A stretch of DNA of 36,204 nt, from contig JAEUSP010000046.1 of assembly GCA_016788565.1 (NCBI GenBank), positions 1 to 36,204 on the forward strand, in the 5' to 3' direction. Origin of the DNA: Chlorobiota bacterium. Its GTDB lineage: Bacteria > Bacteroidota > Ignavibacteria > OLB7. Shown one piece after another: positions 1 to 36,204 of the stretch. The translations under genes were made by a program, and so were the position numbers. Within the stretch, counting starts at the first letter, position 1. Each line of letters begins with the position of its first letter. The notes beneath the pieces were generated by a model. The model had not been told where the DNA came from. It made no database searches and was given only the letters and a program-made list of their open reading frames with translations.

Positions 1-111
1 TACACAACGAAGGAGAAATTCCGGGAAGCGATACTGAATTTCTTCAAGAACATCGGGAACTACCGGACAGAGTTAGAAAGTCTTCTAACCCTGAATTTCC
101 ACATACCCTAA
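1..111 (+). CDS. IS630-like transposase, C-terminal end (partial)
   Basis: An open frame enters from the left window edge and stops at TAA 109-111, giving 36 residues that begin YTTKEKFREAILNFF and end LLTLNFHIP. The pattern (aromatic-rich helix with NFF, then a Leu-rich helix, then a terminal NF.x) is what the extreme C-terminus of IS630-family DDE transposases looks like, where a helix follows the last catalytic acidic residue. The catalytic core lies outside the window, so the call rests on this short tail only. No terminal inverted repeat could be recognised in the ~90 bp after the stop. Alternative: tail of an unrelated helical protein. Confidence 0.5.
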   Translation, partial: YTTKEKFREAILNFFKNIGNYRTELESLLTLNFHIP

Positions 112-203
112 TCCTTGCAATCCAATCTGGTTTGAGTATAACCTTGATGAATTCTACTGAAGTACTTAACCATAAATGAGCCTACTCGGAGTCTGGAAGA
201 ATC

Positions 204-242
204 AAAAAAACGGTGTGGAAAGTATTTCCACACCGTTTTTTT
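204..242. terminator. Bidirectional intrinsic terminator
   Basis: Perfect 18-bp inverted repeat (204-221 with 225-242) around a 3-nt loop, with an A-run on one side and a T-run on the other. It therefore reads as stem plus U-tract on both strands. It lies 21 bp past the stop of the minus-strand lipoprotein gene and after the plus-strand transposase remnant. Confidence 0.88.
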
Positions 243-263
243 TTGCTGCGGTTGCGGCGCAGG

Positions 264-1292
264 TTACTTGATGGAAAGGCTCCCCATCATTTTGTCGAAT
301 GCTGGGCCGTACTGATCCTGCTGCGGGCGGAACCAGTTCATGGTGACGCGGATGATTTTGCCGCCGGCCATGGCGAAGTACGCTCGGCTGGAGACATCCT
401 TGCCGCCGCTGTAATTGAAGACGTACCCTTTTTTCCCGCCAACGCTGGCCGCCGAAGGGGCGCGCCCGCCGTAGTTTTTCTTCAGTTGATCCACGGCTTG
501 TTCCAGCGTCATCCCTTTGGGGTCAATCTGGTCCACCATCACGTAGCTGTCCACACGGGTTCCGATAAACTGCTTCCCGTTGCTTGCGCTGATTACCTTG
601 AAGTTCGCCGGGTAGCTGATGCTGTATCCCGCGCCGCTGAAGGATTTCATTTCCGCCGATGGTGGGTCGCTCACGATGGAATCGCGGACGGCTCCGCCGG
701 TGGTGTCGCCCGGGGCTGGTGCGGGGGCCACAGCCGCCATCTTGCCCGGCTTGAAGCTGGCCATCACTTGGTCGAAGATTGGCTTGTAGTTGTCCCAGGT
801 TCCAATCACCCCAGCTTCGATGTAGCTGACAACGTCGCCATCTATCACGTAGAAGCGTTCGCTGGTGTATTTGGTGTCGCCGGCTTCAAAGCTGTAGCTT
901 AATTTTTTTGCGGCCATGCCGTTCAGCGTTGCCTCTTCGGGGCCTTTCACCACGCCAGCATCAAACTGCCCGCTGAACTCCTTGATGTTGGCATCCATTG
1001 CCGCTTGCCCGCCGGGCATTGCGCCAACAACGATTTTCGCCCCCCGCTCGCCGCCGGGGGTGAAGGTGGTGAAGGCATCATACAAGTTCTTCCCGCTGTA
1101 GAAAGCGGCTGTCACCCCTTGCTGTGCGGTTTCGGTCCAGCCTTCGGGGTACTTCACCCCAAATTTCAAGATTGGGTCGCTGTACTCGGTGTAGTTTTTC
1201 ACTTCCGGCTTCGGTTCTTCTTTCCCGCCGCAGCCAACCAGCAGCGTGGCCAGAAGTACGGGAGGTAGAAGAAGTGCTGTGAGTTTTTTCAT
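264..1292 (-). CDS. Lipoprotein with two PsbP/Mog1-like domains
   Basis: 342 aa. A basic N-terminus, hydrophobic stretch and lipobox LLVGC place the lipidated cysteine at residue 21, so it is an exported lipoprotein. After an acidic linker the chain carries two similar modules. The first (about 37-180) has the DPILKFGVKYPEGW start and ends with FDQVMASFKPGK. The second (about 215-342) has AGYSISYPANFKVI and ends with FDKMMGSLSIK. This start/end pattern is typical of PsbP-like or DUF1795-like folds, in which 'Y/I-S-YP-x-x-W/F' opens the domain and 'F.....SF' closes it. Partner and function are unknown. It is a single gene with a terminator just downstream and a repeat-filled upstream region. 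The start is fixed by the signal peptide. Confidence 0.7.
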   Translation of the reverse strand: MKKLTALLLPPVLLATLLVGCGGKEEPKPEVKNYTEYSDPILKFGVKYPEGWTETAQQGVTAAFYSGKNLYDAFTTFTPGGERGAKIVVGAMPGGQAAMDANIKEFSGQFDAGVVKGPEEATLNGMAAKKLSYSFEAGDTKYTSERFYVIDGDVVSYIEAGVIGTWDNYKPIFDQVMASFKPGKMAAVAPAPAPGDTTGGAVRDSIVSDPPSAEMKSFSGAGYSISYPANFKVISASNGKQFIGTRVDSYVMVDQIDPKGMTLEQAVDQLKKNYGGRAPSAASVGGKKGYVFNYSGGKDVSSRAYFAMAGGKIIRVTMNWFRPQQDQYGPAFDKMMGSLSIK

Positions 1293-1324
1293 GCCTGTCT
1301 AAACTCCTGAATGATGTGTTGAAG

Positions 1325-1352
1325 GAATGTCGAATGTCGAATGTCGAATGTC
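1325..1352. repeat. (GAATGTC)4 tandem repeat
   Basis: Four perfect head-to-tail copies of the heptamer GAATGTC, followed by AAATGGGGGATTT. The heptamer pair plus the same tail recurs at about 1433-1460, and a single copy at about 1640, so the unit travels with the neighbouring palindromic repeats. Confidence 0.9.
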
Positions 1353-1388
1353 AAATGGGGGATTTGGGAGTTGTCTCTGAATCTCGCC

Positions 1389-1426
1389 CTCCGCTCATGC
1401 TGAGCTCCGTCGAAGTATGAGCGGAG
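1389..1426. repeat. REP-like palindromic element, copy A
   Basis: A 10-bp inverted repeat CTCCGCTCAT / ATGAGCGGAG separated by an 18-nt centre containing GCTGAG..CCGTCGAAG. Near-identical copies lie at 1597, 8717 and 26487, and a decayed one at 29337, all outside genes. This matches the behaviour of REP-type elements. No transposase of the REP-associated type is in the window. Confidence 0.85.
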
Positions 1427-1482
1427 CCACCGGAATGTCGAATGTCAAATGGGGGATTTTGGAGTTATACTCGGCGCACATT

Positions 1483-1564
1483 GGTTTGCGAAACTCTACT
1501 CAGCTAGGTGCGCTATGGATTCCCGCTTTCGCGGGAATGACAGTGATTGAGTTTTTCGCAAACC
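1483..1564. repeat. Nested palindromic intergenic element
   Basis: The outer arms GGTTTGCGAAACTC (1483-1496) and GAGTTTTTCGCAAACC (1549-1564) are inverted copies differing by a 2-nt insertion. Inside them sits a second palindrome ATTCCCGC-TTTC-GCGGGAAT (1519-1538), a motif seen in intergenic repeats of many bacteria. The right outer arm plus flank (TTCGCAAACCACT) is found again at about 32783-32795, next to a terminator, so at least that part is dispersed. Confidence 0.7.
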
Positions 1565-1596
1565 ACTCTGTTTGGAGTATATCTGCGAATCTCGCC

Positions 1597-1634
1597 CTCC
1601 GCTCATGCTGAGCTCCGTCGAAGTATGAGCGGAG
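1597..1634. repeat. REP-like palindromic element, copy B
   Basis: Same 10-bp arms and same 18-nt centre as copy A, in the same orientation. It also shares the AATCTCGCC left flank and the GCCACYGGAATGTC right flank with copy A, so the two form a local direct duplication of about 208-bp period. Confidence 0.85.
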
Positions 1635-1730
1635 CCACTGGAATGTCAAATGCCAGAATGGGGGATGATGCAGAGGGAGGCAGGCGGCCAGCTTCGGTTG
1701 CCGCTGCCGCTAAAGTACAACGCCGAAGGC

Positions 1731-2858
1731 TTACAGCCAGCGTTTGCGGCGGAAGTAGCTGAACATCCCAACGGCCGTGACCGCCATCACCCCCCACGCA
1801 AACAGGTATCCATACGGCCATTCCAGCTCCGGCATAAAATGGAAGTTCATCCCATAAACCCCAGCAATAAAGGTGAGCGGAAGGAAGAAGGTGGAGAAGA
1901 GGGTGAGCACCTTCATAATCTCGTTCATCCGGTTGGAGTTCATCGAAAGGTAGCCATCAAGCAGCCCTGTCACCACATCACGGTAGGATTCGGCAAGCTC
2001 GCTGGCGCGAACCAGATGATCATAGACATTCCGGTAGTAGGCGATTTCAACATCGGCAATCAAATCGAACTCACCACGTGCCAGCCGGCTTACCATCTCA
2101 CGCTGGTAGCTGGTAATCCGGCGCAGTTGGAACAGCCGCCGTTTCATTGCCAGAATATGCGCCAGGGTGCGGCGCGAGCTGGCGTGGAAGACTTCCGTTT
2201 CCAGTTTATCCATCTCGGCATCGAACTGATCGAGCGTTACCGCATACTGATCCACGATGTCGTGCAGGATGATGTGGTATAAATAATCGGGGCCACGCTT
2301 CACCGACCCCGGGTTCCGTTCGCAGTGGGCAATGGCGCGCTGGATAGAAGGGGAGTGATAGTAGTGGTGAGTAACAATGTAGCGTTCGCCCAAAAACGTG
2401 TTCAACTGCCCTGTGTGGATGTTGTGGCCACTGCTGGAAACTCGCCGGCGGGGTGGTGGCGGTTGCTGCTGGCTTCCGTCCTGGTTCCCGTTGTGACTTG
2501 CAATCTGGGTGGGGGGGGTGTTTGGCTTTTCTCCGTTCGGTTTTTCTCCGTTCGGTTTTTCTCCGTCCAGATAAATAATCGGGTTGATGATGCAGAACAG
2601 GTAGTGTTCGTAATCCTCCACCTTCGGCAAGTGGTCTTCGTCTCGCTGGCTTTCGCGCTGGTGGCGGCAGTCCTGAACCGCAAGGGGGTGGAAGCGGAAT
2701 ATCTGCTCAAGCATCAGCCGCTCCTCTTCATCGGTCGGGTTCTCCAAATCAACCCACAGCACCAGTGAGTTATCGGTGCTTTCCAACAGCCCCGGAATTT
2801 CTTCAACGGTGGCGTGGCGTATCGGCTGGGTGGCGGTGCTGGCAATCACGCGGATCAT
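1731..2858 (-). CDS. corA: CorA-family magnesium/divalent metal transporter
   Basis: 375 aa. The C-terminus has two transmembrane helices, with the family signature YGMN at the end of the first (FIAGVYGMNF), an acidic loop MPELEW that sits over the pore entrance, and a closing helix ending in RRKRWL. The N-terminal cytoplasmic funnel domain has the usual Val/Leu-W.DL.NP pattern (VLWVDLENPTDEEE) and the long helix that precedes the pore. CorA forms a homopentameric inner-membrane channel for Mg2+ and sometimes Co2+ or Ni2+. Residues about 98-155 are an unusual insertion: three NGEKP repeats, then Gln/Pro-rich and basic sequence. The ATG overlaps the stop of the upstream recombinase-like gene (ATGA), and GGAGGA lies about 6 nt before it, so the pair is translationally coupled. 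Confidence 0.93.
   Translation of the reverse strand: MIRVIASTATQPIRHATVEEIPGLLESTDNSLVLWVDLENPTDEEERLMLEQIFRFHPLAVQDCRHQRESQRDEDHLPKVEDYEHYLFCIINPIIYLDGEKPNGEKPNGEKPNTPPTQIASHNGNQDGSQQQPPPPRRRVSSSGHNIHTGQLNTFLGERYIVTHHYYHSPSIQRAIAHCERNPGSVKRGPDYLYHIILHDIVDQYAVTLDQFDAEMDKLETEVFHASSRRTLAHILAMKRRLFQLRRITSYQREMVSRLARGEFDLIADVEIAYYRNVYDHLVRASELAESYRDVVTGLLDGYLSMNSNRMNEIMKVLTLFSTFFLPLTFIAGVYGMNFHFMPELEWPYGYLFAWGVMAVTAVGMFSYFRRKRWL
2527..2570. repeat. 15-bp tandem repeat inside corA
   Basis: Two perfect copies and one partial copy of a 15-bp unit (TTTTCTCCGTTCGGT on the plus strand) encode the NGEKP repeats of CorA. Because the unit is a multiple of three, copy-number changes keep the frame. Confidence 0.9.
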
Positions 2859-3901
2859 GCTTGTTCCTCCGGGGCAATCATGTCGGGTTCATCAGGGGGA
2901 AGCACTGCGGCTGCGGTGGGGTCATCCAACCGCCCGCGCAGCTTAAAGTAGAGTTGTGCTGTGGGCCGCCATTCAATCCTCATGCGGCGCATCACTTCTT
3001 CGATAGTGGCCCCTTTATCCACCATCATCAGCCCGGCAGTGTGGCGTAGCGAGAAAGGGGTAAGGCGGTGGTCGCGGTTCCGTTTCACCCCGCTGGATTT
3101 CAGCCAACGGCTAACGGCTTCGCGAATCCCGCGCGAGGTCATCCGGTGTCCCTGGGTTCGGTTGCTCATGCTGGCAAACAGCGGCGCGGCTTCTTCGCGT
3201 TGGCCATCGGGGTAGCGGCGGCGAAGGTAGTCCTCCAACGCTTGGTAAACCTCGGGTGGAATCGTGACGGTTTCATCTTTCACAGTTCGGCCTTTCCCTT
3301 GCACGCTGATGTAGTAATCGCCGGACGCACGCGGCTTGATGTCGCCAACGTCGGCGTACAAACACTCGCGCTCGCTTAATGCACACCCCACCATGATTCG
3401 GATAATGGCATAATCGCGCGCCCCTTGCAGTTTGTTCCGATCCACGCTTTGAAGTAACGTCTGAAGCTCCGTACTGGTCAGGAATGTGCGGGAATGCTTG
3501 GACGGGCGACGGCCGCCAACCACACGCTTTGCGGGGTTGTTCGCAAGCACGCCAACGTCAATCAGATATTGGCAAAGCCGCCGAAGCGCGGTCATGTAGG
3601 TTGCTACCGAGACGTTCTGCAGTTGCTTCCGCTCCACCAAATAGCGTTTGTACCGCTCAACATCCCGCACGCGGAAACGGAATTTTTTATCCACCGGGAA
3701 CCACTTGATAAAGTCCCGCAGTGCGCGTTGGTAGGTCCCGCGTGTTTCCGGGCTTTTCCGTTCGCATTCCTTCAGGAATCCTTCGTAGTGATCCACCAGT
3801 TCTTTCAGCGTAAGCTGAACCGGCTCAATGGCTTCTTCAATCATTCGGGTTGGACGGTTGTTGCTGTGACGGGGCGCAATGTTATCATTTTTCTGCTTCA
3901 T
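2855..3901 (-). CDS. Tyrosine recombinase-like protein with altered active site
   Basis: 348 aa with the two-domain XerC/XerD/phage-integrase layout: an N-terminal SAM-like DNA-binding domain (about 28-120, TLKELVDHYEGFLKE...) and a C-terminal catalytic domain (about 137-325). Aligned without gaps to the XerD active-site blocks, the beta-hairpin Lys (K203 in GKG), the box II Arg (R286 in LRH) and the nucleophile Tyr (Y318 in QLYFK) are present. The first Arg is Ser176 (an Arg sits two residues later, R178), the box II His is Phe283 and the box III His/Trp is Ile309 (W311 nearby). It is coupled to corA by ATGA overlap. It may be a divergent recombinase or a DNA-binding protein that no longer cleaves. 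The family call is firm; activity is uncertain. A start at codon 20 (3844) is also possible. Confidence 0.8.
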   Translation of the reverse strand: MKQKNDNIAPRHSNNRPTRMIEEAIEPVQLTLKELVDHYEGFLKECERKSPETRGTYQRALRDFIKWFPVDKKFRFRVRDVERYKRYLVERKQLQNVSVATYMTALRRLCQYLIDVGVLANNPAKRVVGGRRPSKHSRTFLTSTELQTLLQSVDRNKLQGARDYAIIRIMVGCALSERECLYADVGDIKPRASGDYYISVQGKGRTVKDETVTIPPEVYQALEDYLRRRYPDGQREEAAPLFASMSNRTQGHRMTSRGIREAVSRWLKSSGVKRNRDHRLTPFSLRHTAGLMMVDKGATIEEVMRRMRIEWRPTAQLYFKLRGRLDDPTAAAVLPPDEPDMIAPEEQA

Positions 3902-3927
3902 TCGGGGTGCTGGCGTGCTATCTTCGC

Positions 3928-4413
3928 ATGATAAGGATGCCAGGCTACAAAGGACATATCTCCATCGCGCTGCTGTTCGGTGCGTTGCTGGTTGCGGGGC
4001 TAAGTTTCACCGCGGTGGCCGCTGCGTTGCCGCTGTCGGAAAAGCTGATACAAGGGGTGGTGATCCTTTGGCTGGCGGTGGTCTTTGCGCTGTTCCCCGA
4101 TATTGACATCAAGAGCAAAGGGCAGATGCTGTTTTACCGGCTCTTCTTTCTGCTCGATCTTGGTTTGCTCTGTTTTGGGATGTGGAAGGAGGCAGCATTG
4201 TTGGGGTTCCTTGCCATTGTCCCAATCCTAAGCCGCCACCGTGGTTGGACCCACACGTTGTGGGCAATGCTGCTGGTTCCTTCCCCGATTTTGCTGGGGC
4301 CGATGTACTTCGCCCGCCAACCTGTCACCGATGGATTGCCCTACTATCTGGGGGCGGTGGCCGGATACTTCAGCCACCTTGTTGCCGATGGTATGCTGTT
4401 CCGAAAAAGGTAG
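3928..4413 (+). CDS. YdjM/DUF457-like membrane-bound putative metal-dependent hydrolase
   Basis: 161 aa from ATG 3928 (158 aa from ATG 3937, which may be the real start since MPGYKGH begins the family pattern). Several hydrophobic helices alternate with conserved polar motifs: GYKGHISIALLFG at the N-terminus, ALFPDIDIKSKGQ after the second helix, RHRGWTHTL in the middle and GYFSHLVADGM near the C-terminus. These His/Asp clusters (H.., PDID, HRGxTHS-like, HxxxD) are the metal-binding signature of the YdjM / LexA-regulated inner-membrane hydrolase family (DUF457). The natural substrate is unknown. It is divergently transcribed from the recombinase-like gene with only about 26 bp between the two starts. 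The longer open frame reaching back to 3850 overlaps that gene and is not preferred. Confidence 0.75.
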   Translation: MIRMPGYKGHISIALLFGALLVAGLSFTAVAAALPLSEKLIQGVVILWLAVVFALFPDIDIKSKGQMLFYRLFFLLDLGLLCFGMWKEAALLGFLAIVPILSRHRGWTHTLWAMLLVPSPILLGPMYFARQPVTDGLPYYLGAVAGYFSHLVADGMLFRKR

Positions 4414-4542
4414 ATGGCGGGGCGCAAACAGGCTCGTAAACTATGCTGAAACGTGGTGCGTCCTTTCCGCTGCTTTTCACTGAAAGAATTTCCCCGAAAA
4501 ATTTCACTGAAAACATCGCTCACACCTTTTCTACCTGATGCT

Positions 4543-4668
4543 ATGGAACTGATACTTGGGATCATCGTCGTAACGGTCGCGTTTATGGGGCTGTGGGGGC
4601 GGCATCAATCGCCCCGCCCCGTTCCTGTTCGCGTAAAAACAACGACTCGCCGGGGTCGCCGCCCGTGA
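4543..4668 (+). CDS. 41-aa single-pass membrane protein coupled to recO
   Basis: A short open frame begins ATG 4543 and encodes MELILGIIVVTVAFMGLWG followed by a strongly basic tail (RVKTTTRRGRRP). It has one N-terminal membrane helix (about residues 2-19) with a positive C-terminus, implying N-out/C-in topology. Its TGA (4666-4668) overlaps the GTG that best starts recO (GTGA). Such an overlap would be an unlikely accident and suggests translational coupling. There is no convincing Shine-Dalgarno sequence. I recognise no family; function unknown. Confidence 0.45.
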   Translation: MELILGIIVVTVAFMGLWGRHQSPRPVPVRVKTTTRRGRRP

Positions 4669-5456
4669 TTCTGAACACCGAAGCCGTGGTGCTGCACACG
4701 CGGCGTTTTAGCGAAACCAGTCTGATCGTCACGCTCCTGACGCGGGAGCGTGGGAAGATCACGGTGCTTGCGCGCGGGGCTTTCCGGCCAAAAAGCAAGT
4801 ACGCTTCGGTGCTTCAGCCAATGGGCTATTTGCGGCTGATTTTTTACTGGAAGGAAGGGCGCGACCTGCAAACCCTTTCCGCCGCCGAAACCATCGAACG
4901 ATTCCCCCGGCTGGCAAGCTCGCTGGAAAAAATGACCGCAGGGCTAACAATCCTTGAACTGGTAAACGCCTGCCTTCACGACGACGGCGCGCACCCGCAA
5001 CTGTTCAGCGACCTTGTTTCCGCACTGCGCGGGCTGGATCAGCCGAACGTGCAGGAATCCGCCGTTACGCTCTGGTTTATGGCGCGTCTGGCCAACGAAC
5101 TTGGATACGCCCTGCGAAGCGATGAATGCGGAGTGTGCGATGAAACGGTTTCCGTGCGCGAAGAAAATATCCCGTACAGCATCCCGATGGGCGCGCCCCT
5201 TTGTGCCGAACACACCGGCGCGGCAAGCTACCGCCCGTTGCCAACGCAATCGTGGACGCTGCTTCGCGAAGTGCTGGCGGTGCAACCGGAATATCTGCAC
5301 AGCGTCACCGCCAGCACCGCTGCTGCAACGGAGTTGTACGATACCATTTCCGCTTTTATCAAGTTCCATGTGGAGGGGATGAAACGCCTGCGGGTAAGCC
5401 CCGTGGCGGGGAAAATCCTGGCGCAACAGGGGAACGTCATCACCAACACCGAATAG
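4665..5456 (+). CDS. recO: DNA repair protein RecO
   Basis: 263 aa from GTG 4665, in the normal RecO size range. The N-terminal OB-fold (1-80) has the typical opening V-I-L-x-T-E-A-V-V-L and the RERGKITVLARGAF strand-loop. The middle and C-terminal part is the helical domain, with a small zinc-type site C155-x2-C158 ... C180-x2-H183. RecO binds single-stranded DNA and RecR, and helps load RecA onto SSB-coated gaps (RecF pathway). An upstream ATG at 4593 would add 24 residues (GAASIAPPRSC...) that look unlike RecO and overlap the 41-aa membrane ORF. The GTG start fits both the family and the GTGA overlap. Confidence 0.92.
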   Translation: MILNTEAVVLHTRRFSETSLIVTLLTRERGKITVLARGAFRPKSKYASVLQPMGYLRLIFYWKEGRDLQTLSAAETIERFPRLASSLEKMTAGLTILELVNACLHDDGAHPQLFSDLVSALRGLDQPNVQESAVTLWFMARLANELGYALRSDECGVCDETVSVREENIPYSIPMGAPLCAEHTGAASYRPLPTQSWTLLREVLAVQPEYLHSVTASTAAATELYDTISAFIKFHVEGMKRLRVSPVAGKILAQQGNVITNTE

Positions 5457-5577
5457 CACGGAGTGCGCGTAGCGAAGCATCAATATCTACCGAGTTGCCA
5501 GCTTGGTGCCAACACCAACAGAACAACCAACAACAACACAGCCTAACGATTTTTTTGCAAGGAAGGAGAACACAGCG

Positions 5578-7116
5578 ATGAACAGAAAACAAGGGTTCAT
5601 TGTCGGCGGCCTGATGGCTGCCTCGGTAGTGGTGGGGGCCTTGATCGCCACCGATTTCCGTCAGATACCGTTCGGCCTGGCCGGACCCGACGTGAAACTT
5701 GGTGCCGATGCTCCGCCAGTCGTCCCGTCGAACGAAGTAAAAGTGCTGAACGATGCCTTTGTTGCCGTCAGCAAAGCCGTAACCCAGCAAGTCGTCAGTA
5801 TCGAAGTCACCACCCGTGGTGAGCAGGCTTCCAACCAGGAAGAAGATGAGGGGGATATGTTTGGCGGGCCGTGGGGTGGGTTCAATTTCAAAATGCCGAA
5901 CACACCACAACGCGGTTCCGGCTCGGGGGTGATCATCACCCAAGATGGCTACATCCTGACCAACAACCACGTTGTGGAATCCGCCGAGCGGGGAACGATT
6001 GAGGTGGAGCTTGCCGACGGACGCAAGATGGATGCAACGCTGGTCGGGCGTGACCCGCTGACCGATCTGGCGGTGATTAAAGTTGAAGCCACGGGCCTTC
6101 CCGTTGCCGCCTTTGCCAACAGCGACGAAGTTCAAGTTGGCCAGTTTGTGATTGCTGTTGGCAACCCGCTGGGGCTGAACTCCACCGTCACCCAGGGGAT
6201 TGTCTCGGCACTGGGCCGCGGGCAGCTGAACCTGAACCGTGACGAAAAAGGCTACGGCGTGGAAGATTTCATCCAGACCGATGCCGCCATCAATCCCGGG
6301 AATTCCGGCGGCGGATTGTTCGATCTGCGTGGGGCGTTGGTTGGGATCAACTCCGCAATCGCTTCGCGCACGGGATATTACCAGGGCTACGGCTTCGCAA
6401 TCCCGATTAACCTTGTCCGCGCAGTTGCTCAAGATTTGATTGAAGATGGGAAAGTGAGCCGTGGCTACATCGGCGTGAAAATCGAGCCGGTGAGCCAAAG
6501 CCTGAAAAAGGCGTTGGGGATGGGAGCCGAAGATGGCGTGCTGATTCAAGAAACCATGCCCGGGACCTCAGCCTCGGATGCAGGGCTTCGGCAAGGGGAT
6601 GTGATCCTAACGGTTGATGGCGTTCCGGTGAAAACACCGAACCACCTGCAAAACTTGCTTGCCCAAAAACGGGCTGGCGATGAAGTGAAACTGAAAGTCT
6701 TCCGCGACGGCAGCACCTTTGAAAAAGGGGTGAAACTGAAACCACGCGCCGAAGATGCCCAAGATGAATCATCGGCCAGCAACAACACCCGCGAACAACG
6801 TGATGAATCCAGCGACAGCCGCCAAACCGCCAAACTGGGAGGGCTGGGAATGGAGGTCCAGACGCTGGACGGCACAATGAAGAAACGGGTTGGCGTGGAT
6901 AACGGCGTGCTGGTGACCAGCACCGAGATGTACGGCGAAGCGATGACGCAAGGGATCAGCAGCGGTGATGTGATCGTTTCGGCAAACCGCAAACAGCTGA
7001 AAACCGCCGGCGACTTGCAGGCGATTGTTGATGATGCCAGCAAAGGTGATGTGATCCTGATGCAGGTGAAAGCCCGCGGCGGATCAACACGGTTGGTGGC
7101 TTTAGAGGTGAAGTGA
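5578..7116 (+). CDS. degP: DegP/HtrA (Do-like) periplasmic serine protease
   Basis: 512 aa from ATG 5578, preceded by AAGGAAGGAGA at good distance. An N-terminal hydrophobic segment (about 7-25) acts as signal peptide or anchor. The trypsin-like domain has the complete triad H131 (TNNHVVES), D163 (DPLTDLAV) and S243 (NPGNSGGG). Two PDZ domains follow: about 303-395 (RGYIGVKIEPVS...GDVILTVDG) and about 425-510 (LGGLGMEVQTLD...GDVIVSANR). They are separated by a polar, Asp/Ser/Gln-rich linker. A charged, Gly/Phe-rich LA-type loop (about 85-110) separates the first strands, as in DegP oligomers. The protein degrades or chaperones misfolded envelope proteins. A single gene with a hairpin after it. 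Confidence 0.95.
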   Translation: MNRKQGFIVGGLMAASVVVGALIATDFRQIPFGLAGPDVKLGADAPPVVPSNEVKVLNDAFVAVSKAVTQQVVSIEVTTRGEQASNQEEDEGDMFGGPWGGFNFKMPNTPQRGSGSGVIITQDGYILTNNHVVESAERGTIEVELADGRKMDATLVGRDPLTDLAVIKVEATGLPVAAFANSDEVQVGQFVIAVGNPLGLNSTVTQGIVSALGRGQLNLNRDEKGYGVEDFIQTDAAINPGNSGGGLFDLRGALVGINSAIASRTGYYQGYGFAIPINLVRAVAQDLIEDGKVSRGYIGVKIEPVSQSLKKALGMGAEDGVLIQETMPGTSASDAGLRQGDVILTVDGVPVKTPNHLQNLLAQKRAGDEVKLKVFRDGSTFEKGVKLKPRAEDAQDESSASNNTREQRDESSDSRQTAKLGGLGMEVQTLDGTMKKRVGVDNGVLVTSTEMYGEAMTQGISSGDVIVSANRKQLKTAGDLQAIVDDASKGDVILMQVKARGGSTRLVALEVK

Positions 7117-7184
7117 AATCGTGAAGTCATCGTGCGGCAGGGTGAGTAAAAACTCAACTTGCCAGCGATCAAACAGAGAGCAAA

Positions 7185-7221
7185 ACAACGCCCCCATGCA
7201 GCAACAGCATGGGGGCGTTGT
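7185..7221. terminator. Hairpin terminator between convergent genes
   Basis: Perfect 15-bp stem (7185-7199 / 7207-7221), GC-rich core CGCCCCCATGC, 7-nt loop. It lies 68 bp after the protease stop and 62 bp past the stop of the convergent aminotransferase gene. On the minus strand it is followed by a T-rich stretch (GTTTTGCTCTC), while the plus side has no clear U-run, so it serves the minus direction best. Confidence 0.75.
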
Positions 7222-7283
7222 GGTTTGTAGCCGCTGCAAAACGTGAGTCTGCAAGCAACCTCACATTACTCACCGAACCTCAC

Positions 7284-8492
7284 TCACGATTGCTCCGCAA
7301 GGCTGCGCAGCCCTTCGCCAATTCGTTTGACCGCTTCGCGGATGTCTGATTCTGAGCAGGCGTAGCTTAGGCGGATAGCGTGGTCGTCGCCAAAACCGGA
7401 GCCGGGGACGGTGGCCACCAGATGTTCCCGCAGCAGATAGTTTGCCAGCGCGGCACTGTTGGGGATTTGGCTGCTGTAGAAATTTGCCACGTTCAGAAAA
7501 ATGTAGAAAGCCCCGCCGGGAACGTGGAATTTCACGTCCGGTATTTCCCGAAGCAGCTCCACAATCAGGTCGCGCCGCCGCACAAAGGCTTCGGCCATTT
7601 GGCGAACATCGTCGGCAACTTCTGGTGTGGTCAATGCGGCAAGCGCGGCCCGCTGGCTAACCGATACCGGGTTCGATGCCGACTGCCCCTGAATTTTCCC
7701 CGCCGCCGCAATCACATCGGCAGGACCGCACATGTAGCCGATACGCCAGCCGGTCATCGAGAAGGCTTTGGAGACACCGTTGATGGTGAGCGCAAGCTGG
7801 CGCAGCTGGGGGAAGGAGCCGATGGAAACGTGCTGGTTGCCGTCGTAGGTGATCTTCTCGTACAGCTCATCCGACAACACGTAGATGCCCGCTTCGGCAA
7901 TCACATCCGCAAATGCCTCCAATTCCTGGCGCGAATAGACAACCCCGGTTGGGTTGGTGGGTGAGTTGATAATCATGGCGCGGGTTCGTGGGGTGATTGC
8001 CGCACGAAGTTGGTCGGGGGTGATTCGGTAGCCCGATTCGTAGCTGGCTTCCACCAACACCGGAACCCCGCCAACCAGCGTCACCATTTCTGGATAACTG
8101 GTCCAGTATGGCGATGGAATCAGCACTTCATCGCCGTCATCAACAATTGCGGCAAGGGCGTTGAACAAACAATGTTTCCCGCCAGACGAGACCAGAACTT
8201 GGTGAGCTTCGGTTGGAATGCCGTTCTCGGTTGTGAACTTTTCCGCCACCACGTTCCGCAACTCCGGAATCCCTTCGGCCTGTGTGTACTTGGTGAAGTT
8301 CTGGTTAATGGCATCGAATGCCGCTTGCTTGATCCGTTGCGGTGTCGGGAAGTCAGGCTCGCCCGTGGAAAGTGAAATCACCGGAATCCCAGCCGTCTGC
8401 ATCCGCTTTGCTTCGGCAGCAATGGCCAGCGTGACCGCCTCGTTAATGGAGGTTGCCCGTTTCGAGAGTCTGCGTTGTTCGGTTTGGATCAT
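7284..8492 (-). CDS. aspC: Aspartate-type PLP aminotransferase (class I fold)
   Basis: 402 aa from ATG 8492. Class I/II aminotransferase landmarks run in order: LSTGEPDFPTP, KYTQAEGIPELR, SSGGKHCLFNAL (phosphate-binding turn), the INSPTNPTG motif, YVLSDELYEKI, and the Schiff-base lysine K242 in NGVSKAFSMTGWRIGY. The C-terminal RLSYACSE carries the Arg that binds the substrate alpha-carboxylate. This is the subgroup Igamma (thermophile/cyanobacterial type) aspartate/prephenate aminotransferase pattern. It transfers amino groups between aspartate (or related amino acids) and 2-oxoglutarate in the cytoplasm. An open frame extends upstream to 8660, but those 56 residues translate a dispersed CACAGAG repeat and are not protein-like, so I place the start at MIQTEQRRLS. 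Confidence 0.9.
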   Translation of the reverse strand: MIQTEQRRLSKRATSINEAVTLAIAAEAKRMQTAGIPVISLSTGEPDFPTPQRIKQAAFDAINQNFTKYTQAEGIPELRNVVAEKFTTENGIPTEAHQVLVSSGGKHCLFNALAAIVDDGDEVLIPSPYWTSYPEMVTLVGGVPVLVEASYESGYRITPDQLRAAITPRTRAMIINSPTNPTGVVYSRQELEAFADVIAEAGIYVLSDELYEKITYDGNQHVSIGSFPQLRQLALTINGVSKAFSMTGWRIGYMCGPADVIAAAGKIQGQSASNPVSVSQRAALAALTTPEVADDVRQMAEAFVRRRDLIVELLREIPDVKFHVPGGAFYIFLNVANFYSSQIPNSAALANYLLREHLVATVPGSGFGDDHAIRLSYACSESDIREAVKRIGEGLRSLAEQS

Positions 8493-8608
8493 TGTTGTTC
8501 GCTGTCGTTCGGTTGAAAATAGAGTTGAGCGTCGTTTGCTCAGTGTGGAGAATCGCCTGTGGAGATTGTACCGACCTCTCTTCCTCCCCTGCCGAAGAAG
8601 AGAAAAAA

Positions 8609-8650
8609 CCACAGAGACACAGAGGGCACAGAGGGAGGAAAGAGAGAGAT
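8609..8650. repeat. CACAGAG-type dispersed repeat, copy 1
   Basis: Degenerate tandem array ACCACAGAGACACAGAGGGCACAGAGGG..., followed by GGAAAGAGAGAGA. The same array appears at 15634-15665. Comparable ACCACAGAGRCACAGAG strings are common between genes in many unrelated bacteria. Confidence 0.75.
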
Positions 8651-8716
8651 GGAGTATCACCGATTGCTAACTCAGCTCATCTTTGGTTAAGGTGCAACAT
8701 CCACCGAACGTCGTCC

Positions 8717-8750
8717 CCGCTCATGCTGAGCCACGTCGAAGTATGAGCGG
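8717..8750. repeat. REP-like palindromic element, copy C
   Basis: CCGCTCAT (8717-8724) and ATGAGCGG (8743-8750) around the same 18-nt centre, with CCACG replacing CTCCG. The flanks (CCGAACGTCGTC on the left, AGCCACCGAAC..AGAAGC on the right) match copy D at 26487 rather than copies A and B, so there are at least two subfamilies. Confidence 0.85.
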
Positions 8751-8837
8751 AGCCACCGAACTAAGAAGCCATCGAATCTCCTATCTACCGTTTCCTTTCT
8801 TCGCGCGCTACCTTGGGATGAGACGTTTTTTGCTCGG

Positions 8838-11800
8838 TTAGCTTGCCCCCACAAACTTCACATTTTCACGCCCGTAAATTGCCCGCAAGCCTTCCAGCAG
8901 GTTTGGCGTTGGGGTGATGGTGTACCGTCGCGAGACCCACCGGCCCACCAACGAACGTTGCTCATCATACACGCGGAAGATACACTGAAGCTCACCTTGA
9001 TTGTTCTTGAACAGGTCCAACGTTCGGTCCACGGCATCTTCCGGGACTACGTCTAACTGCACGTTCACCGCCAGCGCGTTGGCAAACCGGCTTCGCGATT
9101 GCGCCACGGGGATGATGTCATCAACAATAATTTTGATCCCGTCCGCACCGTTCATCTCCGCCTTGCCAACCACAAACACAATCTCACCTTCGGCAATTTT
9201 TTCCCCGTGCGCACGGTAGGCATCGCTCCAGAAAATACACTCGGCCTTGCCGGTAAAATCTTCGATGGTGGCAAAGGCAATGCGGTTCTCACGTTTGTCC
9301 AGCTTTGTGCGGATTGCGGTCACGATTCCGCAGGCGCGCACCGGGCCATCGAACTTGGCATCCTCTTCCACTTCCCCCAACGAAATCTGCGAGAATGCCT
9401 CCACTTCGGCGGCGTATTCCTGCAACGGGTGGCCGCTGACGTAGAAGTTCAGCACCTCCTTCTCGCGTCGGAGTTTTTCCAGTTTCCCCCAATCGTCAAT
9501 GGTGGGGAGTGCAGGTTCGGGAAGGGTGCCATCGCCGCCGTCGTCGGTTGCGTCGGCAAACAGCGAGGCCATGCCACTGGCCGCGCTGTTGGCGCAAGCA
9601 GTGGCGTACTGCATTGCCGCATCAATCGCCATGAAGCATTGGCGGCGGTTGGGGTGCACGGAATCGAACGCACCGCTCACCACCAAACTTTCCAGCAGCC
9701 GTTTGTTGATTAACGTGTTGCCGGCAAGCCGCCGGGTGAAGTCGAAAATGGTGGTGAACGCGCCCGATTTTTCCCGCTCCTTCAGGATTGCCGCAACCGC
9801 CCCTTCCCCCACGTTGCGGATTGCCGCCATGCCAAACCGGATGCCAGCATCCACCACGTAAAAATCAATCATGGATTGGTTCACATCCGGCGGCAGCACG
9901 TTGATGTTGAACTTGCGGCACTCATCAATCAGCTTCACCACCTTTGCAAGATCGTTCGCTTCGGCGGTCATGTTGGCTGCCAGAAACTCCGGCGCGTAGT
10001 TCGCCTTCAGCCATGCGGTTTGGTAGGCAAGGTAGCTGTAAGCAAGGGAGTGGCTTTTATTGAACCCGTAATCCGCAAACTTCACCATCATCTCCCAAAT
10101 TTCATCGGCAGTTTTTTTGTCAATGCCGTTTGCCCCGCACCCTTCAAAGTAGGTCCCCTTCATCTCCTCCATGTACTTGATCTGCTTTTTCCCCATGGCG
10201 CGCCGCAGGTTGTCGGCTTGCGCAAGGGTGAAGCCGCCAAGCTGTTGGGCAATCTGCATGATCTGTTCTTGATACACGCAAATCCCGTAGGTCTTCCCCA
10301 GAATCGGCTCCAACGTTTTGTGCAAGTAGGTGATCGGCTTGCGCCCCCACTTCCGCTCGATGAACTCCGGGATATTCTCCATCGGCCCCGGGCGGTACAG
10401 GGCGTTCATGGCGGTTAGGTCCTCCAGCGAAGTCGGCTTCAGGTCCTTCAGATATTTCTGCATCGGCACCGATTCGAACTGGAAGACGGCAATGGTTAAT
10501 CCACGCCCAACAAGCTCGTAGGTTTTGGGGTCCTCAAGGGTGATCTCATCAATGTCAATCGTGGTGTTGTGCCGCTGCTTGATAAGCTCCAACGTGCGGT
10601 CAATAATCGTCAGGGTCCGCAGCCCCAAGAAGTCCATTTTCAGCAGCCCAGCATCCTCCAGATAGTTCATGGTGTACTGGCTGGCAAGGCCGCTGTCGGG
10701 GGTTTTGTACAGCGGGATGTAGTTCTCTAGCGGCCCCGGCGCAATCACCACACCGGCTGCGTGAAGTGAGGTGTTGCGGGCCATCCCTTCCAGCACCTGG
10801 CTGTACTCAATCAGCTTGCGGATTTGCGGCTCGGTGCTCTCCTTCACCCACCGAAGCTCCGCGTTCTCCAGTGCCTCGCTGATGGATTGCACCCGCCCAA
10901 ATTTCACGGTGATTTTATCGGTGATGCTGGTGATGGTGGAAAGCGGAACGCCCAACACACGCCCAACATCTTTCAGCACCGCACGCGAGGAAAGGGTCCC
11001 GAAGGTGATGATCTGGGCCACCGCGTCGTGGCCGTATTTGTCTTTCACGTAGTCAATCACCAACTCCCGTTTGTCGTCGGCAAAGTCAATGTCAATGTCG
11101 GGCATCGAGACGCGGTCGGGGTTCAGGAACCGCTCGAACAGCAGGTCATATTTCAGCGGATCCACGTTGGTGATCCCCAGCGCGAAGGCCACCAAGCTCC
11201 CCGCCGCGCTGCCGCGTCCCGGGCCAACGCTAACGCCACGGTCGCGCGCGGCCTGGATAAAATCTTGCACAATCAGAAAGTAGCCGCTGTACCCCATTCG
11301 GGTGATGACCTCAAGCTCGAACTCCGTTCGGCTTTTTGCTTCCTCCTCCACGTTTGTTGGATACCGCCGCTCAATTCCCTGCCAGGTAATCTCCCGCAAA
11401 TACTCATCCAACGTTTCCGAGCGCGATTCGGTCGGGATCGGGAAATTGGGCATGAAGAACTCATGCGGAAGCTCAAGATTGCATTTCTCGGCAATGGCAA
11501 CGGTGTTCTCGATAGCCCCGGGGAAATGCCCCAGAAGCTGGGCCATTTCGTCGGCAGTTTTGAAGTAGTAGTTGGTGGTCCCGTACCGAAGTTCCGACTC
11601 CACATCAATCTTCGCTCCGGTCTTGCTTGCGTCGCGGATATGCAGCAACACGTTGTGGGCAATCGCGTGTTCCTTGCGGATGTAGTGGCAATCGTTGGTG
11701 GCCACCAGCGGAATTCCAAGCTCCTGCGCCAGCCGCGGCATCCCCTCCAGAACAGGGCGATCAACCGGGATTCCGTGATCCTGCACCTCTAGATAAAAAT

Positions 11801-12317
11801 CTTGGCCAAACAGTTCCCGATACCAGATTGCCGCCTCGCGGGCGGCATCGTAATTCTCGTTCACCAAGTGCGCCGACACCACCCCGCCAGCACACGCCGA
11901 CAATGCCACCAACCCTTCGTGATTTTGAAGAAGCAATTCGCGGTCAATGCGGGGTTTGTAGTAGTAGCCTTCGGTGTGGGCGCGGCTGGTTAGGCGGTTC
12001 AGCGTCTGGTATCCACGGTAATCCTTTGCCAGCAGTATCAGGTGGAAGTAGTTGCGGGTTTTTTTTGCGGCGTTGGTCCCCACGCGGTCGGTTCGTAGTC
12101 CGTCGGCAACGTACAGCTCGCAGCCAATAATCGGCTTAATCCCCGCTTTTTTCGCCTTTTTGTAGAACTCCATGTTCCCAAAATTGACCCCGTGGTCGGT
12201 CAAGGCAACGGCGTTCATGTTGTTCTGACCTGCTGACTTGATAAGCCCATCGGGGGTGCAAGCACCGTCCAGAAGTGAGTAGTGGGTGTGGTTATGGAGA
12301 TGTATGAATTCAGGCAT
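8838..12317 (-). CDS. dnaE: DNA polymerase III alpha subunit
   Basis: 1159 aa, full length for DnaE. The N-terminal PHP domain begins HLHNHTHYSLLDGA and keeps ALTDHGV, IGCELYV and NDCHYI metal-site motifs. The polymerase palm contains VGPGRGSAAGSLV and the catalytic aspartates in PDIDIDF (about residues 402-408). A helix-hairpin-helix region and the tail OB-fold domain (GIVTAIRTKLDKRENRIAF, FTGKAECIFW) follow. This is the replicative polymerase catalytic subunit of the DnaE1 type, which works with the beta clamp. Single gene on the minus strand, 133 bp from the divergent hydrolase gene, so both promoters should lie in 12318-12450. Confidence 0.98.
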   Translation of the reverse strand: MPEFIHLHNHTHYSLLDGACTPDGLIKSAGQNNMNAVALTDHGVNFGNMEFYKKAKKAGIKPIIGCELYVADGLRTDRVGTNAAKKTRNYFHLILLAKDYRGYQTLNRLTSRAHTEGYYYKPRIDRELLLQNHEGLVALSACAGGVVSAHLVNENYDAAREAAIWYRELFGQDFYLEVQDHGIPVDRPVLEGMPRLAQELGIPLVATNDCHYIRKEHAIAHNVLLHIRDASKTGAKIDVESELRYGTTNYYFKTADEMAQLLGHFPGAIENTVAIAEKCNLELPHEFFMPNFPIPTESRSETLDEYLREITWQGIERRYPTNVEEEAKSRTEFELEVITRMGYSGYFLIVQDFIQAARDRGVSVGPGRGSAAGSLVAFALGITNVDPLKYDLLFERFLNPDRVSMPDIDIDFADDKRELVIDYVKDKYGHDAVAQIITFGTLSSRAVLKDVGRVLGVPLSTITSITDKITVKFGRVQSISEALENAELRWVKESTEPQIRKLIEYSQVLEGMARNTSLHAAGVVIAPGPLENYIPLYKTPDSGLASQYTMNYLEDAGLLKMDFLGLRTLTIIDRTLELIKQRHNTTIDIDEITLEDPKTYELVGRGLTIAVFQFESVPMQKYLKDLKPTSLEDLTAMNALYRPGPMENIPEFIERKWGRKPITYLHKTLEPILGKTYGICVYQEQIMQIAQQLGGFTLAQADNLRRAMGKKQIKYMEEMKGTYFEGCGANGIDKKTADEIWEMMVKFADYGFNKSHSLAYSYLAYQTAWLKANYAPEFLAANMTAEANDLAKVVKLIDECRKFNINVLPPDVNQSMIDFYVVDAGIRFGMAAIRNVGEGAVAAILKEREKSGAFTTIFDFTRRLAGNTLINKRLLESLVVSGAFDSVHPNRRQCFMAIDAAMQYATACANSAASGMASLFADATDDGGDGTLPEPALPTIDDWGKLEKLRREKEVLNFYVSGHPLQEYAAEVEAFSQISLGEVEEDAKFDGPVRACGIVTAIRTKLDKRENRIAFATIEDFTGKAECIFWSDAYRAHGEKIAEGEIVFVVGKAEMNGADGIKIIVDDIIPVAQSRSRFANALAVNVQLDVVPEDAVDRTLDLFKNNQGELQCIFRVYDEQRSLVGRWVSRRYTITPTPNLLEGLRAIYGRENVKFVGAS

Positions 12318-12450
12318 GGGATTGGCAGGTTAGAAGCTGCGGTTTGCTGGCGGCCAAAGATAGGGAGCCGACAAGCAACCACAAGTTGCGGGGGTGTAAC
12401 ATCCAATCCCAGCCAAGTTCCGTAGTGGCGTGCATCAACCAGGGTAAGCA

Positions 12451-13386
12451 ATGCCAACGCCAGATTCCCAACTTCAGCAACCGTTTCCCACAGAATTCCC
12501 ACCGGTGGAGGGGGCCGATATTCAGCATCGTTTTGTTCAGATTGGCGGGCTGCGGGTCCACGTTGCCGAAGCTGGCCAGGGGCAACCGCTGTTGATGCTG
12601 CACGGCTGGCCGCAACATTGGTGGATGTGGCGAAAACAGATACCCCCCTTTGCCGAACACTTTCGGGTGATCGTCCCCGACCTTCGCGGGTTCGGCTGGA
12701 CCGAAGCACCGGCGGGAGGCTATCTGAAAGAAGAGCTTGTGGAGGATTTGGTGAAGCTCATCCGCACGCTTGGCTACACGCAGGTGCGGTTGCTAACCCA
12801 CGATTGGGGCGGGTGGATAGGCTACATCGCCAGCGTGAAATATCCGGGATTAATTTTTCAGCATTACGCCACAAATATCCCGCTGATCTGGACGAAAATT
12901 GATTGGCGGATGATCCCCGCAACGCTGCGGTTTGGATATATGCTCAGAATCTCCATGCCATTTTTTGGAAAACGCTTGCTCCAGAAAAACAACAATTTTG
13001 TTGCCCACTTACTCACCCGTGGCGCAACCCGAACAGGAGGGTGGCCGCAAGAAGAAATAGATGTTTTTGCAAACCAGTTCCGCGACCCAAAACGCGCAGC
13101 GGCATCGTCCAAATTATACGGCCAATTTTTGCTGAAAGAATATCTGCCCGTTGGTTTGTTTGGCCGCTACAAAAAACACCGAATGGCCACGCCAACCCGA
13201 TTGCTGTTCGGCCAGAAAGATTTTGCGCTGGCCACAAGCTGGTTGCGTGGATACCAGAAATACGTTGATGATTTCCAGCTTGAATATATCCCCGATGCCG
13301 GGCATTTTATCGTTGATGAACGCCCCGAACTTGTGGCCCAACGTGCCATGAAGTTTTTTATGAACAGCAACGGGAGCGGGCAATGA
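12451..13386 (+). CDS. Alpha/beta-hydrolase, epoxide hydrolase / dehalogenase type
   Basis: 311 aa. The fold begins with the HGWPQHWWMWR oxyanion-hole motif (HGxP, residues 51-54), continues with PDLRGFGWTEAP, and has the nucleophile elbow HDWGGW with Asp118 as nucleophile. The acid is likely Asp257 (FGQKDFAL) and the base His285 (DAGHFIVDE). An Asp rather than Ser nucleophile, followed by Trp, points to epoxide hydrolases or haloalkane dehalogenases; the HGxP form favours epoxide hydrolase. A lid of helices (about 140-230) is rich in aromatic and basic residues. No signal peptide. The stop overlaps the next gene's start (ATGA), so the two enzymes are probably made together and may act on one lipophilic or xenobiotic compound. 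Substrate unknown. Confidence 0.85.
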   Translation: MPTPDSQLQQPFPTEFPPVEGADIQHRFVQIGGLRVHVAEAGQGQPLLMLHGWPQHWWMWRKQIPPFAEHFRVIVPDLRGFGWTEAPAGGYLKEELVEDLVKLIRTLGYTQVRLLTHDWGGWIGYIASVKYPGLIFQHYATNIPLIWTKIDWRMIPATLRFGYMLRISMPFFGKRLLQKNNNFVAHLLTRGATRTGGWPQEEIDVFANQFRDPKRAAASSKLYGQFLLKEYLPVGLFGRYKKHRMATPTRLLFGQKDFALATSWLRGYQKYVDDFQLEYIPDAGHFIVDERPELVAQRAMKFFMNSNGSGQ

Positions 13387-14735
13387 TCTTTGAGCCATTT
13401 CAACTGAAAAACCTTCAATTCAAAAACCGGATACTGCGCTCCTCAATCGGTGGCCGGACTTCATTTTATGATGGAACTGTCACCACTGCGTTCAAGAATT
13501 TCGAGAAGCGGTTTGCCCAGCATGATGTTGCCGGAATAATCTCCGCCACCATCAGCGTAAACGACAAACGAACCTCACCGCTTGAATATCCAAAATTGAG
13601 CGATGACCGTTTTATCAAGCCGTTGGCGGGGGCAATCAAAGCGGTGCAGAAATTTGATTGCCGCTACATCGTCCAAATTGGGGACACCGGGGGGCATACC
13701 CACACCAGCTTATTTCCGCAATCGGAAGATTCGCAATCGTCCTCAGCGGTGTTCGATCTTTTCTACGGCTACCGCACACTCCACAAGGGGATGACGATTG
13801 AGGAAATTGAGCAGACGGTTGAAAATTTCGCCCAAGCCGCACGCCGCGTCCGCCAAGCGGGGGCTGATGGGTTGGAGATTACGGCATCCAAAGGCTACAT
13901 CATCCAGCAATTCCTGAACCCTGGCGTGAACCGCCGGGCTGACCGCTACGGTGGCTCCATTGATAATCGTTTCCGAATTCTTGAAGAAATTGTGGTGGCA
14001 GTGCGGAAAATAATCGGGGATGATTTCCCGCTGGGGATTCGCTTATCGGCTGCGGATCACAATTACCTTCCGCTCAATATCCGTTTGCCGATTCGGTTCC
14101 CGCTGAAGCATTGGTATTTTGGCAACACCATCAACGACAACATCTATTTCGCAAAAAAATTAAAAAATCTTGGTGTGGATTATCTCCATATTGATAAAGG
14201 CTATGGATTTATCAACCCCAAAGGAAACCCGGGGTCGTTTCCTGTTCAGGAAATGAAGATGTTTTATAATTCAAACCGCCACCTTTCGCGCAAGGCATGG
14301 TGGCGGGCGGCGTTGTTTAACTCTATTCCAAATTTTTTACTGAAGCCGATAGCCAACATCGGCTGGCACAACACGCCAGCGGTGTCGGCAGATGACGCAA
14401 AGCGATTTCGGGAAGAAATTGGGCTGCCGGTGATTGCAAATGGGGGATTTCAGGAGCGGTCAATAATTGAGGAAACATTGCTGGCAGGAAAAGCCGATTT
14501 AATTGCGATGGCGCGCCCGCTGCTGGCAAATGTTGATCTTGTGCAGCAATTTCGGCGCGGGGTTGAACGCCCGGAAAATCCCTGCACCCGCTGCAATCGC
14601 TGCCCAATCCGCACGGCAAATTCGCCGCTTGGCTGCTACGATCCCACGCGATTTGCTTCGGTTGATGAAATGGAAGCACAGATTATGCAGTGGAGCGCAA
14701 GCTCGGATGAGCAAGCTGGGCAGCAGGGGGAATAA
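13383..14735 (+). CDS. Old Yellow Enzyme-family NADH:flavin oxidoreductase with Fe-S cysteines
   Basis: 450 aa TIM-barrel flavoprotein of the OYE / 2,4-dienoyl-CoA reductase group. It starts FEPFQLKNLQFKNRILRSS and carries the FMN-binding QIGDTGGH, LNPGVNRRADRYGGS and IANGGF / ADLIAMARPLLANVDLV segments. Near the C-terminus a cluster C-x2-C-x2-C-x10-C (CTRCNRCP...GC) fits a 4Fe-4S site as in dienoyl-CoA reductases, but the usual extra NAD(P)/FAD domain is absent. The substrate-binding His/Asn(His) pair of OYEs (H-x-x-N/H-G-Y) is replaced by Thr167 and Lys170 (ITASKGY), so the substrate is probably atypical. An extra aromatic/basic stretch (about 225-330) interrupts the barrel. It overlaps the upstream hydrolase gene by 4 bp, forming a two-gene operon. 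Confidence 0.87.
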   Translation: MIFEPFQLKNLQFKNRILRSSIGGRTSFYDGTVTTAFKNFEKRFAQHDVAGIISATISVNDKRTSPLEYPKLSDDRFIKPLAGAIKAVQKFDCRYIVQIGDTGGHTHTSLFPQSEDSQSSSAVFDLFYGYRTLHKGMTIEEIEQTVENFAQAARRVRQAGADGLEITASKGYIIQQFLNPGVNRRADRYGGSIDNRFRILEEIVVAVRKIIGDDFPLGIRLSAADHNYLPLNIRLPIRFPLKHWYFGNTINDNIYFAKKLKNLGVDYLHIDKGYGFINPKGNPGSFPVQEMKMFYNSNRHLSRKAWWRAALFNSIPNFLLKPIANIGWHNTPAVSADDAKRFREEIGLPVIANGGFQERSIIEETLLAGKADLIAMARPLLANVDLVQQFRRGVERPENPCTRCNRCPIRTANSPLGCYDPTRFASVDEMEAQIMQWSASSDEQAGQQGE

Positions 14736-14746
14736 TTTATCAGGAA

Positions 14747-15502
14747 TTAACGCCTCCCCAGCCCGTAGCGTGCGATGGTAAAAAGAATTTTCCACCCAGC
14801 TTTTACCGTTCCGCCAATTGTCCCGGTAATTTTAGAAACGCCAATCCGGCGGCGGTAGCTGACCGGAATTTCGGTGCAACGTAATCCAAGCTGCGTGGCT
14901 TTTATTTGCATTTCAATCGTCCAGCCGTAGTTGGTGTCGCGCATTCCAATGCGGCGGAGCGCGTCGGCACGAATGGCGCGGAATGGGCCAAGATCACTGA
15001 ATTGCGCCCCCCAGATCAGCTTCATTAACCGCGTTGCCAGCCAGTTTCCGAACAATGCTTGTGGCAGCATTGCGCCCTCTTCCCGTTCCCCCATCGCACG
15101 CGAGCCGATCACCATCTCATAATTCTCCAATGTCAGTTTTTCCACCAACTCCGTCATCTCCTCTGGGTGGTCGCTGTAATCGGCATCAATAAACACGATG
15201 GTGTCGTAGCCTTTGGCCAGCACGTATGCCACACCGGTTAGGCACGCACTGCCGTAGCCACGGCGTGGTTCGTGCAGCACCGTTGCGCCAGCCGCAGCGG
15301 CAATGGAGGCGGTATTATCGGTGGAATTATTGTTCACCACCACAATCTCATCAACCAACGCGCCAGGAATATCTTCCAGAACGCGCAGGATTGAGCGGTC
15401 TTCGTTAAATGCTGGAATAATTACTGCAATGCGGTGTTCACCTTTTGCGCGGCGGATGCGAGCAAGATCGTACGGGCAGGGGGTTGTTTGTGTGGAAATC
15501 AT
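14747..15502 (-). CDS. Family 2 glycosyltransferase (dolichyl/undecaprenyl-phosphate sugar synthase type)
   Basis: 251 aa from ATG 15502; a TTG two codons upstream is less likely. GT-A fold motifs: AVIIPAFNEDRSI, VDEIVVVNNNSTDNT, PRRGYGSAC, and the metal-binding DxD in VFIDADYSDHPEE. The acceptor-side motif is GPFRAIRADALRRIGM followed by YGWTIEMQIKA. This is the DPM1/polyprenyl-phosphate glycosyltransferase subgroup of GT2, which transfers a sugar from a nucleotide donor to a polyprenyl phosphate. Unlike many relatives it lacks C-terminal transmembrane helices; only an amphipathic basic tail is seen (GWKILFTIARYGLGRR). Convergent with the oxidoreductase, with 11 bp between stops. Confidence 0.88.
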   Translation of the reverse strand: MISTQTTPCPYDLARIRRAKGEHRIAVIIPAFNEDRSILRVLEDIPGALVDEIVVVNNNSTDNTASIAAAAGATVLHEPRRGYGSACLTGVAYVLAKGYDTIVFIDADYSDHPEEMTELVEKLTLENYEMVIGSRAMGEREEGAMLPQALFGNWLATRLMKLIWGAQFSDLGPFRAIRADALRRIGMRDTNYGWTIEMQIKATQLGLRCTEIPVSYRRRIGVSKITGTIGGTVKAGWKILFTIARYGLGRR

Positions 15503-15579
15503 GGCCAAAAATATAACTCAGCGATGGTGGCTTTTTCTCTTTTTCAATGGTGTAGCTTTATTTCAGCTCGGTTTTGTGA

Positions 15580-15661
15580 CCTCTGTGGTTGCTCCTCTTC
15601 AGAAACCAACTTCAGAAACCAAGAAGAGAAAGGACCACAGAGGCACAGAGAGCACAGAGGG
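15580..15661. repeat. CACAGAG-type dispersed repeat with inverted arm, copy 2
   Basis: The array ACCACAGAGGCACAGAGAGCACAGAGGG (15634-15661) is preceded by CCTCTGTGGT (15580-15589), an exact inverted copy of its first 10 bases. Between them lies a direct repeat TTCAGAAACCAA (two copies). It can fold into a long imperfect hairpin. The array is shared with 8609-8636. Confidence 0.7.
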
Positions 15662-15735
15662 AAGAAAAAGAGGGAGAAGTGAGTTGGAGTTTTGCTGCTC
15701 GTTAGCTCTAATTACTCTGAGCCGATTTTCTCCTT

Positions 15736-16893
15736 CTACTGCACCCTGATTTTACCCAGCACAAACAACCCAGCTCCGCCCAGAGTTACCGGTGCGTCGG
15801 GGCCGGTTTCGCCGGTGTTTTGCCAGGTTCCAACTGCGGGGTCGTCGCGGTGGAGCACGGCGGCAAGCAATGTTCCGGTCGGCACATTTTTCTCGACAGT
15901 CACCACAACGTTTTCGGTTGCGCCGATGCTAACCCGTGCGCGGCCAATGGAGCTTCCAAGAATGGGGTCATCGTTTGCATCGGTTTCGTGCAGCACAATC
16001 CACCCCACCACGGTGCTTTCCACCTTGTCAATGTTGATGATGTTGTTGGTGATTTTTTGCGGAGTTGTTAGCACACGCGGCGTGGCCGAACCAAACGCTT
16101 TGAACCATACGCGCACCGGGCTGCCACCGAAAGAAACCGATTGATCCGCCCCGGGAAATTCGAACGTCCCTTCCACGCCACGGTCAATGTGCAGCACCCC
16201 CCACAAAATGGCGTTTGGGCTGATGGCATTGGCCGCCGCTGTGTCCAACGCCACGCTCACGGTGCCGTTCGGTCCGGCGTTGACGTGCGTTTTGCCAAGC
16301 AGCGTCCCCGGCGCGCCGGACCCGTTGTCGGCGTAGATCGCCATCCAGCCATCCTCGGCAGCGGCCACATCCAGGGCAACGCGGTTGTTGTTCAGCTGCT
16401 GGTCGCCGCCAATTACCGTCGGCGTTGTTTGGTTGATAGTGAACGACACCTGAACAACTTGGCTTGCAGCGTTCACTGCGGGTTGGTCGGGCGAACCAGC
16501 GCCGGTGTATTCAAACGTCCCAGCGGCCCCGTCATCCAGATGAAGCGTGGCCCACAGCTTGTCGCCGTTGCTGACGTTCCCCTCCAAAGTCACCCGTGCG
16601 TTTGTGGTTGCGCCAACGGGGAGTTGAAGTTTGGCGATGATCCCGCTCATCAGCGGCGCGCCGCTGCCGTTGTCGCGTTGGATCACAAGCCATGACTTCG
16701 CCGTGGCCGTCACTTTTGGGATGACTAATTGCCCGTTATCGGGGGTTAGCGTGGCGGTTACGGTGATGGCGTTATCAATGGCATCGGGGTCGGTTGGTTC
16801 GGGGTCGCAGCCGGCAATGGCCAGCCCCATTGCGGCAATCATCAGAAATGGGCCAAAGCGGCGGAGCAGAAGAGCGCGTGTGTGAGTATTCAT
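15736..16893 (-). CDS. Lipoprotein with three DUF7282-like repeats
   Basis: 385 aa from ATG 16893. A signal peptide with lipobox LAIAGC puts the lipidated cysteine at residue 29, followed by an acidic DPEPTDPDAID linker. The rest is three tandem beta-rich units of about 110-120 residues. Each has the core V-x-x-x-x-x-WLVIQRDNGSGAP / GWMAIYADNGSGAPG / GWIVLHETDANDDP, then a strand of the type ARVTLEGNV..GDKLWATLHLDDGAAGTFEY. The repeated W-[IL]-x-[IL]-x-x-D-x-x-G-x-x-x-x-x-x-[GS] and 'LHxDxGxxGTFE' patterns are those of DUF7282, a surface-protein domain known from archaea and diverse bacteria. The exact function is unknown. A start at 16977 would precede the signal peptide with unlikely sequence. 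Confidence 0.72.
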   Translation of the reverse strand: MNTHTRALLLRRFGPFLMIAAMGLAIAGCDPEPTDPDAIDNAITVTATLTPDNGQLVIPKVTATAKSWLVIQRDNGSGAPLMSGIIAKLQLPVGATTNARVTLEGNVSNGDKLWATLHLDDGAAGTFEYTGAGSPDQPAVNAASQVVQVSFTINQTTPTVIGGDQQLNNNRVALDVAAAEDGWMAIYADNGSGAPGTLLGKTHVNAGPNGTVSVALDTAAANAISPNAILWGVLHIDRGVEGTFEFPGADQSVSFGGSPVRVWFKAFGSATPRVLTTPQKITNNIINIDKVESTVVGWIVLHETDANDDPILGSSIGRARVSIGATENVVVTVEKNVPTGTLLAAVLHRDDPAVGTWQNTGETGPDAPVTLGGAGLFVLGKIRVQ

Positions 16894-17043
16894 GGTTGTT
16901 GTTAATTTCAAAGTGGTTGATTGGCTGACACACCGAAACGCCGGTAGTAACGGAAGGCCGCCTTTAGTCCTGTGCAAAAAGTAGTACCTTCTTGCGTACC
17001 AATCACCAACTCACCTTCCATTAACCGAATTTTCCAAAACCTG

Positions 17044-18438
17044 ATGAACTACCGTATCGAGCATGACACCATGGGGGAAGTTCAGGTCCCCGCCCAGAAG
17101 TACTGGGGGGCGCAAACTGAACGTTCTCGCAACAATTTCAAAATCGGGGCCGAGGCAAGTATGCCCCGCGAGGTGATCCACGCGTTTGCCCACCTGAAGC
17201 GCGCCGCAGCGCAAGCCAACCACCAGCTTGGCGTGCTTTCCGCCGAAAAGCGGGATTTGATTTCTGCGGTGTGCCAAGAAATTTTGGAGGGGAAATTGGA
17301 TGCCGAATTTCCCCTTGTGATCTGGCAAACCGGATCGGGAACGCAAAGCAACATGAACGTCAATGAAGTAATTGCCAACCGCGCCCACGTTCTGAACGGC
17401 GGCAGCCTTTCCGACGCGAAGAAGGTTTTGCACCCGAACGACGACGTGAACAAATCGCAGTCATCGAACGACACCTTCCCAACGGCCATGCACATTGCCG
17501 CCTACGCCCAAGCCGTAACGGTGACAATCCCGGGAATGGAGTTGCTTCGCGGAACGCTGGCGGCCAAAGCTGAACAGTTCAACAGCATTGTGAAAACCGG
17601 GCGAACTCACTTCATGGATGCCACGCCACTGACGTTGGGCCAGGAGTTCAGCGGCTACGTCCAGCAGCTTGATAACGGCATCCGCGCATTGCGGAGCGCG
17701 CTGGAGATGGTGGCCCAGCTTGCGCTGGGGGGAACCGCCGTTGGCACCGGGCTGAACACGCCAGCGGGATATGATGTTCTGGTTGCCGAAAAAATTGCCG
17801 AATCCACTGGCCACCCATTCGTCACCGCGCCGAATAAATTCGAGGCGTTGGCGGCGCACGACGCAATGGTGGAGCTTTCCGGCGCGCTGAAACGCTGCGC
17901 GGTTTCGCTGATGAAAATTGCCAACGACATCCGAATGCTGAGTAGCGGCCCACGCTGCGGCATTGGGGAGCTTCTGATTCCCGACAACGAGCCAGGCTCT
18001 TCCATCATGCCCGGCAAAGTGAACCCAACCCAGCCGGAAGCAATGACGATGGTTTGCGCCCAGGTGATGGGGAACGATGTTGCCGTATCAATCGGCGGGG
18101 CAACCGGGCATTTCGAGCTGAACGTCTTCAAGCCGCTGATTGCCGCCAACGTGCTGCAAAGCGGGCGGCTGATTGGCGATGCCTGCGTTAGCTTCAACGA
18201 CAAATGTGCCACTGGTATCGAACCAAACCTTCCGGTGCTGAAACAGCATCTGGAAAATTCGCTGATGCTGGTGACGGCGTTGAACACACACATCGGCTAC
18301 GAGAACGCCGCAAAAATTGCCAAGAAAGCTCACAAGGAAAACAAAACACTGCGCGAAGCCGCACTTGAGCTTGGCCTTCTCACCAACGAACAATTCGACG
18401 AATGGGTGAAACCGGAGGAGATGGTGGGGGGGAAGTAA
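17044..18438 (+). CDS. fumC: Class II fumarate hydratase
   Basis: 464 aa from ATG 17044, the usual FumC length. It begins [30 protein letters not shown], contains [18 protein letters not shown] and the [21 protein letters not shown] active-site segment (catalytic His), and has the mobile serine loop [13 protein letters not shown] near residues 319-331. It reversibly hydrates fumarate to L-malate in the TCA cycle and needs no Fe-S cluster. Monocistronic, with its own hairpin terminator immediately downstream. An in-frame ATG at 16972 would add 24 unlikely residues. Confidence 0.96.
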
Positions 18439-18450
18439 TTGCCAAATAAA

Positions 18451-18496
18451 CAATTAGGGATGTTGTTGAATCGCGATGGCATCCCTGATTGTTTTT
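18451..18496 (+). terminator. Intrinsic terminator of fumC
   Basis: A 12-bp stem (18451-18462 with 18480-18491, one G-T wobble) encloses a 17-nt loop and is followed directly by TTTTT. It begins 13 bp after the fumC stop. Confidence 0.82.
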
Positions 18497-18546
18497 CAGC
18501 AAACAAAGCAAGTACAGCAAGAAAAATTACGGTGGGTTGGCTGGTG

Positions 18547-18581
18547 GTAAAAAACGTAGATAGAGTAAAAACGTAGATAAA
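18547..18581. promoter_or_regulatory. Tandem 17-18 bp direct repeat before the methyltransferase gene
   Basis: Two adjacent copies of GTAAAAAACGTAGATAGA / GTAAAAACGTAGATAAA end 4 nt before the ATG at 18586. The spacing (about 18 bp) is less than two helical turns. They could be an operator for autoregulation of the restriction-modification pair or a simple duplication containing the ribosome-binding region (GATAAAG). No separate controller (C) protein gene is present. Confidence 0.4.
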
Positions 18582-18585
18582 GTCA

Positions 18586-19329
18586 ATGATAACGAACTAT
18601 CATAACCGCATCATACAGGGTGATTGCTTAAGGATCATGAAGCAGTTGCCAGATACCGCATTTGATCTTGTGGTGACATCGCCACCATACAACCTGAAAA
18701 ATTCCACTGGGAACGGCATGAAAGATGGGAGAGGTGGAAAATGGAAAAATGCGGAATTAGTGAATGGATATTCCCACCACGACGACTGTATGCCGCATGA
18801 TGAGTATGCTCAATGGCAGTATGAGTGTTTAACGGAGATGTACCGCCTTTTACGCGATACGGGGGCAATTTTCTACAATCATAAGTGGAGGGTGCAGGAC
18901 GGAATTTTGCAAGATAGAGCGGATATTATCCGCGATCTGCCTGTCCGGCAAATCATCATTTGGAAAAGAAAAGGTGGGATCAACTTTAATGCTGGCTATT
19001 TTTTGCCAACGTATGAAGTCATCTACCTAATTGCAAAGCCTGATTTTAAGCTGGTGCCAAAGGCCAATGCTTTCGGTGATGTTTGGGAATTCAAGCAGGA
19101 AATGAAAAATGATCACCCCGCTCCATTCCCAGTGGCATTAATCGAGCGGGTTATTGCCTCAACGTTTGCAAAAAACGTTCTTGATCCTTTTATGGGAAGC
19201 GGAACAACGGCTATTGCTGCGTTAATGAGCAACCGCAGTTATACAGGAATTGAAATATCGCCTGATTATTGCGCTATGGCACAACGCAGGATTGATACTT
19301 TCCACCAACAAACTCAGCTTGTATTTTAG
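18586..19329 (+). CDS. Type II DNA methyltransferase, beta class (N4-cytosine or N6-adenine)
   Basis: 247 aa. The catalytic motif IV TSPPYNL is near the N-terminus (residues 31-37), while the AdoMet-binding motif I FMGSGTT comes near the C-terminus (about 199-208, DPFMGSGTTAIAAL). This order defines the beta class of amino-methyltransferases. It ends with the IEISPDYCAMAQRRI motif. SPPY-type motif IV is frequent in N4-cytosine enzymes but also occurs in N6-adenine enzymes. It modifies the host's own recognition sites so that the adjacent endonuclease does not cut. It is followed after 5 nt by the endonuclease gene. Both genes are much AT-richer than fumC and the PBP gene on either side, a sign of horizontal acquisition. 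Confidence 0.9.
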   Translation: MITNYHNRIIQGDCLRIMKQLPDTAFDLVVTSPPYNLKNSTGNGMKDGRGGKWKNAELVNGYSHHDDCMPHDEYAQWQYECLTEMYRLLRDTGAIFYNHKWRVQDGILQDRADIIRDLPVRQIIIWKRKGGINFNAGYFLPTYEVIYLIAKPDFKLVPKANAFGDVWEFKQEMKNDHPAPFPVALIERVIASTFAKNVLDPFMGSGTTAIAALMSNRSYTGIEISPDYCAMAQRRIDTFHQQTQLVF

Positions 19330-19334
19330 AAACT

Positions 19335-20390
19335 ATGAAAACAGTGAACATTTTGGCCGAATTTCAAAATAAGTGGCACAATACTTATTGGTTTTCAAGG
19401 ATGCTAATCAATAATGATAAGTATGGGGCAATCGGTAAAGAACCGGAATTGCTTGCTATGCTTGCAAGCAGTTTGCGGGTTATTGCACGTGAAAATAAAA
19501 ACGATGATACTCTGGATTTGCAAAAGCAGGCCATCCGGAATATCATTGAGGGGCGTTATCGAAAAACAACTTCAAAAGATAACCGCATTCAACTTTTGCT
19601 GAAGGAACTTGGAGAGGAAATAAAAACTTCTGATGATATGAATGTTTTTATTCTTACATGCGAAAATGTCATGCTTCCTCTTCATCAAGCTATTACAAAC
19701 ATCCCAAGCACTGACAGAGAATTTGCCCTGAATATCGCTAAATCCTATCTGGACGTGCAGGGAGAACAAGGCTTAGCACAGGTGATTTCTCTTTGGGATG
19801 ATCTTGGTGTTAAAGGATGCTTGACCGCAGAACGAACTGAGATTGTGAGAGCCTTCACAACGCTGCGCATACTTTTAACAAAAGACCAATCGTTTTCTGA
19901 AGAAGATAGAGACATTATACTCACAGCATTTACTCAAGAATTTGAAAGAAGAGCGGCACAAAAACGCAAAAAAAGAGCTGGCGGGAGTTTAGAAGATGTG
20001 ACCGATTTCATTCTTGGCTATTATAAAATTAAGCGTGCACAAGCACCAGCACACTTTCAAGCAGACCTTGAAGTTGATAATTGGGTAAAAACAAAGGATG
20101 GCTGGTTGATTGGCATCTCCTGTAAGAGAACACTGCGTGAACGTTGGAAAAACGTGAGTAGTAGCACTGAAATCTACAACCGTTTTAAAGTCAAACACAT
20201 TTTTCACGTGGTGACGTTCGATGAAGATTTATCCGACGATAAATTGACGATACTCGGCGAACAACGCCAAGTGTTTTATCTTCCCGACAATAGCCGTCGC
20301 TTGCAATATGCGCTGGCTCATGTCGGACTTAAAAATTACGTCCGACCAATTTCGCAGCTTATTCGCGACCTCAAGGAGCAGGTCAAATAA
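19335..20390 (+). CDS. Type II restriction endonuclease (PD-(D/E)xK fold)
   Basis: 351 aa, directly after the methyltransferase. The N-terminal two thirds are helical and have no family I can name. The catalytic part begins RAGGSLEDVTDFIL (residues about 215-227), a helix typical of restriction enzymes. It continues with D248 (EVDNW) and the strand LIGISCKRTLRERW (258-271), which provides Lys264. In place of the usual E-x-K there is S-x-K, with a later Glu (E279), similar to the displaced-acid active sites of the EcoRII/PspGI/NgoMIV group; K-x-T-x-x-[KR]-[DE]-R-W is especially like EcoRII. Members of that group recognise sites containing CC or CCGG-like cores, so a CC-containing site is a reasonable guess. 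AT-rich like its partner. Confidence 0.83.
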   Translation: MKTVNILAEFQNKWHNTYWFSRMLINNDKYGAIGKEPELLAMLASSLRVIARENKNDDTLDLQKQAIRNIIEGRYRKTTSKDNRIQLLLKELGEEIKTSDDMNVFILTCENVMLPLHQAITNIPSTDREFALNIAKSYLDVQGEQGLAQVISLWDDLGVKGCLTAERTEIVRAFTTLRILLTKDQSFSEEDRDIILTAFTQEFERRAAQKRKKRAGGSLEDVTDFILGYYKIKRAQAPAHFQADLEVDNWVKTKDGWLIGISCKRTLRERWKNVSSSTEIYNRFKVKHIFHVVTFDEDLSDDKLTILGEQRQVFYLPDNSRRLQYALAHVGLKNYVRPISQLIRDLKEQVK

Positions 20391-20406
20391 TCGTCACTGT
20401 TCCACC

Positions 20407-21939
20407 TTAATCTCCCCCAAAATACCCAAGCCGCTCCAGCGATTGATAGACTGAGCGGGCTATGGGGGCGTTCAGTTCGCCTGCATACTGGCCATCGCGA
20501 TTTTGAATTGCTACCACCACCGCATACGCCTTCCTATTTTTCTGGCCAAACGAAACCCACCATGATGGCTCGCGCCCATCCGGCTCGCGGTCGGCAGTGC
20601 CGGTTTTTCCGTAGATGATGATCCCTTTTGCTTCCAGCCCGTTGAAGATGTTTGCGGCGGTTCCCCCTTGCATCAGCGGCTGGCGCAGAAGCTCACGAAG
20701 CCACGCCACGCTCTTCCGATCAACGCTCCAACGAAGGGTGTCGGGTTGGCGGCCCAGCTCCAGCGTTGGCCGGATGAACGTCCCGCCGTTAGCAATCCCC
20801 GACATCAGCACGGCAATGTGAATCGGGTTGGCTTTCACCGATGCTTGGCCAATCCCGATGCGGGTTTGCGCGATGACGTCGCGTGCGCGAACCCAACTTT
20901 GCGCCGGCAGCAGGGTGGAGTACTCGTTCAAAAACAACCCCGTGTTCCACCGCATTCGCTGGTTGAACCCTAACGAATCGAAGTATTCCGCAAGTGGCCC
21001 GAACCCTACCAATCGGTACGCCAAGTAGGCAAAGTAAGCGTTGCAGGAGTAGCGCATCGCCGCCGGCATGGCAATGCGCCCGTGTGCCGATCCATGGTCG
21101 GTGATCGGCGTGATCCCCCGCCCCGGCGCGTACTGGCCGCTGCACGCAAAACCGCTCTCTTCGGGCAATGGCGTTCCAAGCTCGTGCGCCGCCAGCGCAA
21201 TCAGCGGCTTGATGGAGGACCCCGGTGAAAAATTATCCTTGATTGCCCGCGAAGTCAGTGGGCGAGTTTTGCGGTCGCTGGCCCACCGCCACCATGCGGT
21301 GTCGTTGCCAACGCGGTTGGGGTCGTAGGTGGGATAATTTGCGGCGGCCAACACTTGCCCGTTCCCCGCATCCATCACCACTACTGCTCCGGTTCTGCCG
21401 TTCAGCGCGGTTAGTGCGGCACGTTGCAATCGCAGGTCAATGGTGAGTTGGGCATCGTGGGGAAGGTCGTCGCGCAGGGAATCGTTCAGCAACGTCAGCC
21501 CTTTTTCGATACCAACGCCGTCGCGCACCGGGCCGGTCCAATATCCAACCAGATGGGCCGTTGCCGGGCCAGCCGGATAGCTGCGGCGCAGATGCCCGCC
21601 ACGCAACGAATACTCCGCAAGCGGCTCTCCATTTCGATCCACGATTCGCCCCAGCGGCTGCGCAAGCCCACGAAATCTTGCTTTGGTATCGAACCCAGCG
21701 GCAACGGAGTCGGCGGGGGATTCGCCCCGCATGATGAGCTGCTCGGTTGCGGGGGTGATGGTGAAAAACACCCGCCACAGCAGCCCCCCAGCAAGCAACG
21801 CAAACAAGCCAACCGACATTGCCACCGCCCCTTTTCTTTCAATCGCACGCAAGCCTTCCAGCGCCCCGCCCCGTTGCAGCAGCGCGGCCACAACAATCAA
21901 TCCCCACAGTGAAAGAAGTGTGATGTGGAGTGGGTTCAT
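20407..21939 (-). CDS. pbpA: Class B penicillin-binding protein, PbpA-like transpeptidase
   Basis: 510 aa from ATG 21939. All three transpeptidase motifs are present: S241-x-x-K244 (SPGSSIKP), S298-C-N300 and K445-T-G-T448. Upstream is a dimerisation region with GRIVDRNGEPLAEY and YPAGPATAHLVGYWTGPVRDGVGIEKG, closest in style to mycobacterial PbpA. The N-terminus has two hydrophobic helices (about 4-22 and 36-58), where a single anchor is normal. The enzyme cross-links peptidoglycan on the outside of the inner membrane and forms an acyl-enzyme at S241. It is the last gene of the kinase operon, and its ATG overlaps the stop of the FHA gene before it. The pair rodA/ftsW that usually accompanies it is absent from the window. 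Confidence 0.93.
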   Translation of the reverse strand: MNPLHITLLSLWGLIVVAALLQRGGALEGLRAIERKGAVAMSVGLFALLAGGLLWRVFFTITPATEQLIMRGESPADSVAAGFDTKARFRGLAQPLGRIVDRNGEPLAEYSLRGGHLRRSYPAGPATAHLVGYWTGPVRDGVGIEKGLTLLNDSLRDDLPHDAQLTIDLRLQRAALTALNGRTGAVVVMDAGNGQVLAAANYPTYDPNRVGNDTAWWRWASDRKTRPLTSRAIKDNFSPGSSIKPLIALAAHELGTPLPEESGFACSGQYAPGRGITPITDHGSAHGRIAMPAAMRYSCNAYFAYLAYRLVGFGPLAEYFDSLGFNQRMRWNTGLFLNEYSTLLPAQSWVRARDVIAQTRIGIGQASVKANPIHIAVLMSGIANGGTFIRPTLELGRQPDTLRWSVDRKSVAWLRELLRQPLMQGGTAANIFNGLEAKGIIIYGKTGTADREPDGREPSWWVSFGQKNRKAYAVVVAIQNRDGQYAGELNAPIARSVYQSLERLGYFGGD

Positions 21940-22586
21940 GGTTCTGGAAAAAATGATGGTGAAAGTTCGGCAATCTGGATGTTGCACCCTCCGCAAGTGA
22001 TCTCATCGCCATTGTCCAACGGAACCGGCTCGGTCCCCATTTCAGCCCCGTTGATGATTGTGGGATTGTGCCCCAGCAGCTGGCCCTGCAATCGAAAATC
22101 GCGATACCGAAACTGCAGATGCCGCCGCGAAATCTGGCGGGCATCATCCCGCAGCGGAAGGAACTGGGCAGGGGGATTGCTATGCTCCCGGCCAACCAGG
22201 ATTTCTTGATGCCGAACCGAAACGGTCTGCTGGCCAGCGTCATCGTGAATGATGCAGGAATAGAGTTTGCGCCAAGCCTGCACGTTCACCCGGCAGGGGG
22301 AATCCAGGTCGGCCAACAGCAGGTTGATGACCACCCGCCCGAACCCGCCAACACGCCAGCGGTTTGCCTGAATAAACTCACCCACCACACCCGCCAACCC
22401 CAGCCGAAAACGCTCCAACTGCTGCGCCGGATCGCCGGCCCACTCGGCGGCAAACTGAGTCCGTTGCAGGGCGATCGTCAAGATATTTGGGACGATAATC
22501 CGCCCTTCGTGCAAGGTTGCCGCAGCGCGTAACCGCTCCTGCGCCACAAGCTGCGCGCTTCCGATCAGCGTGGTTAGCTCAATCAT
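21936..22586 (-). CDS. FHA-domain protein with FhaA-like N-terminal domain (second FHA gene)
   Basis: 216 aa from ATG 22586, which overlaps the stop of the preceding FHA gene (ATGA). The N-terminal part (about 15-100) looks like the FhaA/DUF3662 domain: LHEGRIIVPNILTIALQRTQF, then GGFGRVVINLL. The C-terminal FHA domain (about 130-210) keeps the phosphothreonine-site pattern GRE ... ISRRHLQF ... TIINGAEM ... LDNGDEITCG. FHA domains bind phosphothreonine peptides, so a client of the operon's kinase is the natural partner. Its own stop overlaps the PBP start. The longer frame back to 22721 lies inside the previous gene and is rejected. Confidence 0.8.
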   Translation of the reverse strand: MIELTTLIGSAQLVAQERLRAAATLHEGRIIVPNILTIALQRTQFAAEWAGDPAQQLERFRLGLAGVVGEFIQANRWRVGGFGRVVINLLLADLDSPCRVNVQAWRKLYSCIIHDDAGQQTVSVRHQEILVGREHSNPPAQFLPLRDDARQISRRHLQFRYRDFRLQGQLLGHNPTIINGAEMGTEPVPLDNGDEITCGGCNIQIAELSPSFFPEP

Positions 22587-23449
22587 TGCAGCAATCGGAT
22601 GGTGTAGCCTTCTACTTGAAGCTCGGTTCCGGGAAGCATGGTGCGGGGGAAGCCAGGGCGCAGCGGATCGTTCTGGCCAACCGAAACTCTCCCTTTTCCA
22701 ATCTGCTCCACCACTACCCAATCGTCATGGACTTCCAAGCGCAGTTGGTGGCGCGAGACGGTTTCGTGGAGGTCTAACTCAAGGGAGTGATGATTTTGGG
22801 GGAGTGCGGGGCGTGGGTTTCCGCGCCGGCCGATAATCCAGAATCCTTGCGGTAGCTGGGCGTTGGCAATCACCTCACCTTCCCATTCCACCACAATCCG
22901 CCACGGGCTTGGCGGTGGTGGTTGCGCTGGTGTGGGAAGCGACTCACGCTGGCGTTCACTTGGGCTTTCACTCCGGCTCTCAACTTCCCCAAGCACACGG
23001 GTGGCATCGTTTGGTGGATGCGCCGTGCGGTGCGGTGCTGGATGGGCCGTGAGATGAGGTGAGGCGGGGGGCTTGGTTTCTGGGGTGAGTACGGCGGTGT
23101 ACATCTCGCCACTGGTGAGCGCGTCGTCGCAAGCAATCGTCACCCGCAGCAGGTGGTCGCCAAAGGTTCGCATCTCCCCGGCGGAGGATTCTTTCATCAG
23201 TTGGTTGGTCAGGAAAACCTCAAGGTCGCTGATTGCGTGCATCCCCTTCAGTTGGTCGAACTGCTCGGGGCTGATCCTGAGTTCGTAGCGGGAAGGAATT
23301 CGTTTGGTTGATCCCATCAGCAATGCCCGTTCGTCGCGCACCATCCGAAGCGAGCGGAGCGATTCCTGCACGAACTGGCTGCGCTCAATGGTTTCATCAC
23401 TGCTGGGGAAGAGCATATCAATCAAGGAGCGGAAACGTGATGCTGGCAT
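22583..23449 (-). CDS. FhaA-like protein: DUF3662-type domain, linker, FHA domain
   Basis: 288 aa from ATG 23449. The N-terminal domain (about 1-120) starts FRSLIDMLFPSSDETIERS and has KRIPSRYELRISPEQFDQL and HLLRVTIACDDALTSGEMY, like the FhaA N-terminal domain of actinobacteria. A Pro/Ser/Arg-rich linker (about 125-195) follows. The C-terminal FHA domain has IIGRRGNP ... LHETVSRHQLRLEVHDDWVVVEQIG ... PGTELQVEGYTIRL, with the key Gly-Arg and Ser-Arg-His residues. Mycobacterial FhaA binds the phosphorylated pseudokinase MviN and links kinase signalling to cell-wall synthesis. An in-frame ATG at 23530 would add 27 polar residues; the start is uncertain. Confidence 0.8.
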   Translation of the reverse strand: MPASRFRSLIDMLFPSSDETIERSQFVQESLRSLRMVRDERALLMGSTKRIPSRYELRISPEQFDQLKGMHAISDLEVFLTNQLMKESSAGEMRTFGDHLLRVTIACDDALTSGEMYTAVLTPETKPPASPHLTAHPAPHRTAHPPNDATRVLGEVESRSESPSERQRESLPTPAQPPPPSPWRIVVEWEGEVIANAQLPQGFWIIGRRGNPRPALPQNHHSLELDLHETVSRHQLRLEVHDDWVVVEQIGKGRVSVGQNDPLRPGFPRTMLPGTELQVEGYTIRLLQ

Positions 23450-23575
23450 TGGACGCTGGTTGAAATGGAGTTGGTTTGGTTGCTTAGTTTTTTTCTTGTT
23501 TGGCTCATCTAAAATTACGGAGATCAGCATGAGCGGTGGGCTGGATTCGGAAGCATCTGCTCTTGCTTCTATTTC

Positions 23576-24670
23576 CTATTTCCTCACCCCTATTTTCTTC
23601 TTCCTCCCCTCCGGCGTTGGTTGCACGTTGGGAGGGGCGGGGAGCCGCGAAGTATCGGGCATTTGATTTCCGGTTGCTGGTGCGGTTGCTGGCGTGGCTG
23701 CTTCTTGGGGCGGCGGCGGAATGGGGATGAGTTCTCGCCAAACAATCACAGCTGCCAGCGCAATAATCAACGCAATGCCGAACGCCACAAGCCAGGCCCG
23801 CTGGGTTGATGGGGGAGGGGAGTAGCGGCGTTCGGGAAACTGCTCCAGCGTTGCGGGGGAATCCATCTCCGTGGGTTCGGTGCCGGCCTGAAGCTGTGCA
23901 AGAATCACGGTGATGTTATCCCCCCCGCCGGCTGCCAGCGCAGCAACCACAAGGGCATCGCAAGCGGAATCGAGCTGTGTGTTCCCGCGCAATATCTCGG
24001 CAATCCGCTCATCCTCAATTTCCGAGTGAAGCCCATCGGTGGCCAGCAGAACAGTGTCGCCGGGGTGAAGCGGGAATTGGAAGATGTCGGGGGTGACGGT
24101 CGGCTCTGACCCCAGTGCGCGGGTGATGACGTTCCGCCCGGGAAATTGCGCGGCTTGCTCCTTTGTTAAAACCCCGGAAGCAACCAATTCGGCAACGTGG
24201 GAGTGGTCGTTGGTAAGCTGCTGCAATCCGCCGTTGCGGAACAGGTAGGCGCGGCTGTCGCCCACGTTTGCCAGATGAAGTTGGTGCCCGCCACCGATGC
24301 CATCCCGCTGGATCACCGCTGCAACAAGGGTGGTTCCCATCGTCCCCGCGTCACGCTTTCGGGCGGCTTGGAACACCTGCCAATTTGCGGCCTGAACCCC
24401 TTCCGGCATCCGTTGCGCAAAGCCTTGCTGAAATTCACTTTGCTGCGGTTGCTGCATCGTCCGCAAAAACACCTCCACCGCCAGCGCGCTGGCTTCGGCT
24501 CCGCCGTGGTGCCCTCCCATTCCGTCGCAAACCACCAGCACGCACGCATCCCCCACCGGAAGCGTCGCCAAGTTGTCTTCATTCTGGATACGGCGCAGCC
24601 CAACATCCGTGCGGGTGGCAATGCGGATGTTGGGTGAGTGTTGCTCTGTTCGCTTGCAGGTCGAACTCAT
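23576..24670 (-). CDS. PP2C-family Ser/Thr protein phosphatase (PstP/Stp-like)
   Basis: 364 aa. Metal-site motifs of bacterial PP2Cs are complete: RRIQNEDN (D32), VVCDGMGGHHGG (D49), TMGTTLVAAVI, LANVGDSRAYL, LLATDGLHSEI and GGGDNITVI. After the catalytic domain (to about 265) come a Ser/Pro linker, one transmembrane helix (AWLVAFGIALIIALAAVIVW, about 293-312) and a Pro-rich basic tail outside the membrane. This is the same architecture as mycobacterial PstP. It should dephosphorylate the adjacent kinase and its substrates. It starts 11 nt after the kinase stop. The gap to the following FHA gene is 126 bp (45 bp if the longer FHA start is used). Confidence 0.92.
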   Translation of the reverse strand: MSSTCKRTEQHSPNIRIATRTDVGLRRIQNEDNLATLPVGDACVLVVCDGMGGHHGGAEASALAVEVFLRTMQQPQQSEFQQGFAQRMPEGVQAANWQVFQAARKRDAGTMGTTLVAAVIQRDGIGGGHQLHLANVGDSRAYLFRNGGLQQLTNDHSHVAELVASGVLTKEQAAQFPGRNVITRALGSEPTVTPDIFQFPLHPGDTVLLATDGLHSEIEDERIAEILRGNTQLDSACDALVVAALAAGGGDNITVILAQLQAGTEPTEMDSPATLEQFPERRYSPPPSTQRAWLVAFGIALIIALAAVIVWRELIPIPPPPQEAATPATAPATGNQMPDTSRLPAPPNVQPTPEGRKKKIGVRK

Positions 24671-24681
24671 GCTGCGTGAAA

Positions 24682-26391
24682 TTAGGGCTGGCGACGTATC
24701 TGTGATTCCGGTGAAGCAGGTTGGGTTCCGTGGCTGGAATCCACCGTGGGATTTTTTGGTGGCTGGGACAGCAATGTGTCGGGGGGTGGGGGAAGAATAT
24801 CTTTCACCTCGGGGGTATCAATCGGCGGGGCAACGTCATCCCGCTTGATCCATTTTTGCGTTTGCCGAACAATCAGCCACTCGCCGCCGCGCCGTTGGAT
24901 TGTCAGCAGGTTGCTGGTTTGGCCCCGCAGAAGCGTTTTGTCTTCGCGAAGCCGTTCGTAGGTGATCCACCACTCGGTGGTGATGGTGGAGTCGTTGGCA
25001 GCTTGCGCGTTTTTCACTTCAAGCTCGAACACCGGGGTTTCGGTGATCCGTTCGTAGAAATCGCTCATGTCCCGCTCGATGGCTGCCCGTGTTGCGCGCT
25101 TCATCCGGAAGTATTCCACGTCGCGCTCGGCATACAGCGAAGCAAGCGCGCTGGAGTTGTTGCTGCGGGAAAACATCTGGTAATCGAGCGCGATTTTCCG
25201 CGACAGCTCGAACGCCCCAGTCGCGCTAAGCCCCACCTCACCCCCGGGCAATCCTTGCTGTTGCTGGTACCACTGCATCCCAAAATATCCCCCAACCCCC
25301 AACACAATGGCAGCAAGGACAATCCAAATCGGGGCGTTGCTTGGTTTGCGTTTGTCGGATGGAGTTGGTTGCTGTGGCTGCGCTGCGGATTCCGGTTGCG
25401 GCGGGAACTGCGGCGTGGCGGCGGGGGGCGAAAACTGCTGCGAGCTTTCTGCTGAACCAGCCACCACTGTTGGCGGAGCAATAACTGCCGGCGCAACCAC
25501 CGTTGCAGCGGGGTCGTGGAAGGGAGTGGGATTGTGGAAGGGGGTGGAATCGTTGGTGGTATCTATCATCTCCAGCGCGCTTAAAAATTCCCCCGCCGTC
25601 TGGAATCGTTCGTCGGGATTTTTTGCGGTGGCGCGGTGCAGCAGCCGCGTAACGGATGCTGGCAACGTCGGCTGGAAGGTGCGTGGATCGGGAAGCTGCG
25701 CGGTTAGCACCCCCTGGATAACCTCGGCATATCCAATGGGGGTTTCCTGGCTGCGTGCAAATGGCTTGCGTGCGGTCAGCAATTCAAACAGGGTGATGCC
25801 AAGTGAGTAGAGGTCGGTTCGGTGGTCAATGTGCGCGCCGCGTGCTTGTTCGGGGGACATGTATTCTGGAGTTCCCAGCCCTTTTTGGGTGCGGGTTTCC
25901 CCCTGCTGCCAAACGAATTTTGCGATGCCAAAATCGGCAAGCCGGACAACGTCGTCCCAGCCAACCAATAAGTTGGAAGGCTTGATATCACGGTGAATAA
26001 TCCCAAGCGAATGGAGGTGGGCCAACCCGGCCAATGCTTGGCGGATATACTCACTTGCTTTCTGGAACGGTAGCGGCCCCGATTCCTTGTAGATCACTTG
26101 GGCCAGGGAACGTCCGGCCACATACTCCATCACCACGTAGAACGTATCATGCTCGCGGAACCAATCCAGCATCCCCACAATGTTCTGATGCCCGGCCCCC
26201 TGCTGAACCTCCGGCTCGCGACGCAAGCGGCGTTCGTAGTCGGCATCCACATCCTCCATTCGGATTGCTTTCAAGGCCACAATCAGCCCATCGTCGGCAC
26301 GGCGCGCCCGATAGACTTGGCTCATCCCGCCCGAGCCAATCAGTTCCAGCAGTTCGTAGCCACCAACACGGCGCAGAGATTCGTTCGTCAT
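24682..26391 (-). CDS. Membrane Ser/Thr protein kinase with NTF2-like extracytoplasmic domain
   Basis: 569 aa from ATG 26391; an ATG seven codons upstream at 26412 is also possible. The N-terminal Hanks-type kinase domain (10-285) has GSGGMSQVY, the ATP lysine K41 (VALKAI), the catalytic loop HRDIKPSN (D135), DFG (D153) and an activation loop with GTPEYMSPEQ. A long Pro/Gln/Ala linker precedes the single transmembrane helix (PIWIVLAAIVLGVGGYFGM, about 355-375). The outer part has no PASTA repeats. Instead about 400-520 resembles a SnoaL/NTF2-like cone (SALASLYAERDVEYFRMKRATR ... DSTITTEWWITYERL ... EWLIVRQTQKWI). It heads the phosphatase-FHA-FHA-PBP operon and probably senses an envelope signal. 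Confidence 0.92.
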   Translation of the reverse strand: MTNESLRRVGGYELLELIGSGGMSQVYRARRADDGLIVALKAIRMEDVDADYERRLRREPEVQQGAGHQNIVGMLDWFREHDTFYVVMEYVAGRSLAQVIYKESGPLPFQKASEYIRQALAGLAHLHSLGIIHRDIKPSNLLVGWDDVVRLADFGIAKFVWQQGETRTQKGLGTPEYMSPEQARGAHIDHRTDLYSLGITLFELLTARKPFARSQETPIGYAEVIQGVLTAQLPDPRTFQPTLPASVTRLLHRATAKNPDERFQTAGEFLSALEMIDTTNDSTPFHNPTPFHDPAATVVAPAVIAPPTVVAGSAESSQQFSPPAATPQFPPQPESAAQPQQPTPSDKRKPSNAPIWIVLAAIVLGVGGYFGMQWYQQQQGLPGGEVGLSATGAFELSRKIALDYQMFSRSNNSSALASLYAERDVEYFRMKRATRAAIERDMSDFYERITETPVFELEVKNAQAANDSTITTEWWITYERLREDKTLLRGQTSNLLTIQRRGGEWLIVRQTQKWIKRDDVAPPIDTPEVKDILPPPPDTLLSQPPKNPTVDSSHGTQPASPESQIRRQP

Positions 26392-26486
26392 GGTTAGTTG
26401 TTTGTGGATCACGTATTGTGGATCAAAGTAGTTGGCTTATCTGCAGCTATTGAGCAACGTATGAATTGCACTACCGAACATCGTCC

Positions 26487-26520
26487 CCGCTCATGCTGAG
26501 CTCCGTCGAAGTATGAGCGG
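26487..26520. repeat. REP-like palindromic element, copy D
   Basis: CCGCTCAT (26487-26494) and ATGAGCGG (26513-26520) with the CTCCG-type centre of copies A and B but the flanks of copy C (CCGAACATCGTC / AGCCACCGAACC.AGAAGC). Confidence 0.85.
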
Positions 26521-26613
26521 AGCCACCGAACCGAGAAGCTGCCGATCTCCCACCAAATTTTTTTGCAAAAGACCTTATTGAAATTGCTCAATTTACGGGT
26601 GGGGAAGTGAGGC

Positions 26614-26655
26614 CCCACAAAAATACAAGGGGAACCGCTTTAGCGGTTCCCCTTG
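26614..26655 (-). terminator. Intrinsic terminator of pckA
   Basis: A 14-bp perfect stem CAAGGGGAACCGCT / AGCGGTTCCCCTTG (26626-26639 / 26642-26655) with a tiny loop. Read on the minus strand it is followed by TATTTTTGTGG. It lies about 39 bp beyond the pckA stop. Confidence 0.88.
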
Positions 26656-26693
26656 CTTGTTCTCGCATCTATCGTTCCCGTTACTCCGCCATG

Positions 26694-28307
26694 TTACTCC
26701 GCCATTTCGCGGACACGCGGTGCGGCGGCGCGAATTTCTTCAGCAGTCCCTTCCTCATACTTCTTGAAATTCTCGATGAACAATCCTGAGAGTTTGTAGG
26801 CTTGGTCGTCGTAGGCGTTCGGGTCTGCCCAGGTGTTGCGTGGGTTCAGCACTTCATCGGGTACGTTCGGAACGCTGGTCGGGACCATCAGGCCGAAGAT
26901 CGGGTCCTCGCGGTACTCAGTGTTATCAAGTTCGCCAGCAAGGGCGGCGTTCAGCATGGCGCGGGTGTAGGCGATTTTCATCCGGCTTCCAACGCCAGCG
27001 GGGCCGCCGGACCATCCGGTGTTTATCAACCAGCAGTTCACTCCATGCTCCTCAATCTTTTTCCCCAACAGCCCGGCATAGACCGACGGATGATGAACCA
27101 TGAACGGCGCGCCGAAGCAAGCGCTGAATGTTGGCTGCGGCTCGGTGACACCTTTCTCGGTTCCGGCAACCTTTGCGGTGTAGCCGCTGATGAACTGGTA
27201 CATCGCCTGTGGCGTGGTCAGTTTTGCAATCGGCGGAAGCACACCAAAAGCATCGGCGGTAAGCATGATGATATTTTTCGGGTGGCCGCCAACCGAGCCG
27301 GGGGCAATCCCCGGGATGAAATCCAGCGGATAAGCGGCGCGTGTGTTCTCGGTGTACTTGGCTTGGTCAAGATCTACTTCGCCGGTTTCGGGGTCCACCA
27401 CCACGTTCTCTAAAATTGTCCCGAACATCTTTGTTGTGGCGTAAATCTGCGGTTCGGCTTCGGCATTGAGTTTGATGACCTTCGCGTAGCATCCGCCTTC
27501 AAAATTGAACACGCCGTCGTCGGACCAGCCGTGTTCGTCGTCGCCAATCAGCGGGCGGGTTGGGTCGGCAGAGAGTGTGGTTTTGCCGGTTCCCGAAAGG
27601 CCGAACAGCACCGCAACGTCCCCCTGTGCCCCGATATTTGCCGAGCAGTGCATCGGCATAATGCCACGCAACGGAAGCAGGTAGTTCATCACCGTGAAGA
27701 TGGATTTTTTGATCTCGCCGGCGTAGGATGTTCCGCCAATCAGAATCAATTTTTGGCCCAAATCCAGCAGGACGAAAGTGCCGGAGCGGGTTCCATCAAC
27801 CTCGGGGTTTGCCTCCATCGCCGGGACGTGGACGATGGTGAAATCGGGGGCGAAACCGGCATCGCCACCCTGGGCGTTGCGAAGCGGAATAAACAAGGTT
27901 TGGGAGAAAAGATTCTGGTAGGCGTTGGTGTTGATAACGCGGACGTTCAGGCGGTAGCGGGGATCGGCACCAACGTGACAGTCGGCCACAAAAACATCTT
28001 TCCCGGCAAGGAACGCTTTCGCTTTTTCCAGCAATGCGTTGAACTTCTCCTGCGGAAACTCACGGTTCACCGTTCCCCACCACACATGATCCTGGCTTTC
28101 GGCCTCGCGGACAACGAACTTGTCCTGTACCGAGCGGCCAGTGTGCTGCCCGGTGAGCACGGCAAGCGCGCCGCCACGGGTAAGGTGCCCATCGCCCCGA
28201 AGGACCGACTCCTCCACCAACCGGGCGGTGGTTCCATTGTAGATAATCTCCCCTACGTTTGCGATACCGAACGCTTCCAATTGTTGCCTGATTGCGTCAT
28301 TGCTCAT
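26694..28307 (-). CDS. pckA: Phosphoenolpyruvate carboxykinase (ATP)
   Basis: 537 aa from ATG 28307, with GGAGAG 4-9 nt before it. Signature elements: RLVEESVLRGDGHLTRGGALAV near the start, GGTSYAGEIKKSIF, the MHCSANIG segment, the kinase-type P-loop GLSGTGKTTLSADP, DDEHGWSDDGVFNFEGGCYAK (metal site), and ARAAYPLDFIPGI-like sequence. This is the ATP-dependent form. It catalyses oxaloacetate + ATP to PEP + CO2 + ADP, the entry step of gluconeogenesis. Its own terminator follows. The in-frame ATG at 28406 would add 33 unlikely residues upstream of the ribosome-binding site. Confidence 0.97.
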   Translation of the reverse strand: MSNDAIRQQLEAFGIANVGEIIYNGTTARLVEESVLRGDGHLTRGGALAVLTGQHTGRSVQDKFVVREAESQDHVWWGTVNREFPQEKFNALLEKAKAFLAGKDVFVADCHVGADPRYRLNVRVINTNAYQNLFSQTLFIPLRNAQGGDAGFAPDFTIVHVPAMEANPEVDGTRSGTFVLLDLGQKLILIGGTSYAGEIKKSIFTVMNYLLPLRGIMPMHCSANIGAQGDVAVLFGLSGTGKTTLSADPTRPLIGDDEHGWSDDGVFNFEGGCYAKVIKLNAEAEPQIYATTKMFGTILENVVVDPETGEVDLDQAKYTENTRAAYPLDFIPGIAPGSVGGHPKNIIMLTADAFGVLPPIAKLTTPQAMYQFISGYTAKVAGTEKGVTEPQPTFSACFGAPFMVHHPSVYAGLLGKKIEEHGVNCWLINTGWSGGPAGVGSRMKIAYTRAMLNAALAGELDNTEYREDPIFGLMVPTSVPNVPDEVLNPRNTWADPNAYDDQAYKLSGLFIENFKKYEEGTAEEIRAAAPRVREMAE

Positions 28308-28476
28308 GAAGTTCTCTCCAGTAAGTAGGATATGTTGGACTGAGTTTGAAGTAGCAGAAAAAGCCAGAAGCTGCCACCGAATCGGGTGGAGTAGCTTCGC
28401 CGCCAAGCATTATCTGAGGGATAGAATGCGGATGCAAAGTTCGCACCCTGACGGCAAACCAAATGTAAGAGAAAAG

Positions 28477-29232
28477 GTAACTATTTAGGTGCCCCGAATT
28501 CAGATGAGTGAAAGATGGTTGGGTAAACTTCGTTAAGATTCTGCCAATGTCAAAGCAAAGAATGGAACTTCCAGAGACCATAGAAGGTTGCCACAAACTC
28601 TGATCAGAGAGTTGATGGCAATGATTGAAGGTTTACGAACCGAACTACAGAAGCTCCAGCATCAGCTCAACCAAAACAGCCGCAACAGCCACCGTCCACC
28701 CAGCAGCGACGGGCTGACAAAACCAGGGATTCCCAAACCACCATCCGGCAAAAAACAGGGTGGACAATTTGGTCATCGCGCATCGCGGCAATACGCTAAC
28801 AATGGTGGAGACACCCGATGAACGAGTGGAGATTCGTCCCGAAGTGTGCGAGCATTGCCAGAAGAAATTTACCGGCCGCGAGCACTATCACCTCAAAAGC
28901 CGCCGCCAAGTCTTCGATCTGCCGCCGATGACCTTGCAGGTGAAAGAATATGCGTCGTATGGATGCCGGTGCACGCGGTGTGGGAAAGAGAATCAGGGAG
29001 CGTATCCCAGAGGAGTGACCGCACCGGTACAATATGGCTCAGGAGTACGGTCGTTGGTGAAGGTAAAAGTAGCGGGATGCTTCCGAACGATTCTTGGAGC
29101 GGCGCAGTACGCACGAATCAACAGTTTTTTCTCAACCGTTCGGAAGCAGAAATTCAACCCCTTCACAGAATTATTGAAGGTTTTTAACGGTAGTATCCCC
29201 GATTATCGTTTGGGGAGCACCTAAATAGTTAC
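28477..29232 (+). mobile_element. Internally deleted IS66-type element (756 bp)
   Basis: The element is bounded by inverted repeats that match perfectly for 16 bp: GTAACTATTTAGGTGC (28477-28492) and its complement (29217-29232). The GTAA tip is the hallmark of IS66-family ends. Inside are the N-terminus and extreme C-terminus of an IS66-type TnpC, and no room for tnpA/tnpB, so it derives from a single-gene (ISBst12-like) member. The expected 8-bp target duplication is absent (GAGAAAAG versus GGGGCTTC). This suggests an old insertion with rearranged flanks or movement without duplication. Confidence 0.8.
28547..29224 (+). pseudogene. IS66 transposase remnant with two frameshifts and an internal deletion
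   Basis: Reading starts at ATG 28547 (MSKQRMELPETIEGCHKL) and leaves frame at a CT duplication (28598-28601). The second frame gives IRELMAMIEGLRTELQKL and the IS66 hallmark NSRNSHRPPSSDG. It is left again at a 7-bp tandem duplication CATCGCG (28774-28780 and 28781-28787). The third segment gives GNTLTMVETPDERVEIRPE and the zinc-finger cysteines CEHC ... CRCTRC. The DDE core is missing: after about 29080 the sequence jumps to the C-terminal piece ARINSFFSTVRKQKFNPF. The stop lies inside the right inverted repeat. The 2- and 7-bp insertions add to nine, so the frame is restored overall. Non-functional. Confidence 0.85.
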
Positions 29233-29470
29233 GGGGCTTCTTTGTTTATCTATGTTTAGTGTGCAAAAGCAGGGAGGAGAGGAAAGTAGAAAGTAGGAAA
29301 TAGAAGGAGGGGGGGGAGAGGCCACTGAATCCAGCACTCCGCTCATGCAGAATCCCATCGAAGTATGAATAGAGCCATCGGACGGCCGCCTGCCATTAGA
29401 TTACAAAAAATTAATGTGACCATTCAGAGCAAAGTGGTGTTATATCTAATAAGCACCCCAATAACTTTCC
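29233..29470. other. Spacer between IS66 remnant and sigma factor gene
   Basis: About 240 bp: a G-rich purine run (29297-29320), a decayed REP-like palindrome, and an AT-rich segment (29400-29470) that probably holds the promoter of the island operon. I cannot point to a convincing -10/-35 pair. Confidence 0.5.
29337..29374. repeat. REP-like palindromic element, copy E (decayed)
   Basis: The left arm CTCCGCTCAT is intact, the right arm is ATGAATAGAG instead of ATGAGCGGAG, and the centre is mutated. The order GCTCATGC..CCATCGAAGTATGA..AGAGCCA is recognisable. It marks the edge of the AT-rich island. Confidence 0.65.
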
Positions 29471-29501
<31 letters not shown>

Positions 29502-29505
29502 CCCC

Positions 29506-30027
29506 ATGGGTACTGCACCTCCTCCTCACAATGACGAGTTCCTTGAATTTATCGCACGCCAGATGCGTTCTATACATCATTGGTTAGGCCGATACCTGCC
29601 TGAGCCTGAAGATCGGAAGGATGTTCTTCAGAACACGCTCATAGCTGCATGGTTTGCCAGCAAGAATCTCACCCCAGATACTCCAATAGTGGCATGGCTG
29701 CACCAGATTGCTAAACACCAATTATCGAACTGGATGCGCAGAGAAAAACGCAAAGGGCCTCTGCATCCATCACGGGTGAAACTTGATGAAGAGTGTATAG
29801 CCGCGCTGCAGGAAGGTGAAGAATTTATAGAGGTAGTGAATATGGACTTGTCCAGGTTGCTCTCAATCTTGCCTCTTGAAACCCAGAAGCTGATTCTCCA
29901 AATTCATCTTGAAGGATACAGCTACGGAGAAATAGCAGAACAGCAAGGATGCACGGTTTCCTCAATAAAAATGAAGGTGCACCGGGGGATGGAGAAGATG
30001 AAGAAGGTGGCGAGGGGAGATATCTAA
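29506..30027 (+). CDS. ECF-type RNA polymerase sigma factor
   Basis: 173 aa. Region 2 spans about 8-85, with LGRYLPEPEDRKDVLQNTLIAAW (core binding) and TPIVAWLHQIAKHQLSNWMRREKR (-10 recognition). Region 4 spans about 113-168: LLSILPLETQKLILQIHLEGYSYGEIAEQQGCTVSSIKMKVHRGMEKM, a helix-turn-helix for the -35 element. No region 1.1 or 3, which is typical of ECF (group 4) sigma factors. No anti-sigma gene is adjacent. The two secreted small proteins and the CxxC protein follow in the same direction and are its likely targets or operon partners. A simple repeat precedes the start and no good Shine-Dalgarno sequence is visible. The gene is AT-richer than the chromosome around it. Confidence 0.9.
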   Translation: MGTAPPPHNDEFLEFIARQMRSIHHWLGRYLPEPEDRKDVLQNTLIAAWFASKNLTPDTPIVAWLHQIAKHQLSNWMRREKRKGPLHPSRVKLDEECIAALQEGEEFIEVVNMDLSRLLSILPLETQKLILQIHLEGYSYGEIAEQQGCTVSSIKMKVHRGMEKMKKVARGDI

Positions 30028-30100
30028 ATTGATAAGGAAAGCGTACGGGATACTATCCCTATGTCAAATAAATCAATCACAAAAACAAGAAGGAGCTAAG

Positions 30101-30493
30101 ATGAAAACACGCATCAGCATGGCGTCGATAGCTGTAATTCTGGCCATGGTAGCGCACTCGACCATGGTAACAGCAACAACACTAATCAAAATCTACAAAG
30201 AGGGTGAAGGTGAAAATGGGTACTATGACGTTCGCGAAATGCATTCAACAGATTATTCTGGAAATCAGCATCACACGTTAGAATGCTATCAGCCAGGTTC
30301 AAAAAAATGTAAATGGGAAAGCGCGCCGATAGGTAGATTGATTGAGTATGCAGAAAATCAGATACTCAATGGTTTTCTTGTCGGAACATATCAAGAGACA
30401 TTCAATTCTGTGTTGTACCGTGTCCAGTGGTCATCAGTCGGCAACAGAATCGAAATTCAAGAAACACAAGAGGATATCTCCTCAATAAACTAA
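30101..30493 (+). CDS. Small secreted protein, paralogue 1
   Basis: 130 aa from ATG 30101, with AAGGAG 5-11 nt before it. A signal peptide (MKTRISMASIAVILAMVAHSTMVTA) leaves a mature chain of about 105 residues that is hydrophilic and acidic. It has two cysteines, C62 and C70, in the pattern C-x2-PG-x3-C-x-W. Shared with the next gene are GY.DVRE.H, D..GN..H, the Cys pair, and GRLIEYA.DQI..G.L.G..Q. I know no family with this pattern; an oxidised Cys pair suggests an exported, disulfide-bonded small protein. The open frame reaches back to 30029 but the ribosome-binding site and signal peptide support 30101. Confidence 0.8.
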   Translation: MKTRISMASIAVILAMVAHSTMVTATTLIKIYKEGEGENGYYDVREMHSTDYSGNQHHTLECYQPGSKKCKWESAPIGRLIEYAENQILNGFLVGTYQETFNSVLYRVQWSSVGNRIEIQETQEDISSIN

Positions 30494-30522
30494 ATATCAC
30501 ACACGCTAAACAGGATAACGCC

Positions 30523-30924
30523 ATGAAAACGAAGTACCACAAATTAACCGCAACAGCTTTAATAGCCGCAGTTCTCTGCTTAATTATAAGTAGTGTTATG
30601 TATGCTAAAACAAAAGATATTTATATCAAGACGGATGAAGACCGAAGTGGATACAATGACGTGAGAGAAACGCATGACATTGACAACGGCAATGAATATC
30701 ATCAGCTATTTTGTAATGATCCAGGACTAAGCCTATGTCAATGGCAATATAATCCATGCGGAAGGTTGATTGAGTATGCAAAAGACCAAATTGAGATTGG
30801 CATTTTAAGTGGTCAGCATCAAATTCAGGAGAATTTTATCACCTATACAGTGACATGGGGTAATACTGAAAATGGAGATAGCTTCATTAAAGAAGTTCAA
30901 ACTATTAATGACCCATTAAATTAG
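30523..30924 (+). CDS. Small secreted protein, paralogue 2
   Basis: 133 aa from ATG 30523, 29 bp after paralogue 1. N-terminal signal sequence (MKTKYHKLTATALIAAVLCLIISSVMYA). The mature part aligns with paralogue 1 over its whole length, sharing GYNDVRETHDID..NEYH, the C64-x7-C72 pair with PG in the middle, and GRLIEYAKDQI..GILSGQHQ. It has an additional cysteine, C79 (NPCGR). About a third of positions are identical by eye, so this is an old tandem duplication rather than a recent one. Function unknown. Confidence 0.8.
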   Translation: MKTKYHKLTATALIAAVLCLIISSVMYAKTKDIYIKTDEDRSGYNDVRETHDIDNGNEYHQLFCNDPGLSLCQWQYNPCGRLIEYAKDQIEIGILSGQHQIQENFITYTVTWGNTENGDSFIKEVQTINDPLN

Positions 30925-30941
30925 TCTCCAAACTACAGCAA

Positions 30942-32765
30942 ATGAAGCAAACCTATCTACTGTACCCTTTGAACAATGGCAGTACGCATCTTATGCGTAC
31001 TGCCATTCGCAGCTTTCAGTATGGCATCGTAACTATGCTACTCGTGTTGAGTTGCGTGAATATATGCCATTCGCAGCCTACACCCACAATCTATAGCGTA
31101 TTTCAAACAGATTCCATCATATCAATCCCTCTTAATGAAAGGCCAAGTAATTTTCAAATTTGCTTTGATGGATCAAAAAACTACATTGTTGATGAAAACA
31201 GCCCAAAGAATCAAATTTTATTGAGAAATGCGAGCCAATGGCTTGATGATACCTTGCTGCTTGCTCTTCCTGATACGTTGTTGAATAGTAGATCGAGAAT
31301 TCAGTCAATATCAATGAACAAGCAATTCATAGTGATATCAGTATATAAGAATGTCTTTTTATTTCAAAGGATTCAAAACTCAGCAAAATATGTTCGTTTT
31401 TATGAAGTGCGCTTTCCGTGTAATTATATTAGAATTTTAAACAATACTATCGTTGGTATTTCTAGCAAAATTTCAAACATTAATCATCAAAATAAAGAGA
31501 ATGCGGCATGGCTTTTTAGAATTCCGTTAGCTGATACAGCGCATTATTATGATGGCGTAAAGCTAATTGAACCTATAGGCCTTGAATTTGATTATTTCGC
31601 TCCACAAGTTCATGTCGCTATTACTGATTCAGTAGTAATGATCGCAGATATTGTTAATTATCAAATTAGAATCTATAATCATTATGGAAATTTAATAGAT
31701 AGTCTTTCCAGAAGTACTCCATTGTGGTTTGCTAACCGTCTATACATACAGAATACAAGTTTAAAAGATAGTCTCCGAAGCCTTTCTCAATATCCAAAAA
31801 ATTGCATTGAATTGATTCGACCTTATTTTGATAGCATCAGAGTGCTTAGGCATATAGCAATGCTCAATAACAATCAACTGTTGGTTGCTTGGCAGCTTCC
31901 TGATCGCTGGATACGGAAGGATAAAACGATTGGGCCACCCAAGATGGAGTATGATGTATGGAAATATGAAAACAATAAATGGAGTCCATCAAGCATTGAT
32001 TTGACAGATATTTTGCCTGAGCCAAGTGATTCCATCGCCAGTTTTAATAACAACACTTATTTAGGCTTTAATTATTACTCTACTGATGAAGGTTTGTATA
32101 GGGTAAACCGTTGGATTCCTGAAGGTATCAACACTTCACCCTTGACATATAATGATGTTTATAGAATTCAAGATAGCATTGCTGCAATCGATAAAAATTG
32201 CTTTGCTCTATTTAGAATTAGAATCAAACCAAATGATTCACTGGTAAAGGCAAACAAAATAGAAAAATCAGAGAACCAGATTGAAAAAATGCGAACCGAT
32301 TCTTTGGTTGGCTGCACGATCAATTCTTCCCCTGAAAAGTTGTACTCTCCTGATAGTACAACTGCTGTGTTATTGCTCAATGACTATAACTGCCATGATT
32401 GCATAATCAAAACAATCAAGGCTGTTGAATATTCTGTTCAGCATACTCAAAATCCCGTAAGGGTGCTTATGCTGACACGAACGCGCAAATCAATGACAAG
32501 CAGAAAAGAGGCAATCAAGAAATATCAAAAAATATACAAGGATCATCAGCTGTTGTTTGATTGCCCCAATAGTGACAACGATAGTTGGCCACCAACTGGC
32601 ATTACTAACGGTGTTTTTGGAATGTTCGGTGTATCCAAAACGCCTGTTTTGATTGTGATTCACAAGAATCAAACAATCGAATTCATGAATTACGAAAAGA
32701 TTGACAATCTTATGGATAACCCGAATGAATTGCGTAATCAGATTGATATGGCTTTTTCTAATTGA
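30942..32765 (+). CDS. Large secreted protein with C-terminal thioredoxin-like CxxC domain
   Basis: 607 aa from ATG 30942; 590 aa from ATG 30993, which gives a neater signal peptide (MRTAIRSFQYGIVTMLLVLS...) and may be the true start. The middle (about 60-420) is a long beta-rich region without a family I can name; short strands and W/Y/D repeats suggest a propeller. The last 140 residues form a thioredoxin-like domain: TTAVLLLNDYNCHDCIIKTI with C484-x2-C487, then VRVLMLTRTRK, and SKTPVLIVIHKNQTI with the cis-proline after Thr (about 568). It follows the two Cys-pair proteins and may oxidise, reduce or transport them. Very AT-rich. Confidence 0.75.
   Translation: MKQTYLLYPLNNGSTHLMRTAIRSFQYGIVTMLLVLSCVNICHSQPTPTIYSVFQTDSIISIPLNERPSNFQICFDGSKNYIVDENSPKNQILLRNASQWLDDTLLLALPDTLLNSRSRIQSISMNKQFIVISVYKNVFLFQRIQNSAKYVRFYEVRFPCNYIRILNNTIVGISSKISNINHQNKENAAWLFRIPLADTAHYYDGVKLIEPIGLEFDYFAPQVHVAITDSVVMIADIVNYQIRIYNHYGNLIDSLSRSTPLWFANRLYIQNTSLKDSLRSLSQYPKNCIELIRPYFDSIRVLRHIAMLNNNQLLVAWQLPDRWIRKDKTIGPPKMEYDVWKYENNKWSPSSIDLTDILPEPSDSIASFNNNTYLGFNYYSTDEGLYRVNRWIPEGINTSPLTYNDVYRIQDSIAAIDKNCFALFRIRIKPNDSLVKANKIEKSENQIEKMRTDSLVGCTINSSPEKLYSPDSTTAVLLLNDYNCHDCIIKTIKAVEYSVQHTQNPVRVLMLTRTRKSMTSRKEAIKKYQKIYKDHQLLFDCPNSDNDSWPPTGITNGVFGMFGVSKTPVLIVIHKNQTIEFMNYEKIDNLMDNPNELRNQIDMAFSN
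30975..31007 (+). promoter_or_regulatory. Perfect 15-bp hairpin over the alternative start of the CxxC gene
   Basis: AATGGCAGTACGCAT (30975-30989) and its exact complement (30993-31007) with a 3-nt loop. The right arm begins with the ATG at 30993. In RNA this would be a very stable hairpin that sequesters that start codon. There is no U-run after it, so it is not a standard terminator. It could lower expression of the large protein relative to the two small ones, or be melted by ribosomes starting at 30942. Confidence 0.75.
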
Positions 32766-32813
32766 ATGAAATCACAAGGATTTTCGCAAACCACTTTCGT
32801 GGAAGCATAACTC

Positions 32814-32859
32814 AAAAAAAAATGGAGTTGAGACCGCAATCTCAACTCCATTTTTTTTT
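32814..32859. terminator. Bidirectional intrinsic terminator
   Basis: Perfect 20-bp inverted repeat (32814-32833 / 32840-32859), A9 on one side, T9 on the other, core TGGAGTTGAGA, 6-nt loop. It separates the convergent CxxC gene (plus) and OmpA-like gene (minus) and marks the right edge of the AT-rich island. A TTCGCAAACCACT motif shared with 1556-1568 lies just before it (about 32783-32795). Confidence 0.93.
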
Positions 32860-32874
32860 GCTGTTGATACTCTG

Positions 32875-34971
32875 CTAATTCTTCACCGGTGTTTTTACCA
32901 CCACATCCACTGTTCGGCTGAAGAATCGGCCTTCGGGGAGGTCGTTGTTGAAGAGCGATGTTGTTTCGCCAACGCCGGTTGCGTTTTCGGCTGGCACGTT
33001 CAGCTCTTTTGCTGTGTTGATTGCCCGCTCGCGCGATAGCTGCAAGTTATGCGATTCGTCCCCTAACCGGTCGGTGTATCCGGTAATCTGCACTTGCGAT
33101 TCGGGGGTGATCCGCTCCTTAATCGTCCGCGCAATGTTCTTGCTGGTTTCGGTCAGTGTGGCCTTGTCATAATCGAAAGTTATCAGGTTGAACCGCTCGA
33201 ACGCCATATCCCCCTGCTTCTCTTCCCGCTTCTTCTGGATGGTGATCTGCTCCACAGGCAACTCGGCTTGGGCCACTGCTTTTTTGCCGCGCGTGTCGGT
33301 TATCTCAAACCGCGTCACCAACGGCGTGCGGTCAATCGGCGCTTGTTCCTGGATGCCGGTGATGTCCCACTGCAACTGCTCCGGCGGCGTTCCTGTTCCG
33401 CTGAACTCCTTCAACATCCGCCCCCCCTGGCTGATGGTTGCTCCCCACTGGCGCGCTCCCGATTCCGCTTTCACCAACGGACGCAGCAGCACCTTCGGTG
33501 GGTCGGCGGTCCGAAGCGTGTCGCTGACGGCCACGGGGTCCAGCAGGCTCAGCGTCCGGCTGGAAATTTCCACGCGGCGGTTCTCCGCAATCCCGTCGGG
33601 GTCGGCTGGGCTGGATGCAAGCGCGGGAAGGTTCCGCGCGGCAACGTCAATCCGGTTTGGCTCAATCCCCCAACGTGAGGTCAGATATTCCTTCACTGCT
33701 TCGGCGCGGGATTTCGAGAGCGCGGTGTTGTTGGCCTCGGCCCCGGTGTTGGAGTTGGTTCCGGTCAGGGTGATTTTCGACCCTGGTGCGCGCCGCATTC
33801 TATCGCCCAAAATGTTCAGCATCTGGTAATACACCTCCATCGTTCCTTGCCCGTTCAGTTGGTCGGTTTGGAACTGCGCGGAAGCGTCGCCGCTGTACTG
33901 GCGGTAGCGCGTTGGTATCTGGGCCGAGTTGTCTTCAAAGAAAATATAGTTCAGCAGCGAGCTTGTCTGCGTGTTGATGAACTCCTCCACCCGGATTGTC
34001 ACCCCTGGCCGCTCGGTTCCGTCGGCACTTACGCCAACGGCTGCAAGCTGGGCTGCCAGCACCGGTTCGGGTGGTGGTGGCGGCGGTGGTGGGGGCGGTG
34101 GTGGAGGTGGCGGCGGCGGCGGTGGGGGAGGTGGCTCCGTGACCGGGAAGGCATACTTCAACGACGCGCCGCCGCGAAGCTGATGGATTTTCCAATCAAG
34201 GTCGCTGGTGACGTTGGTGAAGCCAAAGGAGAAGCCGATTTCTGGAGCAAGGATGAACGTTTCGGACGTGTTCAGCGGAAGCTCATAATCGGCACCGATC
34301 ACCCCGGCAACCCGCAGCCCGGTGTTGGCAAGCTCGCCGGAAACAGGATTTCGCACACGGGTGTTCTGTCCGTTATCGCCGATGAATGTGGCGGAAGAAG
34401 GGGAGACCAACTGCTCCTGCTGGGTGAAGTTTTTGGTCATAAAAACCCCAACTTCCGGCCCCAGCCGGACTGTCAACGGCATATCGTGGATTGGCCGCCA
34501 TCCCAGCAGAATTTCGCTGCCAACCATTCCCAACGTGGCATCAAGGCTGTACTGGCTGATGCCGCTGGCGGTGTCGTTGCCAACAACGATTGGGCCGATA
34601 TGGGCATCGGCAGTTTGCGTTGCGGCAAGTGAGTACAAGCCGGCGCGGGCAATCAGCCGGAATTGCTCGTCGAACGGAAGCTCGAACAGTGCTCCAACGG
34701 CGTACCCCATTCCGGTGCCGCCGGTGAAGCCAACGTCATCCAGTGCCATGCAGTTTGGCGTGCCGGGGATTCCGAAGAACTGGCTGCTGTGGATATTCAG
34801 CCCCAAGTTCCCAAACAGGCCGATGCGTGGCTGAAGGCGTTGTTCGGCCAATTTTTGTTCTGGCGTTTTTGTGCTGCGTGGTTCCTGCTGCCCAAGCGTT
34901 GGCAACGCCAGCAAGGGCCACAGAAACAGCAAGCAGAGAAGAAGCCGGGGGAAGCGACGTATCATGGTCAT
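32875..34971 (-). CDS. Outer-membrane protein with N-terminal barrel-like domain and two OmpA domains
   Basis: 698 aa. Signal peptide MTMIRRFPRLLLCLLFLWPLLALPTLG (the second Met, at 34965, may be the start). About 45-285 is a beta-rich domain with alternating strands, GLNIHSSQFFGIPGTPNC at its start and an end in SLKYAFPV, like outer-membrane barrels. A run of 22 prolines (34069-34134) follows. Next is an OmpA-like domain (about 330-475: NYIFFEDNSAQIP ... GSKITLTGTNSN ... LSKSRAEAVKEYL ... ENRRVEISS), a linker, and a second, more canonical OmpA domain at the C-terminus (ITFDYDKATLT ... VQITGYTDRLGDESHNLQLSRERA). The OmpA domains bind peptidoglycan (diaminopimelate), so the protein should tether the outer membrane to the wall. 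Confidence 0.9.
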   Translation of the reverse strand: MTMIRRFPRLLLCLLFLWPLLALPTLGQQEPRSTKTPEQKLAEQRLQPRIGLFGNLGLNIHSSQFFGIPGTPNCMALDDVGFTGGTGMGYAVGALFELPFDEQFRLIARAGLYSLAATQTADAHIGPIVVGNDTASGISQYSLDATLGMVGSEILLGWRPIHDMPLTVRLGPEVGVFMTKNFTQQEQLVSPSSATFIGDNGQNTRVRNPVSGELANTGLRVAGVIGADYELPLNTSETFILAPEIGFSFGFTNVTSDLDWKIHQLRGGASLKYAFPVTEPPPPPPPPPPPPPPPPPPPPPPEPVLAAQLAAVGVSADGTERPGVTIRVEEFINTQTSSLLNYIFFEDNSAQIPTRYRQYSGDASAQFQTDQLNGQGTMEVYYQMLNILGDRMRRAPGSKITLTGTNSNTGAEANNTALSKSRAEAVKEYLTSRWGIEPNRIDVAARNLPALASSPADPDGIAENRRVEISSRTLSLLDPVAVSDTLRTADPPKVLLRPLVKAESGARQWGATISQGGRMLKEFSGTGTPPEQLQWDITGIQEQAPIDRTPLVTRFEITDTRGKKAVAQAELPVEQITIQKKREEKQGDMAFERFNLITFDYDKATLTETSKNIARTIKERITPESQVQITGYTDRLGDESHNLQLSRERAINTAKELNVPAENATGVGETTSLFNNDLPEGRFFSRTVDVVVKTPVKN

Positions 34972-35182
34972 TCAGAGTAGGTTAAAACGAAGATCACTTG
35001 GCCGAAAGATACGGAAGAGAGGTGGGGAATTGGTAATGGAGAATTGAGAATTGATAAGTGAGAATGGATAATTGGCTCATTTAGAGTTAGCGTGTAAAGC
35101 ATGAGTTGAGCCGGAAAATTTGTTCGACAAGGCAAATCGCGTGGCTTGATTTTCATACATTGCGCCATTCTTACGCCGTGCA

Positions 35183-35296
35183 ATAGCTTTTGGCTCTATG
35201 AGTCATCCGGTTTCCGTCAGTTTACTATGTGGTAGTAGTAGCGGTTCTACCGAATCGTTGATGTGAAATGATGGCGGGCTCATAGGGCTTTTTTAC
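35183..35296 (+). ncRNA. Candidate structured RNA element, copy 1
   Basis: First of two ~115-nt direct repeats. A 10-bp closing stem (35193-35202 with 35279-35288, one G-U) is followed by TTTTTT. Inside are two small hairpins, TACTA-TAGTA (35223-35237) and CGGT-TCT-ACCG (35242-35252). The closing stem changes in copy 2 but stays paired if G-U is allowed on the plus strand, which suggests RNA function. This is a computational inference only. Confidence 0.45.
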
Positions 35297-35310
35297 GGGT
35301 AAGCAGTTCG

Positions 35311-35424
35311 ATAGCTTTTGGCCCTATGGGCCGTCTGGTTTCTGTAGGCTTACTATTGGCGTAGTAGCGGTTCTTACCGTAAAGCTGATCTGAAATCATG
35401 GCGGGTTCATAGGGTCTTTGTTTA
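35311..35424 (+). ncRNA. Candidate structured RNA element, copy 2
   Basis: Second copy, offset by 127-128 bp. Closing stem 35321-35330 with 35406-35415 (seven Watson-Crick and three G-U pairs). The same two inner hairpins are at 35351-35366 and 35368-35379. No U-run follows (GTCTTTG). Overall similarity to copy 1 is roughly 75-80 percent by eye. Confidence 0.45.
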
Positions 35425-35559
35425 TGAATTAGCTGGAGGCATGAACAACCACGCCCCCGGCTTCGTTTTCAAAAACTCCCACTCTTTCCTCCCCTCTTCT
35501 TCGCGCCCTTTGCGTTCCCCCTTTGCGTCTTTGCGTGAACCTCTTCTCTTTCCCCCCCC

Positions 35560-36204
35560 CTACTTCGCCACATTCATCACCCGGGTCAAACGCTGCGTTG
35601 GCGTTTCTAAAATGTAGATGTAGCTGCCGCTGGGGAGTACCCCGGCGTCGAAACGAACCACGTACCGACCGCGGCGCGCGATTCCATCTACCAGGCGCAA
35701 CACCTCCTGGCCCAACGTGCTCACCACGTAGAGCTTCGTTTGGCCGCCCTCGATTAGCTCGTACTCAATCTCCGTTTCCCACGTCACAGGGTTTGGACGG
35801 TTCGGTTTCAGCACCAGCTTTCCTTCGGCTTCAATCAGCCGCAACGTTCCGAATCTGCAGATGCCGTTCAGCCGAAATTCGCCCGGCTCTGCGGTGGCCG
35901 TCACTGGCTTGCTCAACTGCAAATCTGTCAGCTTTAACGATGTGGCTTCGGCGTTGCCGAGCGTGGCGGTGAACTCGTAGCTGGCAACCTCACCGCTGCT
36001 GAACTCCGCTGGGATTTCCCCCGTCACCGGAACCAACCGCTCGCCATCGGCCACGCTCCCAATCGGTGTTGATCCCGCCGGAAACAGCAGGCTGTTGTTG
36101 AATCGAAGCACTCCGCTGAAGCTGGTCGAGCCGCTTCCAGCAAGCCCGCCGCCACTGACCTCTGCCCGAATCGGAACCCGCACCCGCTCGCCTGCCGAGG
36201 CTTC
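35560..36204 (-). CDS. T9SS-exported protein, C-terminal part (5' end outside the window)
   Basis: 215 residues visible; the frame is open to the right edge, so the N-terminus is missing (a GTG at 36183 is not a believable start). Residues EASAGERVRVPIRAEV...SGVLRFNNSLLFP look like a cohesin-like or hyaline-type beta-sandwich. The last ~80 residues are a type IX secretion sorting domain: NRPNPVTWETEIEYEL, STLGQEVLRLVDG, LPSGSYIYILETPTQRLTRVMNV, with the usual G-x-Y-[IL/F]-Y core and a basic, short C-terminal strand. Such proteins are carried across the outer membrane by the T9SS and either released or anchored after removal of the domain. Cargo function unknown. Confidence 0.85.
   Translation of the reverse strand, partial: EASAGERVRVPIRAEVSGGGLAGSGSTSFSGVLRFNNSLLFPAGSTPIGSVADGERLVPVTGEIPAEFSSGEVASYEFTATLGNAEATSLKLTDLQLSKPVTATAEPGEFRLNGICRFGTLRLIEAEGKLVLKPNRPNPVTWETEIEYELIEGGQTKLYVVSTLGQEVLRLVDGIARRGRYVVRFDAGVLPSGSYIYILETPTQRLTRVMNVAK

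Follow-up and report, generated by a model that had tools for sequence, protein, structure and literature searches.

How do four closely spaced genes, only one of which encodes a protein recognised by Pfam or NCBIfam, come to stand together in an AT-rich island of a Chlorobiota genome, and what might they do together? The window analysed here is the whole stretch of 36,204 nucleotides of contig JAEUSP010000046.1. The original prediction, made from the sequence alone, described a cassette of an ECF sigma factor, two small secreted proteins with a cysteine pair and a secreted CxxC protein. The latter would act on the disulfide of the small proteins, and the sigma factor would switch the set on. 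As an observation this description is confirmed, and its interpretation is supported in part. The ORF coordinates agree with a four-gene, same-strand layout with gaps of 73, 29 and 17 bp, and the cassette has 35-46% GC (0.35-0.46), against about 57% GC in the genome around it. The features of the locus are the following.

28477 to 32823: segment without counterpart at either flank in the congener G395.
28588-29224: degenerate IS66-type piece (IS66 remnant) near the cassette.
29471 to 29501, forward strand: (ATTG)7.8 tandem repeat, 4 bp from the sigma-factor ATG (TRF).
29506 to 30027, forward strand: ECF-type sigma factor gene, 173 aa (Pfam Sigma70_r2 1.6e-9, Sigma70_r4_2 1.2e-11; TIGR02937 5.5e-21).
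30101 to 30493, forward strand: SP1 gene, small protein of 130 aa, predicted to be exported, C62-x2-PG-x3-C70.
30523 to 30924, forward strand: SP2 gene, SP1 paralogue of 133 aa.
30942 to 32765, forward strand: 607-aa fusion gene, propeller-like N-terminal part and thioredoxin-like C-terminal part, export predicted; alternative start at 30993.
30975 to 31007, forward strand: perfect 15-bp hairpin with a 3-nt loop, directly after SP2 (RNA fold z -4.46).
32310 to 32762, forward strand: thioredoxin-like domain, residues 457-607 (Foldseek, VIA-align).
32813 to 32860: terminator-like strong hairpin at the cassette end, shared with an OmpA-family gene on the opposite strand.

The two small proteins are indeed paralogues with the motif C-x2-P-G-x3-C (42% identical), and they are the sole copies of their family (SP) in this 4.58-Mb genome. 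The second motif reported for them, GRLIEYA.DQI, is real, its correct form being GRLIEYA[EK][ND]QI. Likewise, each paralogue has the proposed cysteine pair, and the mature part of SP2 contains a third cysteine. An SP is a protein of about 100 aa with one cysteine pair, and the family alignment, A8, comprises the 38 members found. The AF2 model of SP1 (pLDDT 74) consists of three strands, a helix and three further strands. We claim no fold for it, because the best hits of the fold search reached only a VIA-align Z of 5.1 and a Foldseek E of 0.15, with no convincing known fold among them.

The fourth gene encodes the CxxC motif CHDC, as had been noted, at residues 484-487 (32391-32402), with Thr-Pro further on. 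The C-terminus was further expected to adopt a thioredoxin fold, and a structural match to thioredoxins was found. Its model is nearest to thioredoxins of the ResA, TlpA and StoA type (Foldseek prob 1.00, E 4e-4), and it aligns with ResA 1st9 over 120 residues (VIA-align Z 10.9, rmsd 3.1), with the CxxC at a helix start and a cis-Pro present. This is the confident part of the 607-aa model (residues ~457-607), whereas pLDDT is mostly below 60 for residues 36-460. The N-terminal two thirds of the protein, overlooked in the original prediction as were the (ATTG)7.8 array and the 15-bp hairpin, constitute a diverged propeller-like protein. We call this part propeller-like on the basis of its distant profile relation to the DUF5128 6-bladed propeller (hhalign probability 95%, E 3e-8; HMM match 1.8e-5). 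The single ORF matches both the propeller HMM (3.9e-105) and the thioredoxin HMM (3.5e-48), each built with the window sequence included, and the two parts are separate genes elsewhere. The true start of the protein may be the ATG at 30993, where the signal peptide begins; this ATG lies within the 3' arm of the 30975-31007 hairpin. Searches of Pfam, NCBIfam and PDB sequences returned nothing usable for the SP, the propeller or the thioredoxin, which are three protein families missing from Pfam and NCBIfam.

Taken alone, the window leaves room for the view that these genes are chance neighbours in an AT-rich island without any joint function, and the region is absent from the congener. Their recurrence elsewhere settles this point. 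Used as query, the 607-aa protein retrieved relatives from several families in the class. In G128, which belongs to the same family as the window, an SP of 131 aa and a propeller-like protein of 442 aa are accompanied by a separate 188-aa CHSC lipoprotein-like protein. Profiles for the SP (A8), propeller (A10) and thioredoxin (A9) were then available for wider searches. The SP profile matches 26 of 391 class genomes and the propeller profile 25 of 294, the named matches being MAGs of Chlorobiota and Candidatus Kapaibacterium; a scan of genome contigs gave three loci only, those of G128, G160 and G196. Of the 36 SP genes whose neighbourhood could be read, 31 adjoin a propeller-like gene (~400 aa), and a CxxC thioredoxin-like gene is nearly always there too. 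Hence, SP homologues mostly do have a CxxC partner, and the proposed tie between the CxxC protein and the small proteins is upheld by the position of the genes, by their fusion and by the conserved cysteines alike. The order is SP, propeller, thioredoxin in almost all cassettes, with the thioredoxin first in G561, and fusion of propeller and thioredoxin occurs in the window and at two G627 loci. For the thioredoxin, the match is weak in G136, none was detected in the second G627 cassette, a weakly matching gene lies upstream of the SP in three f52-family genomes, and in G674 the contig ends. Altogether, about 30 loci from some ten families of the class carry this trio in one and the same order, which refutes chance neighbourhood and leaves it with almost no probability. 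One candidate sister cassette, the first of L015 (89-aa, 431-aa and CxxC proteins), was set aside, as profile comparison gave no homology support.

Gene distances over 23 cassettes point in the same direction. They are correlated between SP and propeller and between propeller and thioredoxin (Mantel 0.42 and 0.57, p 0.0002), shared ancestry being still included in these values. The three genes therefore largely travel together. 

The sigma factor, on the other hand, does not belong to this core, and in this respect the proposed four-gene set reduces to SP, propeller and thioredoxin. The 173-aa protein contains sigma-70 regions 2 and 4 only, as in ECF factors, and scores over the cut-off of TIGR02937. 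One could suppose that it activates a set of genes for oxidative or envelope stress, the cassette being a local piece of that set, given that its gene is co-directional and 73 bp upstream in the window and that a sigma gene precedes the cassette in L012 too. Nevertheless, nearly all other cassettes are without a sigma gene, and those of the window and L012 are not detectably related (no mutual match at E 1e-3). Moreover, two loci (L013 and L043) have an AraC-type HTH gene instead, and promoter-like sites, searched as sigma-70 type only, are no commoner than in shuffled sequences. We therefore regard an ECF regulon as improbable. The sigma factor is local and no conserved part of the cassette, and its proposed place in the set is not supported, an ECF gene lying beside the cassette only in the window and L012.

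A more widespread regulatory feature lies behind the SP gene. For 14 of 30 SP genes, the 150 nt after the stop have a fold z under -3; among control gene ends from the same loci this holds for 29 of 198 (p 1.6e-4). Perfect stems of at least 10 bp are found in 13 of 30 versus 18 of 198 (p = 1e-5). The stem sequences differ among cassettes. Hairpins of this kind often keep the product of the first gene high relative to the others; by analogy, the hairpin suggests that the SP is made in excess.

The reading best supported by these features, to which we give about an even chance, is a redox cassette that works outside the cytoplasm and is dedicated to maturing or reducing a small exported protein present in abundance. 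SP1 and SP2, with one conserved cysteine pair each, would be made abundantly from the front of the operon, and the hairpin after the SP gene would lower expression of the downstream propeller and ResA/TlpA-like thioredoxin. The propeller part may dock the small protein, so that the CxxC domain could reduce or rearrange its disulfide; in this way the small protein would mature or stay active in its extracytoplasmic location. The genome encodes a DsbD homologue, which might supply the electrons that recharge the thioredoxin domain. ResA/TlpA-type proteins are reductive; given that these are the nearest fold relatives, reduction or isomerisation is favoured over oxidation.

The distribution of thiols supports such a partnership. 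In the family alignments, conserved cysteines are confined to two places: the SP pair, at 89% and 82% in 38 sequences, and the CxxC of the thioredoxin, at 100% in 30 sequences, where the cis-Pro reaches 97%. No column of the propeller alignment (42 sequences) exceeds 21% cysteine. Where an SP has lost the full pair, a neighbouring propeller gene is mostly missing too (29/1/2/4, Fisher p 0.0012, in a table coded by hand in which genes of the same lineage are not independent); the exceptions are L103, the second SP of L013 and L039. Several observations count against the redox reading. The SP of G632 (L103) has lost the second cysteine, yet propeller and thioredoxin are kept; G192 has an extra cysteine-free SP within an intact cluster; and an orphan SP (G314:C9) retains both cysteines. 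In addition, the SP-thioredoxin distance correlation is weak (Mantel 0.17, p 0.035, 23 cassettes), and several loci (L016, L139, L140, L142, L143 and L145) have propeller-thioredoxin pairs without a recognised SP, although the SPs of these loci may be too diverged for the SP profile.

The genomic setting of the cassette invites a different view, in which the SP is a secreted competition or signalling factor, a diversifying extracellular effector or signal. The propeller and thioredoxin would mature it or serve self-protection, and expression of the locus would switch between on and off. Presence of the cassette is sporadic: the SP, the propeller and the 607-aa gene are all absent from G395, a congener with a 99% complete genome. 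DNA similarity to G395 ends at 28476 and restarts at 32824, so that synteny breaks on both sides, with the IS66 remnant nearby. SP genes also occur as tandem copies, and some genomes hold several cassettes. Tandem repeats fit the same view. The (ATTG) array is the only one of at least 5 units in the genome, and 10 of 31 cassettes have short tandem arrays in the 600 bp upstream, where non-coding DNA would lead one to expect 3 (p 0.001), an enrichment that shrank from about nine-fold to three-fold on restriction to non-coding DNA and that we treat as a lead only. Against this view, the SP resembled no known toxin, bacteriocin or signal in family-library searches, and the neighbourhood of the cassette contained no recognisable genes for export, proteolysis or immunity. 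A competition or signalling factor thus seems to us rather unlikely, if the least so of the alternatives to a redox cassette. Both flanks of the cassette are present in G395 on separate contigs, and for this reason gain is indistinguishable from loss plus rearrangement; a clean insertion relative to G395 was accordingly dropped. A search of viral contigs and plasmids detected nothing related to the 607-aa protein.

Comparison with known systems narrows the place of the cassette further. The mau cluster of methylamine dehydrogenase has a small cysteine-containing subunit, a propeller subunit and the thioredoxin-like MauD. By this parallel of three kinds of part, the SP would be the small catalytic subunit of a similar enzyme, the propeller its large subunit and the thioredoxin a MauD-like maturation factor. 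One Trp column is nearly invariant in the SP alignment (97%), and MauE-like genes occur at sister loci. Nonetheless, a second Trp (C-x-W) is absent from many members, so that the family lacks the two conserved Trp residues needed for a tryptophylquinone. The conserved cysteines are two only, no part matches a mau family, and no MauG, cytochrome or oxidoreductase gene adjoins the cassettes, where none of the defining cofactor residues and genes of the mau cluster were found. We consider such an enzyme very unlikely. As for the thioredoxin domain, it shares fold, CxxC and cis-Pro with ResA/StoA/CcmG-type proteins; unlike them, it has no sequence-family match and is fused or linked to a propeller, and no cytochrome c or spore context was seen at the cassettes. 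NHLRC2 also combines a thioredoxin-like domain with a propeller, and its structure 6gc1 was in the Foldseek list. It is an intracellular animal protein with the opposite domain order and is not known to have a small cysteine partner.

The original prediction had called the cassette undescribed and unlike NVEALA-type loci. In those of Bacteroides, small exported cysteine peptides reportedly adjoin propellers and redoxins. The families of the cassette are indeed unlisted, and NVEALA (PF14055) matched neither SP1, SP2 nor six relatives; the phylum sample of genomes practically lacks this model (0 of 118 over its cut-off). The arrangement itself is less novel, since the propeller is distantly related to that of DUF5128 and the layout is the same. 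Loci with DUF5128 (PF17170) or TolB_like (PF15869) proteins encode a small exported cysteine peptide, a propeller and a CxxC thioredoxin in the same layout as the window. In the same class they occur at L148, L169, L171 and L175, often as several units in series and once with an HTH gene ahead, and in some of them the small gene is likewise followed by such a hairpin. They differ from the cassettes in several respects. MauE (PF07291) is often present (found at L148), whereas inspection showed no MauE ORF beside the window cassette. PF17170 matches neither the window propeller nor nine other propellers, and no Pfam or NCBIfam model scores above cut-off for window-type propellers and thioredoxins. 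The SP has no recognisable relation to the cysteine-rich peptides of DUF5128 loci. Judged from these comparisons, the cassette is a variant of the functionally uncharacterised DUF5128/MauE/Cys-peptide/thioredoxin layout and not a member of it. The literature searched yielded nothing on NVEALA or on this arrangement, nor on the function of small-peptide/propeller/redoxin loci. A B. thetaiotaomicron 6-bladed propeller gene appears in a table of iron-regulated genes (PMC10434189), which is uninformative here.

Loci of small peptide, propeller and redoxin are recurrent in these bacteria, and our analysis contributes three families of proteins that were unlisted, together with a common regulatory layout, with a hairpin directly after the small gene. 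As the cassette has a single conserved cysteine pair and a single CxxC, the suspected redox partnership is testable by two point mutations. More speculatively, and with little confidence, we suggest that the cassettes may belong to a class of extracytoplasmic systems that has no name yet and can be switched. In it, an abundant small disulfide protein would be loaded, activated or delivered by a propeller-thioredoxin pair dedicated to it. If this is true, the logic of the cassette would extend, with unrelated small peptides, to the widespread DUF5128/MauE loci of Bacteroidota.

The ECF sigma-factor gene of the window (29506-30027) is preceded by a tetranucleotide array, and two further features lie elsewhere in the window:

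Window 29471-29501: (ATTG)7.8 array, directly before the sigma-factor start
Window 28588-29224: degenerate piece of an IS66-family transposase, adjoining the cassette island
Window 18586-20390: second AT-rich island, encoding an N6/N4 DNA methylase together with a weak EcoRII-C match

We found no second array of five or more ATTG units in the same genome, and the congener, which lacks the cassette, carries one array of this kind, located where a gene begins whose 350-aa product looks secreted (L178). Slipped-strand switching via the window array is possible. The methylase and the protein with the weak EcoRII-C match likely constitute a restriction-modification pair.

Other cassettes of the class are preceded by different elements:

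L013 664-1126 and 6287-6462; L043 3999-4445: AraC-type HTH-only gene, or remnant thereof, plus direct-repeat array, ahead of a cassette
L015 3989-4102; L042 4988-5102: 115-bp element upstream of a cassette

At L013 and L043, a direct-repeat array with units of 12-13 bp (TCTGATTTTGTCC / TTTTGTGTTCCGA) lies between the AraC-type gene or remnant, which it immediately follows, and a cassette. These repeats may be binding sites of the HTH regulator. The two copies of the 115-bp element are 75% identical and precede two different cassettes within one genome (G196).

The gene for the small exported protein (SP) itself varies, and Cys-rich peptides occur in DUF5128/MauE loci:

L045 4890-5810 (G279): two SP genes, both having lost the Cys pair
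L091 6014-6084 (G502): 11.8 copies of the hexamer AGTGAG at the SP gene's 5' end
L169 1-17501 (G074, contig C3): row of units of MauE, Cys-rich peptide, DUF5128-type propeller and CxxC thioredoxin

The SP genes of G279 adjoin a NuoD-like gene in a neighborhood devoid of propeller or thioredoxin. If translated, the hexamer repeat would encode a His-Ser run. Several Cys-rich peptides of L169 have near-identical leaders and differing Cys-rich ends, resembling diversified peptides on one leader.

Follow-up and report, generated by a model that had tools for sequence, protein, structure and literature searches.

Two adjacent units in a gene-free gap near the end of the contig are best read as paralogous genes in tandem, each encoding a stand-alone structured small RNA on the plus strand, a candidate assignment made from the sequence to which we give a probability of about 0.6. 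The two units are diverged repeats of each other, each copy has a predicted fold with a long closing stem, and the pairing retained between the copies is biased towards the plus strand. The fold z-scores of about -4.4, the mutant test and the closing-stem test together make this reading, already put forward as a candidate structured RNA in the sequence-only reading, the best supported.

Location and identity of the units

The window, i.e. the whole stretch of DNA that was analysed (36,204 nucleotides), is the entire contig C36 of a 4.58-Mb genome. The units, each of ~113 nt, lie side by side in a 588-bp gap between ORFs (34972-35559) with a copy spacing of 126-128 nt (Table 1). Repeat comparison gives 77% identity over 57 nt ungapped together with an identical 14-mer, and the full alignment gives 79.2% identity over 125 aligned positions (E 8e-24). 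Both the tandem repeats and the 588-bp region without genes are thereby as first described. The copies are separated by 22 substitutions and by gaps of 2 nt and 1 nt, and the homology between them extends upstream to 35172. No ORF within the units exceeds 39 aa, except for a 71-aa minus-strand frame that overlaps unit 1 at a single base. The lack of long ORFs, a 128-nt spacing that cannot be divided by 3 and the two gaps of 2 nt and 1 nt between the copies are points for the RNA reading.

Table 1. Coordinates of the two candidate RNA units and their predicted structural elements within the window.
Feature	Position	Strand	Basis
Unit 1 (candidate structured RNA, copy 1)	35183..35295	+	Repeat search, alignment, fold, mutant test
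Unit 2 (copy 2)	35311..35422	+	Repeat search, alignment, fold, mutant test
Conserved 5' flank ATAGCTTTT	35183..35191	+	Identical at 35311-35319
Closing stem of unit 1, 5' arm (13 nt)	35192..35204	+	Fold, mutant test
Closing stem of unit 1, 3' arm, running into T tract 35289-35294	35277..35289	+	Fold, mutant test
Six-T tract after unit 1 closing stem, terminator-like	35289..35294	+	Sequence
Closing stem of unit 2, 5' arm	35320..35332	+	Fold, mutant test
Closing stem of unit 2, 3' arm, then TTTGTTT	35404..35416	+	Fold, mutant test
Unit 1 inner hairpin 1 (TTACTA...TAGTAG), invariant arms	35222..35241	+	Consensus structure
Unit 1 inner hairpin 2 (CGGT...ACCG)	35242..35252	+	Consensus structure
Unit 2 inner hairpin 1	35350..35367	+	Consensus structure
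Unit 2 inner hairpin 2	35368..35379	+	Consensus structure

Predicted fold of each unit

Folded singly on the plus strand, each unit forms a 13-bp closing stem, within which lie an inner stem and a pair of small hairpins, with energies of about -42 to -46 kcal/mol. The corresponding z-scores are -4.42 for unit 1 and -4.40 for unit 2, and both beat 200 of 200 dinucleotide shuffles. On the minus strand the energies are -20.7 and -22.2, with z of about -2.1. The separate folds are retained when the two units are folded jointly, and the 118 nt just upstream of them give no structure signal on either strand (z 0.24 and -0.26). The raw fold energy is ordinary, falling outside the 25 lowest among 234 intergenic gaps folded; what is unusual about the units lies only in the composition-corrected and mutation tests. 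The run of six T that had been noted earlier comes after the closing stem of unit 1, and the tail of copy 2 at the equivalent point, CTTTGTTT, is weaker.

Copy differences and the fold

Of the 13 closing-stem pairs, 6 are not the same in the two copies, and each of these is still G-C, A-U or G-U, for which the chance is ~0.003 if six changes of the same kinds are placed in the stem at random. The changes listed in the sequence-only reading are correct for the 10 bp that it described, but the stem extends to 13 bp with six changed pairs, all of them standard. The strand bias emerges from sets of 4000 random mutants carrying the observed substitutions and gaps. Mutants in which the energy and the shared pairs are both kept number 1/4000 and 0/4000 on the plus strand versus 195/4000 and 190/4000 on the minus strand, and the earlier claim that the plus strand is implicated is supported. 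Taken separately, the observed energy is reached by 7 and 10 plus-strand mutants per 4000 and the shared pairs by 53 and 49 per 4000.

When the fold of copy 1 is read in copy 2, 9 of the changed pairs are kept, 5 are broken and a gap removes 1 (joint null P 0.025), and the reverse comparison gives 9 kept and 5 broken (P 0.006). The broken pairs lie in the inner parts, outside the closing stem, where the folds of the two copies differ in detail. All 31 consensus pairs of the RNAalifold structure are intact in both copies, a figure that is partly built in as the consensus was made from the same two copies; with partners slid by 1-3 columns, 36-55% of cells are paired. None of the 31 pairs is changed on both sides, i.e. 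there is no two-sided compensatory change. The two inner hairpins are indeed shared, as was first observed, but they add no covariation evidence because their arms never vary. Overall the evidence that the plus-strand fold is under selection is good, but it is drawn from two sequences in one genome.

Genomic setting and possible signals for expression

The left neighbour (32875-34971, minus strand) encodes OmpA domains and is 93% identical in a sister species of the same genus. DNA similarity to that species stops at 35052, and the units are absent from its orthologous site. The right neighbour starts at 35560 and continues on the minus strand as far as the contig end; it is a gene fragment with a T9SS sorting domain, and its 3' end faces the units. 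The T9SS domain suggests that the host belongs to Bacteroidota, broadly taken, and no 16S rRNA was found in its assembly. Two near-identical paralogues (97-98%) of the fragment (35560-36204) lie at contig ends, those of C77 and C111, and this repeat probably broke the assembly at the present contig end. The units thus have a conserved gene on one side, where the sister-species similarity breaks off at 35052, and on the other a duplicated gene, to which the flank from position 35450 belongs and of which the genome has two near-identical paralogues. With the right neighbour on the minus strand there is no next plus-strand gene, so nothing downstream on that strand could be controlled in cis. Elsewhere in the window a tyrosine recombinase of the phage integrase family (2855-3901) lies beside a CorA-type transporter gene, and a gene run at 20407-26412 encodes a penicillin-binding transpeptidase, an FHA-domain protein, a PP2C phosphatase and a Ser/Thr protein kinase.

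Within the conserved flank, TAGCTTTT agrees at 5 of the 6 bases that are fixed in the Bacteroidetes -7 box TAnnTTTG, the sigma consensus given in PMC7366714, and provides a weak promoter hint. Among 266 upstream regions taken from 844,730 bases TANNTTTG occurs 17 times forward and 7 times in reverse, with 8.3 in shuffles, and TTG-N17-23-TANNTTTG occurs 6 times forward and 3 times in reverse, with 1.0 in shuffles; the exact TAGCTTTTG has 0 occurrences in these regions. These counts hint at Bacteroidetes-type promoters, too weakly for a start site to be assigned. The conserved ATAGCTTTTG of the units could be part of a promoter, in which case transcription would start inside the closing stem. 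A sigma-70 scan gives no promoter at the units, and a standard terminator scan does not pick the closing stems because it allows only loops of 3-8 nt. A duplex scan of 561 predicted starts gives no credible target: its one outlier, the best for both copies, belongs to an ORF that looks spurious by translation, and the OmpA-domain neighbour takes ranks 420, 541, 271 and 490 (counted from 0) of 561.

Search for relatives and other repeats

Rfam 15 gives 0 matches across the window at gathering score, and for 34972-35560 at E up to 5 only CsrB, at 10.4 bits versus the 71 needed and outside the units. The genome itself holds these two copies and no further ones, and a DNA search of 61 genomes returns the self match only. 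Covariance model R1 finds no accepted homologue in 61 relatives, no homologue in a sample of 391 genomes of the class or in one of 395 genomes of the phylum (the samples overlap and both include the own genome), and no further homologue in the order's 5 genomes (the own and 4 others); searches over 40 genomes apply stricter filters, by which weak matches can be lost. Further copies that break the stem had been proposed as a sign against the RNA, and none was found in the own genome or the genomes searched. One weak match in the sister species (contig C53; 20.3 bits, E 0.02 for one genome) is ascribed to chance, as no part of the closing stem is present in it. Plasmids give no match to the units and phages none beyond chance, the matches in phage tail fibres (E 0.4) being of the chance kind. 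A 17-base pattern has four matches in viral contigs, whose flanks show them to be unrelated, and two further patterns have no match in viral contigs. A low-information pattern occurs in at least 120 stretches of genome contigs, and the 80 of these that were tested with R1 give nothing convincing. Judged by Rfam 15 and the genomes searched, the units are new, a sequence without a name being beyond the reach of paper searches, and have so far been seen in one species only.

Direct repeats of at least 40 nt occur in 12 of 235 gaps of this genome, of which 11 were viewed and the gap in L172 was left out. By eye, the ten viewed gaps other than that of the units include five with one dispersed palindrome, one with a minisatellite and one (L187) with a structured tandem pair. 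As repeats are not rare in gaps, the repeat itself is unremarkable and the kept fold is what stands out.

The dispersed palindrome, which is REP-like (CCGCTCATACTTCGACGGGGCTCAGCATGAGCGGAGG), is common in gaps, at 1293-1730 of the window and in the gaps of L162, L177, L181 and L193, its core words having 16 and 45 counts in 43 stretches of the genome. At L187, on contig C111, positions 2422-2520 and 2620-2722 form a second, unrelated and species-restricted tandem hairpin pair. The stems of this pair differ almost wholly (CTCCACCCTTGA/TCAAGGGTGGAG versus TTAGCCCTGGCT/AGCCAGGGCTTAA) and the loop TGGAACCGCA and tail GTCAAACCCACAGAA are identical, so the stem is compensated. The pair has no Rfam family at gathering score, and a search of 61 genomes with its model R2 yields these two copies and no others.

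Alternative explanations and proposed function

The units could instead be DNA elements, the hairpin then being a feature of the DNA; candidates are the decayed end of a mobile element, a palindrome of the REP or MITE kind and a site of recombination. The setting lends this some weight: the gap lies at a synteny break, its right flank belongs to a gene with two near-identical paralogues, direct repeats are found in other gaps, and the dispersed palindrome (TTCGACGG...CTCAGCATGAGC) underlies 5 of the 11 gaps viewed by eye. Such palindromes are dispersed, however, whereas the units occur nowhere else in the genome, and in place of the several dispersed copies expected of a REP or MITE there are two copies only. 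The plus-strand pairing is kept through G-U pairs, which suits an RNA and would give A-C mismatches on the minus strand. An attC site would carry the R boxes RYYYAAC and GTTRRRY at its ends, and it was rejected as unit 1, read by eye, contains no AAC triplet. Plasmids have no match and phages none beyond chance, there is no positive sign of the mobile-element end that the sequence-only reading had named as a possible refutation, and a DNA element is considered unlikely. The pair might also be a non-functional tandem duplication of a sequence that folds by chance, its drifted copies having retained their pairs by luck. Direct repeats are not rare in gaps, there are only two copies to compare, and the single-copy tests reach P values no smaller than 0.025 and 0.006, all of which is compatible with luck; the rarity of mutants that keep both energy and pairs, the closing-stem P of 0.003 and the lack of any such effect on the minus strand argue against it, and we regard it as improbable. 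A third proposal, tandem riboswitch-like leader or attenuator elements that control a downstream message, would suit the aptamer-like closed architecture with its terminator-like base, and tandem riboswitches exist (PMC9481103). It is very improbable, given that the next ORF is the 3' end of the minus-strand T9SS-domain gene with no plus-strand gene following, that the OmpA-domain gene is divergent on the minus strand and that the fold is lost on that strand.

If the units are tandem small-RNA genes, a duplication would have produced the pair, and selection on the fold would have let the sequence drift to ~79% identity while every closing-stem pair was kept. Each RNA would be ~105-113 nt in length and self-closing, the 5' and 3' ends forming the 13-bp stem, and this stem with its U residues may double as the terminator. 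The units would be transcribed from their own promoters, and the RNAs may act in trans by base pairing or protein binding. As a long shot, folding of the branched core, perhaps bound by a ligand or protein, might decide between a stop after unit 1 and read-through into a double-length RNA, which would constitute a new class of structured RNA in a Bacteroidota-like lineage that has been little studied. The prrF1-prrF2 locus, which yields PrrH, is a model for such a double-length read-through RNA.

If transcribed, the units would represent an uncatalogued, species-restricted small-RNA family recognized from two diverged copies in one genome, which comparative pipelines needing many species would miss. 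Tandem paralogous copies can also replace missing homologues in testing the fold of an orphan RNA. The overall gain is modest until expression is shown.

Comparison with known systems

The REP-like palindromes of this genome resemble the units in being imperfect palindromes between genes, at times with two in one gap, and differ in being dispersed through many gaps. A resemblance in length exists to 6S-Flavo (RF01685), the ~108-nt 6S RNA of Bacteroidetes. The ends of 6S RNA are paired together, as in the predicted fold of the units, but the molecule forms one long rod with a central bubble, whereas the units would contain two small hairpins. Identity with 6S RNA was rejected as RF01685 does not match the region even at E up to 5; the model has no match in 21 genomes and likewise none in 14 controls, so this does not establish its genome-wide absence.

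The closest likeness is to the tandem sibling sRNAs PrrF1/PrrF2, AbcR1/AbcR2, OmrA/OmrB and NgncR_162/163, which likewise consist of two adjacent paralogous units with a similar fold, the arrangement found here. According to PMC4211561 tandem AbcR pairs have an identity above 65% or above 80%, and the siblings OmrA and OmrB are 88 and 82 nt in length; the adjacent NgncR_162/163 of Neisseria share 78% identity (PMC9973317). The sibling sRNAs are expressed and have known targets, whereas the present units are predicted from sequence, and no sequence relation is claimed. They would also differ from the tandem sibling sRNAs in architecture, as the stem that closes the whole RNA would at the same time be the terminator stem.
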